Below are positions 1-64,000 of a stretch of DNA of 64,000 nt, in pieces. Made by a program: the position numbers and the translations under genes. Location of the stretch: the NCBI RefSeq assembly GCF_003574735.1, contig NZ_QORW01000002.1:372001-436000 (forward strand), written 5' to 3'. Within the stretch, counting starts at the first letter, position 1; the number at the start of each line of letters is the position of its first letter. The notes under the pieces were generated by a model that saw only the letters and a list, made by a program, of their open reading frames with translations, was not told the origin of the DNA and did not search any database. Source of the DNA: Dongia deserti (GTDB lineage: Bacteria; Pseudomonadota; Alphaproteobacteria; Dongiales; Dongiaceae).

Positions 1-575
1 GTGGTGTTTACGGCCCAACGCGCCAGCCGTGCAGCCGCCGCGCGATAGCGATCATCCTGCGTCTGCTCCGCCATGGTCAGCAGGGCGAGCGCAGCCCACG
101 CGACGTTGCCGGTGGCCGTGCCGACTTGATACGGGTCTTCAGCCCAGCGGCCTTCCTGATCGCTCCACCAGCCCATGGGCAGAACCGGCCGCTCCGTGAT
201 CGGACCAGGGCGGTACGCGTTGCGGATGCGACCGGTCGCGCCGCTGCGATCACGTTCGCTCGCCGCCAGCAGCGCATCCGCGACCCGCAGCGCGGCATCG
301 CGGTGACCACAGGCGACGAGCGCGATCACAGCAAGCGCGTTGTCGTAGGTATAGGCGCCAGGGAGCGTCGGCCCACTCTCGCTGCTCACGTCGGCAGAAG
401 AATCGTAGCTTTGCAGAAACAGCGGCTCGGTGCCGGGCGTCGCGTTCACGCGCGCCAGCAGCGAGTCACAAGCACGCGCCGCCACCTGTCGGGCCGGCGA
501 CTCCGCAGCCGAACCCGCGGAAAGCCAGAGCGCAGAGAACAGAACGGACGCGATGAGCCGAACACCCAAGATCAT
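1..575 (-). CDS. Secreted alpha-helical protein of unknown function, C-terminus cut off by the window
   Basis: An open frame starts with ATG at 575 and stays open to the window edge, giving 191 visible residues. It begins with a clear signal peptide: a basic start, a hydrophobic run and an AGSAA-type cleavage region near residue 23. The rest is alanine-rich and looks helical, with YTYDNALAVIAL near residue 75 and a later GNVAWAALALL, the spacing seen in six-hairpin (alpha/alpha-toroid) glycosidase-like proteins. That family link is only a guess from texture. It starts 33 bases after the acetyltransferase stop on the same strand, so it may be the last gene of the thrC-M16-GNAT unit. The likely site of action is the periplasm or cell surface. 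Confidence 0.7.
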   Translation of the reverse strand, partial: MILGVRLIASVLFSALWLSAGSAAESPARQVAARACDSLLARVNATPGTEPLFLQSYDSSADVSSESGPTLPGAYTYDNALAVIALVACGHRDAALRVADALLAASERDRSGATGRIRNAYRPGPITERPVLPMGWWSDQEGRWAEDPYQVGTATGNVAWAALALLTMAEQTQDDRYRAAAARLARWAVNT

Positions 576-608
576 GGTCGATATCCCTGTCGTCCAATAG
601 GTGCGTCG

Positions 609-1256
609 CTAAGCCCTGCGATCCACCAGGCGCGGCCGGGGCGCGGCGTTGCCCAGCATGCCACGCGAGGCCATCAGGTCGTCGAGCTGCAGCTCGTGCA
701 GGATGTGGTCGCGCCAAGCGCCGTTGATGCGCAGATATTGGCGCGCGAGACCGACGGTACGGAAGCCGAACTTGTCGAGCAGGGCGCGGCTCGGCACGTT
801 TTCCGGAATGCAGGCGGCCTCGACGCGGTGCAAGCCGAATTCCTGGAACGCCGCCGGCAACAGCAATCGCAGGGCCGCCGACATCAGGCCCGAGTTGGCG
901 TAGGGCTCGCCCATCCAATAGCCGAGGCTGGCATATTGCGCGGCGCGCCGGCGCACGCCGGTGAGGTTGACACCGCCGACCAGCGCATTGTCCGAGGTGC
1001 GGAAGATGTGGAAGCCGTAGCCACGATCATCGCGCCAGTCGCGCACGGTGAGCCGCACGCGCTTGCGATACGCGGTGCGGGTCAGCATGTCGCTTTCCCA
1101 CACCGGCTCCCATGGCTCGAGGAAATCGCGGCTCTGCTCGCGCAGCGCCTGCCAGGCACGGTAATCGGCAAAGCGCGGGGGGCGCAGGCGCACCTTCGCA
1201 TCCGCTAGCTCCGGCGGCAGCGGCACATAGCTGGGTCCAAGGTCGAACATGCGCAT
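609..1256 (-). CDS. GNAT-family N-acetyltransferase, RimJ type
   Basis: A 215-residue protein with the RimJ/RimL-like acetyltransferase layout. The N-terminal part reads VRLRPPRFADYRAW, an EPWEPVW stretch follows, and the core is GYWMGEPYANSGLMSAAL, then FGLHRVEAACIPENVPSRAL and LLDKFGFRTVG. The HRVEA-x(n)-N-x-x-S-x-x-LL-x-K-x-GF pattern is characteristic of the family, which moves an acetyl group from acetyl-CoA to an N-terminal amine or a small molecule. The ATG at 1256 overlaps the stop of the upstream M16 peptidase as TGATG, so translation is probably coupled. The frame is open further upstream, inside the peptidase, but the overlap start fits the family length. The substrate is unknown. 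Confidence 0.88.
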   Translation of the reverse strand: MRMFDLGPSYVPLPPELADAKVRLRPPRFADYRAWQALREQSRDFLEPWEPVWESDMLTRTAYRKRVRLTVRDWRDDRGYGFHIFRTSDNALVGGVNLTGVRRRAAQYASLGYWMGEPYANSGLMSAALRLLLPAAFQEFGLHRVEAACIPENVPSRALLDKFGFRTVGLARQYLRINGAWRDHILHELQLDDLMASRGMLGNAAPRPRLVDRRA

Positions 1257-2530
1257 CAGGGGAGGCGGCGTGTCAGCGCCCCATACTCCATCACCCGTCC
1301 GACCGGCCCCATGGATGTCAACGTGGGTGGGGATTGCGTGAGGCGCCGCGCCAGACGCGCGAGATCGTCGATGGTGACCGCATTGATCCGCGCCACGGCT
1401 TCGGCGGGCGGAATCGGCCGCCCATAGACCAGAAGCTGGCTCGCCAGCTGCTCGCAGCGGGCGCTGGGCTTCTCGCGCGACATCAGGGTGGCGGCGCGCA
1501 GCTGGGCCTTCGCGCGCTCCACCTCCTGGTCGGTCAAATCGTGCGGCAGCTTCGCGAGTTCGTCGCACACGACCGGCAGGAGCTCCGCCACCTCTTTCTC
1601 GCCGGTGCCGGCATAGACGCCGAAGATGCCGCCGTCGGCATAGGAGCTGGCGAAGGAATGGATGGAATAGACCAGGCCGCGCTTCTCGCGGATCTCCTGG
1701 AACAAGCGCGAGGACATGCCGCCGCCCACCAGCTGCGACAGCACAGCGGCGACGTAGTAGTCGGCATCGGTGTAAGTGACGCCCTCGAAGCCGAGCACGA
1801 GGTGTACCTGCTCCAGATCGCGGGTGTAGCGTCCGTCACCACCTGCGTAGCGCGCCCGTTCCGACGGCGGCACAGCACCGGCCGGCAGGCCTGCGAACAG
1901 CTTCTCCGCCATCTCGACCAGCGCGTCGTGGTCGATCCGGCCTGCAGCCGCGAGAACCATCTGTCCGGCGCGATAGCGGCTCGCCATGTAGCCGGCGACC
2001 ACATCCCGCGGTAGGTCGCGCACGATCTCCGCGCGGCCCAGGACCGGACGCCCCATCGCCTGGTTGGGAAAAGCGGTTTCCTGGAAATGATCGAAAACGA
2101 TGTCGTCGGGCGTGTCCTCCGCCTGCCCGATCTCCTGCAGCACGACCGCGCGTTCGCGCGCCAGCTCCTCGGTATCGAAGACCGAGTTCTGCAGGATGTC
2201 GGCGAGGATATCGACCACCAACGGCGTGTCCTCGGCCAGTACCTTGGCGTAGTAGGCGGTCTGCTCGCGGCCGGTATAGGCGTTGAGGAAGCCGCCGACA
2301 TCCTCGATCTCCACCACGATGTCGCGGGCGCTGCGCCGCCTCGTCCCCTTGAACGCCATGTGCTCCAGGAGGTGCGCGACGCCGTTGTGCTCCGCCGGCT
2401 CGTTGCGCGTGCCGACGCCGGCCCACACGCCGAGGGACGTCGTCTCGACCGAGTCCATCCGGTCGGTCGCCACGCGGAATCCGTTGGAAAGAGTGGTGAC
2501 GCGGACACTGTCCGCCGCGGGGATGCTCAT
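1256..2530 (-). CDS. M16-family zinc peptidase (processing-peptidase-like)
   Basis: A 424-residue protein of the M16 (pitrilysin / mitochondrial processing peptidase beta) family. The inverted zinc motif HxxEH is H53-L-L-E-H57, followed by MAFKGT as usual. The downstream glutamate region (EDTPDDIVFDHF) and the C-terminal substrate-chamber half (GGGMSSRLFQEIREKRGLVYS) are both present, so it looks active and full length. There is no signal peptide, so a cytoplasmic protein is expected. Its ATG directly follows the TGA of threonine synthase with no gap, and its stop overlaps the acetyltransferase start. In many alphaproteobacteria an M16 gene follows thrC; no functional link is established from sequence. 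Confidence 0.93.
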   Translation of the reverse strand: MSIPAADSVRVTTLSNGFRVATDRMDSVETTSLGVWAGVGTRNEPAEHNGVAHLLEHMAFKGTRRRSARDIVVEIEDVGGFLNAYTGREQTAYYAKVLAEDTPLVVDILADILQNSVFDTEELARERAVVLQEIGQAEDTPDDIVFDHFQETAFPNQAMGRPVLGRAEIVRDLPRDVVAGYMASRYRAGQMVLAAAGRIDHDALVEMAEKLFAGLPAGAVPPSERARYAGGDGRYTRDLEQVHLVLGFEGVTYTDADYYVAAVLSQLVGGGMSSRLFQEIREKRGLVYSIHSFASSYADGGIFGVYAGTGEKEVAELLPVVCDELAKLPHDLTDQEVERAKAQLRAATLMSREKPSARCEQLASQLLVYGRPIPPAEAVARINAVTIDDLARLARRLTQSPPTLTSMGPVGRVMEYGALTRRLP

Positions 2531-3937
2531 TCAACCATTCCGATCGTTGCGCCGGTGGGACAAGACATAATCCTGCACCGCGCGAACGTCATTGGGCAAG
2601 CCGGCCATCCGCTCCGGCCGCTCATAGAGATCGGCCAGGAACTCCGGCAATCTGGGCCGGATTCCCGTGGCCTTTTCCACCGCATCGGGGAACTTCGCCG
2701 GGTGCGCCGTGGCCAGGGCCACGATTGGGGACTCGCGGTCGGCGCGGCAAGCCGCCGCCGCGTGGATGCCGATGGCGCTATGGGGATCGATCAGGTCCCC
2801 GGTCGTTCGATAGAGTTCGCCCATTGCGCGCAGCGTCCCGGGATCATCCAGCGCGGCGGCGCGGAATAGGCCCTCGATGCGGCCCCAGCTTTCCTTCGGC
2901 GCGGCGAACGTTCCGGTCTGGCGGAATGCAGTCATGGCCTCAGCGAGCCGCTTGCCGTCGCGGTCGTAGAGATCGAACAGCAATCGCTCGAGGTTGGAGG
3001 AGACCTGGATGTCCATGCTGGGCGACAGGCTCGGCTCGACGCCGCTGATCTCCATGCGCCCTGTCTTGAAGAAGCGCGCGAGGATGTCATTGCGGTTGGC
3101 GCCGACGATGAGCGGTGCGAGATCGAAGCCCATCTGGCGCGCGACGTAGCCCGCGAAGATGTTGCCGAAATTGCCGCTCGGCACCGAGAAGCCGATGCGC
3201 CGGTCGGGCGCGCCGAGCGCCACGGCAGCGGCGGCGTAGTAGACCACCTGCGCCATCACGCGCGCCCAGTTGATCGAGTTGACCGCCGACATATTGATGC
3301 GATCGCGGAAGGCGTGATCGTTGAACATCGCCTTCACCAGGTCCTGGCAATCGTCGAACGAGCCATCGATCGCGATATTAAAGACGTTGGCGGAGTCGAT
3401 GGTCGTCATCTGCCGGCGCTGCACCTCCGACACGCGGCCCTTCGGATGCAGCATGAAGATGTCGATGCCGGCGCGGTCGCGGCAGGCCTCGAGCGCGGCA
3501 GAGCCGGTGTCGCCGGAGGTCGCCCCGATGATGGTAACGCGCTCGCCACGCTTCGCCAGGGCATGGTCGTAGAGCCGGCCCACCAACTGCAGCGCCACGT
3601 CTTTGAAGGCCAGGGTCGGCCCGTGGAACAGCTCCATGAGCCAGAGATTGTCATCGAGCTGCTTCATCGGCACGACCGCCTGGTGGCGGAAGACGCCATA
3701 AGAGCCGGCGATCATCGCCTGCAGATCGGCGTTCTCGATCTCCGCCCCGACAAAGGGCTGCATGATGCGGAAGGCGATCTCTTCATAGCTGAGGCCGCGC
3801 AGCTTGCGGATGCCATCCGGTGTCAGTTTGGGCCAGGTCTCAGGCACGTAAAGCCCGCCGTCGCGGGCAAGCCCGGCCAGCAGAACATCGGTGAAGCCAA
3901 GCGCGGGAGCCGCGCCGCGGGTCGAGATGTAGCGCAA
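2531..3937 (-). CDS. thrC: Threonine synthase
   Basis: A 468-residue PLP-dependent enzyme that converts O-phosphohomoserine to threonine, the last step of threonine synthesis. The start MRYISTRG is the family's standard N-terminus. The PLP lysine lies in GPTLAFKDVALQ, and the phosphate-binding ATSGDTGSAALEA loop and the SVPSGNFGNIFAGY segment are present. Length and motifs match the long (fungal/proteobacterial) class. The start codon is TTG at 3937, preceded by GAGGAA at good spacing; no ATG gives a better N-terminus. It lies first in a tight run with M16 and GNAT, and an intergenic repeat separates it from the carboxypeptidase gene. Confidence 0.95.
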   Translation of the reverse strand: MRYISTRGAAPALGFTDVLLAGLARDGGLYVPETWPKLTPDGIRKLRGLSYEEIAFRIMQPFVGAEIENADLQAMIAGSYGVFRHQAVVPMKQLDDNLWLMELFHGPTLAFKDVALQLVGRLYDHALAKRGERVTIIGATSGDTGSAALEACRDRAGIDIFMLHPKGRVSEVQRRQMTTIDSANVFNIAIDGSFDDCQDLVKAMFNDHAFRDRINMSAVNSINWARVMAQVVYYAAAAVALGAPDRRIGFSVPSGNFGNIFAGYVARQMGFDLAPLIVGANRNDILARFFKTGRMEISGVEPSLSPSMDIQVSSNLERLLFDLYDRDGKRLAEAMTAFRQTGTFAAPKESWGRIEGLFRAAALDDPGTLRAMGELYRTTGDLIDPHSAIGIHAAAACRADRESPIVALATAHPAKFPDAVEKATGIRPRLPEFLADLYERPERMAGLPNDVRAVQDYVLSHRRNDRNG

Positions 3938-4066
3938 ATCGGGTTCCTCAGCCGGAAAACGGGGCAGACCTTAGTGGCCGTGTAGCTTTGCCGCAAGGCG
4001 CGGACGGAACCAGTGATATTTCGGCATGGTTCCGTTTCCCAGCCAGCTGCCATCCCGCTCCTTCTC

Positions 4067-4168
4067 GTCACCCTGGACAAACGCAGCGCGATCCGGGACC
4101 ACAACGCCCCTTGGCGCCAAGCCCATCCATGGACCCCGGATCACGCCGCTCTGCGGCTGTCCGGGGTG
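4067..4168. repeat. Palindromic intergenic repeat, family A, copy 1
   Basis: This stretch between thrC and the M32 carboxypeptidase gene shares with 21783-21887 the block GGACCCCGGATCACGCCGCT, then an equivalent of cgcggctgtccggggtg. Both copies open with GTCACCC-GG-CAA-CG-AGCGCGA. The left half is an imperfect inverted copy of the right half, so a single-stranded copy can fold on itself. Copy 1 is more decayed in its left half (GTCACCCTGGACAAACG). It is non-coding and resembles a REP/BIME-type element. The rest of 3938-4190 shows nothing I can name. Confidence 0.8.
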
Positions 4169-4190
4169 CCCGTGGAGTGTGCGTAGGGTC

Positions 4191-5705
4191 TCAGCTCAAA
4201 TACCGCCGCTCCAAATGCCGCTTGAACACGTTGACATCCAACGGACGGCCGGTGGCGCGGGTGACGATCTCGGGCGTGGTGAGGCTGGAGCCGAGGCTGT
4301 GGACGTTGGTCTTGAGCCAGCCTTGCAGGGTCGTGAACTTGCCCTGCTCGATCTCGGCGGGGATTTCGGGATGGGCTTGGCAGGCGGCGTCGAATAGCTG
4401 CGCGGCGGTCATGGCGCCGAGGCTGTAGCACGGGAAATAGCCGAACGCGCCGTCATACCAATGGACGTCCTGCAGGATGCCCTCCCGGTCGGACGGCACG
4501 TCCAAGCCGAGCAGTTTCTTGAATTCCTCGCGCCAGACGCCGGGAACGTCCGCAAGCTGGAGTTCGCCGCGGAACAGCGCCTTCTCAATCTGGTAGCGCA
4601 GGATGATGTGCGCGGGATAGGTCACCTCGTCGGCATCGACGCGGATGAAGCCCGGCTCCACGCGGCTATAGATCAGCTGCAAGTTCTCCGGCGATAGAGC
4701 TCCATCAATGCCGGGGAAAGTCTCGCGCAGCAGCCCCGAAAGATATCGGCAAAACTGCGCGCTGCGCGCCGCCTGCATCTCCATCAGCAGGGATTGGCTC
4801 TCATGCACCACCATGCCGCGGGCGCTGCCCACCGGCTGCAGGCGCCAGTCGACAGGCAGGTTGCGTTCGTAGAGCGCGTGGCCGGTCTCATGGATCACGC
4901 CCATCAGCGCCTGGACGAACTGGTCCTCCCTGTAGCGCGTGGTGATGCGCACATCCTCCGGCACGCCGCCGCAGAAAGGATGATGGCTCTCATCCAGCCG
5001 GCCGTGCCGGAAATCGAAGCCGAGGCGCTCCATCACGCGCTTGGCGAGATCCTTCTGCACCGCCTGCGGGAACGGACCCTTGGGCTCGATCGGCTGGCCG
5101 CGGCGGGCTTGATGCTCCAGCACGCGCGGCAGGAAATCGGGCAGGAAGGCGCCGTAATCGGCGAACACGCGGTCGATATCAGCCTCGCGCGCGCCCGGCT
5201 CGTACTGGTCCATCAGCGCCTCATAGGGGCTGCAGCCGAGCTTTTCCGCCTTCGCTGCCGCGGCCTGGCGCATGAGGTTCAGCACCTCCGAAAGCAGCGG
5301 GTAGACCGCCGCGAAATCCGCCTTGGGCCGCGCCTCGCGCCACACGGCCTCGCAGGCGGTCGCCGCCTTGCTCATCGCCTCCACTAGGCCGGCATCGAGG
5401 GCCGTCGCGTGGGTGTGGCTGCGGCGCATCTCCTTGAGGTTGGCGTGCTGCCAGTCACTGAGGTTGGCCGCCTCCGCGTCCGCCTCGTCCAGCAGATCGC
5501 CTGTCAAGGGATCGGTCAGGATCTCGTGGCACACCACATCCAGGGTCGCCAACTGTTCCGCGCGCGCCGGACGGCCGCCATCAGGCATCACCGTCGACAG
5601 GTCCCACTGCAGCATGCCGGCGGCCTCCCGCAGCGCAGAGAGGCGCCGAAAACGCTGTTCCAGCCGCGCATAGGCGCCGGCCGGAGCGTCCACAGGCTTG
5701 TTCAT
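4191..5705 (-). CDS. Carboxypeptidase Taq (M32 metallopeptidase)
   Basis: A 504-residue zinc carboxypeptidase of family M32, which removes C-terminal residues from peptides in the cytoplasm. The zinc motif is HETGH in MGVIHETGHALYERN. The family motifs DESHHPFC, RITTRYRED and VHESQSLLMEMQ are also present, and the length is normal for the family. The start is the ATG at 5705, which overlaps the SURF1 stop as ATGA. The same frame runs on upstream into the SURF1 gene, but that extension is the wrong frame of SURF1 and not part of this protein. It is the last gene before a repeat and the thrC unit. Confidence 0.94.
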   Translation of the reverse strand: MNKPVDAPAGAYARLEQRFRRLSALREAAGMLQWDLSTVMPDGGRPARAEQLATLDVVCHEILTDPLTGDLLDEADAEAANLSDWQHANLKEMRRSHTHATALDAGLVEAMSKAATACEAVWREARPKADFAAVYPLLSEVLNLMRQAAAAKAEKLGCSPYEALMDQYEPGAREADIDRVFADYGAFLPDFLPRVLEHQARRGQPIEPKGPFPQAVQKDLAKRVMERLGFDFRHGRLDESHHPFCGGVPEDVRITTRYREDQFVQALMGVIHETGHALYERNLPVDWRLQPVGSARGMVVHESQSLLMEMQAARSAQFCRYLSGLLRETFPGIDGALSPENLQLIYSRVEPGFIRVDADEVTYPAHIILRYQIEKALFRGELQLADVPGVWREEFKKLLGLDVPSDREGILQDVHWYDGAFGYFPCYSLGAMTAAQLFDAACQAHPEIPAEIEQGKFTTLQGWLKTNVHSLGSSLTTPEIVTRATGRPLDVNVFKRHLERRYLS

Positions 5706-6424
5706 GGTTTGCGCTCGCGCTCCAGCTTCAGATGGTAGAGCACATAGATGACCGCGAGCGCCACCGCGAGCAAGCCCCAGGTGATGGCGTATTGCAGATG
5801 ATCGTTGGGGATCTCGATCCGCGTCTGTCCGCCGACGGGGTATTTGCCGGGATTTTCCGCCGGCCCGGCGTCGACATAGAGATCGCGGCGGATGTCGGCG
5901 TCCGAGGCCGCCGCCATCGCCGGTAAATCGACATAGAACCACATGTTCTTGCCGGGCTCGTTGTCGGGCTGCATCCAGGCCTTGCCGGGCGGCACGCGGA
6001 CGATGCCCTCGACTGTCTGCGCGCCGGTCAGCTGCCCTTCCGGGCGCCTTTCCGGTGCCTTGCGCTCGATCGGGACCCAGCCGCGGTCGACCAGCACCAG
6101 GCCGCCATCGGCCGGCGCGAAGGGCGTCAGGACGTGGTAGCCGGGATTGCCGTTGAGGGAGCGCGCGCCGAGATACAGCTCCTTGTCATGGAGGAAAGAG
6201 CCTTCGAGCCGGACGCGGCGGTATTCGAGGCTGGCCGGATTGACGCCGACCGCGGGAAGGGCAACCGGCTCCGCCGCCACGCGCGTTTCGCGCTCGGCGA
6301 TCAGGTTCTCTTTCCAATGCAGCCGCTGCACCTGCCAGATGCAGAGACCGACCATCGCGATGAAGACCGGCACGGAAAACAAGGTCGGCCACAGGGTCGG
6401 CCGGAAGCGAAGCTTGCTCAACAT
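5702..6424 (-). CDS. SURF1 family cytochrome oxidase assembly protein
   Basis: A 240-residue membrane protein that helps put heme a into cytochrome oxidase subunit I. It has an N-terminal membrane helix (PTLFSVPVFIAMVGLCIWQVQR), a large periplasmic domain with SLEYRRVRLEGSF, ELYLGARSLNGNPGYHVLTP and VDRGWVP, and a C-terminal helix (HLQYAITWGLLAVALAVIYV). This is the standard SURF1/Shy1 plan. I chose ATG 6424, five bases downstream of the DUF983 gene; an in-frame ATG at 6454 would overlap that gene and add ten residues. The last four bases overlap the carboxypeptidase start. It lies at the 3' end of the oxidase operon, as in many alphaproteobacteria. Confidence 0.94.
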   Translation of the reverse strand: MLSKLRFRPTLWPTLFSVPVFIAMVGLCIWQVQRLHWKENLIAERETRVAAEPVALPAVGVNPASLEYRRVRLEGSFLHDKELYLGARSLNGNPGYHVLTPFAPADGGLVLVDRGWVPIERKAPERRPEGQLTGAQTVEGIVRVPPGKAWMQPDNEPGKNMWFYVDLPAMAAASDADIRRDLYVDAGPAENPGKYPVGGQTRIEIPNDHLQYAITWGLLAVALAVIYVLYHLKLERERKP

Positions 6425-6428
6425 GGGA

Positions 6429-6779
6429 CTATGCTTGGTGCTCGCCGGCTTCATGCTTGTACTGCAGACCGATCATGATGCCCTTGGCCGGGCGCAGCAG
6501 CCAGAGCGACAGGCCGATGACCACGATCGGCCACAGGATGGCATGCACCCAGATCGGCGGCTCGAACAACGCCCAGACCAGGAATACCAGCGGCACCGTG
6601 ATGATGAGGACAATGAACATCACGAACACTGCCGGCCCGTCGCCGCTATCCATGGTGCCGAGCTCGAGCCCGCAGGACTCGCATTTGTTCACGAGCTTCA
6701 GATAGCCGGAAAACAATTTGCCGCGCCCGCAGCGCGGGCAGCGGCAGTTGAAACCAGCTGAGACCGGCGAGACGCTCAT
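6429..6779 (-). CDS. DUF983 family small membrane protein
   Basis: A 116-residue protein with an N-terminal pair of CxxC motifs (CRCPRCGRGKLF, then CESCG about 20 residues on), likely a zinc ribbon, followed by two hydrophobic helices (VFVMFIVLIITVPLVFLVWA and a second around ILWPIVVIGLSLWLL). This is the DUF983 family, often found beside coxC in alphaproteobacterial oxidase operons. Its role is not known; assembly of the oxidase is a reasonable inference from the constant location. It starts 30 bases after coxC on the same strand. Confidence 0.92.
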   Translation of the reverse strand: MSVSPVSAGFNCRCPRCGRGKLFSGYLKLVNKCESCGLELGTMDSGDGPAVFVMFIVLIITVPLVFLVWALFEPPIWVHAILWPIVVIGLSLWLLRPAKGIMIGLQYKHEAGEHQA

Positions 6780-6809
6780 CGCCTCGCCGCCCCAGAAATG
6801 TCCGTTCGC

Positions 6810-7673
6810 CTAGTGGGCCGGATGCGGCGCATTGATGCCGCCCCAGATGTAGACGAAGATGAACAGGAACAGCCACACCACGTCGACGAAGTGCCAATAC
6901 CAGGCGGCGGCTTCGAAGCCGAAATGATGCTCCGGCGTGAAGTGCCCCCTGACCGAGCGCACGAGGCAGACGATCAGGAAGGTGGTGCCGACGATTACAT
7001 GGAAGCCGTGGAAGCCGGTCGCCATGAAGAAAGTCGAGGCGAACACCGTCTGCGAGAACCCGTAGGGCGCGTGGGCGTATTCATAGGCCTGGACCGCGGT
7101 GAAGAGCAGGCCGAGGGCCACCGTGAGGGTGAGGCCCTGGATCAGCCCCTTGCGATCGCCCTCACGCAGCGCGTGGTGCGCCCAAGTGACCGTGCAGCCA
7201 GAGGTCAGGAGGATCAGCGTGTTGAGCAAGGGCAGCGAAAAGGGATCGAAGGTCAGGATCCCTTCCGGCGGCCACACGCCGCCGATCGCTTCCTTGGGGA
7301 ACAGCGAGGCGTCGAAGAAGGCCCAGAAGAAGGCCGCGAAGAACATCACCTCCGAGGCGATGAAGAGCGACATGCCATAGCGCAAGCCGATCTGCACGAC
7401 CGGCGTGTGATGACCCTGATGCTCCGCCTCCTTGACGACGTCCCACCACCACATGAAGAGCGTGGCGACGACGATGAAAGCGCCCGGCGCGATCCACCAC
7501 AGCCCGTAGCCGTGCATGAATTGTACGATGCCGAAGGTCAGCACGACGGCGCCGATGGAGCCGGTCAGCGGCCACGGGCTGGGATCGACCAGATGGTACG
7601 GATGGTTGGGCTTGTGGGCGCCGTGCGCGCCCCCGTGGGCGGCGGTGTGAGCATCCGTGTGAGTCGCACTCAT
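6810..7673 (-). CDS. ctaE: Cytochrome c oxidase subunit III
   Basis: A 287-residue integral membrane subunit of the aa3-type oxidase. It starts with a histidine-rich leader and carries [30 protein letters not shown] and the family signature [20 protein letters not shown] near the C-terminus. Seven membrane helices are expected. The glutamates of the [14 protein letters not shown] helix are in place. Subunit III stabilises proton uptake by subunit I. It follows ctaG by 28 bases and precedes the DUF983 gene, the usual order. Confidence 0.97.
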
Positions 7674-7701
7674 CTTTGGTTCCTTCGTCTCGCCTCTACG
7701 T

Positions 7702-8316
7702 TCAATTTAGCGAGCCGGGCTGGCCCCCGCCAGCCTGGCCATGTCGCGCCTGCCCGACCTTCCGCTCCGCCGTGCCGTCATTGCTGGCTCGGAAGAAGGT
7801 ATAGGACAGGGTGATATCGTTGATGTTCTTGAGCGCCGGATCGTCGAGCAGCGCCGGATCGATGAAGAAGCTCACCGGCATCTCGATCCGTTCGCCGGGC
7901 TGCAGCGTCTGCTCGGTGAAGCAGAAGCACTCGATCTTGCTGAAGTAGGGACCGAACACGTCCGGCGACACGTTGAAAGTGGCGCGGCCGGTCACCGGCT
8001 TTGACTCGAGATTCTCGGCGACGTAGTAGGCAAGCTTGTTTTCGCCGACCCTGAGCGCGATCTGCCGCTGCATCGGCTGAAACCGCCAGCCGAGGCCCCC
8101 CGCCACGTCGGCAGTGAAGGTGACACGCACCACGCGATCGGAGATCTCCGTCGGCGCTATCTCGGCGCGCTGCGGCGTGCCGCCGAAGCCCGTGACCTGG
8201 CAGAACAGGCGATAGAGCGGCACCGAGGCATAGGCGAGCCCCGTCATGCCGGCGACCACGCCCACCAGGATCATGAGAACGCGAAGATTTCGCTGTTGCT
8301 GCGAAGGACGGCTCAT
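7702..8316 (-). CDS. ctaG: Cytochrome c oxidase assembly protein CtaG/Cox11 (CuB insertion)
   Basis: A 204-residue membrane-anchored copper chaperone of the Cox11 family, which delivers copper to the CuB site of subunit I. It has one N-terminal membrane helix ([20 protein letters not shown]), then [15 protein letters not shown], and the copper-binding [15 protein letters not shown] with the CFCF pair. The acidic FFIDP segment follows. The C-terminal tail is rich in glycine and glutamine, which is not conserved. It lies between the small CoxF-like gene and coxC. Confidence 0.96.
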
Positions 8317-8320
8317 GATG

Positions 8321-8461
8321 TCAGCCCCCCTTCATCTTCACGATGGTGACGATATAGACGATCAGCACGAACGCGGCGAGGGCAAGGAAGATCGCCCAGT
8401 TGCGCGCGCGCTGCCGGCGCTGACGTTCACGTTCGCCATTGGCGGGAGTTCGCGTATTCAT
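8321..8461 (-). CDS. CoxF-like small single-helix protein
   Basis: A 46-residue reading frame, too short for routine gene calling. It has a basic, Arg/Gln-rich N-terminus ([15 protein letters not shown]) and one membrane helix ([19 protein letters not shown]) ending KMKGG. Its ATG overlaps the ctaB stop as ATGA, and it ends 4 bases before ctaG starts, so it is fully packed in the operon. Small proteins of this form sit between ctaB and ctaG in many alphaproteobacterial oxidase operons and are annotated CoxF. A role in oxidase assembly or stability is inferred from position only. Confidence 0.82.
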
Positions 8462-9393
8462 GAGCCGATCAGACCCACCAAGCCGGATACACGATCCAGG
8501 ATGAGCGCCGCAAAGTGCCCGAAGAGGTACACCAACGAGAAGCCGAACATCGCCTTGGCTGCACGGTGGCCTTGCCGCTCGCGCAGCACGGTGATGGCGT
8601 GTCCGATGAAAGCGGCATTGAGGCCGACGGCGGCCGCTCCATAGATGACGCCGGCAACGCCAAGCAAGACCGGCGCCAGCGCGATCGGCGCCAGCAAGAG
8701 GGTATAGGCGAGCATCTGGATCTTGGTCGCGCGCTGGCCAGCAACCACCGGCATCATCGGAATGCCGGCCTTGGCATAATCGCCCTCGCGGAACAAGCTG
8801 AGCGCCCAGAAATGCGGCGGCGTCCACATGAAGATCAGCAGGAACAGCGAGATCGAGACAAGGCTGATGTCGCCGGTGACCGCGGCCCAGCCGATCATCG
8901 GCGGAAAAGCCCCGGCGGCGCCGCCGATCACGATGTTCTGAGGCGTGCGGCGCTTCAGCCACATCGTGTAGATCACGACGTAGAAGAAGATGGTGAAGGC
9001 GAGCAACCCGGCCGCCACCCAATTGACCGCAAGGCCCATCAGCATCACCGAGAACACGGCGAGCACGCCGCCGAAACTGAGCGCCGCGTCGGGCGAGACC
9101 GCGCCACGCGGGATCGGCCGGCCGCAGGTGCGGTTCATGATCGCATCGATATCGCGGTCGTACCACATGTTGATCGCGCCAGATGCCCCGGCGCCGACCG
9201 CGATGCAGAGCACCGCCACCGCGCCGATGAGCGGGTGGATATGCCCGGGGGCGACCGCCAGCCCGGCGAAGCCAGTGAACACCACCAGCGACATCACCCG
9301 CGGCTTCAGCAAGGCGATGAAGTCGCCGACGCTGCCGCCGGATGTGGATAGGCCGGCGTGCTCGCTGAGCAAGGATGGGGCGACGCGAGTCAT
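8458..9393 (-). CDS. ctaB: Protoheme IX farnesyltransferase (heme O synthase)
   Basis: A 311-residue polytopic UbiA-family prenyltransferase that adds farnesyl to heme b to give heme o, on the way to heme a. The first aspartate-rich motif [15 protein letters not shown] is complete. The second conserved loop ([12 protein letters not shown]) is present. About nine membrane helices can be drawn. Heme A synthase (ctaA), the next step, is not in this window. The stop overlaps the CoxF-like gene. A strong hairpin separates it from ctaD. Confidence 0.97.
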
Positions 9394-9413
9394 GCAGTCA
9401 GTCGTCTCTCACG

Positions 9414-9445
9414 TGGGATGAATGCGGCCGCCCGCATTCATCCCA
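9414..9445 (-). terminator. Perfect 14-bp hairpin between ctaD and ctaB
   Basis: The arms TGGGATGAATGCGG and CCGCATTCATCCCA are exact inverted copies with a CCGC loop. It starts 10 bases after the ctaD stop. No T-run follows in the direction of transcription, so a classical intrinsic terminator is not supported. A partial attenuator, an RNA-processing site or a 3' stabiliser of the ctaC-ctaD message are alternatives. Confidence 0.7.
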
Positions 9446-9455
9446 ATCCTCAAGT

Positions 9456-11090
9456 TCAGTGCGCTTCGCTCTTGATCTGCGGCAGATCGTTGAAGGTATG
9501 GAACGGCGGCGGCGAGCTCAGAGTCCACTCCAAGGTCGTCGCCCCCACACCCCACGGATTGTCGGCGGCCTTCCGGCCGGCGAACACCGTGTAGAGCGCC
9601 ACACCGATGAACCATACGGTCGCGACGGCAGAGATGTACGAGCCGATCGACGACAGCTGGTTCCAGAAAGTAAACGCCTCCGGATAATCGGGATAGCGGC
9701 GGGGCATGCCCTGCAGGCCCAGGAAGTGCTGCGGGAAGAAGGTCAGGTTGACGCCGATGAACGTCAGCCAGAAGTGGATCTTACCCGCCCATTCCGGATA
9801 CTGCCGCCCCGACATCTTGCTGATCCAGTAGTAGAACCCGCAGAAGATCGCGAACACCGCGCCCAAGCTCAGCACGTAGTGAAAGTGGGCCACCACGTAA
9901 TAGGTGTCGTGGAACGCCACGTCGATCGGCGCATTCGCCAGGATGACGCCGGTGACGCCGCCGATCGTGAACAAGATGATGAGGCCGACCGCCCACAGCA
10001 TCGGCGTGTCGAAGCGGATCGACCCGCCCCACATGGTCGCGATCCAGGAGAAGATCTTCACGCCAGTGGGCACCGCGATCACCATGGTCGCCGCCATGAA
10101 ATAGGCGCGCGTGTCGACATCCATGCCGACGGTGTACATGTGGTGCGCCCACACGACGAAGCCGACCAGGCCGATCGCGACCATCGCGTAGGCCATGCCG
10201 AGATAGCCGAACACAGGCTTCTTCGAGAAGGTGGACACCACCTGGCTGATGATGCCGAAGCCCGGCAGGATCAGGATGTACACTTCGGGGTGGCCGAAGA
10301 ACCAGAACAGATGCTGGAACAGGACCGGATCGCCGCCGCCTTCGGGCTTGAAGAAGTTGGAGCCGAAATTGCGGTCCGTCAGCAGCATGGTGATCGCGCC
10401 GGCCAGAACCGGCAGCGACAGCAGCAGCAGGAACGCCGTCACCAGCACCGACCAGACAAACAGCGGCATCTTGTGCAGGGTCATGCCCGGTGCGCGCATG
10501 TTGAAGATGGTGGTGATGAAGTTGATCGCGCCGAGGATCGAAGCCGCGCCCGCCATGTGCAGCGCGAAGATGCCCATGTCGACCGCGCGCCCGCTCTGGT
10601 ACGTGGAGTCGGACAGCGGCGGATAGAGCGTCCAGCCGGTGCCGGCGCCCTCATCCACGAAGGCCGAAGCGACAAGCATGATCAGCGCGACGACCGTCAG
10701 CCAGTAGCTGATGTTGTTCATGCGCGGGAACGCCATGTCGGGCGCGCCGATCATGAGCGGCACGAACCAGTTGCCGAAGCCGCCGATCAACGCCGGCATG
10801 ACCGTGAAGAAGATCATGAGCAGCGCGTGCGCCGTGATCACCACGTTCCACTGCTGCCCGTCGGGGTTCGCATCGTCGCCGAAATACTGGATACCCGGCT
10901 CCATCAACTCTGCGCGCATGTAGATGGAGAAGGCGAGGCCCAACAGGCCGGAGACGACGGCCAGGATCAGGTAAAGGGTGCCGATGTCCTTGTGGTTGGT
11001 CGAATAGAACCAGCGCACAAAGAAGCCAGGCTTGTGATCGCCGTGGTCGTCGTGACCGTAATGCGAATGGGACGTTGTAACGGGGCTCAT
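9456..11090 (-). CDS. ctaD: Cytochrome c oxidase subunit I
   Basis: The 544-residue catalytic subunit of an aa3-type, A-class heme-copper oxidase. The low-spin heme ligand region ([20 protein letters not shown]), the CuB region [18 protein letters not shown] with the proton-channel glutamate, the HH pair in [12 protein letters not shown], and the [13 protein letters not shown] segment with ligands for both hemes are all present. It has twelve predicted helices and family-normal length. It reduces oxygen to water and pumps protons in the inner membrane. It follows ctaC by 30 bases in the same transcript. Confidence 0.98.
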
Positions 11091-11120
11091 GGCTGCAATC
11101 CCTCGAGACGAATTCTGCGT

Positions 11121-11975
11121 TTACTCAGCGGCCGCGACGGTCTTCGCCGGCGGTGTGCCGTCGACCTTGGCGAACTTCTGCTGCGCTTCCGTGACCCAGC
11201 GCTGGAACTCCTCCTTGGCGACCGCGCGCACCTTGATCGGCATGTAGGCGTGGCGCACGCCGCACAATTCCGAGCACTGGCCGTAATAGATCCCGGGCTT
11301 CTGGATGTTGAACCAGCTCTCATTGGTCCGGCCCGGGATCGCGTCGTGCTTCACGCCGAACGCCGGAACGGTCCAGGCGTGGATGACATCGGTCGCCGTG
11401 ATCTGGATGCGGATGTTGGTGTCGATCGGCAGGACCACCTCGTTGTCGGTGTCGAGCAGATAGATCTGGTTCTGCTGGAGGTCGGCCTTCTCCACCATGT
11501 TGGCGTCGAAGGTGAAGTTGCCGTTGTCGGGATATTCGTAGCTCCAGTACCACTGATGCCCGATCGCGCGGACCGTGAGGCCCGGCTCTGGAATCTCGAG
11601 CTGGCGATAGAGCAGCGGGAACGAGAACACCGCGATGAAGACCAGGATCAGCGCTGGAACGATCGTCCAGGCCACCTCGAGCAGCGTGTTGTGGGTGTTC
11701 CGCGATGGCACTGGGTTCTTCGACTCGCGAAACTTGAACCAGACGATGACGAGCAGCGCCAGGACAAAGAAGCTGATGACCGTGATGACGGGCAGCAGCA
11801 CCCAGTCGTGAAGGAATACCATTTGCTCCGCGAGGCTGGTCGCCGGAGCCTGCAATCCCACGCCCATCGCATGGGGGCCACCGATCGTCTGTTCCGTATC
11901 CTGCGCCAGCGCCGGCATCGAACCGGCGGTCAGACCGGCCGCCACCGCGAAAGAGCAAATCTTCGGCAATCTCAT
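11121..11975 (-). CDS. ctaC: Cytochrome c oxidase subunit II (CuA)
   Basis: A 284-residue subunit that takes electrons from cytochrome c. It has a cleaved signal peptide (ending near PALA, residue 24), two membrane helices (VITVISFFVLALLVIVW and VPALILVFIAVFSFPLL), and a cupredoxin domain. The CuA motif is QCSELCGVRHAYMP, with the upstream histidine in DVIHAWTVPAFGVK and the aromatic electron-entry patch GHQWYWSYEYP. There is no C-terminal cytochrome c domain, so this is the aa3 and not the caa3 type. It is the first gene of the oxidase transcript; the SD-like AGGCGGATAGGAA precedes the ATG. Confidence 0.97.
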   Translation of the reverse strand: MRLPKICSFAVAAGLTAGSMPALAQDTEQTIGGPHAMGVGLQAPATSLAEQMVFLHDWVLLPVITVISFFVLALLVIVWFKFRESKNPVPSRNTHNTLLEVAWTIVPALILVFIAVFSFPLLYRQLEIPEPGLTVRAIGHQWYWSYEYPDNGNFTFDANMVEKADLQQNQIYLLDTDNEVVLPIDTNIRIQITATDVIHAWTVPAFGVKHDAIPGRTNESWFNIQKPGIYYGQCSELCGVRHAYMPIKVRAVAKEEFQRWVTEAQQKFAKVDGTPPAKTVAAAE

Positions 11976-12383
11976 ATCGTTTTCCCGTTCCTATCCGCCT
12001 GGGTGCTCGGCAGTTCAGTCCGCCCGTCGGCCGAACACTGGTCGGCCGCAACGCAGCTTCGTTAAGCTCTAGGCCGGTCGGACGCTAGACCGCGCGCGAC
12101 AACCAGCGCGGCCGCAACCCCCGTCCCCACGGTCGGCGGCAAGCTACACCCCTGCCCCCGAAACCTCAAGCATTCCGGGGGTTTGTGCAGCATCAGCAGG
12201 CTCGTTGGAAAGCTTGAGACTGCGGCTGTGCGACGATCCGCCGCATAAATCGCAGCGGGCTGAATTGATCCAGATCGTTTCACGTCGCAACCATTGCCGA
12301 CTGACAGAGTGGATCGGGACGGCTATCGTGCCCACATTGTTCAAAGCCATATTGTCGACCCACTCGACTTACGGAGCACACTC
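11976..12383. promoter_or_regulatory. Divergent control region between the oxidase operon and tldD
   Basis: A 408-base stretch with no protein-coding gene I can support. It must hold the promoter of the minus-strand oxidase operon and that of tldD. It contains a GC hairpin (CCCCCG at 12155 with CGGGGG at 12176) and an FNR-like box at 12265. The part nearest ctaC has no clear sigma-70 boxes. An in-frame extension of tldD upstream of 12384 exists but lacks coding character. Confidence 0.6.
12265..12278. promoter_or_regulatory. FNR/FixK-like box
   Basis: TTGATCCAGATCGT matches the TTGAT-N4-ATCAA consensus at 8 of 10 positions, with the left half perfect. It lies about 105 bases before tldD and 290 before ctaC. 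Oxygen-responsive FNR/FixK regulators are known to act on terminal oxidase genes in alphaproteobacteria. A single match of this quality can occur by chance. Confidence 0.35.
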
Positions 12384-13817
12384 ATGTCCGCCATCGCCAT
12401 GACCGACGACCTGTTCTTCAATCGCGCCGGCCTCGACCGTGCACGGGCCGAACGGACGGTCGCCGACGCCCTGAAAGGCGGTGACGACGGCGAGCTGTTC
12501 CTGGAATTCAACCAGTCGGAAGCGCTTGCCTTCGACGACGGCAAGCTGAAAAGCGCCAGCTTCGACGTGACCCAGGGCTTCGGCCTGCGCGCGGTGGCGG
12601 GCGAAGCGCATGCCTATGCTCATGCCAGCGACCTCAGCGACGACGCGCTGCAGCGCGCTGCCGAGACTGTGAAGGCGGTCCATGCCGGCTATGGCGGGAC
12701 CCTGGCCGAGGCGCCGCAGGGCACCAACCGGCACCTCTATTCCGACGACAATCCGCTGGCCAAGATGGAGTTCGGTGCCAAGGTCGCGTTGCTGCAGGAG
12801 ATCGACGTCTATGCTCGCGCCAAGGACCCGCGGGTGAAGCAGGTGATGGCCTCGATCTCTGGCAACTGGCAGGCCGTGCAGATCATCCGCGGCGATGGCA
12901 GCCGCGCGGCCGACATCCGGCCGCTGGTGCGGCTCAACATCGCCGTCATGGTCGAGGAAAACGGCCGCATGGAGACCGGTAGCCACGGTACCGGCGGGCG
13001 GTTCGCCTACGAGTTGGTTGTTGATCCCGCTCATTGGAAGGCCAGCGTCGATGAGGCGCTGCGCCAGGCCCTGGTCAACCTCGGCTCCGTCTCCGCCCCT
13101 GCCGGCGAGATGCAGGTGGTGCTTGGACCCGGCTGGCCCGGCATCCTGTTGCATGAGGCGATCGGCCATGGGCTGGAAGGCGACTTCAATCGCAAGAAGA
13201 CCTCGGCCTTTGCTGGCCTGATGGGCAAGCAGGTGGCGTCCAAGGGCGTCACGGTGATCGATGACGGCACGATCAATGACCGGCGCGGCTCACTCACCAT
13301 CGACGATGAGGGCACGCCGAGCCAGCGCACCGTGCTGATCGAGGACGGCATCCTGACCGGCTATATCCAGGACCGGCAGAATGCGCGGCTGATGGGCATG
13401 AAGCCGACCGGCAACGGCCGGCGCCAAAGCTTCGCGCATCATCCGATGCCGCGCATGACCAACACCATCATGCTGGGCGGCAGCCACGAGCCGGAGGAAA
13501 TCATCCGCTCGGTGAAGAAGGGGCTCTACGCCGTCAACTTCGGCGGCGGACAGGTCGACATCACCTCGGGCAAGTTCGTGTTCTCTGCCTCGGAAGCCTA
13601 TCTCATCGAGAACGGCAAGATCGGTCCCGCGGTCAAGGGGGCCACCCTGATCGGGAATGGTCCGGACGTGCTGACCAAGGTCTCCATGATCGGCAACGAC
13701 ATGAAGCTCGACCCCGGCATCGGCACCTGCGGCAAGGACGGCCAGGGGGTGCCCGTGGGCGTCGGCCAGCCGACCATGCGGGTCGACGGCCTCACGGTGG
13801 GGGGAACGGCGGCGTAG
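12384..13817 (+). CDS. tldD: Metalloprotease TldD
   Basis: A 477-residue member of the TldD/PmbA family, the partner of TldE in a heterodimeric zinc protease that matures or degrades small peptides (microcin B17, CcdA in E. coli). The HExxxH zinc motif is H257-E258...H262 in LLHEAIGHGLEGDFNR. The C-terminal GTCGKDGQGVPVGVGQP holds the conserved cysteine. I chose ATG 12384, preceded by ACGGAG; a longer frame from 12294 lies in the promoter region. The partner gene (tldE/pmbA) is not in the window. tldD next to ctaC is a common alphaproteobacterial arrangement. Confidence 0.95.
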   Translation: MSAIAMTDDLFFNRAGLDRARAERTVADALKGGDDGELFLEFNQSEALAFDDGKLKSASFDVTQGFGLRAVAGEAHAYAHASDLSDDALQRAAETVKAVHAGYGGTLAEAPQGTNRHLYSDDNPLAKMEFGAKVALLQEIDVYARAKDPRVKQVMASISGNWQAVQIIRGDGSRAADIRPLVRLNIAVMVEENGRMETGSHGTGGRFAYELVVDPAHWKASVDEALRQALVNLGSVSAPAGEMQVVLGPGWPGILLHEAIGHGLEGDFNRKKTSAFAGLMGKQVASKGVTVIDDGTINDRRGSLTIDDEGTPSQRTVLIEDGILTGYIQDRQNARLMGMKPTGNGRRQSFAHHPMPRMTNTIMLGGSHEPEEIIRSVKKGLYAVNFGGGQVDITSGKFVFSASEAYLIENGKIGPAVKGATLIGNGPDVLTKVSMIGNDMKLDPGIGTCGKDGQGVPVGVGQPTMRVDGLTVGGTAA

Positions 13818-13867
13818 GTCGCCGAGCGGACCTCCTTGACCATCGATTGGGGCTCGTGCAGGGTCCG

Positions 13868-13893
13868 CCGCGGGGGTGCTGTAAACACCGCGG
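13868..13893 (+). terminator. Possible terminator hairpin after tldD
   Basis: CCGCGG at 13868 pairs with CCGCGG at 13888, with a GGG bulge, a short TG/CA extension and a small loop. It lies 50 bases after the tldD stop. No T-run follows, so the call is weak; a Rho-dependent or structural role is equally possible. Confidence 0.35.
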
Positions 13894-13955
13894 CTGATTG
13901 CCGGATCGTCGGCCGGCGCGTCCCCCTGCTCTGTCCACTCTAGTCAGGCTCACTC

Positions 13956-16019
13956 ATGATCGCTGACCGAGATGCCGTCTGGTCAACGGCATTAGACGAC
14001 CTCAGGCGCATCGCTGTCTTCGTCCTAGCGCTCAATGCGCTCCTGGCCGTCATCATGGGATTGCTGCGCAACGGCATGCCAGGCCTGTCGGAGCTGGTGT
14101 CCGTCTTCGCCGCAATTTCAACCTTGGCCATCACCGCACCGTTCCATGCGGGAAGGCTCTTCTCCACGCCTAGGCTTCATCTGCAGCTGTTCGGCCCGCT
14201 AATCGTTGCCGCCGGGCTGGTTGCTCTCGCCCTCACCTATCTCGGCCGCATCGGCGCATGGAGCATCATTGTGCTTGCAGCGATCTCGGCTGCGCCGATC
14301 ATCTGGCAAGTTGCCCGCGGCGCGAGCATCCGACGCGCGCCGCTCTGGCTGGGTCTGCTGATCCTCTCGGCCCTGCTGCTCGGGCTCGATTTCGCCGGCA
14401 CCAAGTATTCCAGCTTCTTCGCCGACGAGCTCGCCTTGTTTGGCCGCACCGACGGAGACCAGTTCTACCAGGGTGCGCTGGTTGCATCGCTGGCCAATTT
14501 CGGGCTCCCGAGCATGGCGATCGATGGCCTGCAGCCGATGCACTACCATTTCGGATTCAACTGGATCACGGCTCGGGTGAGCGCTGCCGTTCCTGGCGAC
14601 CCGATCGCAGCCGTCGTTGCCTCCAAGATATTCCTGTTCGTCCCGCTGATCTGGTTCGTCGTCGCCTTGGCTGCCGGCATCTGGCGCGCGGCGTTGCTGC
14701 CGCAGCTCCGTGTTGCGCCGCTCGCGGCGGTCGGGTCGATCGCGCTGTTCATTCTGCTCGCGACCTACGTCGACGTCGGGAACATCGTCTACGAAAGCGA
14801 ATCCATGCTGGCGGGCGCCGCGCTCGGGCTGCTGCTGTTCCCGGGCGTCCTGCTGCTTGCCCTCGATCGCGACGCGTCCCGCAGCTGGCGCATGATCGCT
14901 GTCGTCATCTGCAGCCTCGGCTTGTGGCCGCTCGCGGCCTGCAAGATCTCCATGGGCTTCGTTTTCGCCGGCGTGTTCGGCATCTCCATGCTGCTGGTGC
15001 ACGGGCTGCGCCGTGCCGAGCTCTGGGTGGGGGGCGTGTTATCGGTCCTGGCCTTCGGGACAGCCCTGTTGATGTTCAACGACCCTGGCTCGGAGGGAGC
15101 GGAGTGGCTGGGTCGGATCCACTACTTCGAGTACGGGTTCGATCGCGGCAATTGGCTGCTGCCGGTCGCCGCTCACGTTGAGACCATCCTGGCCCTGCTC
15201 TTCCTGTGGGGACTCTGGGGGGAGCTGAACCCATGGCGCAGGCAAGCCTTGTGCGCCTTGCTGGCCGGCGCAGCGGTGGCGAATATCCCGGTCCTGCTAC
15301 TGCGCATCGAAGGCGGCGACGCGCTCTATTTCCTCTACGCGCAGGCCTGGCTCGCCACGACCATCAATGTGGCACTGTTCCCGCGGCTCTGGGCCGTGTC
15401 AGCACGCTACTTGCGCACGATCAGGCCGTGGCTCCCCGCCGGCCTCGCAACGCTGCTACTGGTCGGACTCATCGCGCAAGGCGCAAGTTATGCCACGGGG
15501 CGCTTCAACAGCTTCGTGTCGGCGAGCGCGCTGCTGCGCACGGGCGATCGCAGCTACTACGCGGACGACAAGAAGCGGGTGTGGCGCGAGGATCGCAAGC
15601 GCGCCTTGCAGGAAATCGGCTTAGCCAAGCTGCTGACCGGATCACCGGCGCAGCCGGACGGAGCCGCGCTGGCCGAGCGGTTGCGAGCCTTGCGCGCCGA
15701 GTTCGGGACCAGCGCAGCGGTCTTCGTGCCGGCGGAAAACGAAGCCTATTGGGAGATGGCGCGCGACTGCGACGCGAAGAGCCTGTTCCCCATCGCTGTC
15801 GCCGGACTGCCGCAGGTGCTCGGCTACTATGCAAAACAGGAGACCTGCCGCCAGGATGCCGCGTGGTTCGGCTTCCCACCGCCGCCGGCCGAGCCCGCGC
15901 TCCACCAGACGGAGGAAGCAGTCTGCCGGCGCGCGTTGGAGACCGGATTTCAGACCGTCATTTGGGTAGACTCGTTGGCAGCGGAAGACGTGCGCGTCGT
16001 TCCCTGCGAAAGAAGCTGA
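13956..16019 (+). CDS. Large polytopic membrane protein, possible GT-C glycosyltransferase
   Basis: A 687-residue protein with about a dozen hydrophobic helices and a C-terminal soluble part (from about residue 510). I do not recognise the family. After the helices near residue 130-145 comes a hydrophilic loop SSFFADELALFGRTDGDQFY and then LQPMHYHFGFNW. An acidic loop of this kind after early helices is typical of GT-C lipid-linked sugar transferases and of oligosaccharyl-transferase-like proteins. The C-terminal soluble part has several cysteines. It ends 4 bases from the convergent end of a GT2 gene, and a flippase-like gene lies beyond, which supports a surface-glycan role. This is inference. 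Confidence 0.75.
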   Translation: MIADRDAVWSTALDDLRRIAVFVLALNALLAVIMGLLRNGMPGLSELVSVFAAISTLAITAPFHAGRLFSTPRLHLQLFGPLIVAAGLVALALTYLGRIGAWSIIVLAAISAAPIIWQVARGASIRRAPLWLGLLILSALLLGLDFAGTKYSSFFADELALFGRTDGDQFYQGALVASLANFGLPSMAIDGLQPMHYHFGFNWITARVSAAVPGDPIAAVVASKIFLFVPLIWFVVALAAGIWRAALLPQLRVAPLAAVGSIALFILLATYVDVGNIVYESESMLAGAALGLLLFPGVLLLALDRDASRSWRMIAVVICSLGLWPLAACKISMGFVFAGVFGISMLLVHGLRRAELWVGGVLSVLAFGTALLMFNDPGSEGAEWLGRIHYFEYGFDRGNWLLPVAAHVETILALLFLWGLWGELNPWRRQALCALLAGAAVANIPVLLLRIEGGDALYFLYAQAWLATTINVALFPRLWAVSARYLRTIRPWLPAGLATLLLVGLIAQGASYATGRFNSFVSASALLRTGDRSYYADDKKRVWREDRKRALQEIGLAKLLTGSPAQPDGAALAERLRALRAEFGTSAAVFVPAENEAYWEMARDCDAKSLFPIAVAGLPQVLGYYAKQETCRQDAAWFGFPPPPAEPALHQTEEAVCRRALETGFQTVIWVDSLAAEDVRVVPCERS

Positions 16020-16023
16020 GGCA

Positions 16024-17040
16024 TCACGCGCCGCCCTTTGTGATCCGGCGCGGCAGGGTCTCGATCTCCGCCACGTCCTCGCCGCGCTGCCCAGCCGGCT
16101 CTTCAAAGCCGATGCGCTCCCGCACCAGATAGAGCGGCCGCTGCTTGGCCTCGGTATAGATTCGGCCGATATACTCGCCGAGGATGCCGAGGGTCATCAG
16201 GTTGAGCCCGCCCATGAACAGCACAGCGACCATCAACGACGCATAGCCCGGAACGTCGACGCCCTGCACCAGCACCCGCAGTACAAGGTATGCGGCATAA
16301 GCCAATCCGATCACGGCGAAGGTGGCGCCGACATAGCTCCACACCCGCAGCGGCGCCGTGCTGAAAGCAAAGATGCCGCCGAGTGCGAAGTTCCACAGAC
16401 GCCAGTATTTCCACTTGCTCTGGCCTTCCTCGCGCGCGGCCCGAACGACCGAAACGCTAGCGCTCCTGAATCCGACCCAGGAATAGAGCCCCTTCATGAA
16501 CCGGTTGCGTTCCGGCAGGGCGTTCAGCGCATCGACCACCCGGCGGTCCAGCAAGCGGAAGTCGCCCGCATGTTCCGGGATCGGCGTATCGGCAACGCGG
16601 TTGAACACGCGATAGAACCAGTCCGCCGTCTTGCGCTTGGTGAAGCTGTCGCTGGTGCGGTCCGTGCGCACCGCATAGACGATCTCGAACCCCTCGCGCC
16701 ACTTCTGTACAAGATCCAGAATCGCTTCCGGCGGGTCCTGCAGATCGACGTCGATGGGGATCACCGCCGCGCCACGGGCCGCCTCGAGCCCGGCCGATAG
16801 GGCGATGTCTTTGCCGAAATTGCGCGAAAGGATAACGAGCTTCACCGCCGCGTCGCGCTCACGGCAGCGCAGGATCTCGGCCACCGTCGCGTCCTTGCTG
16901 CCGTCGTCGACGAAGATGATCTCGTAATCCTGGTCGTTGCAGGCTTGACGCACAATCGGTGTGACGCGCGCCACAAAACCATCGATCGTGCCGGCCTCGT
17001 TCAAGACGGGGACCACTAGGCTGAGTATCGGTGCTGTCAT
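16024..17040 (-). CDS. GT2 glycosyltransferase, polyprenyl-phosphate type (GtrB/DPM1-like)
   Basis: A 338-residue enzyme with an N-terminal GT-A domain (LSLVVPVLNEAGTIDGFV, FVDDGSKDAT, IPIDVDLQDPPE) and two C-terminal membrane helices, ending GEYIGRIYTEAKQRPLYLVRE. This is the layout of bactoprenol-phosphate glucosyltransferases (GtrB) and dolichyl-phosphate mannose synthase. The enzyme would load a nucleotide sugar onto a lipid phosphate on the inner face of the membrane. The flippase-like gene upstream on the same strand and the membrane protein convergent to it could complete a Gtr-type three-part system. The sugar is unknown. Confidence 0.92.
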   Translation of the reverse strand: MTAPILSLVVPVLNEAGTIDGFVARVTPIVRQACNDQDYEIIFVDDGSKDATVAEILRCRERDAAVKLVILSRNFGKDIALSAGLEAARGAAVIPIDVDLQDPPEAILDLVQKWREGFEIVYAVRTDRTSDSFTKRKTADWFYRVFNRVADTPIPEHAGDFRLLDRRVVDALNALPERNRFMKGLYSWVGFRSASVSVVRAAREEGQSKWKYWRLWNFALGGIFAFSTAPLRVWSYVGATFAVIGLAYAAYLVLRVLVQGVDVPGYASLMVAVLFMGGLNLMTLGILGEYIGRIYTEAKQRPLYLVRERIGFEEPAGQRGEDVAEIETLPRRITKGGA

Positions 17041-17131
17041 GTGGGAACGATCACCGCATTGTCGTGGTGGTACGAAGATATATCAGGCCGCTCCACCCGG
17101 TCCATGCCGTGTTCGGCGGCGTGAGCCAGCA

Positions 17132-18082
17132 TCAGGACTTGCGTTCCCGCCAAAGCAGAAAGGCGCTCGGCAGGCCGACGATGCTGACCAATATGAAGGC
17201 CGCGCGGAGGACGAGCGCCACCACGAAGCCGTGCGATGCCACCACGCCCGCCAGGCCAAGCAGGGCCACATTCGCCGATTCGAAGGTGCCGAGGCCGTTG
17301 ATCGAGATCGGAGCGGCGCCAATGATCATGCCGCCGCCGACCGTGAAGGCGACCGCCGGCAAGCCGATATCCTCTCCGATATCCAGGAGGATCAGCTGCG
17401 ACATTGTCACTACCAGCGCGATGTTGAGGATGTTGGCGAGCCAGAAACCGAGTGCCGCGCGGCGATGCCGCCGCATGCGCGTTTGCATTCGACCGGTTTC
17501 CGTCAGGATGGTCGCGAACAGATGCCATGCGGTTTGCATGAAGCCGCCACCGCTGGGGCCGATTGCCGGCGATCGCTGCCCGAGCCAATAGAGGATGAAG
17601 ATCAGAACCAACACCGCCCCGACGCCGCCGACGGTGATGATCGCGCGCAGCCACGGCTGAAGCCATGGCATGGGGAGCAGGGCGGCGACCGATACCAGAC
17701 AAACATAGACCGCCAGCTGCATCAGGCGCTCGTACGCGATGGCGCCGATCGCAGTCGAAGCGCGGCCGTAGGACTTGGTGAGCAGCACCACCCGCAGCCC
17801 GTCGGAGCCTAGTGTTCCGGGAAGGAAGTTGGTCAGGAACAACCCAGCAAAGACGGAATGCCAGGAGCGCGCCCAGGATTCACGCATGCCCAGCATGTCG
17901 AGCAAGGCCCGCCAACGCAGCACGAATGCCGCTTGCGCCAGAAGGCAAACCGCAAATACCGCGATAAGCCCGCCGAGCGACAGCGCTGCCGCGGCCTTGC
18001 GCATCGTTTGCCAGTCCACGATGGCGATCAGCGCCGCCAGGAGGCCGAGGCTGACCGCGGCCTGCAGAAGCCGGATCAGCAC
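17132..18082 (-). CDS. Flippase-like membrane protein (LPG synthase transmembrane / UPF0104 family)
   Basis: A 316-residue protein with seven to eight membrane helices. The family features are WQTMRKAAAALSLGG after the first helix, RWRALLDMLGMRESW, the FLTNFLPGTLGSDGLRVVLL loop, and GIGAAPISINGLGTFESANV-like text near the C-terminus. The family includes the membrane part of lysyl-phosphatidylglycerol synthase and candidate lipid-linked sugar flippases. I chose the GTG at 18082; an ATG at 18190 in the same frame would overlap the DUF1289 gene and adds a Arg/Pro-rich tail without membrane character. It lies 91 bases before the GT2 gene on the same strand. Confidence 0.85.
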   Translation of the reverse strand: MLIRLLQAAVSLGLLAALIAIVDWQTMRKAAAALSLGGLIAVFAVCLLAQAAFVLRWRALLDMLGMRESWARSWHSVFAGLFLTNFLPGTLGSDGLRVVLLTKSYGRASTAIGAIAYERLMQLAVYVCLVSVAALLPMPWLQPWLRAIITVGGVGAVLVLIFILYWLGQRSPAIGPSGGGFMQTAWHLFATILTETGRMQTRMRRHRRAALGFWLANILNIALVVTMSQLILLDIGEDIGLPAVAFTVGGGMIIGAAPISINGLGTFESANVALLGLAGVVASHGFVVALVLRAAFILVSIVGLPSAFLLWRERKS

Positions 18083-18152
18083 ATGCCCGCCGCGCGGTTT
18101 GCGCTGCGTCAGCACCGGTCGGATATCCGGGCGGGAACCATTGTGACGCGCG

Positions 18153-18401
18153 CTATCCTGTCGAGCCGGAGCGGCGCGCCGGCAATGCATCCAGGATCTT
18201 CTGCCGCTCTTCCGGCGGCGAAATGATCCAGTCGCGAATCTCGTCGATGGTGCGGTAGCAGCCGATGCACCAGCCGGTCTTGGGATCGATCTGGCAGACG
18301 CTGATGCAGGGCGACGCCGGCCCGCTCGCCAGGAGGCGGCGGCGCTCTTCGCGGCGCTTCTCGCGCGCCAGGCGGCGTTGGTCTTCCGTGACTTCGCTCA
18401 T
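18153..18401 (-). CDS. DUF1289 small cysteine-rich protein
   Basis: An 82-residue protein. A charged N-terminal helix ([14 protein letters not shown]) is followed by the family motif: [20 protein letters not shown], with four cysteines, and then [11 protein letters not shown]1289 proteins are thought to bind a metal or an Fe-S cluster by the CxxxC...CxGC pattern. The function is not established. It lies upstream of the flippase-like gene on the same strand. Confidence 0.9.
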
Positions 18402-18444
18402 GATGCCATGCAGGATCGCTTACCCCAGCCTTCGTCTTATGCAA

Positions 18445-18485
18445 GGGCATTTCATGCCCGGGCGCGTGCGGTTCTTATCACGCAC
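18445..18485. other. Two adjacent small inverted repeats upstream of the methyltransferase gene
   Basis: GGGCATTTCATGCCC (18445-18459) is a perfect 6-bp inverted repeat with a 3-base centre. Five bases on, GCGTG (18464) pairs with CACGC (18479). They lie between the divergent DUF1289 and methyltransferase genes, where operators would be expected. No known regulator consensus is recognised. Confidence 0.5.
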
Positions 18486-18612
18486 CGGAGAGTCTTGAAC
18501 AGCGGCCTGGGTCCGCAATAGTCCCGCCAACCTTAATCTTTTCTTTCCATAGGGGGCGATAGGGTCGCGCTGAGTTGGGGTCGTATATGACACTGCCGGG
18601 AATCTAAGCCCT

Positions 18613-19341
18613 ATGCGACGGGAAACATCGAACCGCATCCGGTTCATCCTGGAGGAGCTGGTGCCGGGCTTCCTGCGCGACAGCAAGGCGTTCGGCTGGC
18701 TGTTGCGGCTGGGCGGCGGCGCCCATGTCAAGGCAATGGCCGAATTCAGGCGTCGGGCGCCGTTCCTCACGCCCGAAGAGTATCGCGCGCTCTATGAGGC
18801 GCATCCACGCGTTCATGGCGAGACCGACTGCTCGGCCGCCTGCATGGACCTCATCCGCCAGAACGCAATCGGACCCGACATCTGCGATGTCGGCTGCGGC
18901 ACTGGATATCTGCTCAACGCGCTGGCGGAGGCACCCGCGCTCAAGGAGTGCCGGTTCACCGGGGTCGATTTCGTGCTGGGCAAGACCCGCGGGGCGCCGA
19001 ACATCACGTTCCGTGAATGCGACATCATGCGCATGCCGTTTCCCGATCGACACTTCGATACGGTGATCTGCACGCATGTGCTCGAGCACATCCTGGACCT
19101 GCGGGCCGCCCTCGCGGAACTGAGGCGGGTTACCAAACGTCGATTGATCCTGGTCGTGCCGCGCGAGCGGGAGTTCGAATACAACTTCAATCCGCACTTT
19201 CATTTCTTTCCGTACCCCCACTCCTTCCTGAAGATGCTGTTTCCGATTCCGGCACAGCATCAGATCCAGTCCGTCGGTCGCGATTTCTTCTACATGGAGG
19301 ATGTCGACGCCGACGCCGCGCGCGGATTGGCGTCCATCTAG
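18613..19341 (+). CDS. Class I SAM-dependent methyltransferase
   Basis: A 242-residue protein. The SAM-binding motif I is DICDVGCGTGYLLNAL around residue 95, followed by FTGVDF (motif II) and FDTVICTHVLEHI (motif IV region), the Methyltransf_11 pattern. About 70 N-terminal residues (EELVPGFLRDSKAFGW...) come before the fold and may bind the substrate. It starts alone after a 210-base gap; the substrate is unknown. Proximity to the glycosyltransferase genes makes a surface-glycan or lipid substrate possible, but they are on the other strand. Confidence 0.85.
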   Translation: MRRETSNRIRFILEELVPGFLRDSKAFGWLLRLGGGAHVKAMAEFRRRAPFLTPEEYRALYEAHPRVHGETDCSAACMDLIRQNAIGPDICDVGCGTGYLLNALAEAPALKECRFTGVDFVLGKTRGAPNITFRECDIMRMPFPDRHFDTVICTHVLEHILDLRAALAELRRVTKRRLILVVPREREFEYNFNPHFHFFPYPHSFLKMLFPIPAQHQIQSVGRDFFYMEDVDADAARGLASI

Positions 19342-19395
19342 CGAGGGTCTAATATCCCTCCAGCCAGACTGCGCAACAGCGGGGGAGGAGCGCCA

Positions 19396-21078
19396 GTGCC
19401 GCCGACGACCGGCCATTGGGGGCGGATCATCGCCGTTACCCGCCTGACGACCGGGCTCATCCTGTTCCTCTATGTCCTCACCCACAATCTCAACCACGCG
19501 CTCGGGTTGGTTTCGCTCGCGGCGATGGAGGCCGGGCGCCTCGTCTTTCTCGGCTTCTGGCGGCCGCTCGAGCCGATCCTCCTGCTGGCGGCGCTGCTGC
19601 ATCTTTCGATCGGGCTGCGCGCGCTCTATCGGCGCAAGAGCCTCAGGATGCCGCGCCTGGAAGCGAGCCAACTCGTGCTCGGCTTGAGCGCACCGCCGTT
19701 GATCATCCTGCACATCCTCGGCACCGCCGTTGCCCATGCGCTCTATGGAGTCGATGACCGCTACGCTTATGTGCTGTGGGCCGCCTGGACGGCGGCGCCG
19801 ATCAATGGCGTGCTGCAGAGCTCAGCTCTCGTCGTGACCTGGATCCATGGCTGCATCGGCCTCAGTTATTGGCTGCGCGTGAAGGCGTGGTTTCCGCCCT
19901 GGCGCCCCTGGCTCGGCGCGCTTGCGCTCTTGATCCCGGTGCTGGCGCTGCTGGGCTTCGTGGCCGGCGCGCGGGAAGTGGCCGCACTCGCCGCCGACCC
20001 CAACTGGCCAGCAATCCTGGATGCTAAAATCAACCTGCCCGCTCAGGACCAGGTGGCATTCCTTGACGAAGTGGGCGACTGGCTGCTGCTCGGCTTTGCC
20101 GCCATCGTCGCCGGCGTGTTCGCAGGCCGCGGCGTGCGCGCGCTAGCCACGCGCCGGCGTGCGATCACGGTCTCCTATCCCAACGGGAAGCGGGTCGTTA
20201 TCCAGCCTGGCACTAGCCTGCTGGAAGCCAGCCGCATCGGCGGCATCCCGCATGCCTCGGTATGCGGCGGACGTAGCCGCTGTTCCACCTGCAGGGTGCG
20301 GGTGATCGAAGGCGTCGACTTGCTGCCTCCTCCACAGGAGGAAGAGGATCGCGTGCTGGCCCGCATTCACGCGCCGCCAGGCGTGCGTCTCGCCTGCCAG
20401 ACGCGTCCGACGGCGCCGGTCACCATCCAGCCGCTCCTGTCGCCGGAGATCACGGCACCCAAGGCCTTGTTCCGCGGCGACCTCAGCCAGGGCAAGGAGC
20501 AGGAAGTGGCTATCCTGTTCGCCGACTTGCGCGGCTTCACCAGCATGGCGGAGCGGCGCCTGCCCTATGACGTGGTGTTCCTGCTGAACCAGTATTTCCG
20601 ACTGATGGGCGAAGCGATCCTGGCAGCAGGCGGCCATGTCGACAAGTTCATCGGCGACGGCGTCATGGCGGTGTTCGGTCTCAAGGGCCGGCCGGAGCTG
20701 GCCTCGGCCCAGGCGCTCGATGCGGCCCGCCGCATGGCGACGGCGCTCGAGATCTTCAACGTGCAGCACCGTGCCGAGCTAAAGGCGCCGTTCCGCATCG
20801 GCATCGGCATTCATTTCGGGCCGGCGATCGTGGGCGAGATGGGCTTCCCGCCCGCCCTTTCGCTGACCGCGATCGGCGACACCGTGAACACTGCCAGCCG
20901 GCTTGAGACCGCCACCAAGGAAGAGAACTGCCAGCTGCTCATCTCCGAGATCGTGGCGCACGGGGCCGAGCTGCCGGTGGACATGGGCCGGCGCTGCGAG
21001 ATCATCCTGCGCGGCCGCGAGCAGACGCTGATCGCCATTGCGATCGATGACGCAGCGACCGTTCCCGTATCGGCATGA
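19396..21078 (+). CDS. Membrane adenylate cyclase with heme-type membrane anchor and 2Fe-2S domain
   Basis: A 560-residue three-module protein. Residues 1-250 form about six helices with histidines H30, H34, H69, H106, H114 and H151 placed in helices, as in the diheme b membrane anchors of fumarate reductase and of the S. meliloti cyclase CyaC. Residues 255-345 are a plant-type ferredoxin domain with C290, C296, C299 and C334. Residues 365-550 are a class III cyclase domain with metal aspartates D377 and D421, ATP-selecting K417 and D495, and N498 and R502, so it should be active and make cAMP. A quinone or redox signal is the likely input (inference). The start is GTG 19396 behind GGGGGAGGAG. 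Confidence 0.9.
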   Translation: MPPTTGHWGRIIAVTRLTTGLILFLYVLTHNLNHALGLVSLAAMEAGRLVFLGFWRPLEPILLLAALLHLSIGLRALYRRKSLRMPRLEASQLVLGLSAPPLIILHILGTAVAHALYGVDDRYAYVLWAAWTAAPINGVLQSSALVVTWIHGCIGLSYWLRVKAWFPPWRPWLGALALLIPVLALLGFVAGAREVAALAADPNWPAILDAKINLPAQDQVAFLDEVGDWLLLGFAAIVAGVFAGRGVRALATRRRAITVSYPNGKRVVIQPGTSLLEASRIGGIPHASVCGGRSRCSTCRVRVIEGVDLLPPPQEEEDRVLARIHAPPGVRLACQTRPTAPVTIQPLLSPEITAPKALFRGDLSQGKEQEVAILFADLRGFTSMAERRLPYDVVFLLNQYFRLMGEAILAAGGHVDKFIGDGVMAVFGLKGRPELASAQALDAARRMATALEIFNVQHRAELKAPFRIGIGIHFGPAIVGEMGFPPALSLTAIGDTVNTASRLETATKEENCQLLISEIVAHGAELPVDMGRRCEIILRGREQTLIAIAIDDAATVPVSA

Positions 21079-21088
21079 GGGGGCTTCG

Positions 21089-21757
21089 TTGACGCACCGC
21101 CATTCGCCCGACCTGGTCCCGCTCCGGCTGGACCACGCCTATCTGCGCGGGGCGCCGGAGAGCGCCTATTGGTCGATCGCGCCGCACCTGATCCAGCAGG
21201 GGACGGATTCGTCCTGCTCGCTCGCGACCGCCGTGATGCTGATCAACGCGGTGCGCGGGCATGAAGGCCATCTGCGCAGTGCCGGTCCGGTCAGCGAAGC
21301 GAGCTTGCTGGACAGGCTGGGCGATCAGGCCTGGCGCGCGGCAGTCGCGCAGAACGGCGACGGGCTCAGCCTCACTGAGTTCGCCGCGGCCATGGAGCGC
21401 GCGCTGCACTGCTATGAGTGCGCCGGCAGGTGGAACATCGCAATCACGCCCGTGACCGACGCCGACGCAGCGATCGCGGATTTGCGCGGGGCATTGATCG
21501 AGATGGAGAGCGGCGGATCGGGATTCGCGGCTGCCAATTTCCATCTCGATCTGTTCTACGGCGATGGCGTCGATGTCGGGCACTTCTCGCCGATCGGCGC
21601 CTATGACGCGGCGCGCGACCGTGTCCTCATGCTGGACGTCTACAAGAAGGATTACGAGCCGGTCTGGGCCCCGTTGCCGCGCCTTGCCAGGGCGATGGCG
21701 ACACAGAGCAGGAAAACGGGCGAGCCGCGTGGTTATGCGGTAGTGCAGCGAAGATAG
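21089..21757 (+). CDS. Phytochelatin-synthase-like papain-fold protein
   Basis: A 222-residue protein of the phytochelatin synthase family (papain-like). The catalytic triad is C43 in GTDSSCSLATAVML, H165 in VGHFSPIGAYD and D183 in MLDVYKKDYEPVW. Bacterial relatives such as the Nostoc protein mostly cleave glutathione to gamma-Glu-Cys and need not make phytochelatin. The plant C-terminal metal-sensing domain is missing, as in other bacterial forms. The start is probably TTG 21089 behind GAGGGGG; an ATG at 21038 would overlap the cyclase by 41 bases. The pairing with the redox cyclase is tight (10 bases). Confidence 0.85.
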   Translation: MTHRHSPDLVPLRLDHAYLRGAPESAYWSIAPHLIQQGTDSSCSLATAVMLINAVRGHEGHLRSAGPVSEASLLDRLGDQAWRAAVAQNGDGLSLTEFAAAMERALHCYECAGRWNIAITPVTDADAAIADLRGALIEMESGGSGFAAANFHLDLFYGDGVDVGHFSPIGAYDAARDRVLMLDVYKKDYEPVWAPLPRLARAMATQSRKTGEPRGYAVVQRR

Positions 21758-21782
21758 GCGCCCCCTCTTACGCCTCTCAGCT

Positions 21783-21887
21783 GTCACCCCGGCCAAGCGA
21801 AGCGCGAGCCGGGGTCCATCTCTCCGCCGCTTATGCGTTTGAACCGTGGACCCCGGATCACGCCGCTTCGCGGCTGTCCGGGGTGAC
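21783..21887. repeat. Palindromic intergenic repeat, family A, copy 2
   Basis: The cleaner copy of the element at 4067-4168. It begins GTCACCCCGGCCAAGCGAAG and ends with the inverted equivalent TTCGCGGCTGTCCGGGGTGAC (positions 21867-21887), the two ends pairing almost fully. The centre (tctctccgccgcttatgcg) is not shared. It lies between the convergent phytochelatin-synthase-like and TPR genes and could also serve as a two-way terminator. Confidence 0.82.
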
Positions 21888-21917
21888 ATAGGAGGGCAAA
21901 CTGGCGCCGGGTGGCCG

Positions 21918-22391
21918 TTACGACAGCCCGTGCTCTTCCTTGTAGTCGTCGATCTCGTCGGCGAGGTCGTCGTATTCGTCGCAATCGCCGCAGGCTTTCT
22001 TGAGCACGTCCAGGCGCTCCTCGGCTTTGGCGAGGTCGTTCATCTCGAGATAGAGCTCGCCCAGATACTCGTTGGCACCGAGATGGTCTGGCTCGAGGTT
22101 CAGCGCCTTTGTGTAATAGGTGAGGGCCTTGGCCTTGTCGCCCAGCTTGCGGTTGGCATAGCCGAGCAGGTTCAGCGCATCGGCATATTCGCCCTTTTCC
22201 TTGATTGACTTCTGCAGCAGCGGGATCGCCTTGGCGTATTCCTCGTCATCGATCAGATCCTCGGCCTGCTTGTATGGGTCGGCCTTCGACGAGTCCGGCG
22301 TCGAACTGGTCCCCAGCGCATAGGCGGTACCCGGCAGCGCCATCAAGCCCAGCACCACGATGGCCGCGGCGCGAAGATCGCCTCGCTTCAT
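21918..22391 (-). CDS. Exported TPR-repeat protein
   Basis: A 157-residue protein with a signal peptide (AAIVVLGLMALPGTAYA) and three to four tetratricopeptide repeats. Typical TPR positions are seen in KAIPLLQKSIKEKGEYADAL, NLLGYANRKLGDKAKALTYY and LNLEPDHLGANEYLGELYLE. TPRs mediate protein contacts. The C-terminal part has a CGDC motif and is acidic. ATG 22391 follows GGGAGGGG; a GTG three bases upstream is less likely. It stands alone; its partner is unknown. Confidence 0.88.
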   Translation of the reverse strand: MKRGDLRAAAIVVLGLMALPGTAYALGTSSTPDSSKADPYKQAEDLIDDEEYAKAIPLLQKSIKEKGEYADALNLLGYANRKLGDKAKALTYYTKALNLEPDHLGANEYLGELYLEMNDLAKAEERLDVLKKACGDCDEYDDLADEIDDYKEEHGLS

Positions 22392-22519
22392 CACATGCCC
22401 CTCCCTCTCATCTAGTTGCCCAACCTACCATGCCGGCGGCAGCGCGCACCGACAGTGAAGCAAGTCACAGATGATGCGACGCTGACGCGCATTCCGCCAT
22501 CACAAGAGCGTGACGCTGG

Positions 22520-23188
22520 TTACCCGCTATAGCGCTCTTCTTCCCACGGGTCGCCGTGATTGTGATAGCCACGCACCTCCCAGAAGCCCGGCTGATCCTC
22601 GGCCGCGAATGTGATGCGTTTGATCCACTTGGCACTTTTCCAGAAATAGAGCTGGGGCACCAGCACGCGCAAAGGGCCGCCATGCTCGACCGTCAAAGGC
22701 TCGCCTTCCCAGTGGGTCGCCAGGAGCGCATCGGGCACCGCGAACTCCTCGAGCGGCAGATTGGTGGTGTAGGTGTCATAGGACTGGAACAGGACGAACT
22801 TGGCTTCGGGCTTCGGTCGCGCCAACTCTAGCAAATCCGCCACCGCAAGGCCGCGCCAGCGATTGTCGTAGCGAGACCAGGCCGTCACGCAATGGATGTC
22901 GCTGACCGACTCCGATTGCGGCAGATCCGTGAAGGACTGCCAATCCAATGTGACCGGGTTCTCCACCAATCCATCGACCGTCAGGCGCCAGAGCTTGAGA
23001 TCGATCCTGGGCTGCGCGCCGAGGTCAAGAACGGGCCAGGTCTTCACCTCGCGCTGGCCCGGCGGCAGGCGCTCGGATTCGGGCCGCGCCTTCCGGCCGG
23101 TCAGCAGGCGGCCCTCGGCGGCCCATTCCTGCTTGCGGCGGATCAGCTTGTCGCGGAACTGGCCCGTCTCATTGTCCTGGCCTGGCAT
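22520..23188 (-). CDS. Sulfite-oxidase-like molybdopterin oxidoreductase
   Basis: A 222-residue protein that is essentially one molybdopterin-binding domain of the sulfite oxidase / MsrP (YedY) superfamily. The Mo-ligating cysteine is C100 in DIHCVTAWSRYDNRWRG, and the cofactor-binding HGGPLRVLVPQLYFWKSAKW segment is present. It lacks a signal peptide and the dimerisation domain of true sulfite oxidases, matching the short cytoplasmic YuiH-like group. The substrate is unknown. I chose ATG 23188 rather than a TTG fifteen bases upstream. It is divergent from the C1 locus and shares its control region. Confidence 0.88.
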   Translation of the reverse strand: MPGQDNETGQFRDKLIRRKQEWAAEGRLLTGRKARPESERLPPGQREVKTWPVLDLGAQPRIDLKLWRLTVDGLVENPVTLDWQSFTDLPQSESVSDIHCVTAWSRYDNRWRGLAVADLLELARPKPEAKFVLFQSYDTYTTNLPLEEFAVPDALLATHWEGEPLTVEHGGPLRVLVPQLYFWKSAKWIKRITFAAEDQPGFWEVRGYHNHGDPWEEERYSG

Positions 23189-23400
23189 ACTCGAAACTCC
23201 CAAATGTTCTGAACATGGGCCCCAATTGGGATTACGGAAGAATAGTCACGCAGATTTCGCACTCCAATGCCAATTTCACACTGACTTCATGCGTGATAGG
23301 CTGTAACCTTTCTTGCATTTACACATGCCAGCCTGTAACAACGGCCGGTAGGATTCGGCCAATTTTCCGCTATTTGGCTGTAAAATAAGGGACTTCTGGG
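23189..23400. promoter_or_regulatory. Control region of the C1/corrinoid locus with palindrome and CTGTAA repeats
   Basis: A 212-base AT-richer region between the divergent sulfite-oxidase-like and fused oxidoreductase genes. It holds a perfect palindrome ATGTTCTGAACAT at 23204-23216 and three direct repeats of CTGTAA at 23301, 23333 and 23378, each preceded by GG or GC. A small hairpin (GCCAA 23358, TTGGC 23374) lies just before the ATG. No cobalamin or SAM riboswitch core was recognised. Confidence 0.5.
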
Positions 23401-26400
23401 ATGTCCGAATTGCGCCTGGCGCACGGCCTGCGTTTCGAAGAGCTCTATAACGCTGCCGGCCTGGCGCGGATCGATGCCTTGTTCGTCGATCACCTGCGCG
23501 TTTCGGACGAAGGCTTAGCAGGCCGCCTGATGGCGGCGCGGGTCGAACCGGACAAGCTCGATGCCAAGGCGGAATCGGCACTCGTCATCGCGGTGGCCGC
23601 CCACCTGGACGATTTCGTGGGCGAGCTGTTCGGCATCACGGATGAGCTCGGCGCTCTTCGCAAGCGGCACACGGACTTGGCGCCGCTCTATTCCGTGAAG
23701 CGCCTGTTCGTGCAGCGCCGCGCCCTCAAGGCGCACAACGAAGCCGCGGCCGCTACGCTCGATGCGGATGCGTTGCGCACGGAGCTGACGGCTCTCTTCG
23801 GCGGGAAGTTCGATGAGCTGACTTTCGCGACCCACGTCGACACGTGGCTGAAGGACGAAGCCAGTCACGCCCACGCACTCGATCTCGCGACGAAGTACGC
23901 GGCCTGGGCGACCCAGACGCCGGCCGGCAAGGCACTGCATCGCAAGGGCGTGCTGTTCAAGGCGCCGCGCAAAGTCGACCCGATGCATCTGGTGCATCTG
24001 GAGTCGGAGACGCGACACGGCATTCCGACGCTGAAGCTCAGCGAGGACAAGTTGCGTGCACGCGAAGGATTCCACCTGACCGATCCAGGTATGGACCTGA
24101 ACCACGCGCTGGATCAGGCCAACTACTGCATCTTCTGCCACAACCAGGGCAAGGACAGCTGCTCGCGCGGGCTCAAGGAAAAGGACGGCACCTTCAAGAA
24201 GAGCGTCTTCGGCGTAACCCTCGCCGGCTGTCCGCTCGACGAGAAGATCTCCGAGATGCACACGGTGAAGGCTGACGGTCTGCCGATCGGCGCCGTCGGC
24301 ATCATCGCCATCGACAATCCCATGTGCGCGGCGACAGGCCACCGCATCTGCAACGACTGCATGAAGGCCTGCATTTATCAGAAGCAGGACCCGGTCGATA
24401 TCCCGCAGGCGGAGACGCGCTCGCTCAAGGACGTGCTCGGTCTGCCCTGGGGCTTCGAGATCTACAGCCTGCTGACACGCTGGAACCCGCTCAACATCAA
24501 GGCGCCGATTGCAAAGGCGGCGAGTGGCCGTCGCGTGCTGGTGGTGGGCCTCGGACCCGCCGGCTATACGCTGGCGCACTATCTGCTGAATGACGGCCAC
24601 ACTGTGGTCGCGATCGACGGCCTCAAAATCGAGCCGCTCGATTCGGCGCTCTCAGGCGTCAAGCCGGACGGCAAGCGCGTCGGCTTCAAGCCGATCAAGC
24701 ATCTCTCCGAATTGCAGGAAGACCTGAACGACCGCGTGATGGCGGGCTTTGGCGGCGTCGCCGAATACGGCATCACCGTGCGGTGGGACAAGAACTTCCT
24801 GAAGATCATCCGCCTGCTGCTGGAGCGGCGCGCTCAGTTCGCAATGTTCGGCGGTGTGCGCTTCGGCGGCACCATCACCGCCGAGCAGGCGTTTGCGATG
24901 GGTTTCGATCACATCGCGCTCGCGCTGGGTGCCGGCAAGCCAACCCTGCTGTCGATGCCCGGCGGCCTGGCGCGCGGCGTGCGCATGGCCTCGGACTTCC
25001 TGATGGCGCTGCAGCTGACCGGCGCGGCCAAGCAGGATTCGATCGCGAACCTGCAGCTCCGTCTGCCCGCAGTGGTCATCGGCGGCGGCCTGACCGCCAT
25101 CGACACCGCGACCGAGGCGATGGCCTATTACCCGATGCAGGTCGAGAAGTTCCTGAAGCGATACGAGACCCTGGTCGCCGAGCATGGCGCCGAGGGCGTA
25201 CGCGCCAGGTTCTCGCCGATCGAGCTGGAAGTCGCGGACGAATTCATTGCCCATGCCAAGGCGTTCCGCGCCGAGCGGGCGCGGGCAGCCGCGGCGCGCG
25301 AAGCGCCGAGATTCTCCAAGCTGATCGATGGTTGGGGCGGCGTCACCATCGCCTATCGCCGGCGCCTGATCGATTCGCCTTCCTACACGCTGAACCACGA
25401 GGAAGTGGAAAAGGCGATGGAGGAAGGCATCCGTTTCACCGAGGGCCTGACGCCGACGCGCATCGACGAAGACAAGACCGGCCACGCCGAGCGCATTCAT
25501 TTCAAGAACGCGGACGGCGCGGAAGTCTCTCTCCCCGCGCGGGCGGTGCTGGTCGCAGCGGGCACGCGACCCAACACCGTCCTCGCGCGCGAGCATGCTG
25601 ACCACTTCCATGTCGACGGCCAGTATTTCCAAGCGCTGAACGACGAGGGCGCAGTGGTGAAGCCGGAGAAGCTCGCTAAGCCGGCCGAGGTGCGCGTGAT
25701 CACCGAGATGCGGGCCGACGGCCGCGCGACTTCGTTCTTCGGCGACCTACACCCTTCTTTCGCCGGCAACGTGGTGAAGGCGATGGGCAGCGCCAAGCTG
25801 GGTTGGCCGGTCGTGGTGCAGGCGCTGGAACGTTTGCCGGCGGCCACCAGCACTGACCACAGCACGTTCCTCGCCGATCTCAATCGCCGTCTGCGCGCGA
25901 AGATCCGCACGGTCAACCGACTGACGCCGACCATCGTCGAGGTCGTGGTGGAGGCGCCGCAAGCAGCCGCCAACTTCCTGCCCGGCGAGTTTTACCGTCT
26001 GCAGAATTTCGAGACCCTGGCTCACAAGACCCGCGACACGCGCCTCACCATGGAAGGTCTGGCGCTAACCGGCGCCTGGACTGACGTGAAGGAAGGCCTG
26101 GTCGGCCTGATCGTGCTCGAGATGGGCGGATCCTCCGACCTGTGCGCCTGGCTGCAGCCGGGCGAGCCGGTGATCCTGATGGGCCCGACCGGCACGCCGA
26201 CCCATACGCCGGCGGGCGAGACCGTGCTGCTGGCGGGCGGCGGCCTCGGCAACGCGGTGTTGTTCTCGATCGGACGCGCGCTCAAGGCTGCCGGCTCAAA
26301 AGTCGTCTATTTCGCCGGCTACAAGAAGATCCAGGACCGCTACAAGGTCGAGGAGATCGAGGCGGCGTCCGACGTGGTGGTGTGGGCGAGCGACGAGGCG

Positions 26401-26871
26401 CCGGGTTTCACCGCCGACCGGCCGCAGGACAAGGCGTTCGTCGGCAACATCGTGCAGGCGATCCTCAGCTACGCGAAGGGCGATCTCGGCGAGACCAGCA
26501 TCAAGATTCAGGATGTCGACCGCATCATCGCCATCGGCTCCGACGGCATGATGGCGGCGGTGGCGCGGGCGCGGCACGACGTGCTGAAGCCCTATCTCAA
26601 GTCGTCGCATTGCGCGATCGGCTCCATCAACTCGCCGATGCAATGCATGATGAAGGAGATCTGCGCCCAGTGCCTGCAGCCGCACAAGGATCCGGTGACG
26701 GGCGAGGAGACGGTGGTGTTCTCCTGCTTCAACCAGGACCAGAAGCTGGACGAGGTGGATTTCGGCGCCTTGCGCCAGCGCCTCGGCCAGAACTCGGTGC
26801 ACGAGAAACTGACCGTGCAGTGGATCGATCATTCCCTGAAGCAGTTGGACGAGAAGCGCGCCACGGCTTGA
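23401..26871 (+). CDS. Fused GltD/NfnB-like and PyrK/NfnA-like flavo-iron-sulfur oxidoreductase
   Basis: A 1156-residue cytoplasmic protein. Residues 1-235 are helical and not recognised. Residues 243-324 carry eight cysteines (C243, C246, C254, C277; C309, C317, C320, C324) in the arrangement that binds two 4Fe-4S clusters in GltD, NfnB and dihydropyrimidine dehydrogenase. GLGPAG at 383-388 starts an FAD domain, and VVIGGGLTAIDTA near 557 starts an NAD(P) domain. From about 831 a ferredoxin-reductase-like PyrK/NfnA module follows, with GEFYRLQ and a final 2Fe-2S cysteine set C1082, C1088, C1091, C1109. NfnAB bifurcates electrons between NADH, NADPH and ferredoxin; whether this fusion does is unknown. 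It leads the MetV-MetF-methyltransferase locus, pointing to methylene/methyl-THF redox chemistry. Confidence 0.88.
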   Translation: MSELRLAHGLRFEELYNAAGLARIDALFVDHLRVSDEGLAGRLMAARVEPDKLDAKAESALVIAVAAHLDDFVGELFGITDELGALRKRHTDLAPLYSVKRLFVQRRALKAHNEAAAATLDADALRTELTALFGGKFDELTFATHVDTWLKDEASHAHALDLATKYAAWATQTPAGKALHRKGVLFKAPRKVDPMHLVHLESETRHGIPTLKLSEDKLRAREGFHLTDPGMDLNHALDQANYCIFCHNQGKDSCSRGLKEKDGTFKKSVFGVTLAGCPLDEKISEMHTVKADGLPIGAVGIIAIDNPMCAATGHRICNDCMKACIYQKQDPVDIPQAETRSLKDVLGLPWGFEIYSLLTRWNPLNIKAPIAKAASGRRVLVVGLGPAGYTLAHYLLNDGHTVVAIDGLKIEPLDSALSGVKPDGKRVGFKPIKHLSELQEDLNDRVMAGFGGVAEYGITVRWDKNFLKIIRLLLERRAQFAMFGGVRFGGTITAEQAFAMGFDHIALALGAGKPTLLSMPGGLARGVRMASDFLMALQLTGAAKQDSIANLQLRLPAVVIGGGLTAIDTATEAMAYYPMQVEKFLKRYETLVAEHGAEGVRARFSPIELEVADEFIAHAKAFRAERARAAAAREAPRFSKLIDGWGGVTIAYRRRLIDSPSYTLNHEEVEKAMEEGIRFTEGLTPTRIDEDKTGHAERIHFKNADGAEVSLPARAVLVAAGTRPNTVLAREHADHFHVDGQYFQALNDEGAVVKPEKLAKPAEVRVITEMRADGRATSFFGDLHPSFAGNVVKAMGSAKLGWPVVVQALERLPAATSTDHSTFLADLNRRLRAKIRTVNRLTPTIVEVVVEAPQAAANFLPGEFYRLQNFETLAHKTRDTRLTMEGLALTGAWTDVKEGLVGLIVLEMGGSSDLCAWLQPGEPVILMGPTGTPTHTPAGETVLLAGGGLGNAVLFSIGRALKAAGSKVVYFAGYKKIQDRYKVEEIEAASDVVVWASDEAPGFTADRPQDKAFVGNIVQAILSYAKGDLGETSIKIQDVDRIIAIGSDGMMAAVARARHDVLKPYLKSSHCAIGSINSPMQCMMKEICAQCLQPHKDPVTGEETVVFSCFNQDQKLDEVDFGALRQRLGQNSVHEKLTVQWIDHSLKQLDEKRATA

Positions 26872-27041
26872 ATGAGCGCTTGAAGGCGCGGACCTGGAAC
26901 GACCACATATAGTCCGTCCGCGACAGGGGCTCGGTCGCTTTCAGGCGATCCCCGGTCGCGGCAATAGCAGCCCGGCAACCCTGCCGCGCTTAAGGATTTG
27001 ACCCGAGAAGGCGGCGTCCTGGTGGATGCCGGATCGACGGT

Positions 27042-27641
27042 ATGGCGGACGGCCCGAAGACCCTCTTTATCGCTTGCGGCGCGCTGGCCAAGGAGTTCCT
27101 GGCGGTGAGCAAGGCCAGCGGCTGGGACGGGCGCGTCGAGATCACCTGCCTGCCGGCGATCTGGCACAACCGGCCGGAAAAGATCGCAGGCGGCGTGCAG
27201 CGCAAGATCAAGGCGGGCAAGAAGAAGTTCGACCGCATCTTTGTGCTCTATGGCGATTGCGGCACCCAGGGCGAGCTGGACCGCGTGCTGGCCGAGGAGG
27301 GCGTGGAGCGGATCGACGGGCCGCACTGCTTCCAGTGGTTCGCGAGAACGGCCGACTTCGAGAAGATGATGGACGAGGAGCCGGGCACGTTCTTCCTGAC
27401 CGACTATCTGGCGCGCCATTTCGAGCGGCTGATCTGGCAGGGATTCGGGATCGAGAAGCATCCGGAATTGCGCGATATGTATTTCGGCAATTACCGCAAG
27501 CTGGTCTATCTGGCGCAGACCGAGGACGCGGATCTGCTGAGACGGGCCAAGGCGGCGGCGGAGAAACTGAACCTGGAGTTCGTGCATCGCCGCACGGGGT
27601 ACGGCGAGCTCGCGGACTTCATGAAGGCAAAGATTGCGTAG
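27042..27641 (+). CDS. DUF1638 protein
   Basis: A 199-residue DUF1638 protein. It starts KTLFIACGALAKEFLAV and carries the family's LPAIWHNRPEKIAGGV, IFVLYGDCGTQGELD and FFLTDYLARHF blocks. Cysteines in ACGAL, ITCLPA, GDCGT and GPHC could bind metal. DUF1638 genes are repeatedly found beside corrinoid methyltransferases (MttB/MtbC types), though the role is not known. The gene follows the oxidoreductase by 170 bases and is 6 bases from the next gene. Its presence is one of the better hints that the locus handles a methylated compound. Confidence 0.9.
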   Translation: MADGPKTLFIACGALAKEFLAVSKASGWDGRVEITCLPAIWHNRPEKIAGGVQRKIKAGKKKFDRIFVLYGDCGTQGELDRVLAEEGVERIDGPHCFQWFARTADFEKMMDEEPGTFFLTDYLARHFERLIWQGFGIEKHPELRDMYFGNYRKLVYLAQTEDADLLRRAKAAAEKLNLEFVHRRTGYGELADFMKAKIA

Positions 27642-27647
27642 GACGAG

Positions 27648-27950
27648 ATGGCACAATTGACTGTGGTTTACTGGCGGGACATTCCCGCCCAGGTGATCGT
27701 GAAGAAGGGCCGAGAGACCGCGAAGGTGCAGCTGAACGAGCGCTTCGAGAAGGCGATCGACCGCGCCGCTATGCGCGCCAACCTGCGCGACACGGACTCG
27801 TACTTGGCCGAATGGCGCCGCGCCGCGCCGATCGACGTGTCCGATGACCTGCAGGCCGAAGCGGACAAGAAGGCGGCGGAGCTGGAAGCTGCCTTTGATG
27901 ACGCGAAGCTGAAGGCGCTGGTCGAAAGCGGCGGGGTGGAGAGCAAGTGA
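27648..27950 (+). CDS. Small conserved protein of the 'virulence factor' family
   Basis: A 100-residue protein. The N-terminal part reads AQLTVVYWRDIPAQVIVKKG, with the VYWRDIPAQV motif typical of a small alphaproteobacterial family that databases label 'virulence factor'. The name has no functional basis here. The C-terminal half is charged and probably helical (EADKKAAELEAAFDDAKLKA). It starts 6 bases after the DUF1638 stop with GGACGAG as ribosome site. The family commonly travels with MetV/MetF and DUF1638 genes, so a role as subunit or chaperone in C1 metabolism is likelier than virulence. Confidence 0.85.
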   Translation: MAQLTVVYWRDIPAQVIVKKGRETAKVQLNERFEKAIDRAAMRANLRDTDSYLAEWRRAAPIDVSDDLQAEADKKAAELEAAFDDAKLKALVESGGVESK

Positions 27951-27983
27951 TGAAGCGCTCGCCCCGATCCCTCGACAGAAAGT

Positions 27984-28224
27984 CCCCTTCCCCCCTTGCG
28001 GGGGAAGGATGCGAAGCCTTAGCGAGCGCCAGCGAGCTTAGGCGAAGCTGGATGGGGGGTAGCGCGGCGATAGTCGTGCGCGCTCGTGAGAGCGCCACAC
28101 ATACGGCAACGTCTGAATCACGGCGCTCGCGCGCTGCGCACCTATCGGCGCGGCCCCCAGCTCCGGCTAAGCTCGGCTGCGCCTCGCTAAGCCTCCGCAA
28201 CCCTCTCCCGCGAGGGGAGAGGGG
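27984..28224. repeat. Long palindromic repeat, family B, copy 1, inside the C1 locus
   Basis: About 240 bases. The left end is a small hairpin (CCCCTTCCCCCCTTGCGGGG and following GAAGG) then GATGCGAAGCCTTAGCGAG; the right end is CTCGCTAAGCCTCCGCAACC followed by the hairpin CTCTCCCGCGAGGGGAGAG. The two ends are inverted copies, and inner blocks (AGCTTAGGCGAAGCTGG and CCAGCTCCGGCTAAGCT) also pair. The same structure is found at 51702-51945. It fills almost all of the 299-base gap between the 'virulence factor' and MetV-like genes. No transposase or target duplication is seen. Confidence 0.85.
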
Positions 28225-28249
28225 AATTGTTGTTGGAAGGTCCTGAGCG

Positions 28250-28822
28250 ATGTACGCCGTCCGCCTGTGGTCGGTGCGCCATGCTCGCGGCCTCAACGCG
28301 TTCTACCGCGCGTTCGAGAAGGCGCTGATCGCGCTGCATCCTTTGTGGAACAAGATCGGCTACGAAAAGCTGGAGAAGCCGTTCGAGAGCGTCGAGCGCG
28401 TCACCAAGGGCTTCTTGTTCGATTGCCAGATGTGCGGGCAGTGCGCGCTGTCGTCCACCGGCATGTCGTGCCCGATGAATTGCCCGAAGAACCTGCGTAA
28501 CGGCCCATGCGGCGGCGTGCGCGACAACGGACATTGCGAAGTGAAGCCGGAGATGAAGTGCGTCTGGGTGCAGGCCTGGGAAGGCGCCGCACGCATGGGC
28601 CTCCAGGCCGACCACGGCGCCAAGATCCTCGACGTGCAGCGTACGGTCGACAACCGCCTCAAGGGCAAGTCCTCCTGGCTGCGCGTCGTGCGCATCGCCA
28701 AGGGGCTTGAGGACCAGGCCGGCAATAAGCCGAAGCCGCCGGCGGCCAAACCCGGTTCGACCAAGGACCTCGCCGCGGTCGCCGCCTCGGTCGAGGCCAA
28801 AAAAGAGGGCCAGGCCGCATGA
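28250..28822 (+). CDS. MetV-like cysteine-rich methylenetetrahydrofolate reductase partner (MTHFR C-terminal domain family)
   Basis: A 190-residue protein of the PF12225 (MTHFR_C) type. Eight cysteines fall between residues 59 and 104: C59, C62, C65, C74, C78, C87, C96 and C104, in FDCQMCGQCALSSTG, SCPMNCPKNLRNGPCGGV and the segment after. In acetogens MetV is the small subunit that binds MetF and carries metal or Fe-S cofactors that pass electrons to MetF flavin. Here the gene overlaps metF by four bases (ATGA), so the two proteins are probably made one to one. The C-terminal 50 residues are Lys/Ala-rich and look disordered. Confidence 0.9.
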   Translation: MYAVRLWSVRHARGLNAFYRAFEKALIALHPLWNKIGYEKLEKPFESVERVTKGFLFDCQMCGQCALSSTGMSCPMNCPKNLRNGPCGGVRDNGHCEVKPEMKCVWVQAWEGAARMGLQADHGAKILDVQRTVDNRLKGKSSWLRVVRIAKGLEDQAGNKPKPPAAKPGSTKDLAAVAASVEAKKEGQAA

Positions 28823-29823
28823 ACGACGGCCAGGCCCATTTCGATCCCGCGGCGCCGCTGCCGCTGCTACCCGGCCATTCCTCCGGCGGGCGGCTGGAGC
28901 GCGTGCTGCGCCAGGGGCGCTTCGCCGTCACGGCCGAGCTGAACCCGCCGGACAGTGCCGATCCGCGCGATGTCTATGAGCGTGCGCTGGTCCTTTCCGA
29001 GGTGTGCGACGCCATCAACGCGACCGATGCTTCGGGCGCCAACTGTCACATGTCGTCGGTCGGTATCTGCTCGCTGCTCACACGCGCGGGCTACGCGGTC
29101 ATCATGCAGATCTCCTGCCGCGACCGGAATCGCATAGCGATCCAGGGCGACGTGCTGGGCGCCGCGGCCATGGGGGTCGCGAACATCCTCTGCCTCACCG
29201 GCGATGGGGTGCAGGCGGGCGATCAGCCGGCGGCCAAGCCTGTATTCGACTTCGATTCGACTTCGTTGCTGGAATGCATCACCACCATGCGGGACAAGGG
29301 GCACTTCCTGTCCGGCCGCAAACTGACGACGCCGCCGCGGGTGTTCCTGGGGGCTGCGGCCAATCCGTTCGCGCCGCCTTACGAGTACCGGGCCGTGCAC
29401 ATCGCCAAGAAAATCGCGGCGGGAGCCCAGTTCATCCAAACCCAGTATTGCTTTGACGTGCCGCTATTGCGCAAATTCATGGATCAAGTGCGCGAGCAGG
29501 GGCTGCACAAAAAGGCGTTTTTCCTGATCGGCGTCGGACCGCTGCCGTCCGCCAGGACAGCGCGCTGGATGAAGAACAACGTGCCGGGGGTGCATATCCC
29601 CGACGCGATCATCGAGCGGATGGAAAAGGCCAAGGACCAGCGGGCAGAAGGCAAGCAGTTGGCGATCGACCTGATCCAAGAGATTAAGGAGATCGAAGGC
29701 GTTTCAGGCGTGCATGTGATGGCCTATCGGCAGGAAGAGTTCGTGAACGAGATCATCCAGGCCTCTGGCGTCATGCGGAACAGACAGCAACGGCGCGCGG
29801 TCGAACCCGCGGCTACTTCGTGA
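28819..29823 (+). CDS. Methylenetetrahydrofolate reductase (MetF family)
   Basis: A 334-residue flavoprotein of the MTHFR fold that interconverts methylene-THF and methyl-THF. Seen motifs are FAVTAELNPPDSADP (catalytic Glu region), NATDASGANCHMSS, ILCLTGDGVQAGD, FLGAAANPFAPP and AGAQFIQTQYCFDVPLL, all near expected places. It is joined to the MetV-like gene by an ATGA overlap and followed 13 bases on by a pterin-binding methyltransferase gene. This context suggests it works with methyl-THF made by a corrinoid pathway, in the oxidising direction, and is not the methionine-pathway MetF. The direction is inferred, not shown. Confidence 0.93.
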   Translation: MNDGQAHFDPAAPLPLLPGHSSGGRLERVLRQGRFAVTAELNPPDSADPRDVYERALVLSEVCDAINATDASGANCHMSSVGICSLLTRAGYAVIMQISCRDRNRIAIQGDVLGAAAMGVANILCLTGDGVQAGDQPAAKPVFDFDSTSLLECITTMRDKGHFLSGRKLTTPPRVFLGAAANPFAPPYEYRAVHIAKKIAAGAQFIQTQYCFDVPLLRKFMDQVREQGLHKKAFFLIGVGPLPSARTARWMKNNVPGVHIPDAIIERMEKAKDQRAEGKQLAIDLIQEIKEIEGVSGVHVMAYRQEEFVNEIIQASGVMRNRQQRRAVEPAATS

Positions 29824-29836
29824 AAGGATTGCGTAT

Positions 29837-30826
29837 ATGACCGATACCGTCATCAGCTCGGCCACCAAGGAAGTGGTGATCGGCTTCGAGCGCCCCTTCG
29901 TCATCATCGGCGAGCGCATCAACCCGACCGGGCGCAAGCTGCTGGCGGCGGAAATGGCGGCCGGCGACTACAGCCGCGTCAAGGCCGACGCCCTGGCGCA
30001 GGTCGCGGCCGGCGCCCACATGCTCGACGTCAATGCCGGCATCCCGATGACCGACGAACCGCGCATCCTGGCCGAGACCATCCAGCTGGTGCAGTCGTTG
30101 ACCGACGTGCCGCTGTCAATCGACTCGTCCATTATCGCGGCGCTCGAGGCGGGCCTTGCGGTCTATAAGGGCAAGGCGCTGCTGAACTCGGTGACCGGCG
30201 AGGAAGAGCGCCTGGAGAGCGTGCTGCCGCTCGTGAAGAAATACGGCGCGGCGGTGGTCGCCATCTCCAACGACGAGACCGGGATTTCCGAAGACCCGGA
30301 CGTGCGCTTCGAGGTTGCCAAGAAGATCGTGCACCGCGCCGCCGATTACGGCATCCCGCATTCCGACATCGTGGTCGACCCGCTGGTCATGCCGATCGGC
30401 GCCCTGGGCCAAGCCGGCCGGTCGGTCTTCCACCTGATCCGCCGGCTGCGCACGGAGCTGAAGGTCAACACCACCTGCGGTGCTTCCAATATCAGCTTCG
30501 GCCTGCCAAACCGGCACGGGCTCAATTCCAGCTTCCTCGCCATGGCCATCGGCGCCGGCATGACCTCCGCCATCACCAACCCGCTCCACACCGAGGAGAT
30601 GGTGGGCGTGATGGGCGGCGACGTGCTGATGGGCCATGACGCCCATTGCGCGGCCTGGATCCGCAAGTTCCGCGAGCCCTCGGCCGAGGGCGAAGGGGCC
30701 GGCACCGGCGGTCGCCGTGGGCGCGAGAACCGGCGCCGTGGCGGCGGTGGCGGCGGAGCGGCCAATGGCGGCTCCGAAGGCGTCCAGGCTGCCGCGAGCC
30801 CGACTGCGGAAGTCGTTAATGGATAA
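29837..30826 (+). CDS. Methyltetrahydrofolate-corrinoid methyltransferase (pterin-binding, AcsE/MtgA-like)
   Basis: A 329-residue protein. Residues 1-270 are a dihydropteroate-synthase-type TIM barrel: FVIIGERINPTGRKLL, AHMLDVNAGIPMTDEP, VPLSIDSSIIAALEAG, NSVTGEEERLESVLP, and TCGASNISFGLPNRHGLNSS. The IGERINPTG and SxxSFGLPxR motifs mark the methyl-THF:corrinoid group (AcsE, MtvA/MtgA) rather than folate synthesis FolP. It moves a methyl group between a corrinoid protein and tetrahydrofolate. The last 50 residues are an unusual Gly/Arg-rich tail (RRGRENRRRGGGGGG) with no counterpart in the core family. SD AAAGGA precedes ATG 29837. Confidence 0.92.
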   Translation: MTDTVISSATKEVVIGFERPFVIIGERINPTGRKLLAAEMAAGDYSRVKADALAQVAAGAHMLDVNAGIPMTDEPRILAETIQLVQSLTDVPLSIDSSIIAALEAGLAVYKGKALLNSVTGEEERLESVLPLVKKYGAAVVAISNDETGISEDPDVRFEVAKKIVHRAADYGIPHSDIVVDPLVMPIGALGQAGRSVFHLIRRLRTELKVNTTCGASNISFGLPNRHGLNSSFLAMAIGAGMTSAITNPLHTEEMVGVMGGDVLMGHDAHCAAWIRKFREPSAEGEGAGTGGRRGRENRRRGGGGGGAANGGSEGVQAAASPTAEVVNG

Positions 30827-30868
30827 ACGCCGGTTGGATAATCCGGGCGAAATGGCGTAAGCACTCAT

Positions 30869-30901
30869 CGCCCCCGCATCCGAGCTTTCGGGGCGGGGGC
30901 G
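30869..30901 (+). terminator. GC hairpin between the methyltransferase and RACo genes
   Basis: CGCCCCCGC (30869-30877) pairs exactly with GCGGGGGCG (30893-30901) around a 15-base loop. It begins 43 bases after the methyltransferase stop and ends 25 bases before the RACo start. No T-run follows. It may attenuate or protect the upstream message and so lower expression of the activator relative to the enzyme. Confidence 0.6.
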
Positions 30902-30925
30902 AAACTACATTCAGGGTTTGTGATT

Positions 30926-33004
30926 ATGGCTGCGGAAGGCGCCGAAATCAGCGTGAAGACAGGCAACAACCACGTTGGCAACGGCAATGGCAATGGCGAT
31001 CCACTGATCGTCTTCATGCCGTCGGGCCGGCGCGGCCGCTTCCCGCGCGGCACGCCAGTGCTGCAGGCCGCGCGCCAGCTCGGCGTCGACATCGATTCCG
31101 TGTGCGGCGGGCGCGCGATCTGCGGCCGCTGCCAGGTGGTGGTGAGCGAGGGCGAGTTCGCCAAGCTCGGCGTCACCTCCAAGGGCGATCACCTTTCCGA
31201 CTTCTCGGCCGTCGAGCAGCGTTATGCCGACAAGCGAAGCATGAAGCCGGGCCGCCGTCTCTCCTGCCAGGCCGTCCTGCTCGGCGATCTCGTCATCGAC
31301 GTGCCGGAGGATAGCCAGGTCCACAAGCAGGTGGTGCGCAAGCGCGCCGAGATGCGCGCGATCGAGATCGACCCGGTCGTGAAGCTGCACTACGTCGAGG
31401 TCGCCGAACCGGACATGCACGATCCCACCGGCGATCTGCAGCGCCTGGAGAAGGCGCTGAAGGAGCAGTGGGGCCTCACTGACCTCGACACCGACCTGCG
31501 CGTGATCCAGGGCCTGCAATCGGCTTTGCGCACCGGCAAGTGGACCGTGACCGTCGCCGTGCATCTCGGCAAGCAGATCACGGCCGTGTGGCCGGGCTTC
31601 AAGGACCAGGTTTTCGGCCTCGCGGTCGATGTCGGCTCCACCACTATCGCCGGGCATCTCTGCGAGCTGTCTTCGGGCGAGGTTGTCGCCTCCTCCGGCC
31701 TCATGAACCCGCAGATCCGCTTCGGTGAGGATCTGATGAGCCGCGTGTCGTACGTGATGATGAATCCGGGCGGCGATGCCGAGATGACCAAGGCGGTGCG
31801 CGATGCGATCAACGATCTCGCTGCCGCGGTCGCCAAGGAAGCGGGCTGCACGGTCCAGGACATCCTGGAAGTGACCTTCGTCGGCAATCCCATCATGCAT
31901 CACCTGCTGCTGGGGATTAATCCGATCGAGCTGGGTGGCGCGCCCTTCGCGTTGGCGAGCGACGGGCCGACCATGTTCTGGGCCTCGGAGATCGATCTCA
32001 AGATCCACCCCAATGCTCGCATTTACGTGCTGCCCTGCATCGCGGGCCATGTGGGTGCCGACACCGCCGGCGTGATCCTCTCCGAAGCGCCGCACGAGGC
32101 CGACGAGATGACGCTGGTCGTTGATGTTGGCACGAATGCGGAGATCGTACTGGGCAACAAGGAGAGGCTGCTAGCGGCATCCTCGCCCACCGGCCCGGCC
32201 TTCGAGGGCGCGCAGATCTCCTGCGGCCAGCGCGCGGCACCGGGCGCGATCGAGCGCATCCGCATCAACCGCGAGACGCTGGAGCCGCGCTTCAAGGTGA
32301 TCGGCTGCGACCTCTGGTCCGATCATCCGGATTTCGCCAAGCAGACGGAGGCGACCGGCGTCACCGGCGTGTGCGGCTCCGGCATCATCGAGTGCATCGC
32401 GGAGATGTACCTGGCCGGCATCCTGACGCAGGACGGCGTGATCGACGGATCGATGGCCGCAAAGTCGCCGCGCATCCAGCCGGCGGAACGCACATTTTCC
32501 TATCTTTTGCACGACGGCACGCCGCAGCTCCGCATCTTCCAGAATGACGTGCGCGCGATCCAGCTGGCGAAGGCGGCGCTCTATGCCGGCGCGCGCCTGC
32601 TGATGGATCACCTGAACATCGACAAGGTCGATCGCATCACCCTCGCCGGCGCGTTCGGCAGCCACATCGACGTCAAATACGCGATGGTCCTCGGCATGAT
32701 CCCCGACTGCGACCTGGCGAAGGTAAGCTCCGCCGGCAACGCCGCCGGCACCGGCGCGCGCATCGCCTTGCTGAATGCCGCCGCGCGCGACGAGATCACG
32801 CGCGTGGTGAAGCAGGTGGAAAAGGTCGAGACCGCTGTCGAGCCCAAGTTCCAGGCCCACTTCGTGGAAGCAATGGCCATCCCTCACAAGACCGCGCCCT
32901 ATCCGCACCTCGCGAAGGCCGTGGCGCTGCCTGCGCCCAAGGTAGTAATGCCGCGGGATGATGACGGCTCAGGCGGCGGCCGGCGCAGACGGCGGCGGGG
33001 TTAG
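30926..33004 (+). CDS. RACo-type corrinoid activation protein (2Fe-2S + ASKHA ATPase, DUF4445)
   Basis: A 692-residue protein. Residues 27-120 form a ferredoxin domain with C60, C66, C69 and C114. A linker follows to about 215, then an actin-like ATPase of the RACo/RamA class: FGLAVDVGSTTIAGHL, NPQIRFGEDLMSRVSY, TLVVDVGTNAEIVLGN, CGSGIIECIAEMY and ITLAGAFGSHIDVKYA. Such proteins use ATP to reduce the inactive Co(II) corrinoid to Co(I). This implies a corrinoid protein somewhere in the genome. I chose ATG 30926; a GTG lies six bases upstream. The N-terminus has an Asn/Gly run and the C-terminus ends in a run of arginines. Confidence 0.93.
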   Translation: MAAEGAEISVKTGNNHVGNGNGNGDPLIVFMPSGRRGRFPRGTPVLQAARQLGVDIDSVCGGRAICGRCQVVVSEGEFAKLGVTSKGDHLSDFSAVEQRYADKRSMKPGRRLSCQAVLLGDLVIDVPEDSQVHKQVVRKRAEMRAIEIDPVVKLHYVEVAEPDMHDPTGDLQRLEKALKEQWGLTDLDTDLRVIQGLQSALRTGKWTVTVAVHLGKQITAVWPGFKDQVFGLAVDVGSTTIAGHLCELSSGEVVASSGLMNPQIRFGEDLMSRVSYVMMNPGGDAEMTKAVRDAINDLAAAVAKEAGCTVQDILEVTFVGNPIMHHLLLGINPIELGGAPFALASDGPTMFWASEIDLKIHPNARIYVLPCIAGHVGADTAGVILSEAPHEADEMTLVVDVGTNAEIVLGNKERLLAASSPTGPAFEGAQISCGQRAAPGAIERIRINRETLEPRFKVIGCDLWSDHPDFAKQTEATGVTGVCGSGIIECIAEMYLAGILTQDGVIDGSMAAKSPRIQPAERTFSYLLHDGTPQLRIFQNDVRAIQLAKAALYAGARLLMDHLNIDKVDRITLAGAFGSHIDVKYAMVLGMIPDCDLAKVSSAGNAAGTGARIALLNAAARDEITRVVKQVEKVETAVEPKFQAHFVEAMAIPHKTAPYPHLAKAVALPAPKVVMPRDDDGSGGGRRRRRRG

Positions 33005-33082
33005 TTCGGCGCGATCTCTGGCGCGTGCGCGCCCAGCGTGGCACTCTCGCAGGAAGAGTATTGTCTGCCGACGGTGCAAAGA

Positions 33083-33601
33083 ATGTCCGTGCACGTCCAT
33101 CTCGCCACGAACGAAGCTGACTACGCGGCCCTCGGTGCGCTTGTCCGCGAATATGTCGAGTGGTGCCGCGCGCGCTTCGCGCAGGATGTCTGGCTGATCA
33201 ATGAGGCGCTCAGCCATCAGTCCCTGGATCGCGAGCTTGAGAGCCTGGCGACGCGCTACGGTCCGCCCGGCGGCAAGGCCTTCCTGGCCAGGCGCGACGG
33301 CGAGATTGTCGGCTGCGGCGCCTATCGCCGACGCTCGGATGAATACTGTGAAATGAAGCGCCTATTCGTGCCGGATCGATACCGAGGCCACAGCATTGGC
33401 CGGAAGCTGTGCGACGCGATCATCGCGAGCGCGCGCGAGGACCGCTTCAAGCTGATGCGCCTCGACACCGCCGCGCAAATGAGCGAGGCCGTCTCGCTCT
33501 ACGAAGCAATCGGCTTCAAGCGCTGCGCGCCGTACAACGACTATCCGGAGCGCCTGATGCCTCACATGGTGTTCATGGAACTGGCGCTGGACAACGGCTG
33601 A
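33083..33601 (+). CDS. GNAT-family N-acetyltransferase
   Basis: A 172-residue acetyltransferase. The core reads KAFLARRDGEIVGCGAYRR, then CEMKRLFVPDRYRGHSIGRK, the acetyl-CoA binding RxxGxG/A-type loop, and LYEAIGFKRCAPY near the end, the usual motif B. It looks like a typical small-molecule GNAT. I chose ATG 33083; a GTG at 33038 extends it by 15 residues without family features. It lies alone after the RACo gene and 44 bases before greB. The substrate is unknown. Confidence 0.88.
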   Translation: MSVHVHLATNEADYAALGALVREYVEWCRARFAQDVWLINEALSHQSLDRELESLATRYGPPGGKAFLARRDGEIVGCGAYRRRSDEYCEMKRLFVPDRYRGHSIGRKLCDAIIASAREDRFKLMRLDTAAQMSEAVSLYEAIGFKRCAPYNDYPERLMPHMVFMELALDNG

Positions 33602-33645
33602 AGTGTTGCGGCCGCGGGGCCTGATGTTGTAGGTGCTTTACCACT

Positions 33646-34155
33646 ATGATCGACGAAGACGACGACCTTCCGCCCCTGCCGGCGGGAAAGAAGAACTACA
33701 TGACGCCGGAGGGCCATGCGCGGCTCACGGCCGAGCGGCGCAAGCTGTGGAACGAGGAGCGGCCGGAGGTCGTGCGCGTGGTGGAGTGGGCGGCCGGCAA
33801 CGGCGACCGCTCGGAGAACGGCGACTACATCTACGGCAAGAAGCGGCTGCGCGAGATCGACCGGCGGCTGCGCTTCCTCGACAAGCGGCTCTCGATCGCC
33901 GAGGTCGTCGACCCGCGCCAGCAGCGGAAGCGCGATCGCGTGTTCTTTGGGGCGCACGTAACCTATGCGCGGGAGGATGACAGCGAGGTCACCGTTGAGA
34001 TCGTCGGCATTGACGAGACCGACACCGGCCGCATCAGCTGGATCTCCCCCGTCGCGCGCGCCTTGATGGGCAAGTCGGTCGGCGACACCGCAACGGTGCC
34101 GACGCCCAAGGGCACGGAAATCATCGAGGTCGTAGCGGTCGAGTATCCGGAGTGA
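33646..34155 (+). CDS. greB: Transcription elongation factor GreB
   Basis: A 169-residue transcript-cleavage factor. It has the N-terminal coiled coil (YMTPEGHARLTAERRKLWNEERP) with the acidic tip in GDRSENGDYIYGKKRLREID, followed by the FKBP-like domain (VEIVGIDETDTGRISWISP and ARALMGKSVGDTATV). The longer coiled coil and basic patch RLRFLDKRL fit GreB rather than GreA. The protein rescues backtracked RNA polymerase. A hairpin at 34161 follows its stop. Confidence 0.95.
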   Translation: MIDEDDDLPPLPAGKKNYMTPEGHARLTAERRKLWNEERPEVVRVVEWAAGNGDRSENGDYIYGKKRLREIDRRLRFLDKRLSIAEVVDPRQQRKRDRVFFGAHVTYAREDDSEVTVEIVGIDETDTGRISWISPVARALMGKSVGDTATVPTPKGTEIIEVVAVEYPE

Positions 34156-34158
34156 AAA

Positions 34159-34263
34159 CTCTCCCCCAACATGGGGGAGGGCTTGGGTGGGAAGCCGCGT
34201 TTCGGTGCGAGAGAGTCTTCGCTCGCTTCCCCTTCCCTACCCTCTCCCGTCTCGGGGGAGGAG
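34159..34263. repeat. Palindromic repeat, family C, with hairpin after greB
   Basis: The left end is a perfect hairpin CTCCCCC-AACAT-GGGGGAG (34161-34179), and the right end has CCTCTCCCGTCTCGGGGGAG. These ends pair with each other. It lies between the convergent greB and PfkB genes and could terminate both. A fragment of the same element is at 57867-57890. No open frame here is convincing. Confidence 0.7.
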
Positions 34264-34296
34264 TTATGTGCACGTCGCTGCGGCGGAGTCCTGAGA

Positions 34297-35244
34297 TCAG
34301 CCGCCCACTTCCCACACCTTCGTCCGCCGCGCGATGCGCAGCGTCTCGCCGCGGCCGGCGAGTTCGGTGCCAGGGGATTCGACCGCGGCAGACGCTGCGG
34401 CGACACCGAGGCGGCAGGCCTCCAATAGCGGCCGGCCGCGGGCGATCGCGAGCACCGCGGCACCGATGAGCGAATCACCCGCGCCCACCATGCTGATCAC
34501 CTTGGCCTTGGGCGACTGCAGGCGCCAAGCGCTCTCGGGAAGGATCGCCAGCGCGCCCATGGCGCCGCGCGTGACGATCATCGCCTCGGCCTGGCCGTGT
34601 TCCCGCAGGCGATGGCCGACGCGCGCCATGCTCTTCCAGTCCGAGCGGCTTGTTCCGGCCATGTCGCGGAACTCGATATGGTTTGGCTTCACGAGATAGA
34701 CGCCCGCCTCGAGCGCCTTGCGTAGGGGCGGCCCTGACGTATCGAGGATGAAGCGTCCGCCCTGGCGCCGCACCATGCGAGCAAGGCGGGCATAGAAGTT
34801 CGCCGGCACGCCTGGCGGCAGGCTGCCGGTCGCGACCACGTAGTCGTGACCCGCCGCCAAGCGTTCGATCCGCGCGAGCGCCGCCTTTACGTCCTTGGCG
34901 CTCCAACGCGGGCCCTGCAGCACCAGGCGGTATTGGCGGCCGTGCGTCGTCTCGTCCACCGTGACGTTCTGCCGCGTGGCACCGGCGATCGGAAACTCGA
35001 CCACGTCGAGCCCGTCGCGCGCCATCAGCTCGCGGAGCGTGCGCCCCGTGGGCCCGCCGAGCGCCACGAAGGCGGTGCTCTTGCCGCCGAACCGGCGGAT
35101 GATGCGCGAGACATTGACCCCGCCGCCCCCCGGCTCCAGCACCGCGCCGGCACAGCGCAGCTTGCGGTTCGCCAGCACGCGCGGGACGGAAGTGGAGAGA
35201 TCAAGGGCAGGGTTGAGGGTAATGGTGAGGATCTTCTTCTGCAT
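34297..35244 (-). CDS. PfkB-family 1-phosphofructokinase-like hexose kinase
   Basis: A 315-residue ribokinase-fold kinase of the LacC/FruK/PfkB group. It starts KKILTITLNPALDLSTSVP with the family's TLNPALD motif, followed by EPGGGGVNVSRIIRRFGG, ATGSLPPGVP and the catalytic VGAGDSLIGAAVLA with the base aspartate. It phosphorylates a fructose-phosphate or tagatose-phosphate sugar with ATP. There is no fruA/PTS gene beside it, so a minor phosphofructokinase role is possible. I chose ATG 35244 over a TTG 27 bases upstream. It is divergent from the DMT transporter gene. Confidence 0.9.
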   Translation of the reverse strand: MQKKILTITLNPALDLSTSVPRVLANRKLRCAGAVLEPGGGGVNVSRIIRRFGGKSTAFVALGGPTGRTLRELMARDGLDVVEFPIAGATRQNVTVDETTHGRQYRLVLQGPRWSAKDVKAALARIERLAAGHDYVVATGSLPPGVPANFYARLARMVRRQGGRFILDTSGPPLRKALEAGVYLVKPNHIEFRDMAGTSRSDWKSMARVGHRLREHGQAEAMIVTRGAMGALAILPESAWRLQSPKAKVISMVGAGDSLIGAAVLAIARGRPLLEACRLGVAAASAAVESPGTELAGRGETLRIARRTKVWEVGG

Positions 35245-35410
35245 CGAGTGGGTCGGGATCCTTGATTGCAATAAGCCTTAGAGTGCGACAGTGCACTGTT
35301 GCAGCGCAATAGCACCTATGCGCTGCACACGTTCCTTCCGGCGGAAAGCGCATTTGCTTAGGTGCCCGATCGCTGGCAAGACTTGTCGCAAACATTTCCC
35401 AGGGGACGAT

Positions 35411-36373
35411 GTGACAGCCACCGCTACAGCCATTTCGGGCAGCCGGCATCCGGCGCTGGGCGCTCTCTGCCTGTGCGGCGGTGTCATGATCTTTTCCGGC
35501 CAGGACTGGATCATCAAGCTGCTGAGCGGCGACTATCCCGTGCATCAGGCGATCGCCATCCGCGGCATCGTCGCCGTGCCGATCCTGCTTGTCATGATTG
35601 CCGTCACGGGAGACCTGCGCGCGCTGCTCTCGCCGCGGGCCGGCTGGCTCACGGTGCGCGGCCTCGTGCTGATGGTGGCGTACACGACTTATTACCTGGC
35701 TTTCCCCTCCATGCCGTTGGCGAACGTGGTGGCGCTCTGGTTTACGGTGCCGTTGTTCGTGACCTTACTGGCCGGCCCTTTCCTGGGCGAACGCGTGGGC
35801 TTGAGGCGCTGGATGGTGACCATCGCCGGCTTCGTCGGCGTGCTCATCATCGTGCGGCCGCTGACCAGCGCCTTTACGCTCGCCTCGCTACTGCCGATCG
35901 CCTCGGCGCTCGCGTATTCCATCTCTGCCCTGATGGCGCGGCGCATGGGCGAGACGGAGAGCGCCCCGGTCATGTCCGCCTATCAGAACATGGTCTATCT
36001 GCTGGTTGCGCTGGTCCTGGCGGCGATCTTCGGGAGTGGCCGGTTCGAAGGCACCGGCGATCCGAGCCTGGAGTTCCTGGTGCGCGGCTGGGCGATGCCG
36101 AGCGCCCGCGACCTGACGCTGCTTGCGGCCTGCGGCGTGATCGCGTCGGTGGCGACCGTCCTGCTGACCCAGGCCTATCGCCTGGCGGAAGCCAACTTCA
36201 TCGCCTGCTTCGAATATACCGCGATCATCTGGGCGAGCCTGGGCGGCTATTGGTTCTGGAACGAGGTGCCGGACGTCTACACCTTCGTCGGCGCCGCTTT
36301 GATCGTCGCAGCCGGCTTCTACATGCTGTTCGCCGCGCAGCCGGCCCCACCGCCGGAGCGCGAACGGATCTAG
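35411..36373 (+). CDS. EamA/DMT-family membrane transporter
   Basis: A 320-residue protein with ten predicted helices and two EamA repeats. Motifs include MIFSGQDWIIKLLSGDYPV, LAFPSMPLANVVALWFTVPL, FLGERVGLRRWMVTIAGFVG and, in the second repeat, LLTQAYRLAEANFIACFEYT with IIWASLGGYWFWNEVP. The family exports or imports metabolites; the substrate cannot be told. The GTG at 35411 is preceded by AGGGGAC; the upstream frame lacks membrane or coding character. Its stop codon lies in a palindrome shared with the convergent DUF1513 gene. Confidence 0.9.
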   Translation: MTATATAISGSRHPALGALCLCGGVMIFSGQDWIIKLLSGDYPVHQAIAIRGIVAVPILLVMIAVTGDLRALLSPRAGWLTVRGLVLMVAYTTYYLAFPSMPLANVVALWFTVPLFVTLLAGPFLGERVGLRRWMVTIAGFVGVLIIVRPLTSAFTLASLLPIASALAYSISALMARRMGETESAPVMSAYQNMVYLLVALVLAAIFGSGRFEGTGDPSLEFLVRGWAMPSARDLTLLAACGVIASVATVLLTQAYRLAEANFIACFEYTAIIWASLGGYWFWNEVPDVYTFVGAALIVAAGFYMLFAAQPAPPPERERI

Positions 36374-36382
36374 CTAGATCCG
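36365..36382. terminator. Palindrome containing both stop codons of two convergent genes
   Basis: CGGATCTAGCTAGATCCG is an 18-bp perfect palindrome. The DMT transporter TAG is its left half (36371-36373) and the DUF1513 TAG on the other strand is its right half (36374-36376). Both proteins end Arg-Ile. With no loop it would not make an efficient terminator; it may be a chance result of abutting ends. Confidence 0.6.
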
Positions 36383-37474
36383 CACCATGTGATTGTCGAA
36401 ACGGTACTCGCCATTGGCGCCTAGGGGCGATGGCTGCGCGGCATCGCGGGATACGGTGAACAGCTCGCCGCTGCCGCTCGAGACCAGCATCTTCCCGTCC
36501 CTGCCGGTCGCGCTCAGTCCGCATCCGTCGTGGATCGCAAGGGTCTCGATCGCGGCGCCGGTCTCGTCCCACAGGCCGATGCAATTGCCGCGCGGTGAGC
36601 TGAGCGCGATCAGGCCGGCACTGCTGTCGACGGCCGCTTCGCCGCAATAGCCCCGCAGCCGCGCCCACCCGCCGTGCGGCGTCTCCACCCAGCGCGGCGC
36701 GCTGCCGGCGCCGTGCAGGAAGCCCAGGGGAAGATCGAGATCGGGAACGCTCGCCGAGTCCTGCAAGGCAGCCACGACATCGCCTTTCGCTGTCAATATC
36801 AGATGCCGGATCGACAGCCGCGCGAATTGCGGCTCCAGCGTGACGCGCTCCAGCAGCTTTTCCGCCTGCCAGTCGACATAGACGAGATCGGAGCGGATGT
36901 CCGGCAGATCGCGATCGGCCACATCGTCATGGCGCTTGTCGATGCCGCCATTGGCGATGACCAGCGTCTTGCCGTCCGGCAGCAGCGCCACGTCGTGCGG
37001 CCCGATGCCGAAGGTGGGAAACGCGCCGATCCGCTTGTAACCAGAGCGCGCATCATAGATGCCGATTGCGCCTTGATGCTTGCTCTCGTCATTCTCCGTC
37101 GCCAGCAGCAGATCGCCGCCTTGCACGAACAGGCCGTGGCCCGAGAAGTGACGCGAGCCGGCGGCCGGTATTTCCATCACCGCGTCGCCCGCCGATGTAT
37201 CGATGACTAAAGCGAAGGAACCGGGGCGGCGCCCAAAACAGACGGCCTCATTGCTGCCCGGCCGCAGCGCCAAGCCGTGGCCGCGCGCGGCGAGATCGAG
37301 ATCGAACTGAATCTTGCCATCTTCACCGACCGCCACGACGGCATAGCGGCCAGTAAGTGTTGCGGCAGACGACAGATAGCGGACATTGCTCGCCCATGCC
37401 GGCCTGCTGACCAAGAGCGCTGCAGCGCCGCTCGCCAGCAGAGCGCGCCGGGATAGCTTCAAGCTAGTCGCCAT
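36374..37474 (-). CDS. DUF1513 exported beta-propeller-like protein
   Basis: A 366-residue protein. The N-terminus has a twin-arginine signal (SRRALLASGAAALLVS). The mature part reads HGLALRPGSNEAVCFGRRPG, HFSGHGLFVQGGDLLLATEN, GIGPHDVALLPDGKTLVIANGG, the DUF1513 pattern, with repeated blades like a beta-propeller. DUF1513 genes end iron-uptake operons with imelysins and DUF1111 cytochromes in many proteobacteria; the task is not known. ATG 37474 lies in the last codons of the imelysin gene, 11 bases of overlap, so the two are cotranslated. Confidence 0.9.
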   Translation of the reverse strand: MATSLKLSRRALLASGAAALLVSRPAWASNVRYLSSAATLTGRYAVVAVGEDGKIQFDLDLAARGHGLALRPGSNEAVCFGRRPGSFALVIDTSAGDAVMEIPAAGSRHFSGHGLFVQGGDLLLATENDESKHQGAIGIYDARSGYKRIGAFPTFGIGPHDVALLPDGKTLVIANGGIDKRHDDVADRDLPDIRSDLVYVDWQAEKLLERVTLEPQFARLSIRHLILTAKGDVVAALQDSASVPDLDLPLGFLHGAGSAPRWVETPHGGWARLRGYCGEAAVDSSAGLIALSSPRGNCIGLWDETGAAIETLAIHDGCGLSATGRDGKMLVSSGSGELFTVSRDAAQPSPLGANGEYRFDNHMVRI

Positions 37475-38555
37475 CGAGAGCATTGAAACCGATCGGCAGG
37501 TTGAGCGTGGTTGTGACCGGGCCCGCCAGCAGGTCGCGCAATTTCATCAACTCGGCGGCGAAGGCTTCCACCTGCTTCCGCTGCGTGGGATCGGCGACCG
37601 CCTTGTCGAGCGGCATGCCGACCTGGGCGAGTTCATGCGCGGCCCGATCGACAGTGGCTCTCACATCGTCGGCCACCTGCTTGCCGTCAGGTTGCGCCGA
37701 GAGCAGCGCGCCGAGACCCTGCTTCGCGCCGAACAGGTCACGCCAGCCATCGACATTGGTGGTCAGCACCGCGATCGATTGTCCGCTGCGCCAGTATTCT
37801 GCCGTGTGCGGCTTGGCCTTTTCGAGTGCACTGCCCAAGGGTGCCAGCAGCTTCATGTCACGCATCGCGATGGTCGCGGTCAGCAGGTCGTTGAGCAGCC
37901 GGCCTGCCGCATCGCGACCGCTCGGCACTTCCTCGTCGTTCTCCGACGGATGCTCGATGCGCGACAGGAATGACGACTCTCCTTCGGTCCAGCCGGTCAC
38001 GACGTCACGCGCGATGGTCTTGAGGTTGTTGCCGATCGCATCGAACAGGCTGCAGCGGAACGAAGTGTTCGGACCATTCAGCTCGGCGAGCGCATCGTCC
38101 GCGAAGAGCAGGCGCTCCAGCGCCGGCAGGCCCTGCACGCCAACGGTCGTCGTTGCGAAACGTTTCGGCTCAAGCGCGGCACGATCCTGCTCCTTCAGAA
38201 CCTCAGCCAGCTGGCGCCCGACCACGTTGCGCTTGTCCGGCCAATATTCGATCCGGAAGGCGCGCTGATGCTCGAAGATCGGGCCGAAGCTGATGTATTG
38301 AATCTGCGCCCAGGCAGCGGCAACCGCGGCGAATTGCTGTTGTGCCCCCTTGAGGGCGGCCTCGCTCGGCTGCTTGCAGAGCGCATCGAGCTGCGCCTGC
38401 AAACTCTCCGCTCTTTCCCCGAAGGCCCGATAGCTGGGGATGATCACGGTCTTCGCCGTCGCCGCGACCGCAGCCGAATAATCAGCATCCTCCAGCGCCA
38501 AGGCGGGATGCGTTGCGATGAGCAGCAGGATGGAGGCGGCGATGGCTCGAATCAT
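37464..38555 (-). CDS. Imelysin-family periplasmic protein lacking the canonical His
   Basis: A 363-residue exported protein with a signal peptide (ASILLLIATHPALA). The family features are SFGPIFEHQRAFRIEYWPD, with the EYWPDKRN segment, and VGVQGLPALERLLF. In imelysins the latter place normally holds GxHxxE; here it is G142-L-P144-A-L-E147, so the histidine is proline. This second-type imelysin (partner of DUF1513) occurs in the same operon as a canonical one. It may bind iron with other residues or act structurally. Its start overlaps the DUF1111 stop by four bases (ATGA). Confidence 0.9.
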   Translation of the reverse strand: MIRAIAASILLLIATHPALALEDADYSAAVAATAKTVIIPSYRAFGERAESLQAQLDALCKQPSEAALKGAQQQFAAVAAAWAQIQYISFGPIFEHQRAFRIEYWPDKRNVVGRQLAEVLKEQDRAALEPKRFATTTVGVQGLPALERLLFADDALAELNGPNTSFRCSLFDAIGNNLKTIARDVVTGWTEGESSFLSRIEHPSENDEEVPSGRDAAGRLLNDLLTATIAMRDMKLLAPLGSALEKAKPHTAEYWRSGQSIAVLTTNVDGWRDLFGAKQGLGALLSAQPDGKQVADDVRATVDRAAHELAQVGMPLDKAVADPTQRKQVEAFAAELMKLRDLLAGPVTTTLNLPIGFNALDGD

Positions 38556-39844
38556 AGGCCCTCCAGAAACGCAATCAGCGCTGCACGATCTTGTGCGGAC
38601 AGCTCCACGGCCCTCTGCTTGGCCTGCGCCGCTTCGCCGCCGTGCCAGAGGATGGCTTCGAGAACCGAGCGTGCGCGGCCATCATGCAGCAGGTTGGCGC
38701 CGTCCTTCGCTGCGACGCGGGGGCCCAGACCCCACAAAGGAGCGGTGCGCCAGTCACGCGCGCCGGCGACCGGCGAGACGGAACCGTCCGCGGCGCGGTC
38801 GGCCAGTCCCTCACCCATGTCATGGACCAGCAGGTCGCTATAGGGCGAGAACCACATCATCTCGCCGGAGGCAAGTTCCGCCTGCTGTTGCGGCGTATGG
38901 CAGCTGCCGCAGCCGATCTTGGCAAAGATCGTTTCGCCTGTGCTTACATCGGCGTTCGGGCGCGATCCGGCAGGTGCCGGCAGAGCGCGCAGATAGGTGA
39001 CGACCAAGGCGACGATGTTGCTCTCGATTTCGACCGAGCCGGGGGCTGCGCCATGAGGCGCGGCAAGGCAGTCGGCCTCGGCGATGGTGCAATCGCCCCA
39101 CAGGTCCGGCCGCAACGGCGTGGCCAGGCCGAGGTCGAAATGGAACGCGGCGGAGATCTGATGCACCAGATCCGGCTCGTCACCCTTCCAGCCAAAGCGG
39201 CCAGGTTCGATATCCAGCTCGCCATAGTGGCCCATCGCGATCGAGCCGGAGATCCCATCGCCGTTGAGATCGTCCGGATCCGCCAGCGCGGCGAGGCGCG
39301 AGAGCGGCACGCGTTCCAGCAAGCCGCTGCCATGGAGATCCGGCGCCAAGCGCGGCGAGATCCAAGCGAGATCGCTCGACCCCTGCTCCCCCATGATCGC
39401 GAAGCGCGGCCGGCGCAGCTCGACAGTCGTGCCGTCGGCCAGCTGTTCCGTGTGGCTCTCGAAGCTGAGACGCAGGCTGCCTTCGGGCTTCAGGCCGGGC
39501 ACGGCCATGGTCTGCACCTGCAGGCCCAGCTCGGGATGCGGCGCCAGCTTGCCGTCCTTGACGGCGCCGACCCGCACGGCGAGACCCGCGGAGGCCGGCA
39601 GGTCGCCTTCCTGCAGCGAGACAGCAGCGCGGCCGCCGCCCTGATGGCAGGAGCTGCACGCCCGCGCATTGAAGAGCGGGCCGAGGCCGTCGGCCGCCTT
39701 CGTGGAGGACGGCGCGGAGACCCACGGGCGCTCGAACAAGGCCTTGCCCAGCACCGCGTCCATCGAATCCTCGGCCGCCGACGCCGCCCCGCCAAAGGCG
39801 ACCGCAGCCGACGAAACGACAAGGGTCTTAAGCCACGCGGACAT
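38552..39844 (-). CDS. Diheme c-type cytochrome, DUF1111 (di-heme oxidoreductase family)
   Basis: A 430-residue periplasmic protein with signal peptide (residues 1-24). It has two CxxCH heme sites: C63-S-S-C-H67 in NARACSSCHQGGG, and CGSCHTPQQQ near residue 315. Family motifs are RRPRFAIMGEQG, AAFHFDLGLATPLRPDLWGDC and a C-terminal LLHDGRARSVLEAILWHGGEA. It belongs to the DUF1111 group related to MauG/BCCP peroxidases in the heme layout. Within this Fur-type operon it probably passes electrons for iron reduction or oxidation. It starts inside the multicopper oxidase's last codons (17-base overlap). Confidence 0.92.
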   Translation of the reverse strand: MSAWLKTLVVSSAAVAFGGAASAAEDSMDAVLGKALFERPWVSAPSSTKAADGLGPLFNARACSSCHQGGGRAAVSLQEGDLPASAGLAVRVGAVKDGKLAPHPELGLQVQTMAVPGLKPEGSLRLSFESHTEQLADGTTVELRRPRFAIMGEQGSSDLAWISPRLAPDLHGSGLLERVPLSRLAALADPDDLNGDGISGSIAMGHYGELDIEPGRFGWKGDEPDLVHQISAAFHFDLGLATPLRPDLWGDCTIAEADCLAAPHGAAPGSVEIESNIVALVVTYLRALPAPAGSRPNADVSTGETIFAKIGCGSCHTPQQQAELASGEMMWFSPYSDLLVHDMGEGLADRAADGSVSPVAGARDWRTAPLWGLGPRVAAKDGANLLHDGRARSVLEAILWHGGEAAQAKQRAVELSAQDRAALIAFLEGL

Positions 39845-41207
39845 AGCCCATCATCCCGGTTTCCTGATGCTCGATGATGTGACAATGCATCATCCATTCT
39901 CCGGGGTTGTCTGCCGTGAAGGCGATCTCAACCCGCTCCTTCGGTCCCACCAACACCGTGTCGGCGAGATGCGGGACGATCTCCTTCTTGCTCGATCGCA
40001 GCACGCGGAAAGTATGGCCGTGCAGATGCATCGGGTGCGGATGGGGCGTGCCGTTGAACAGCTCGAAGATGTAGGATCGGCCGCGCTTCAATTCCGCCAA
40101 AGGCGGCGGCTTCAGCTTATGATCCTGCCCCGACCAGGACCTGCCGTTGATGGCCCAGAACGTCCGCTGCGGCAGGCAGACCTGATCGATGCCGATGTCG
40201 TTCTCTTTCAGATAGGCCTGCAGCTCCGGCGAGACGTGGCCCGCCGTCAACTCGAAAGTCAACCGCTGGGCGCTCGTGAGATCCGGTTCCGGCACGCGGC
40301 TGGCAGCCAGCTCCGGCATCGAGCCAATGCCGGGCAGCGCACTTTCGATGAACGAGATCTCCGCCAGCAATTCCGGCTTCGAGCCCCACACGTTCTGCAA
40401 CCGCACTTTCTGCCAGGGCATGCGGAAGGCAATGTCCGCGCGCATGGCCGGGCCGAGCGTCCAGGTCTTCAAGGGAACCGGCGGTAGCGGATTGCCGTCG
40501 GTCGCGATCACGAAGCCCTCCGCGCCCTCGAGCGCCAGCACCACGATGCGCGAGACATCGAGGTTGAGGACGCGCAGCCGCACCCATCCATGCGCCAGCG
40601 CCTCGAGCTGTGCATGGGGCTTGGCGTTCACCGTCTCGACGCTGCCGAAGGTGCCGGCGCGCGCCGCGCCCTTGTCGGTCGAAAATGCGTCGAACGAGCC
40701 GTCCGGCTTCAGCCGCCAATCCTTGATCGCGACGACGTGATCCGCGAGAAACAGGTTCTTCTCCGCCTCATCCTCCACGATCAGCACGCCGGCAAGGCCA
40801 CGGCCCAATTGCTCGACCGTGTTGCAGTGGGGATGGAAAAAGAACGTGCCGGCATCCGGCGGCGCGAATTCGTAAGCGAAACTCTCGCCGGTCTCGACCG
40901 GCGGCTGGGTCATGTAGGGGACGCCATCCATCGCATTGGGCAGACGGATGCCGTGCCAGTGGATCGCGGTATGTTCCGTGACCGAATTGGTCAGAACCGC
41001 GCGGAACGGCGCGTCGCGCCGGGTGCGGAGGACTAACGGCCAATCGTCGCGATACGCCCAGACCGGCGTTGTGGTGCCCGGCAAGAGCGAGAGCGACCGC
41101 TCCCGAGCCACCAGCGCAACGGGTGCGCTATCCGCTGCAGCCGGATACGGCAACGGCAGCGCCGCGAGCGCTGCCGTGCCAGCCAGGAAGTGTCGCCGTG
41201 TCCACAC
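39828..41207 (-). CDS. Multicopper oxidase, Tat-exported
   Basis: A 459-residue laccase-like enzyme. The N-terminus RRHFLAGTAALAALPLP is a Tat signal. All four copper motifs are visible: TAIHWHGIRLP, FFHPHCN, HPHPMHLHGHTFRV and MMHCHIIEHQETGMM. Three cupredoxin domains fit the length. Such enzymes oxidise Fe(II), Cu(I) or phenols with oxygen in the periplasm. Placed between two imelysin-type genes, a ferroxidase is the natural reading. This is an addition to the usual imelysin-DUF1111-imelysin-DUF1513 set. It starts 8 bases after the first imelysin gene. Confidence 0.94.
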   Translation of the reverse strand: MWTRRHFLAGTAALAALPLPYPAAADSAPVALVARERSLSLLPGTTTPVWAYRDDWPLVLRTRRDAPFRAVLTNSVTEHTAIHWHGIRLPNAMDGVPYMTQPPVETGESFAYEFAPPDAGTFFFHPHCNTVEQLGRGLAGVLIVEDEAEKNLFLADHVVAIKDWRLKPDGSFDAFSTDKGAARAGTFGSVETVNAKPHAQLEALAHGWVRLRVLNLDVSRIVVLALEGAEGFVIATDGNPLPPVPLKTWTLGPAMRADIAFRMPWQKVRLQNVWGSKPELLAEISFIESALPGIGSMPELAASRVPEPDLTSAQRLTFELTAGHVSPELQAYLKENDIGIDQVCLPQRTFWAINGRSWSGQDHKLKPPPLAELKRGRSYIFELFNGTPHPHPMHLHGHTFRVLRSSKKEIVPHLADTVLVGPKERVEIAFTADNPGEWMMHCHIIEHQETGMMGYVRVA

Positions 41208-41215
41208 GGCTCCCG

Positions 41216-42493
41216 CTATTGAAGGACGGCGGATGGATTGTCGAGGGAGTCGGAGCCTTCGATCGCCACGGCGCCGATCTTCAGCGCGTCCACCGCCTTC
41301 TCGATCGCGCGGGTCTGGGCGATCAAGGCGTCGATGGCGTCCTGGACCATCTTGTTGCCGTCGGCATTGCCGTCGCCGATCATCTGGTCATAGGCCATCT
41401 TGCCGCTGTCGGCGGTCTCCTTGACCTTGCGCAGCTTGGCTTCGGCGTCGGCCATGGCAGCCCTCACGGCCTTGTCGGCGTCGGGCGAGGCGGCTTTCAC
41501 CAACTCGGACAGGCTCGGGCCTTTGACCACGCTGCCGTCGGTGCGCTTGTAGCTGCCCTCGTAGATCGCGATCATGCCAACTTCATCGTAATAGTGCGAG
41601 TTGTGCGTGTTATCGGAGAAGCAATCGTGCTCCTCCTCCGGATCGTGCAGCAGCAGGCCGAGCTTCATGCGCTCGCCCGCCAGCTCGCCGTAGGAGAGGC
41701 TGCCGAGACCGGCGAACATCATGCCGAGCGCGCCGTTGCCGCCGGCATCGCGCAGCGCCTTGCGCGCGGCGCCGTCCGCGGTCCAGTTGGCGACCATCTC
41801 CTCGAGGTCATCCACCAGCAGCGAGGCCGCGGTCTTGAGGTACGCCGCACGGCGGTCGCAATTGCCATGAGTGCAGTTGGCGGTGTCGTAGTCGCTGGCG
41901 GGACGATTGCCGGCACCCGGGCCGGTGCCGTTCAGATCCTGGCCCCACAGCAGGAACTCGATGGCGTGATAGCCGGTCGCCACGTTGGCCTCGGACTCCG
42001 CCGCCTCGTGCAGCTTGTCCGCCAGCAGTTCCTTGGTGATCTTGCTGGTGTCGACAGTCTCGCCGCCGAACGAGATGCTGGTGTTGGCGATCACGTTCGC
42101 GGTGTACAGCGGGTTGGCATCCGATTCCGTGCCGTAGGTATCCGCCACGTAGTCGATCAGGCCTTCGTCGAGCGGCCAGGCATTCACCTTGCCCTCCCAG
42201 TCATCGACGATCGGGTTGCCGAAGCGATAGCCCTCGGTCTGCTGATAGGGCACGCGCGCGGCAAGCCAGGCCGTGCGCGCGGCCTTGAGGTTCTCTTCCG
42301 TCGGCTTGGCGATCAAAATGTCGATCGCCTTCTCCAGCGCCTCGGCGGTCTTCAGCGAATCCTCGTACTTGGCGTGCGCGATGTCGGCGTAGGTGTCGAT
42401 CACCGCCGCGGTATCGGCCGCCAGCGCCGAAGCGCCGCCCGCCATCCACACGCCACACATCAACGCGCACCACAAACCAGCCTTGCGAACCAT
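41216..42493 (-). CDS. Imelysin-family periplasmic iron protein with canonical GxHxxE
   Basis: A 425-residue exported protein. A signal peptide (ALMCGVWMAGGASALA) is followed by the imelysin fold. The canonical motif is G174-Y-H176-A-I-E179 in VATGYHAIEFLLWGQD. Other blocks are NPIVDDWEGKVNAWPLDEG, PASDYDTANCTHGNCDRR and TIHNSHYYDEVGMIAIYEG-like text. Imelysins (EfeO-M75, IrpA) take part in iron uptake. ATG 42493 is the better start; an ATG 12 bases upstream is possible. It is the first gene of the five-gene operon and lies 28 bases below a near-perfect Fur box. Confidence 0.93.
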   Translation of the reverse strand: MVRKAGLWCALMCGVWMAGGASALAADTAAVIDTYADIAHAKYEDSLKTAEALEKAIDILIAKPTEENLKAARTAWLAARVPYQQTEGYRFGNPIVDDWEGKVNAWPLDEGLIDYVADTYGTESDANPLYTANVIANTSISFGGETVDTSKITKELLADKLHEAAESEANVATGYHAIEFLLWGQDLNGTGPGAGNRPASDYDTANCTHGNCDRRAAYLKTAASLLVDDLEEMVANWTADGAARKALRDAGGNGALGMMFAGLGSLSYGELAGERMKLGLLLHDPEEEHDCFSDNTHNSHYYDEVGMIAIYEGSYKRTDGSVVKGPSLSELVKAASPDADKAVRAAMADAEAKLRKVKETADSGKMAYDQMIGDGNADGNKMVQDAIDALIAQTRAIEKAVDALKIGAVAIEGSDSLDNPSAVLQ

Positions 42494-42521
42494 CGGTCCC
42501 TCCACACATCAATCGTGGCAA

Positions 42522-42540
42522 GATAATGAGAATGATTATC
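42522..42540. promoter_or_regulatory. fur box: Fur box upstream of the imelysin operon
   Basis: GATAATGAGAATGATTATC matches the 19-bp E. coli-type Fur consensus (GATAATGATAATCATTATC) at 17 of 19 positions and is itself nearly palindromic. It lies 28 bases upstream of the first imelysin ATG, where it would cover a promoter. Repression by iron-loaded Fur (or its alphaproteobacterial relative) is expected. Confidence 0.88.
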
Positions 42541-42599
42541 AGAGGCAATCGCAAATGGGCCGCAGGCCAGGATGCCTCTATACTGCTGGAAAACACCGA

Positions 42600-42911
42600 T
42601 TATTTGACATACTGCACGACCTCGAACCCTTCGAAATTGGGGCCGCCGATATAGAGGTCGCGGTGTTGGCCGGCACTCTGGTGCGCCTTGCGGAACGCTT
42701 CGGACTTGGTCCAGCCCTCGAAGGCTTCGCGGGAGGCCCACACGGTGTGCGAGGAATAGAGCGTGTGGTCCTCACGCTGCGACCCTTTGAGCAGATGGAA
42801 CTCGACGAAGCCCGGCAGGTCGCGCAGGTAGGTGTCGCGCTCGCGCCAGATGCGCTCGAACTCCGCTTCGTTGCCCAGCTTTACCTGGAACCGGTTCATG
42901 GCAATGAACAT
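42600..42911 (-). CDS. Heme-degrading monooxygenase, ABM/IsdG-like (HmuQ/HmuD type)
   Basis: A 103-residue ABM-fold protein. It reads FIAMNRFQVKLGNEAEFERI, then PGFVEFHLLKG and HTLYSSHTVWASREAFEGWT, and ends NFEGFEVVQYVK. This is the pattern of small heme-degrading monooxygenases (IsdG, HmuQ/HmuD of Bradyrhizobium). They open the porphyrin ring and free iron in the cytoplasm. The start is ATG 42911 with an excellent AAAGGAGA; it lies within the end of hmuV (16-base overlap). It closes the heme uptake operon, which would let imported heme be broken down directly. Confidence 0.88.
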   Translation of the reverse strand: MFIAMNRFQVKLGNEAEFERIWRERDTYLRDLPGFVEFHLLKGSQREDHTLYSSHTVWASREAFEGWTKSEAFRKAHQSAGQHRDLYIGGPNFEGFEVVQYVK

Positions 42912-43738
42912 GCGTGTCTCCTTTCGGGGGGGTGATCGTTGATGGAAGCGGGCCGGCTGCCCGGCCAAAGAACGATGTAGGGTCGATCGCGTTGCGGGTC
43001 GCGCAACAGGCGCGCCGTCACCTCGAACACCTCGCGCATCAGCCCTTCGCTCATCACGTCCGGGACCGCGCCGTCGGCATAGGTGCGGCCGCGATGCAGC
43101 ACATGGATGCGGTCGGCATACGCGACCGCGTGATTGGGATCGTGCAGGATGGCGATCACGCCCACGCCCTGCTCCGTCATGCGCCGCGCGGCGGACAATG
43201 CCAGATGCTGGTGGCCAAGGTCGAGATTGTTGGTCGGCTCATCCAGCAGCAGATAGCGCTCGCTTGCCTCTTCCGCATAGAGCTGCGCCAGCACCCGCGC
43301 GAGATGCACCCGCTGCCGCTCGCCGCCGGACAGCGTCAGATATGAGCGTTCCGCCAGGTGGGCGATTCCGGTCTCCTGCATCGCCGCTGCAGCGGCGCGC
43401 AGGTCGGTACGGCCCGGATTGCTGCCCATGTGGGGCGAGCGGCCGATCAGCACCAGCTGCAAGGCGGTGAAGGCGAAGCCGAGGCTTGGGCTTTGAGTCA
43501 GGACCGCACGACGGCGGCTCAAGTCCCGCGCCGGCCAGGACGAGAGCGGACGGCCATTGAGCTGCACGCTGCCCTCGTCCGGCTCCAGAGCACCCGACAG
43601 GCAATGCAGCAAGGTCGACTTGCCCGCGCCGTTGGGCCCGACGATGGCGAGGAACTCGCCCGCCCGAACCGCGACGCTCACCTGGTCCAGGATGCGTCGC
43701 GAACCGCGCATGATCGTGATGTTGTTTGCCGTCAGCAT
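42896..43738 (-). CDS. hmuV: Heme ABC transporter ATP-binding protein
   Basis: A 280-residue FepC/HmuV-like ATPase. The Walker A is GPNGAGKST (residues 34-42), the signature [17 protein letters not shown], the Walker B YLLLDEPTNNLD, and the H-loop HDPNHAVAYAD. The QLVLIGRSPHMG segment is typical of HmuV. Its ATG overlaps the hmuU stop as TGATG. A longer frame extends upstream into hmuU and is not used. The C-terminal tail (SINDHPPERRHACSLP) overlaps the monooxygenase start. Confidence 0.95.
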   Translation of the reverse strand: MLTANNITIMRGSRRILDQVSVAVRAGEFLAIVGPNGAGKSTLLHCLSGALEPDEGSVQLNGRPLSSWPARDLSRRRAVLTQSPSLGFAFTALQLVLIGRSPHMGSNPGRTDLRAAAAAMQETGIAHLAERSYLTLSGGERQRVHLARVLAQLYAEEASERYLLLDEPTNNLDLGHQHLALSAARRMTEQGVGVIAILHDPNHAVAYADRIHVLHRGRTYADGAVPDVMSEGLMREVFEVTARLLRDPQRDRPYIVLWPGSRPASINDHPPERRHACSLP

Positions 43739-44823
43739 CAAAACGCACCCTGCGCCTTCTGGCGCAGCAGAAGCCAGAGGAAGAAGGGTCCCCCGAGGAA
43801 ACTGGTGATGATGCCGATCGGCAGCTCCGCCGGGACCACGATGGTGCGTGCAAACAGATCCGCCAGCAGCACCAAGCATGCGCCCAGCAGCGCCGACAAC
43901 GGATAGAGCGTGCGATGGTCCGCGCCCATCATCAGCCGCACCAGATGTGGCACTAGCAGTCCCACGAACCCGATCGCGCCGGTCATCGCCACGATCGCAC
44001 CGACATCCAATGCAACCAGGGTGATCATCCAGCGCTTGGTGCGCTCGACGTCGAAGCCGAGATGCCGCGCCTCGATCTCGCCCAGCAGCAGCGCATTGAG
44101 ATGCCGCGCGAAGCGAGCCAAGGCGATGGTCGCAGCCAGGATCAATGGCCCGACGAAAACCAGTCGGTCCCACGTCACGCCGTTGAGGCTGCCCAGCATC
44201 CAGAAATTCAGGTCGCGCAGCTCGTTCTCCGAGCTCAAGAAGACCAGCAGGCCAATGCAGGCGGCGGCCATCGCGTTGATCGCGACGCCCGCCAGCAGAA
44301 GGGTCGCGACGTCGGTTCGCCCCTCGCGCGTCGCCACGGCATAGATCGCGATGGTGGTGAGGAGCCCGCCCACAAAGGCGGCGATCGGCAGCGCGTGGCG
44401 CAATACCGGCGCAGATAGATATTCGAACAGCGGCCAACCGAGGACGATGAAGGCGGCTGCCGCGGTGGCCGCACCGGTCGACACGCCGACCAGGCCGGGA
44501 TCCGCCAGCGGGTTGCGGAACAGCCCTTGCAACGTGACACCCGCCACGGCCAGGCCTGCGCCGGTCAAAACGCCGAGCGCAATGCGCGGCAAGCGGATCT
44601 CGATCAGGATCGTGCGCAAGGCCTGCATGGAGTCATCAACCGGCGCCAGCCCCAGCTGCTGCGCAATGAGGCGCGTGGCGGTGCCCGGCGGGATATGAAT
44701 CGCGCCGGCATGGATCGTAACGAAGCAGATCGCGACCAGAGCCAGCGCGGCAATCATGGTGGCAATGGCGGTCTTCTGCGCCTGGCGGTGCGTGATCAGG
44801 GCGAAATCGGCGGTGGAATGCAT
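43738..44823 (-). CDS. hmuU: Heme ABC transporter permease (FecCD family)
   Basis: A 361-residue FecCD-type permease with about ten membrane helices. Family motifs seen are RLPRIALGVLTGAGLAVAG, LQGLFRNPLADPGLVGVSTG, FWMLGSLNGVTWDR, ALLLGEIEARHLGFD, GAIGFVGLLVPHLVRL and the final PAELPIGIITSFLGGPFFLW. It forms the inner-membrane channel for heme. It lies between hmuT (5-base gap) and hmuV (overlap). Confidence 0.95.
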   Translation of the reverse strand: MHSTADFALITHRQAQKTAIATMIAALALVAICFVTIHAGAIHIPPGTATRLIAQQLGLAPVDDSMQALRTILIEIRLPRIALGVLTGAGLAVAGVTLQGLFRNPLADPGLVGVSTGAATAAAAFIVLGWPLFEYLSAPVLRHALPIAAFVGGLLTTIAIYAVATREGRTDVATLLLAGVAINAMAAACIGLLVFLSSENELRDLNFWMLGSLNGVTWDRLVFVGPLILAATIALARFARHLNALLLGEIEARHLGFDVERTKRWMITLVALDVGAIVAMTGAIGFVGLLVPHLVRLMMGADHRTLYPLSALLGACLVLLADLFARTIVVPAELPIGIITSFLGGPFFLWLLLRQKAQGAF

Positions 44824-44828
44824 GATTG

Positions 44829-45734
44829 CTAGTTGGCCGCTTCGGGCGGCGCGGCGAAGCCGGGATGCAGCGCCCTCGCCAGATCGCGGATGGCCTGCGG
44901 CGTGCGCAACCCGAAGCCGAGGAGCAGCAACGATTCCATGGCGATCACGCGCTTGGCCTTGCCGGCCGGGGTCTGCGCAATGTCCGGCCGCCGAAGCAGC
45001 CCTTCGACACCGCCCAGCTTTGCGAGCGTCAGCTCCGTCACCAGCACCACATCCGGTGCGGCGGCGATGATGCCCTCCGACGACGCCGGCTTGAACTCCT
45101 CGAAGCCCTCGATGGCGTTGCGCCCGCCGGCGAGCGTGATGATGGCATCGGCCGACGTGTTGCGGCCGCCGACCATCGGCGCGCCTTCGCCCACCGAGAA
45201 CAGGAACAGCACGCGCGGCTTATCCTTGATCGCGCTCAGGCTGGATCTCAACGCGGCGAAGTCCATCTCGAGCCGTTCCGCCAGCGCATCGCCCTCCGCC
45301 TTGCGGTCGATAGCGGCCGCGACGGCCTCGACTTTCTTGATCACGCCCTCCGGCGAATGCTCGTCCGGCACCAGCGCCAGACATGTGCCGGCGGCGCGCA
45401 GCTGATCCAGCACCTGCGGCGGCCCGGAATCGGCGATGGCGAGGATCAGCGAGGGCGACAGGCTCAGGATCGGTTCCGCCGACAGCTGCCGCATATAGCC
45501 GACCTGCGGCAGCGCCTGCGCTGCCTCCGGATAACGGCTGGTGATGTCGACCGCGATCACGCGATCGCCCGCACCGAGGGCGTACACGATCTCCGTCACG
45601 TCGCCGCCGATGGAGATGATGGGGCCTTTCGCAACCGGCAGCGTGCAATCCGCCTGAGCGAGGGGCGCCCAGCCCAGCATGGCCAGCATCGCGCAAGTTC
45701 CCAGAACCCCGCGCATGGTTTGCAAGCCTTCCAT
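44829..45734 (-). CDS. hmuT: Periplasmic heme-binding protein
   Basis: A 301-residue substrate-binding protein of the TroA/HmuT class. A signal peptide (GTCAMLAMLGWAPLAQA) precedes ISIGGDVTEIVYALGAGDRV, DITSRYPEAAQALPQVGYMRQ, and IEGFEEFKPASSEGIIAAAPD. The YP-x(n)-VGYMRQLSAEPILSLSPS region holds the usual heme-contact tyrosine. ATG 45734 directly follows the hmuR stop; an ATG at 45716 would give a shorter, more normal leader. It hands heme from the outer-membrane receptor to HmuUV. Confidence 0.93.
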   Translation of the reverse strand: MEGLQTMRGVLGTCAMLAMLGWAPLAQADCTLPVAKGPIISIGGDVTEIVYALGAGDRVIAVDITSRYPEAAQALPQVGYMRQLSAEPILSLSPSLILAIADSGPPQVLDQLRAAGTCLALVPDEHSPEGVIKKVEAVAAAIDRKAEGDALAERLEMDFAALRSSLSAIKDKPRVLFLFSVGEGAPMVGGRNTSADAIITLAGGRNAIEGFEEFKPASSEGIIAAAPDVVLVTELTLAKLGGVEGLLRRPDIAQTPAGKAKRVIAMESLLLLGFGLRTPQAIRDLARALHPGFAAPPEAAN

Positions 45735-47885
45735 CTAGAAGTTCATGCCGTAGCTGATGCCCGCCCAGTAGTTGCGGCCGGGCTCCTTGGAGTCCGTGTA
45801 GACGCGGGCGTAGGAGGCGTCGAAGATGTTTTCGATGCCGGCATCGATCTGCAGTCCCTCGATCACCGTGCCGGTCGGTGCCCACGAGACATAGAGGTCG
45901 TGCACGTCGTATCCGTCGCGCTCGAGGTCCTCCTCATCTTCATTCACCTCATCGAAATCGGCGGCGGCGAACACGCGCCAGCCGACCATCGAATCGATCT
46001 CGGGCAGTTTCAGGGCCGCGTCGATGGTGAATTGCGTCGGCGTCAGGGTCAGCGAGCCGAGATAATCGCCTGTGTCGCGATCCTTGCCGTTGATGTCCGA
46101 GTAGCCGAAGGCGAAACGGACCCGCTCGTTCTCGTAGCTCGCCTCGACTTCCGAGCCCCAGAGCTTGGCGCGGGCGATGTTTTCTGCGAAGGTCGTGCCG
46201 TTGCAGTTCGGCGGGAAGCAGGCGGGCGGCCCGGGCTGGTCGACGCTGAGCGAAATGAAATCCTCGCCCTTGATCCAGAAATAGGAACCCTTGATCGCGA
46301 GGCGGTCGCCGCTCGCCAGCACGTCGCTGAAATCAAGGCCGCCACCAACCTCCACCGTCTCGGTGGTTTGGGGCCGCAGTTCTGGGTTGGCCACGAAGAA
46401 GTTGGTGCCAAAACCCGGAATCGTGAAGTGCACACCTTCGTTATACATCTCGTTGATCGTAGGCGCGCGGAACGCCTCGCCATAGCTGGCGAACAGCATT
46501 GACCAGTCCGTCGGCATGTAGCTCAGGCCCACGCGCGGCGAGACCGCGTCATCCTCGTTGCTGGCGGCGATGTCGCTGGAGGCGGAATAGTGATCGTAGC
46601 GCACGCCGCCCAGCAGCAGCACCTCACCGGGGACGAAACCGAACGGTTCCACCACGCGCAGCTCCGTCTGGAAGAAGCCGCCGATGAAGTCGGCCTCCGC
46701 GTCCGGCACGCCGTCGCGATCGCCGGAGGCAGATTCACCGTCCTGCTTGTCCTGGTAGCCTTCGGCGCCATAGGTGAAAGTAAGGCCCATGTCTTCCGAC
46801 AGCGCCACGCGCGATGAGTTCTCCGCCCGAAAGCCGAGGGTATCGACGGCGCGCTCCAGCCTTTCGCCTTCGAGCCCGCTGCCGAGATCGTCGAGGCGCA
46901 ACGCATCCACCTGGAAGTCCGTGTAGTAGAGCGTGAAATCCAGGCCCAGCAACTTGTCGTCGGGATTCGAATAGGAATAGGCAATGCGCGTCGTGTCGGC
47001 GCGCACGTTTTTCTCCGTCAGGTCGTCGCCGCCCAACCCCTGGCCGTTCAGCGGCTCCTCCGCCTCGTTGTCGAAGCGCATGAAGGACGCCTCGATCCGA
47101 TGGAACTCGGCGAAGTCGACGCCGGCTTTGACCAGGCCGGCGACTATGTCATCCTCGCTGTCGAGTTCGTCGCCGTTGCCGAGCTCGATGTCTCCGGAAT
47201 TCCGCTTGGTGACACTGCCCAGCAGGTCGATGCCCGCGCCGGGACGGCCATACAGCGTGACGGTTCCCCGCGGCTCGTCATTGACGCTCTGATAGCCGCC
47301 ACCGACGCGGAAGCCCCAGGTCTGGTCCGGAGCCAGAAGGTCATCGGCGCTCTTGGTGCGGAAGGAGATGACACCACCGCTGCCGCCGCTGCCATAGAGC
47401 GCGGAGGCGGCACCGCGCAGCACCTCCACTTCGCCGATCAAGCTGGGATCGAGATAGAAGCGGCCTTCATGACCGGTGTCGATGTTCTGGCGCGCGCCGT
47501 CGATGTTGATGACCACATCCGGGCCGGAGAAGCCGCGGATGCTGGGATCTTCGCCGGTGCGCCGCGGGCCGCCAGTGAACTCGACGTTGGGCACCCGGTT
47601 CAGGAGGTCGTCCGGCGTCGACGCGTTGCGCAGGTCGGGACGATCAGTGTCGATCACCGTCACCATCCCGGGATACTCGAACACTTCGATCGGATTGCGG
47701 GTTGCGGTCACGGAAACCGGCGGCAACACCACGGATGGCGGCGCTTTCGCCATCTCGACCGCAGGCGCGGCCTCTTGCTCCTGCTGTCCGGTTTGCTTCG
47801 GCGCGCTCTCCTGCGCCAATGCAACAGTATTTGCCCCGGCGAATCCCAGCAGGATTGCCGCCACGCCAAGCTTGCTCAAAGCCAT
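45735..47885 (-). CDS. hmuR: TonB-dependent heme/hemoglobin receptor
   Basis: A 716-residue outer-membrane beta-barrel. It has a signal peptide, an Ala/Pro linker, a TonB box region (PPVSVTATRNPIEVFEYPGM), the plug domain (IRGFSGPDVVINIDGARQN and VEVLRGAASALYGSGGSGG) and a barrel with SYGEAFRAPTINEMYNEG and NPELRPQTTETVEVGGGL. It ends GRNYWAGISYGMNF with a terminal Phe. The FRAPT and NPEL motifs are those of heme/hemoglobin receptors such as HmuR and ShuA. TonB-ExbBD, encoded just upstream, would power it. The gap to hemP (146 bases) holds no gene. Confidence 0.95.
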   Translation of the reverse strand: MALSKLGVAAILLGFAGANTVALAQESAPKQTGQQEQEAAPAVEMAKAPPSVVLPPVSVTATRNPIEVFEYPGMVTVIDTDRPDLRNASTPDDLLNRVPNVEFTGGPRRTGEDPSIRGFSGPDVVINIDGARQNIDTGHEGRFYLDPSLIGEVEVLRGAASALYGSGGSGGVISFRTKSADDLLAPDQTWGFRVGGGYQSVNDEPRGTVTLYGRPGAGIDLLGSVTKRNSGDIELGNGDELDSEDDIVAGLVKAGVDFAEFHRIEASFMRFDNEAEEPLNGQGLGGDDLTEKNVRADTTRIAYSYSNPDDKLLGLDFTLYYTDFQVDALRLDDLGSGLEGERLERAVDTLGFRAENSSRVALSEDMGLTFTYGAEGYQDKQDGESASGDRDGVPDAEADFIGGFFQTELRVVEPFGFVPGEVLLLGGVRYDHYSASSDIAASNEDDAVSPRVGLSYMPTDWSMLFASYGEAFRAPTINEMYNEGVHFTIPGFGTNFFVANPELRPQTTETVEVGGGLDFSDVLASGDRLAIKGSYFWIKGEDFISLSVDQPGPPACFPPNCNGTTFAENIARAKLWGSEVEASYENERVRFAFGYSDINGKDRDTGDYLGSLTLTPTQFTIDAALKLPEIDSMVGWRVFAAADFDEVNEDEEDLERDGYDVHDLYVSWAPTGTVIEGLQIDAGIENIFDASYARVYTDSKEPGRNYWAGISYGMNF

Positions 47886-48031
47886 GCCACGTCCCCCGTT
47901 GGCCCATCGTTGAGGTTCCCTGGCTGGCTGGGTCGCTCGATGAGCGATCGTGTGGCTGGCTTGGGTCTATACCGGTCGTGCGCATCGAGCGCGGCACCCC
48001 TGCCGCGTCGCGCCGACTGGCTGTTCTTGCG

Positions 48032-48220
48032 CTACTTCGTGAGCACGAGCCCGCCGCGGCTGGTCCGCCGCAGACGGTAGAGATTGCCCTCATGCTCGAT
48101 CACCGCCTCGCCCGCCGCACCCAGGAGGCGTGCGCTCAGGAGATGCGGGACTGTCGCAGAGTCGGACGCCGTCTTGACGGCGGCGTCAGGTTTCTGCGGC
48201 GCAGATTGCAGGTTGCTCAT
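48032..48220 (-). CDS. hemP: Hemin uptake protein HemP
   Basis: A 62-residue protein with the HemP C-terminal core: VPHLLSARLLGAAGEAVIEH, then EGNLYRLRRTSRGGLVLTK. In rhizobia and Burkholderia, HemP acts as an inducer of the heme receptor gene. It is the first gene of the heme operon and starts 56 bases below the Fur-like box. The N-terminal 25 residues are polar and variable. The gene is short and easily missed. Confidence 0.93.
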   Translation of the reverse strand: MSNLQSAPQKPDAAVKTASDSATVPHLLSARLLGAAGEAVIEHEGNLYRLRRTSRGGLVLTK

Positions 48221-48275
48221 GTCTCGTCTTCACACGCTGTGGCAGCCCGTCGCGGCCGCCGGTCACGACTCTTAA

Positions 48276-48296
48276 TGCAAATCATTCTCATTTGCA
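48276..48296. promoter_or_regulatory. fur box: Fur-like box upstream of hemP-hmuR
   Basis: The 21-bp site has perfect 7-bp outer arms (TGCAAAT and ATTTGCA) and the core CATTCTC between them. Read on the minus strand the inside is AATGAGAATGATT, the common Fur core. It lies 56 bases before hemP. Irr/RirA control is possible as well, but no clear ICE box is seen. Confidence 0.85.
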
Positions 48297-48305
48297 ACCC
48301 GGTTC

Positions 48306-49158
48306 TCAGCGCGCGTCTTTCAGGTTGAAGACCGCAGGGACATTGAGCTCGATCGTTTCATGCGGAAGGTCTGCCGGCAGCGGCGGCAGCGGCTGGGCAT
48401 CCTCGATCATCGCGAGTGCCGCTTCATCGAGCGTCTCCGAGCCGGACGATCGCACGAGCGAATAGCTCAGGACCTTGCCGGACCGGTCCATGCGGAAACG
48501 GATGAAGGCGGTACCCTCCACGCTTCGGCGCTGTGCGCTGCGCGGATATTTCTGGTGCTTCTGGAGATGCGCCTGGAGCATTCCCTGCCAGTTCGCCTCA
48601 GCCGCGGTGCGGCGTGCGATTTCGGCGGCCGAGGGCGCCGCCGGCGTCGGAGCGGCGGGAACCGGCTCGGCAGCCGCCGCGTCCTGCTGCGTTGCCTGCG
48701 GCGCAGGCTTCTGCACGACTGTCGGCTCGAGATCCGGTTCCGGCTTTGGCTTTGGCTTCTGGACGACTTCCTTCTTCGGCTTCTCTTTCGGCTTCTCTGG
48801 TTTCGGCTGCTCGACCTTCTTCTTCTCCGGCTCGGGCTTCGGCAGCTCGACCTCCGGTGCCGGGATATCCGGCGGCGTCAGCGGCAATTCCGGGATGGGC
48901 AGCAGCAATTGCGTGAGATCGACCGGCGGTTCCGGCTCGGGTTCGGGCACGGGCTCCGGCTCCTGCGGCGCCAGGGTCTGTGGCGCGGGCGGCGCAGCGG
49001 GTATCGGCGCCAGCTCCAGCATGATCGCCGCTGGCGGCGGAGTCGGCGGCTCGGTGGTCTCCCACACAATCATCCCGCCAAGAGCGGCGCCTGCATGCAG
49101 CAGCAGGATGGTGGCGAGCGCGACACTCCAGCGGGCAAGTCCCGCTTCCGGCCGCCAG

Positions 49159-49181
<23 letters not shown>
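48306..49181 (-). CDS. tonB: TonB energy transducer
   Basis: A 291-residue protein. One N-terminal membrane helix (WSVALATILLLHAGAALGGM) is followed by a long Pro/Glu/Lys-rich rod of PEPEPEP and KPKPEP repeats (residues 45-165), which spans the periplasm. The C-terminal TonB domain reads KYPRSAQRRSVEGTAFIRFR, then LSYSLVRSSGSETLDEAAL. It transmits proton-motive energy to receptors such as HmuR. It overlaps exbD by 23 bases. Confidence 0.94.
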
Positions 49182-49623
<442 letters not shown>

Positions 49624-49628
49624 CGCCG

Positions 49629-50612
49629 CTACTCCGCAGCTTCGCGCATGTGATCGAGTGCCTGCAGCCGGCGGCGATCAAGATCGCGACTCACCAATTG
49701 CTGGATGCCCGCCGCTGCATCACCCAACAGCGTGCGGTAGGACGCGATGACGCGCGTGAAGTGGTTGTAGATCACGACCGCGGGGATCGCCGCGGCGAGG
49801 CCGATGGCGGTCGCCAGCAGTGCTTCCGCGATACCGGGGGCGACCACGGCAAGATTGGTGGTCTGCGCCTTCGAGATGCCGATGAAGCTGTTCATGATGC
49901 CCCAGACGGTGCCGAACAGGCCGACGAAGGGCGCCGTTGCACCGATGGTGGCGAGCAGGCCCGTGCCGCGCCCGGCCTGGCGCGCGGCGGCATGCAGGAT
50001 GCGCTCGAACACGGACTCCATCCGCTCCTTGATGCCGGGCCCATCGAGCCCTGCCGACAAGCGCAGCTCGTGATCCGCGGCCTGCACCAGGGCAGCGGCG
50101 GCGCCGCGCTTGCCGGCGCTGGACGTAAGGGCGTCGCCGAGCGAGCCCGCCGCCTGCAACGCGCGCAGCATTAGCCGCGTGCGCCGCTTGGACGCAGCGA
50201 GTTCCAGGGTCTTCGCCAGCCACACGGTCCAGGTGATGACGGAAGCGATGGCCAGCCCGATCATGACCGCCTTCACCACCCAGTCGGCCTGCATAAACAT
50301 GCCCCACGGCGACAGGTCGCGCGGCAGCAGCGCGGCATCGGAAGCCAAGGGATCGGCTGATGGGTCGGCGGGCGGATCCGCCAGGGGATCGGCCGTGCCG
50401 TCGACGTCGATCGGCTCTTGCCCGCCGGCGGTCGGCGCGCCGGTGGCCGGCGTTCCCGGCGCGGTAGGCTCGGCCGGCGCCTGGTTCACCGGCGCATCGG
50501 TCGACTGCGCCAGGGAGGTCTGCGGCACGGCAACGAGCATTGCCATCCATGCCGCACAGAGCGCCGCCCGCGCGCGCGAATAATTCGTTTTACGAGTGAG
50601 TGATCGAGGCAT
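49629..50612 (-). CDS. exbB: TonB-system energiser ExbB
   Basis: A 327-residue protein with a signal peptide, then an Ala/Pro/Thr/Asp-rich linker (residues 35-95), then three membrane helices. The MotA/ExbB signature is GLLATIGATAPFVGLFGTVWGIMNSFIGI followed by GIAEALLATAIGLAAAIPAVV (each split here from longer segments). The long linker is typical of alphaproteobacterial ExbB. It is the first gene of exbB-exbD-tonB. An ATG at 50612 follows a GAGTGAGTGATCGAGG stretch. Confidence 0.94.
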   Translation of the reverse strand: MPRSLTRKTNYSRARAALCAAWMAMLVAVPQTSLAQSTDAPVNQAPAEPTAPGTPATGAPTAGGQEPIDVDGTADPLADPPADPSADPLASDAALLPRDLSPWGMFMQADWVVKAVMIGLAIASVITWTVWLAKTLELAASKRRTRLMLRALQAAGSLGDALTSSAGKRGAAAALVQAADHELRLSAGLDGPGIKERMESVFERILHAAARQAGRGTGLLATIGATAPFVGLFGTVWGIMNSFIGISKAQTTNLAVVAPGIAEALLATAIGLAAAIPAVVIYNHFTRVIASYRTLLGDAAAGIQQLVSRDLDRRRLQALDHMREAAE

Positions 50613-50704
50613 CGATTTCGGATCGCTTGCAGCTTGGCGTACATGGCCGCCCGCCACCAAAAGACCGCCGGCGGCACTGGCCATCGATCTCGTCTTTAGC
50701 CTAA

Positions 50705-50722
50705 ATGCAAATGCCTCGCAAT
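50705..50722. promoter_or_regulatory. Weak Fur-like site upstream of exbB
   Basis: ATGCAAATGCCTCGCAAT lies about 93 bases before exbB, and its outer arms (ATGCAAAT / CTCGCAAT) resemble a decayed form of the box before hemP. Only part of the consensus is kept, so I would treat it as a candidate. Confidence 0.3.
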
Positions 50723-50723
50723 A

Positions 50724-51659
50724 TCAAACGGCCGATCCGCCCAGCGCGGCCTGGAATGCGTCCCGCGGCACGATGGCGCCGTGGTGGGCGATTACAACGG
50801 ACGCGCAGCGATGGCCGAGATTGGCTGCCTGGACGGGATCCTCGCCGCGCAGGGTCGCCGCCAGGAACCCGGCGTTGAAGGAGTCACCGGCGGCGGTGGC
50901 GTCGACCACCTTCCCATCCTTGATGGCCGGCACGTCGGTCTTGGTTCCGTCCACCGAGACCATGCAGCCGTCCTTGCCCTGCTTAATGACGACGGTGCGG
51001 GGCCCGAGGTCATGGATGAAGTCGCCAGCCTCTTCCGCATTGCGGATGTTGTTGAGGCCGGTCTCGTCCTCCAGGCTGGAGAGCACGAGGTCCGTCAGCG
51101 CCAGCTGATCGCGGATCTCGCGCCGCGCCACCTCCACCGACGGCCAGCCGCGCGGGCGATAATTGCTGTCGAACGCTACCTTGCCGCCCTTGGCGCGGAA
51201 CTGGCGCACCAGCTCGAACAGCCGCTCGCGCCCCGCTTCGCCATAGAGCGACAGGCTGATGCCGCTGAGATAGAGCCAGTCGTAGTCCATCAGGGCGTTG
51301 CACAGATCGTTCGTGCGCTCATTGGCGAAGATCTCGCGCGCCGGCGCCTGCTGCCGCCAGTAGAAGAAGCGGCGCTCTCCCTTGTCATCCAGTTCGATCG
51401 TATAAAGACCCGGCAGCCGGCCGGCGATGCGCTGCACCCAGTCGGTGCCGACACCTTCTTTGCGCCAGTCCTCAATCATGCGCTCGCTATAGGGATCATC
51501 GCCCAGCGCCGTGACGTAATCGACGGAGACGCCGAGACGCGCGAGATAAACCGCCGTGTTCAGCGTGTCACCGCCGAAGCCAAGCCGGCGCAGATCCCGC
51601 TGCGAATCCGCGGCGGAGAGTTCGAGCATGCATTCGCCGATGGAAGCAACCTTCGTCAT
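50724..51659 (-). CDS. kdgK: PfkB-family sugar kinase, 2-keto-3-deoxygluconate kinase-like
   Basis: A 311-residue ribokinase-fold kinase. It reads KVASIGECMLELSAADSQ, GFGGDTLNTAVYLARLG, FYWRQQAPAREIF, AFDSNYRPRGWPSVE and VDATAAGDSFNAGFLAA, all typical of KdgK, which phosphorylates 2-keto-3-deoxygluconate. The YWRQ motif and the NYRPRxW motif are diagnostic. A repeat separates it from the iclR gene upstream on the same strand. Sugar-acid catabolism (Entner-Doudoroff branch) is the likely pathway; no aldolase gene is nearby. Confidence 0.9.
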   Translation of the reverse strand: MTKVASIGECMLELSAADSQRDLRRLGFGGDTLNTAVYLARLGVSVDYVTALGDDPYSERMIEDWRKEGVGTDWVQRIAGRLPGLYTIELDDKGERRFFYWRQQAPAREIFANERTNDLCNALMDYDWLYLSGISLSLYGEAGRERLFELVRQFRAKGGKVAFDSNYRPRGWPSVEVARREIRDQLALTDLVLSSLEDETGLNNIRNAEEAGDFIHDLGPRTVVIKQGKDGCMVSVDGTKTDVPAIKDGKVVDATAAGDSFNAGFLAATLRGEDPVQAANLGHRCASVVIAHHGAIVPRDAFQAALGGSAV

Positions 51660-51701
51660 GGCAGCTCGTTCGCACGCGGTAGCGTGAACCACAGAAAATT
51701 T

Positions 51702-51945
51702 CCCCTTCTCCCGTTGCGGGAGAAGGATACGAAGCCTTGGCGAGGCGCAGCCGAGCCTAGGCGGAGTTGGATGAGGGGTGGCGCACCGACAGGTGCGCGC
51801 GCTCGCAAGGGCGCAAGGATGCAAAATCGTGCAGGAACAGCGCTCGCGCGCTGTGCGCCTGCGGCGCACCCCCTCACCCAGCTTCGGCTAAGCTCACTAT
51901 GTTCGCTAAGCCTCCGCAGCCCTCTCCCGCGAGGGGAGAGGGGAA
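51702..51945. repeat. Long palindromic repeat, family B, copy 2
   Basis: Same structure as 27984-28224: a left hairpin CCCCTTCTCCCGTTGCGGGA followed by GAAGGATACGAAGCCTTGGC, and a right end CGCTAAGCCTCCGCAGCC with hairpin CTCTCCCGCGAGGGGAGAG. Inner blocks also pair. The middle differs between copies. It fills most of the 327-base gap between the IclR gene and kdgK; nothing else is recognised in the gap. Confidence 0.85.
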
Positions 51946-51986
51946 GGTTTTGCATGCCTGAACGCATATATAATCGCCTCGCCATC

Positions 51987-52859
51987 TCACCCGCCGCGCT
52001 GCGTGAGCGGGCGTTCGCCGCCGATCCGCGTGGTCATTTGCCGCGCCGCCTCGACCAGCGCCTGCTTGTAGCGTGCATGCTCCTGCAGGCCCTCCTCGCG
52101 CGGCGTCAGCAGGCACAAGGTGGCGACGCACTGCCGGCGCTCGTCATAGACCGCCGAGGCAAAACAATGCGTGAAGCGGCCTGCCGTTCCGTCGCAAGAG
52201 AAGAAGCCCTCGCGACGCGCCTCTGCCACTTCCTTGAGGAAGGTGCGTTCGCTGAGCCGCTTGCCGTCGGGCAGGATGAAATCGTCGGACGGGATCAGCT
52301 TCAGGATCTCCTTGTCATCGAGATGCGAGACCAGGACCCGGCCGGACGCGGTCCAGGGCAGCGACACTGGCTCGCCGACGTCTGAGCTGATCCGGAAGTG
52401 GCGCTCCCCCTCCTTCATCTGGGCGACGACATATTTGCGATTGTCGAGCACGCAGAGCTGCGCGGTCTGTCCGGTGACTTCCGACAGGTGGTCCAGGAAA
52501 CCGGACGCAAGGCGCATCACATCGAAATGCGTGAGGTGTGACAGGCCGAACAGATAGAGCCGCCGCCCCAGGAAGACACGGCCCTCGGCATCGGCACGGT
52601 CCAGGATACCGCGGCTCAGCATCAGCCCGACCACGTCATAGATGGTGGATTTGGGCGCACCGATGGCGATGGCGATCTCGTTCGGCCGGAGCGGCTTTTT
52701 GGCCTGGTGCAGGCATTCGAGGATCTCGAAAGCGCGATCGATGCCGCGGGTCCGCCCGCCAGCATCCGCTTCCACAGGCTTGGCCGGTTCGACCTTCGCT
52801 GCTCTCCGCACCGCGACGGCTCGCCGTCCGGTCTGGGCCACTTTCTGTACCTGGGCCAT
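51987..52859 (-). CDS. IclR-family transcriptional regulator
   Basis: A 290-residue regulator. A disordered basic leader of about 35 residues precedes the winged helix (GIDRAFEILECLHQAKKPLR and IAIAIGAPKSTIYDVVGLML) and the IclR effector domain (VSLPWTASGRVLVSHLDDKE, AEARREGFFSCDGTAGRFTHCFA). It is the last gene of the amino-acid ABC operon (12-base gap after the ATPase) and is also just upstream of kdgK. A palindrome TTCCAA-N4-TTGGAA at 55895 is a candidate operator. The effector is unknown. Confidence 0.93.
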   Translation of the reverse strand: MAQVQKVAQTGRRAVAVRRAAKVEPAKPVEADAGGRTRGIDRAFEILECLHQAKKPLRPNEIAIAIGAPKSTIYDVVGLMLSRGILDRADAEGRVFLGRRLYLFGLSHLTHFDVMRLASGFLDHLSEVTGQTAQLCVLDNRKYVVAQMKEGERHFRISSDVGEPVSLPWTASGRVLVSHLDDKEILKLIPSDDFILPDGKRLSERTFLKEVAEARREGFFSCDGTAGRFTHCFASAVYDERRQCVATLCLLTPREEGLQEHARYKQALVEAARQMTTRIGGERPLTQRGG

Positions 52860-52871
52860 TCCCGCCGATCC

Positions 52872-53633
52872 TCAAAATTTCGAGCTCTTCAGGAACTCCG
52901 CCAGCCTCTGGGATTTTGGCTTGCGGAACAGTTCCTCGGGCGGTCCTTCTTCTTCGATCCGGCCCTGGTTCATGAATACCACACGGTCGGAAACTTCGAA
53001 GGCGAATTTCATCTCATGGGTGACCAGCAGCATGGTCATGCCTTCATTGGCCAGGTCCTTGATGACGTTCAGCACCTCATTGACCAGCTCTGGATCCAGG
53101 GCGGAGGTCACCTCGTCGAACAGCATGACCTTGGGATTCATTGCGACGGCGCGAGCGATGGCGACCCGCTGCTGCTGGCCACCCGACAATTGGCCGGGAT
53201 GGTGGTCGCACCGGTCGCTCATGCCCACTCTTGCCAGCCACTTTCCGGCGATCGCGTTCGCCTCCTCCGCCGGCATCTTCTTCACCTTCGTCAGGCCAAG
53301 CGTGACGTTGCGCAAGGCCGTCATGTGAGGAAACAGATTGAACTGCTGGAACACCATGCCGGTCATGGCGCGCTGGCGGGCGATCTCCGATTCCTTGCGC
53401 GCCTTGTGCCGCGGACCGGAATAGCCGATCTCCTCGCCATCGATCAGGATGCGGCCCTGATGGAACTCCTCCAGCATGTTGACGCAGCGGAGCAGCGTGG
53501 TCTTGCCCGAGCCGCTGGACCCGATGATCGAGACCACGTCGCCGGTCTCCAGCGAAAGGTCGACACCCTTCAGGACCTCAACGTCCTTGAATTTCTTGTG
53601 CAGGTTCTCGATCTGGAGGATCGGCTGTACCAT
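52872..53633 (-). CDS. Polar amino-acid ABC transporter ATP-binding protein
   Basis: A 253-residue GlnQ-like ATPase. It has Walker A SSGSGKTT, the Q-loop [13 protein letters not shown], the signature [13 protein letters not shown] and Walker [16 protein letters not shown]. The full set matches GlnQ/HisP ATPases that energise uptake of polar amino acids. It follows the two permease genes by 15 bases and precedes iclR by 12. Confidence 0.95.
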
Positions 53634-53648
53634 TGAACTCGCTCTGTG

Positions 53649-54314
53649 CTAGCTGGGCAGCGCGACGCGGCGCTCGACCGCCTTGCCGGCCCGCTCGATC
53701 GCGTAGTCGATCAGAAAATAGATCAGGCCGGCAAAGAAATAGAATTCCAGGCTCATGAAATTGCGCGAGATGATCTGCCTGCTCACCAGCAACAACTCGG
53801 CCACACCGATGACCGACAGCAGGGTGGATGCTTTCACCATCTCGGTGGCGGTATTGATCCAGGCGGGCAGCGCCTGCCGCAGCGCCTGGGGCGCCAGCAC
53901 GTAGACGAAGATTTGTGGGAAGGTGAGGCCGATCGCCTTGGCAGCCTCGGTCTGTCCGCGCGGCAGCGATTGCAGGGCGCCGCGCAGATTCTCGCCCACA
54001 TGGGTGCTGCAGAACACCACGAGCGCGAACAGGCCGGCCTGGAACGCGGTCAGCTGGATGCCGATCTGCGACAGCAGGTAGAAACTCGCCAATACCAGCA
54101 CGAACACCGGCGTGCCGCGCACGAAATCGACATAGATGCGGACAAGGAAGCGCGACACCCAGCCGCCATAGACCAGAACGAGCCCCACAAGTGTGCCGAG
54201 GATGGTGCCCAACACGATCGCGAGCATCGAGACCAGAACCGTGGTGCCAAAGCCGTCGAGGATGGCCCAGCGCGAGACCCAAAGCTCATAGAGGAAGGTG
54301 CCTGGCTCGACCAT
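53649..54314 (-). CDS. Amino-acid ABC transporter permease (second)
   Basis: A 221-residue HisM/GlnP-type permease with about five helices. Motifs include DFVRGTPVFVLVLASFYLLS, RGALQSLPRGQTEAAKAIGL and LPAWINTATEMVKASTLLSVIGVAELL. The EAA loop is the ATPase docking site. One base separates it from the first permease gene. It pairs with that gene as a heterodimer. Confidence 0.94.
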   Translation of the reverse strand: MVEPGTFLYELWVSRWAILDGFGTTVLVSMLAIVLGTILGTLVGLVLVYGGWVSRFLVRIYVDFVRGTPVFVLVLASFYLLSQIGIQLTAFQAGLFALVVFCSTHVGENLRGALQSLPRGQTEAAKAIGLTFPQIFVYVLAPQALRQALPAWINTATEMVKASTLLSVIGVAELLLVSRQIISRNFMSLEFYFFAGLIYFLIDYAIERAGKAVERRVALPS

Positions 54315-54315
54315 G

Positions 54316-54978
54316 TCAGCGCGAGATCGCCAGCCGCCGCTCGAAGAAGCGCAAGCCGGCAGCGATGAGGTAACAGGCGGCGACGTACATGAGGCTGGCG
54401 ACCAGCCAGGTCTCGATGACGCGGAAGGTGTTCACGTTGATCTGGCGGGCATAGAAAGTGAGCTCGGGCACCGCGATGGCGGCGGCGAGCGAGGTGTCCT
54501 TGAACAGCGAGATGAAATTGTTGCCGAGCGCCGGAAACGCGTTGCGCAGCATGATCGGGATAGTGATCCAAATCTTGGCCTGCCATTCGGTGAGCCCGAT
54601 CGCGAGCCCGGCTTCGCGCAGGCCACGCGGCAAGGCCAGCAACGCGCCACGGAACACTTCCGTCAGATACGCCCCGGCGTAGATCGAGAGGGTGACCGTG
54701 AAGGATTCGACCTTGCCCAGCCGGATGCCGAGGCGCGGCAGCACGAAGAAGCTGAACAGGATGAGCACCAGCAGCGGCGTGTTGCGGATCGCCGTGACAT
54801 AGCAAGACGCAACACGCCGCCACAAAACGTGCTTGGAGTTCATGGCGAAGGCCGCCACCAGGCCGATCCAGCACCCGGCGAAGATGGAGACGATCGCCAG
54901 GCCCAGACCCAAACCCAGGCCGCTCAACAGCAGATCGAAATCCCGCCATACAGCGCCGAAGTTCAGGGTATAGCCCAT
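54316..54978 (-). CDS. Amino-acid ABC transporter permease (first)
   Basis: A 220-residue permease of the same type. It reads YVTAIRNTPLLVLILFSFFV, TEVFRGALLALPRGLREAGL, AFPALGNNFISLFKDTSLAA and RVIETWLVASLMYVAAC. This is a His/Glu/Gln/Arg/opine (HEAT) family permease. It follows the binding-protein gene by 34 bases. Confidence 0.94.
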   Translation of the reverse strand: MGYTLNFGAVWRDFDLLLSGLGLGLGLAIVSIFAGCWIGLVAAFAMNSKHVLWRRVASCYVTAIRNTPLLVLILFSFFVLPRLGIRLGKVESFTVTLSIYAGAYLTEVFRGALLALPRGLREAGLAIGLTEWQAKIWITIPIMLRNAFPALGNNFISLFKDTSLAAAIAVPELTFYARQINVNTFRVIETWLVASLMYVAACYLIAAGLRFFERRLAISR

Positions 54979-55012
54979 GGGCAGCGGCCTTGCCGTGCGT
55001 AATCACTCCCTC

Positions 55013-55858
55013 TTACTGGTACTCGACCGGGAAGCCAATGGCCGGCGGTGGCAGATCGACGCCGAACCACTTCTTGAACGATGCTGAGTAGGTGCCGAAC
55101 TCGACTCCAGTCATGGCCTCATGCAGGGTCGTATTGACGAAGTTGAGCCAATCCTGGTCGCCGCGCCTGACCGCGCAGGAATAGCTCTGCGGATTCCAGC
55201 CATAGCCTGCATCCAGATACCGGCCCGGCGTCGTCACGATCAGCCATTTCGCCGAGGATTGGTCGGTCGCCGCTGCGTCGGCGCGGCCGCTGTTCAGCGC
55301 CTCGTAGATCAGATCGACGCTGTCGTACTGATCGACCTTCGCTTCCGGCAAGGCGGCGTGCACCATGTCCTCGGCATAGACGTTCTGCAGCACCGAGACC
55401 GTCACGCCGCTGCCTGCCGCCTTCAGCTCATCATAGGTCTTGATCTTGCCGTTGGCGGAGACGAGCAGCGCCACACCCTCACGGTAATAGGGGATGGTGA
55501 AGTTGACCTGCTGAGCACGCTCTGCCGTGACCGTCATGAACTGGCAGGTGATGTCGACCTTGCCGGTGGTCACGTTCGGGATGCGCGCGTCGGAGGATTG
55601 GTCGACGAACTCGATCTTGGTGTCGTCGCCGAACAGCCCCTTGGCGACGATCTTGGCGATGTCGATGTCGAAGCCGACGAGATTTCCGCTCTCGTCCTTG
55701 AAGTGCCATGGCGCGTTGGTGCTGCCGGTACCGACGATCAGCTTCCCGCGCGCCAACACCTCGTCCAACTTGCCCTGCTCCTGGGCCAGCGCGGGTGCGG
55801 CCGAGACGGCCACCAATGCCGTGAGCCCGGCCAACGCATTGCGCAACATCTGTGACAT
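55013..55858 (-). CDS. Amino-acid ABC transporter substrate-binding protein
   Basis: A 281-residue family-3 binding protein with a signal peptide (AGLTALVAVSAAPALAQ). It reads GKLIVGTGSTNAPWHFKDES, GNLVGFDIDIAKIVAKGLFG and DITCQFMTVTAERAQQVNFT, the usual start of the amino-acid binding fold. Position GST-NAP rather than the classic TxAxYxPF suggests a ligand pocket that differs from standard glutamine or histidine binders. ATG 55858 was chosen; starts at 55873, 55891 and 55900 are in frame but would extend the leader. It is divergent from ridA. Confidence 0.92.
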   Translation of the reverse strand: MSQMLRNALAGLTALVAVSAAPALAQEQGKLDEVLARGKLIVGTGSTNAPWHFKDESGNLVGFDIDIAKIVAKGLFGDDTKIEFVDQSSDARIPNVTTGKVDITCQFMTVTAERAQQVNFTIPYYREGVALLVSANGKIKTYDELKAAGSGVTVSVLQNVYAEDMVHAALPEAKVDQYDSVDLIYEALNSGRADAAATDQSSAKWLIVTTPGRYLDAGYGWNPQSYSCAVRRGDQDWLNFVNTTLHEAMTGVEFGTYSASFKKWFGVDLPPPAIGFPVEYQ

Positions 55859-55894
55859 TGGTTCTCCCTCCATCTCTAAAGCCCCGTCCATCTG

Positions 55895-55910
55895 TTCCAA
55901 CCTGTTGGAA
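55895..55910. promoter_or_regulatory. Candidate operator palindrome between the ABC operon and ridA
   Basis: TTCCAACCTGTTGGAA has perfect 6-bp arms around CCTG. It lies 37 bases upstream of the substrate-binding protein ATG and 105 before ridA. IclR-type regulators bind short palindromes of this sort, and an IclR gene is the last member of this operon. Confidence 0.5.
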
Positions 55911-56014
55911 TGAATTACGTGGGGATGGACAACTCGACTATCTTATGACAATGGAAGATGAGTCAAGCGGAGCGGATGCCTAGGCGATGCGCGCACGCGA
56001 GGGGAGCAGGTACG

Positions 56015-56449
56015 ATGACCACCAAGTCCAAGAGCGGCACGAAAATCACGGTCGCAAAGAAGTCATTGAAGGTGCAGATCGGTGCGCCGAAGAGCGGCGC
56101 CGGCGGACAGGCATTGCCCTTCAGCCCCGCGATCCGTGCCGGCGATTTCGTCTATGTCTCCGGCCAGGTGGCGCATGACGAGAACGGCGAGCTCATCAAT
56201 GGCGGCATCATCGCGCAAACCCGGCAGACCATCGAGAATCTGCGCCGCATCCTGGCGCAGGCCGGCTGCACACTGGATGACGTGATCAAGTGCAACGTCT
56301 GGCTGGCCGATGCGCGCGATTTCTGGAGCTTCAACAAGGTCTATGCCAGCTACTTCCCCGGCGTGCCGCCGGCGCGCTCGACTGTGCAGTCGCCGCTGAT
56401 GATCGACGCCAAGATCGAGATCGATTGCGTCGCCTACAAGCCGCTCTGA
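56015..56449 (+). CDS. RidA-family enamine/imine deaminase
   Basis: A 144-residue Rid-fold protein. The core reads LPFSPAIRAGDFVYVSGQVA, TRQTIENLRRILAQAGCTLD, VIKCNVWLADARDFWSFNKV and PPARSTVQSPLMIDAKIEID. The arginine in PPARSTV is the carboxylate-binding residue of active RidA proteins. A lysine-rich N-terminal extension of about 25 residues (KSGTKITVAKKSLKV) is not usual. It destroys reactive imines from PLP-enzyme reactions. Start ATG 56015 follows AGGGGAGCAGG. It is divergent from the amino-acid transporter, which fits amino-acid breakdown. Confidence 0.92.
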   Translation: MTTKSKSGTKITVAKKSLKVQIGAPKSGAGGQALPFSPAIRAGDFVYVSGQVAHDENGELINGGIIAQTRQTIENLRRILAQAGCTLDDVIKCNVWLADARDFWSFNKVYASYFPGVPPARSTVQSPLMIDAKIEIDCVAYKPL

Positions 56450-56662
56450 TCAGCGCAGGCGCATGTACTCGTAGGCGTCGCGGATCTCGTCATTGTAGAA
56501 GCCGCCCTTCGAGTCCGCTGCCATGAAGGCCTGGTACACCTCAGGTGGCACATCGAGATAGCGATAGGCGCGGCCGTTCGTCAGCTCGATATCGAGCTGC
56601 TGCTGCGCCGCGTGATACTGCACGGCCGCGATCGCGCTGGAATGCACCACTTCTATCCGCAT
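56450..56662 (-). CDS. KTSC-domain small protein
   Basis: A 70-residue protein with the KTSC signature near the N-terminus (HSSAIAAVQYHAAQQQLDIE) and RAYRYLDVPPEVYQAFMAAD, then KGGFYNDEIRDAYEY. The family is linked to lysyl-tRNA synthetase C-terminal regions and to phage or toxin-like small proteins; the role is unknown. Its stop codon abuts that of ridA in the other direction (TGATCA). ATG 56662 is chosen; an ATG at 56683 adds seven residues. Confidence 0.85.
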   Translation of the reverse strand: MRIEVVHSSAIAAVQYHAAQQQLDIELTNGRAYRYLDVPPEVYQAFMAADSKGGFYNDEIRDAYEYMRLR

Positions 56663-56765
56663 GGCGGCTGAAACAGATAACATGCGGCCCGTCGTTTGGC
56701 CATTTGATGGAATCCTATCATCTAGTAGAATTCGAGCGGGGAACCCATCAAGCTAGACTGACCAT

Positions 56766-57791
56766 ATGGGGCAGCGGAAAACGACGATCCTGGACGTGGC
56801 GGCGGCGGCGCAGGTCTCCGTCGCGACCGTCGATCGTGTGCTGAACGGACGCGGCGGCGTGCGGCAGGAGCGGGCGCGGCGCGTGCTCGAATGGGCACGC
56901 AAGCTGAAGATCGACCGCGCACTGGATAATCTGCCGATGCGCTGGCTGCGCATCGCGATCCTGGTGCAGAACCCCAGCAATCCGTACCACGGCGCCCTCA
57001 AGACCGCGTTCCAGCACGCCCAGCGCGCCTACGAGGCACAGCGCGTCATGTGCCTGCTGCACTATTTCGACAGCCTGGAGCCCGCGGCGGTCGCCCGCGC
57101 CATTCATCGCGCCTCGGAGAAGGCCGACGGCCTGGTGATCCTAAGCTATGATCACCCGCGCATCAGCGCGGCCCTGAAGGCGACCAGCAAGCGCATTCCG
57201 ATCGTGACCGTCGCCAGCGACCTGCCTGCCAGCGGTCGCATTGCCTATGTCGGCAGCGACAATCGCGTGGCCGGGCGGGTGGCCGGCGAATTGATGGGAC
57301 GCTTCCTAGGTTCCCGGGGCGGGGAGATCCTGGTGGTCAGCGGTATGCACGATTTCATTGGCCACGAGGAGCGCGAGAGCGGCTTCCGCGGCGTGCTGCG
57401 CCGGCGCTTCCCGGCCTGCGAGGTGGTGGCGACGGTGGAGAGCCAGGAGCAGCAGGAGCGCACGGAAAGGCTGACGCGCGACGCGCTCAAGCGCTTTCCC
57501 AATCTGCGCGGCATCTACAACATCTCCGTCGGCAGCCGCGGCATCGCCTCTGCTCTGAAGGCGCTGGGTAAGGGCGGCGACGTCGTGCTGATTAGCCACG
57601 AATTGACCGACGTGCATCGCGAACTGCTGACCGACGGGCTCATGGACGCGGTGCTGGACCAGAATCCGCAGGTCGAGGCCTTGCGTGCCGTCCAGCTGCT
57701 GCTGCACTACAATCGCCGCGTTCCCGACGCCGAGGTACCGCTGGAAACGCCCGTGACGATCTATCTGCGCGAGAACCTGCCGCAGAGTTAG
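56766..57791 (+). CDS. LacI-family transcriptional regulator
   Basis: A 341-residue regulator. The helix-turn-helix is TILDVAAAAQVSVATVDRVL, followed by the hinge (NGRGGVRQERARRVLEWARK) and a periplasmic-binding-type sugar domain (LRIAILVQNPSNPYHGALKT, RIAYVGSDNRVAGRVAGELM). It would respond to a sugar or sugar alcohol. It is divergent from the KTSC gene and convergent with iolE, whose ABC transporter lies beyond; that transporter is its likely target. Confidence 0.93.
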   Translation: MGQRKTTILDVAAAAQVSVATVDRVLNGRGGVRQERARRVLEWARKLKIDRALDNLPMRWLRIAILVQNPSNPYHGALKTAFQHAQRAYEAQRVMCLLHYFDSLEPAAVARAIHRASEKADGLVILSYDHPRISAALKATSKRIPIVTVASDLPASGRIAYVGSDNRVAGRVAGELMGRFLGSRGGEILVVSGMHDFIGHEERESGFRGVLRRRFPACEVVATVESQEQQERTERLTRDALKRFPNLRGIYNISVGSRGIASALKALGKGGDVVLISHELTDVHRELLTDGLMDAVLDQNPQVEALRAVQLLLHYNRRVPDAEVPLETPVTIYLRENLPQS

Positions 57792-57866
57792 GTACAGGCG
57801 CGTCCCACTGGAGCTCCCCTTACCCTTATCGGAACAGAGCAATCGCATGTGACGAGCACGCTGATT

Positions 57867-57890
57867 TCCCCTCCCACACTTGGGGGAGGG
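57867..57890. terminator. Hairpin between lacI-type and iolE-like genes, repeat family C fragment
   Basis: TCCCCTCCC pairs with GGGGGAGGG around ACACTT. The two genes converge here (stops at 57791 and 57944). The sequence resembles the left end of the repeat at 34159. It can act as a two-way terminator; no T-run is seen. The remainder of the 152-base gap shows nothing else. Confidence 0.5.
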
Positions 57891-57943
57891 AGAACGATGC
57901 TCGCTCGGCCAAATGCAATAGAGGGAAGCCGATTTATGTACTT

Positions 57944-58846
57944 CTATGCTGCCAGCTTCATCTTCGCGCCCGCGCAGAGCTGCGCCAGGTGCGCGCGGCC
58001 GAGGGCGGCGTAGCTGGCCGGGTGGGCGATGCGCGGGTCTTGCTCGGCTTCCTGCACCAGCCAGCCGCTGTATTTCGCCTTGGCAAGGATGTCGAACACG
58101 CCCTTGAAATCGACCAGCCCGTCGCCCGGCGCGGTGAAGATGCCGCACAGCACCGCTTCGGAGAAGCTGACATCGCGCTGCCGGCACGCCGCCAAGGCAT
58201 AGCGCCTGATGTCCTTGCAATGCACGTGCTTGATGCGGCTGGCATATTTGCGCGCCACCGCGATCGGGTCGCCGCCCGCGAACGTCATGTGCCCGGTATC
58301 GAGCAGGAGGCCGACGGCATCGCCGCTGTTGTCCAGCAGGCGATCGACGTCTTGCGGGGATTCAATCACGGTGCCCATGTGGTGATGCACAGCCATCTGG
58401 ATGCCCTGGTCTGACATATACGCGGCGACTTCGGTGAAGCGGCTGCCGAGGCGCTTCCACTCCGCGGCGCTCTTGATCACCGGTCGCCGGCTGATCGGCG
58501 CGCCGACCTGGTTGATGATCTCGCCGGTCGTCTCGGCGAACACCATCACCTTCGCACCCAGCCCGCGCAGCAGAGCGAGGTGATCCTTCATGGCCGCGAT
58601 CTCAGTCTTGGCGTCGCGCTCCAGCAGGTTGGCGGAATACCATCCCGACACCAGCGCCAATCCATGACGCTTCAGGATCGGTCCAAGCGCCTTGGTGGAG
58701 CGCGGGAACTTGCGCCCGAGCTCCACGCCGGAAAAGCCTGCGGCCTTGGCCTCCGCAAGGCAGGTATCGAGGGAAATGAAATCGCCCAGCCACGGCATGC
58801 AATCGTTGGTCCAGCCGATCGGGTTGATGCCCAGCGTCACGCTCAT
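57944..58846 (-). CDS. iolE: Myo-inosose-2 dehydratase-like TIM-barrel protein
   Basis: A 300-residue xylose-isomerase-like TIM barrel. It reads LGINPIGWTNDCMPWLGDFI, GFSGVELGRKFPRS, MAVHHHMGTVIESPQDVDRL, GLLLDTGHMTFAGGDP, HVHCKDIRRYAL and GWLVQEAEQDP. The INPIGWTND start and HHMGTVIE motif are those of IolE, which dehydrates scyllo-inosose. None of the other iol genes are in the window, so the substrate may be an inosose or a related keto sugar. It lies 16 bases after the sugar ABC ATPase gene... on the same strand, ending the operon. Confidence 0.88.
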   Translation of the reverse strand: MSVTLGINPIGWTNDCMPWLGDFISLDTCLAEAKAAGFSGVELGRKFPRSTKALGPILKRHGLALVSGWYSANLLERDAKTEIAAMKDHLALLRGLGAKVMVFAETTGEIINQVGAPISRRPVIKSAAEWKRLGSRFTEVAAYMSDQGIQMAVHHHMGTVIESPQDVDRLLDNSGDAVGLLLDTGHMTFAGGDPIAVARKYASRIKHVHCKDIRRYALAACRQRDVSFSEAVLCGIFTAPGDGLVDFKGVFDILAKAKYSGWLVQEAEQDPRIAHPASYAALGRAHLAQLCAGAKMKLAA

Positions 58847-58862
58847 GAAGGAACCTGCATTG

Positions 58863-59660
58863 CTATTGAAGCGTTGCCCCGTTGCGGCGCAGGGCTGCGA
58901 GCTCGGCCTCGAGGTCGACCAGATCCCTGCCGCCCGCCATCATCTCCACCACGCGCTCGCGTCGGATCTCGTCCTTGGCAAAGGTGCCGAGGGAGCGGCC
59001 GCGATTGAGCAGTGTGATGGTGTCCGCCACCGGAAAGGCGTGATGGACATTGTGGGTGATGAAGATGACGCCAAGGCCGCGGGCGCGCGCCTGCACGATC
59101 AGGCGCAGAACGACCGCGGCCTGATGCACGCCGAGCGCGGAGGTCGGCTCGTCGAGGATCAGGACCTTGGCGCCGAAATAGACGGCGCGGGCGATGGCGA
59201 GGCACTGCCGCTCGCCGCCGGAGAGCGTGCCGACCGGCTGGCCCGGGTCGCGGACGTCGATGCCCATGTGCGCCATCTCCTCGCGTGTCACGCGTTCGAT
59301 CAGCGGCCAGTCCATGCGCTTGAACGGACCCCAGCCGACCACCGGCTCGCGCCCTGCGAAGAAGTTGCGCGCGACGCTCATTAGCGGGACCGTCGCCAGA
59401 TCCTGGTAGACCGTGGCGATGCCGTGATCCAGCGCATCGCGCGGCGAGGCGAATTGCACGGGCCGATCCTGCAGTCGGATCTCGCCCGTAGTCGGCGCAT
59501 GCACGCCGGACAGGATCTTGATCAAGGTCGACTTGCCGGCACCGTTGTCGCCCAACAGGCAGTGCACCTCGCCGGCACGAACGGCGAAGGAGACGCCGTT
59601 GAGCGCAATCACCGTGCCGAAATGCTTGCTGACGTCGCGCAGTTCGATCAAGGGTGCCAT
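58863..59660 (-). CDS. Sugar ABC transporter ATP-binding protein, single-domain (FrcA-like)
   Basis: A 265-residue ATPase with one nucleotide-binding domain: Walker [10 protein letters not shown], signature [14 protein letters not shown], Walker [13 protein letters not shown] and H-loop [12 protein letters not shown]. Classical ribose-type ATPases (RbsA) have two domains in about 500 residues; the single-domain form is that of the rhizobial FrcBCA fructose system. The D-loop ends SALG where most have SALD. Its ATG overlaps the permease stop as TGATG. The C-terminus has a charged helix ([13 protein letters not shown]). Confidence 0.92.
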
Positions 59661-60775
59661 CAGCGCGCCTCCGACGCCTTCTTGCGGACGTAGTTGTTGA
59701 AGAGGACGGCCGCGAGCAGCATCGCGCCCATGAAGGCCTTGAACCAGTCGGTGTCGATGCCGGTAAAAAAGATGCCCATCTGTACGACTCCGAAGATGAG
59801 CGCGCCGAACATCGCGCCGATGGCCGAGCCATAGCCGCCGGTCAGCAGCGTGCCGCCGATCACCACCGCGATGATCGCTTCGAATTCCTTCTGCAGGCCG
59901 CGCGAGGTATCGGCGGAGCCGACGCTCAGCACCTGGATCGCGGCGAACAGCGTGGCGGCGCAGGCGGACATGATGAAGAGGCGGATCTTCACCTTCGCCA
60001 CCGGCACGCCGACATTGCGCGCTGCATTGGCATCGCCACCGACGGTGAAGATCCAGTTGCCGAAGCGGGTCTGCAGCAGGATCCAGGTGGCGACGGCGGT
60101 GAGGCCGAGCCACCACAGGATCGAGACTGGAATGCCCTGCACCGTCGGCAAGCCGTCCGGGCGCTTGTCGATCAGGCCTTGATCAGCCAGCCAGACCAGG
60201 ACGCTGCCCCCGAACTGGCCGGCAAACAGCGGCGCCAGCCAGTCGCCTTCGGTGAGCTCCTTGATACCCGGTATCTGCGTGCGCCCGGTGATGAGCCGCG
60301 TCAGGCCAAGCGTGATGCCGCGCAGGACGAACAACGTCGCCAAGGTGACGATGAAGGAAGGCAGGCCCGTCTTCACGACCAGCCAGCCATTGACATAGCC
60401 GACGATCACGGCCGCCGCGAACGCAAGGAGCACGCAGGTCCAGATCGGCCAGCCCAGCACCGTCGAGGGGATCGCGATGATGACGCCGGCAAAGGCAATC
60501 ATGGATCCGAGGGAAAGATCGAACTCGCCGCCGATCATCAGCAAGCACACGGCGACGGCGAGGATGCCGAGCTGGGCCGAGACTTCCAGGAAGTTGACGG
60601 TGCCGCGCGCGCTGAACAGGCCACTGTCGCCTGCAAAGAGTGCGAAGAACAGCAGGACCAGCACGCACCCCGCGGCGGCGCCGAACTCCGGCCGACGCAG
60701 CACCTGGTGCACGAAGCCGATCTCGCGCACGCGCTCGTCACGCCGCTTTTGCTGGCTTTCTTCGCTAACCGCCAT
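59660..60775 (-). CDS. Sugar ABC transporter permease (RbsC/FrcC type)
   Basis: A 371-residue permease of the branched RbsC/FrcC group with about ten helices. Motifs include [54 protein letters not shown] and, near the end, [21 protein letters not shown] polar leader of about 30 residues precedes the first helix. ATG 60775 is chosen over a TTG three bases earlier. The binding-protein gene lies 96 bases upstream. Confidence 0.94.
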
Positions 60776-60871
60776 CAACGGCGCCCTCTCGTCTGCTTCA
60801 TTAAAGCTGAAAAATCCGCTGGGGCCGACCTTGTGGAGGATGGCCGGCCCCAGCGGCTCGCGAGAGGAAAA

Positions 60872-61804
60872 TCAACGCACGCCTTGCTTGGCGAGCTCGA
60901 TGACCGAGCCCGCCTCCGCCTTGCCGACGAATCCCGGACCCGTCGGATAATCGGCGATCGGCGCCAGCTTGTAGCGCTTCATCAGGTCGAACGCGACCAC
61001 GGGGACATAGCCCATCAGATATTGCTGGGCATCGATACCCCACTCCATCTTGCCGTCCATCACGGCCTTGAGGATGGTCGGCGACAGGTCGAAGGTTCCG
61101 GTCTTGATCGTGCCGGAGAGCCCCGCTTCCTCGATGGCGGCAAGCGCTGGGTCCGCGCCGGCCGAGCCGACGGTCAGCACGAACTGGGTGTCGGGATGGG
61201 CCGCCAGATGCGCGGCGATGCGGCCCTTCATCTCGGTCGGGTCCATCACGCCCTGCAGCACGGGCACTTCCGCACCAAGTCCATCGGCGAAGCCGCGGCA
61301 GCGATCATCGAGGCTGATGTTGCCGACCTCGTGATTGACGCACACCGCCTTGGAGGCGCCGAGCGCCTTCACCTTCTCGCCCGCCGCGACGCCGGCGTCA
61401 TATTCCGACTGGCCCATGTAGAGCAGCGCGCCCAGCTTGCGTGAGAGCTCGGAGCCACCGGAATCGATCACGATGACCGGGATGCCCGACTTGACCGCGC
61501 TCTCGACCAGGGGGCCGATGGCGTTCTCGTCGGGAATCGAGACCACCAATCCGTCGGGCTTTGATGCGATTGCCGCATCGAGCAGCTTCTGCATCGCCGG
61601 CATGTCGAAGGTCTCGGGTGCGAGATACTCCGCCTTGACCTTCAGGGTCTCCGCCGCTTCGTCCATGCCCTTCTTGACCACGGACCAATATTGGTCCGCC
61701 GCCTGGCCATGGGTCACGAACACGACGCGCGTCTCGGCGTGCGCCAATGCCGGCGCGATCACGCAGGCTGCCGCCAGCATCATCAACTTACGGAGTATTT
61801 TCAT
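60872..61804 (-). CDS. Sugar ABC transporter substrate-binding protein
   Basis: A 310-residue periplasmic-binding-protein-I family protein. A signal peptide (LMMLAAACVIAPALAHA) is followed by RVVFVTHGQAADQYWSVVKK, GLVVSIPDENAIGPLVESAV, GIPVIVIDSGGSE and VCVNHEVGNISLDDRCRGFA. The VNHEVGNISLDDRCRG block resembles inositol/ribose-type binders of rhizobia. The ribosome site AGGAGGATACG before ATG 61804 is one of the best in the window. It is the first gene of binding protein-permease-ATPase-iolE, which points to an inosose, inositol or keto-sugar ligand. Confidence 0.92.
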   Translation of the reverse strand: MKILRKLMMLAAACVIAPALAHAETRVVFVTHGQAADQYWSVVKKGMDEAAETLKVKAEYLAPETFDMPAMQKLLDAAIASKPDGLVVSIPDENAIGPLVESAVKSGIPVIVIDSGGSELSRKLGALLYMGQSEYDAGVAAGEKVKALGASKAVCVNHEVGNISLDDRCRGFADGLGAEVPVLQGVMDPTEMKGRIAAHLAAHPDTQFVLTVGSAGADPALAAIEEAGLSGTIKTGTFDLSPTILKAVMDGKMEWGIDAQQYLMGYVPVVAFDLMKRYKLAPIADYPTGPGFVGKAEAGSVIELAKQGVR

Positions 61805-62068
61805 CGTATCCTCCTGTCGGCTTGCTCAGTTGCCCCACAACGGCCGGCCTCACGCGAGGCCACGGCGCCGCTCGCTTGCAATTCAGTGGAGGATGTTGAT
61901 TGAAGTGTGCCCTGCCGTCTGAAGGATCCGGCACCCGCGCCGCTGCGCCCGCCGATCCTGCCTCCCCCACCCGTTATTCTTATGCTCCCAGCCGGATCAT
62001 GGTAGCCTGGCGCCCCAGGGCCGGAAGAGCGCAACTTGATGGGATTCCCTCAACCCCCGCCGGGCTGG
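61805..62068. promoter_or_regulatory. Gap upstream of the sugar ABC operon
   Basis: 264 bases without a gene between the GMC stop and the binding-protein start. It contains a hairpin GGCCTC-ACGC-GAGGCC at 61846-61861, close to the binding-protein ATG. The promoter of the ABC operon must be here. No clear LacI-type operator was found. Confidence 0.45.
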
Positions 62069-63685
62069 TCAGCCGGCGTCGGCCAGCACCAGATCGGCGC
62101 CTTTCTCGCCGACCATGATGGCAGGCGCATTGGTGTTGCCGGAGGTGACGGTCGGAAAGATCGAGGCGTCGACCACGCGCAGGCGATCGAGCCCGTGGAC
62201 CCGCAACCGAGGATCGACGACACACTGAGAGGGATCGGGTCCCATGCGGCAGGTGCTGACCGGATGGAACACGGAATAGCAGCGCGCGCGGATATCCGCG
62301 ACGTGCTCCTCGTCGCTCTGAACGGATAGACCGGGCTTCAGTTCTTCCGCGATCAGCGCCTTCATGGTCGGTGTCGCGGCCAGCCGGCGCAGGAACCGCG
62401 CGCCCGCCAGCAGCTCTTCGACATCATGGTTGGTGGAAAGATAGTTTGGATGGATTGCTGGCGCCTCGCGCGGATCGGCTGAGCGGATCTGCAGATGGCC
62501 GCGGCTGCTGGGCCGGCAGGGCGAGACGCTCATGATGAAACCCGGGAACGGGTCCGTCCTGGTTAACGCCCTGACGCCGGGCAGCGCCTTCTCGTAGGTG
62601 AGCGGCGAGAAGTATAGCTGGATGTCTGGCCTGGCCGAATCCGGGTGCGCACGAAAGAACCCGCCGCCCTGATTCACGCTGAGCGCCAGCGGACCCTTTC
62701 GCATCAGCACATATCGCAGGCCAGCGAACAGCTTCCCCCACCAGGGATGGAAGGTGTTGTTGAGGCTCGGCAGCTTGGAGCGGTAGATGTGATCGAAGCA
62801 GAGGTGGTCCTGCAGGTTTCGGCCGACCGCTGGCGCGTGATGCAGCACATCGATACCGCAGGACCGCAGCACATCTTCAGGACCGACGCCCGACAGCTGC
62901 AGCAGTTGCGGCGAATTGATCGATCCGCCCGACAGGATCACTTCCCTCGCCGCTCGCGCCTCGTGCACTTGCCCGCGCTGCTCATACGCCACGCCGATGG
63001 CACGCTTGCCCTTGAACAGGATCCTGGTTGCGAGCGCTTCGGTCTCGACGCGCAGATTGGACCGCTTGCGTGCGGGCCAGAGATAGGCACGCGCGGCCGA
63101 CATGCGGAACCCGTCGCGGGTGTTGATCTGATAGAACCCGACACCTTCGATCGTTCCGCCGTTGAGATCGGGGTTGTAGGCGAGCCCCGCTTCCTGCCCA
63201 GCCTTCACATAGAGCTTGGTCAGCGGATGCATCGCCTTGTCGATCACGCTAACATGCAGCGGGCCGCCGGCACCGTGATGCGCGCTGGCGCCTAGGTCGT
63301 GATCCTCCATGCGTTTGTAGAGCGCCAGCACGTCCTGCCAGTTCCAGCCGGGATTGCCCAAGGCGGCCCAATCGTCGAAATCGCCGGCCTGCCCGCGCGA
63401 ATAGACCATGGCATTGATGGAGCTGGAGCCACCCAGCACCTTGCCGCGCGGGAAGTAATTCACGCGACCGCCGAGGCCGGGGATCGGCTCGCTTTGGTAC
63501 ATCCAGTTGACGGTCGGATCGTAGTAGGTCTTGCCGTAGCCGATCGGCACCTGGATCCAGAAACGCCGATCCGACGGCCCCGCCTCCAGCAGCAGCACGC
63601 GATGCCGCCCGCTCGCCGTGAGCCGGTTCGCCAGCACGCACCCCGCCGACCCCGCGCCGACGATGATGTAGTCATACTCGATCAC
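62069..63685 (-). CDS. GMC-family FAD-dependent oxidoreductase (choline/alcohol dehydrogenase-like)
   Basis: A 538-residue flavoenzyme. It has the FAD site YDYIIVGAGSAGCVLANRLT, the GMC signatures KVLGGSSSINAMVYSRGQAGDF (split here) and GSINSPQLLQLSGVGP, and the C-terminal catalytic part VSTCRMGPDPSQCVVDPRLR, VVDASIFPTVTSGNTNAPAI. The SGNTNAP His-Asn region is typical of alcohol-oxidising members. GTG 63685 follows AGGGGA; a TTG six bases upstream is also possible. It is followed (upstream on this strand) by an aldehyde dehydrogenase gene, so an alcohol-to-acid route is likely. Confidence 0.92.
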   Translation of the reverse strand: MIEYDYIIVGAGSAGCVLANRLTASGRHRVLLLEAGPSDRRFWIQVPIGYGKTYYDPTVNWMYQSEPIPGLGGRVNYFPRGKVLGGSSSINAMVYSRGQAGDFDDWAALGNPGWNWQDVLALYKRMEDHDLGASAHHGAGGPLHVSVIDKAMHPLTKLYVKAGQEAGLAYNPDLNGGTIEGVGFYQINTRDGFRMSAARAYLWPARKRSNLRVETEALATRILFKGKRAIGVAYEQRGQVHEARAAREVILSGGSINSPQLLQLSGVGPEDVLRSCGIDVLHHAPAVGRNLQDHLCFDHIYRSKLPSLNNTFHPWWGKLFAGLRYVLMRKGPLALSVNQGGGFFRAHPDSARPDIQLYFSPLTYEKALPGVRALTRTDPFPGFIMSVSPCRPSSRGHLQIRSADPREAPAIHPNYLSTNHDVEELLAGARFLRRLAATPTMKALIAEELKPGLSVQSDEEHVADIRARCYSVFHPVSTCRMGPDPSQCVVDPRLRVHGLDRLRVVDASIFPTVTSGNTNAPAIMVGEKGADLVLADAG

Positions 63686-63739
63686 CCTCAAATCCCCTGA
63701 CAGAGTCGGTTGGCCGTTCGCGTTCCAGTCTCCGCTGGC

Positions 63740-64000
63740 TTACGCGCCGTAGCCGATGATGGCCTTCACTTCCAGGAAGTCGTGGATGCCCCAATCGGCA
63801 TATTCGCGGCCGTTGCCGGACTGCTTGTAACCGCCGAAGGGCGCGAAGGTGTCCCAGGCGGGATAGTTGATCTTCACTTGGCCGGCGCGCAACTGCCGCG
63901 CGACATGGCGCGCATGCTCGATGTCCTTCGATTCCACGTTGGCGGAGAGGCCGTACGGCGTGTCATTGGCGATCTCGATCGCCTGCTCCTCGCTGTCATA
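63740..64000 (-). CDS. Aldehyde dehydrogenase, C-terminal part (N-terminus beyond the window)
   Basis: The frame is open to the window edge, giving 86 C-terminal residues. They read [14 protein letters not shown], then [38 protein letters not shown] and [12 protein letters not shown]. These are the last motifs of the NAD(P)+-dependent aldehyde dehydrogenase superfamily. The catalytic Cys and Glu lie outside the window. It lies 54 bases upstream of the GMC gene, on the same strand. Together they would oxidise an alcohol or choline-like compound to an acid. Confidence 0.93.

Follow-up and report, generated by a model that had tools for sequence, protein, structure and literature searches.

The closest described counterpart of the protein analyzed here is CyaC of S. 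meliloti (SMc01818; Wissig et al. 2019, Mol Microbiol, cited in PMC10463352). In the passages of PMC10463352 that treat this cyclase, its six-transmembrane (6TM) domain is described as binding two heme b, the hemes are oxidized and reduced by ubiquinone with consequences for activity, and the cyclase can be activated via oxidation by quinones; the legend of Fig. 6 in the same paper has the protein drawn with a distal and a proximal heme b and a [2Fe-2S]2+ cluster. Proteins of this kind fall into cluster 1 of the 6TM adenylate cyclases, which comprises class IIIb enzymes whose tetra-histidine, cytochrome-b-like anchor is joined to the cyclase through a ferredoxin, is represented by R. palustris Q132R4, and was recorded from alpha and beta Proteobacteria (Beltz et al. 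2016, PMC4821796). The Dongia deserti protein is an ordinary member of this already described family, and its three-part design is that of CyaC itself. A previous sequence-only reading of this DNA had rightly assigned the protein to the CyaC type, with an anchor that resembles a diheme quinol:fumarate reductase subunit, a ferredoxin domain and an intact cyclase. It had also regarded the ferredoxin as an extra part added to CyaC, a view that we rejected because S. meliloti CyaC already carries a [2Fe-2S] cluster (PMC10463352) and the family has been defined by its ferredoxin since 2016 (PMC4821796).

The protein is encoded by an uninterrupted open reading frame at positions 19396-21078 (+) of the window, by which we mean the whole 64-kb stretch of DNA under analysis. 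This frame begins with GTG, spans 560 codons (560 amino acids) and, on the basis of its Pfam domains and full-length relatives, is annotated as a cyaC-like gene for a diheme-anchor/ferredoxin/class IIIb adenylate cyclase. Residues 6-251 (19411-20148, +) make up a predicted six-helix membrane anchor resembling fumarate-reductase subunit C, an assignment that comes from an AlphaFold model and its PDB fold match; the corresponding Pfam family, Sdh_cyt, gives a sub-threshold match (E 0.04 with the whole protein, 0.009 with the anchor alone). Residues 262-339 (20179-20412, +), which directly follow the last membrane helix and so separate the anchor from the cyclase, form a [2Fe-2S] ferredoxin domain; Pfam Fer2 matches it with an E-value of 1e-10 and a score of 41.6 bits, where the cut-off is 21. 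The class III(b) adenylate cyclase catalytic domain follows at residues 367-543 (20494-21024, +), where the Guanylate_cyc match (E 1e-18, 67.8 bits) exceeds its gathering score. The domains, the conserved ligands, the anchor fold, the intact catalytic site and the family membership are all established at the level of sequence comparison and modeling.

Modeled alone, the anchor is predicted to fold into six long helices, and the confidence of this model is high (pLDDT 94, pTM 0.89). The top four of its 118 PDB fold matches are all chain C of the Wolinella succinogenes quinol:fumarate reductase (QFR), with probabilities of 0.97-0.99 and TM scores of 0.54-0.59 over about 235 columns at 16-18% identity. 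The E-values of these matches are weak (0.4-0.8) despite the high probability, not an uncommon outcome with helical bundles, and it is telling that the top matches to the model are exactly the Wolinella diheme subunit. When the PDB was searched with a sequence profile of the anchor, only designed proteins came up, at chance level. By its modeled fold, the anchor appears to be related to the diheme cytochrome b of SQR/QFR. The full-length model has a pLDDT of 85, and its last domain matches adenylate cyclases, including 1wc1. The best cyclase match, Spirulina 'CyaC', was set aside as a distinct soluble protein that bears the same gene name.

To identify candidate ligands, we used an alignment of 33 full-length sequences (the Dongia deserti protein and 32 relatives) and a second set of 41 relatives drawn from other genomes and plasmids. 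The hydrophobic part of the protein holds six histidines, H30, H34, H69, H106, H114 and H151, in line with the six helix-embedded histidines described in the sequence-only reading. H30, H69, H106 and H151 are invariant in the first alignment (33/33); H69, H106 and H151 are likewise present in 41/41 of the second set, where H30 is never substituted and is absent from a single sequence whose alignment begins late. H34 is kept in 31 of the 33 sequences, and H114 is poorly conserved (11/33 in the first alignment, 19/41 in the second set). The invariance of four histidines, together with the scarcity of H114, leaves four candidate heme ligands rather than six, and makes H114, previously suggested for mutagenesis, a poor target. 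With one histidine in each of helices 1-4, the arrangement matches the tetra-histidine pattern expected for two bis-histidine hemes, and the earlier description of the anchor as diheme-type agrees with both these four residues and the fold match to QFR subunit C.

The orientation of the anchor suggests how these histidines may be paired. Basic residues are concentrated in the anchor loops at residues 79-87 and 160-166 and beyond residue 245, so that the positive-inside rule places the ferredoxin and cyclase domains in the cytoplasm. Given this placement and the positions of the helices, H69 in helix 2 (19600-19602, +) and H151 in helix 4 (19846-19848, +) are the predicted ligands of a proximal, cytoplasmic heme b, while H30 in helix 1 (19483-19485, +) and H106 in helix 3 (19711-19713, +) would hold a distal, periplasmic one. 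The invariance of the four residues marks them as candidates, and we infer the pairing from helix position.

The remaining two modules appear to be equally complete. The ferredoxin domain contains C290, C296, C299 and C334 with the spacing C-x5-C-x2-C-x34-C, and all four cysteines are invariant in both sets of relatives (the 33 aligned sequences and the further 41), in keeping with the full 2Fe-2S cysteine set recognized earlier. In the cyclase domain, the residues for metal binding (D377 and D421), adenine recognition (K417 and T491) and catalysis (N498 and R502) are all present, and each is kept in at least 32 of the 33 sequences and in 41/41 of the second set; T491 is the mark of class IIIb cyclases. 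The catalytic site is thus intact by sequence and of class IIIb, and the earlier claim of an intact adenylate cyclase site holds for every catalytic residue. Because these residues are conserved across many genera, chance can be ruled out as the source of the pattern.

Taken by analogy with S. meliloti CyaC, the product of this reading frame very probably makes cAMP in response to the respiratory redox state. We are confident that it acts as a homodimeric, membrane-bound, CyaC-type class IIIb cyclase that senses the redox state of the quinone pool via two hemes b and controls cAMP accordingly. In this model, the six-helix anchor would bind one heme b through H30/H106 on the periplasmic side and another through H69/H151 on the cytoplasmic side, and electrons would pass between these hemes and the quinones of the respiratory chain. 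A further redox center would be provided by the cytoplasmic [2Fe-2S] domain between anchor and cyclase. The signal would run from the quinone pool to the two hemes b and from there, perhaps by way of the [2Fe-2S] cluster, to the cyclase dimer and cAMP. An oxidized quinone pool would raise cyclase activity and a reduced pool would lower it, and the cAMP produced would report the respiratory state to CRP-like regulators. The heme and cluster content, the response to quinone and the direction of activation are taken over from S. meliloti CyaC, and homology to that protein likewise underlies the first step (quinone) and the last (cAMP to regulators). A link from respiration to cAMP, as proposed in the sequence-only reading, is the best reading of a CyaC-type protein with a diheme-like anchor.

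The step of this model most open to another interpretation is the one through the cluster. It is possible, though we think it the less likely case, that in the same protein the [2Fe-2S] center lies off the heme electron path and serves either as a separate cytoplasmic sensor of redox, oxygen or iron, so that two signals are integrated, or as a structural spacer. The partners in electron exchange of Fer2-type domains are usually soluble, and a position of the cluster close enough to the proximal heme for electron transfer is a presumption; on the other hand, all 33 aligned sequences keep the cluster cysteines along with the anchor histidines, and the ferredoxin domain begins immediately after the membrane part. 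Because this interpretation and the quinone-to-cAMP model assume the same set of parts and diverge only over what the cluster does, our confidence in the two overlaps. Both a passage of electrons from heme to cluster and a regulation of the cyclase by the cluster are best regarded as putative. That the heme-holding anchor is instead an oxidoreductase module or some other heme-based sensor in the Dongia deserti lineage is very improbable: its sequence gives no identifiable quinone site and it is the least conserved part of the protein (31-50% identity to relatives except the three closest, versus 40-52% over the full length), but its nearest fold is a quinol-oxidizing diheme subunit, and the heme b of S. 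meliloti CyaC responds to ubiquinone with activity following, as reported in the CyaC passages of PMC10463352.

Proteins of this design are common in the surrounding lineages. With a threshold of E <= 1e-60, we found a relative, in almost every case a full-length one, in 16 of the 17 genomes searched of the same family and in 110 of 385 genomes sampled from Alphaproteobacteria. The diheme-ferredoxin-cyclase design is therefore widespread in Alphaproteobacteria, with its four heme ligands, as predicted here, and four cluster ligands strictly kept. Full-length relatives with 43-47% identity occur in Sinorhizobium sp. RAC02 and Rhizobium, including plasmid copies, and two genomes labeled as Spirochaetaceae (L025 and L033) extend the distribution outside Proteobacteria with full-length relatives of 40-41% identity, in which H34 is replaced and the four candidate heme histidines are kept. 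The 6.1-Mb Dongia deserti genome contains 32 class III cyclase domains, this one included, a number close to that reported for S. meliloti (28). It also encodes 8 proteins with cNMP-binding domains, which are possible readers of the cAMP.

The gene neighborhood offers a few candidates for functional partners. A methyltransferase gene lies upstream of the cyclase gene, and a phytochelatin-synthase-like gene (21089-21757, +; PF05023, E 4e-22) begins some 10 bases past the cyclase stop codon, so that the two probably share one operon. The product of this downstream gene is 81-82% identical in the closest relatives, and its position immediately downstream is kept only in near relatives. Beyond it, in convergent orientation, are a TPR gene (21918-22394, -) and then a molybdopterin oxidoreductase gene. 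Elsewhere in the window, positions 23401-26871 (+) encode a large, unassigned flavin oxidoreductase of 1156 amino acids that is 92% identical in a close relative (L003); it has a pyridine nucleotide-disulfide oxidoreductase domain and matches Fer4_20 weakly. The TPR product is apparently exported and has a conserved C-terminal cysteine motif (CGDC/CxxxC). Its gene adjoins the cyclase in at least 22 of 74 family loci (e.g. L003, L010, L119, L128 and L150), a lower bound since many locus flanks cover only 1.5 kb, and one drawn from loci that are mutually related, a few being one genome counted twice, and so not independent. Among 75 loci of other cyclases it was found at one, which is the Dongia deserti window's own, and at 0 of the other 74. 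The adjacency spans several alphaproteobacterial lineages with varying orientation. One could speculate that CyaC-type cyclases have in this TPR protein a hitherto undescribed partner in the periplasm that modulates the diheme anchor, a proposal that we consider unlikely. Two further recurrent open reading frames that emerged from neighbor clustering look like antisense frames of real genes and were discarded. No TetR (cycR-like) gene is present in the 64-kb window, and all 32 TetR_N matches in the genome fall outside it.

These results place the Dongia deserti protein against three described systems. The predicted fold of its anchor is like that of Wolinella succinogenes FrdC, with the difference that FrdC forms a subunit of its own within an enzyme complex, whereas in Dongia deserti the diheme-like module shares one chain with a ferredoxin and a cyclase. 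With cluster 1 of the 6TM cyclases it shares the position of the ferredoxin between membrane and catalytic domains, four spaced membrane histidines and similarity to the cytochrome b of fumarate reductase and succinate dehydrogenase; we found no feature in which it differs from that cluster. The relative from Sinorhizobium sp. RAC02 is 47% identical to the Dongia deserti protein. The partner of S. meliloti CyaC is CycR, a TetR regulator whose gene adjoins cyaC, while the Dongia deserti gene stands without a neighboring TetR gene and may for this reason have a downstream partner other than CycR. Compared by its published description in the CyaC passages of PMC10463352, S. meliloti CyaC is built from the same modules: a 6TM diheme b anchor, a [2Fe-2S] domain and a class III cyclase. 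The role of the [2Fe-2S] cluster between hemes and cyclase is an already known question that can be addressed with single-residue mutants, and for this the Dongia deserti protein is a useful comparison to the one studied protein, S. meliloti CyaC.
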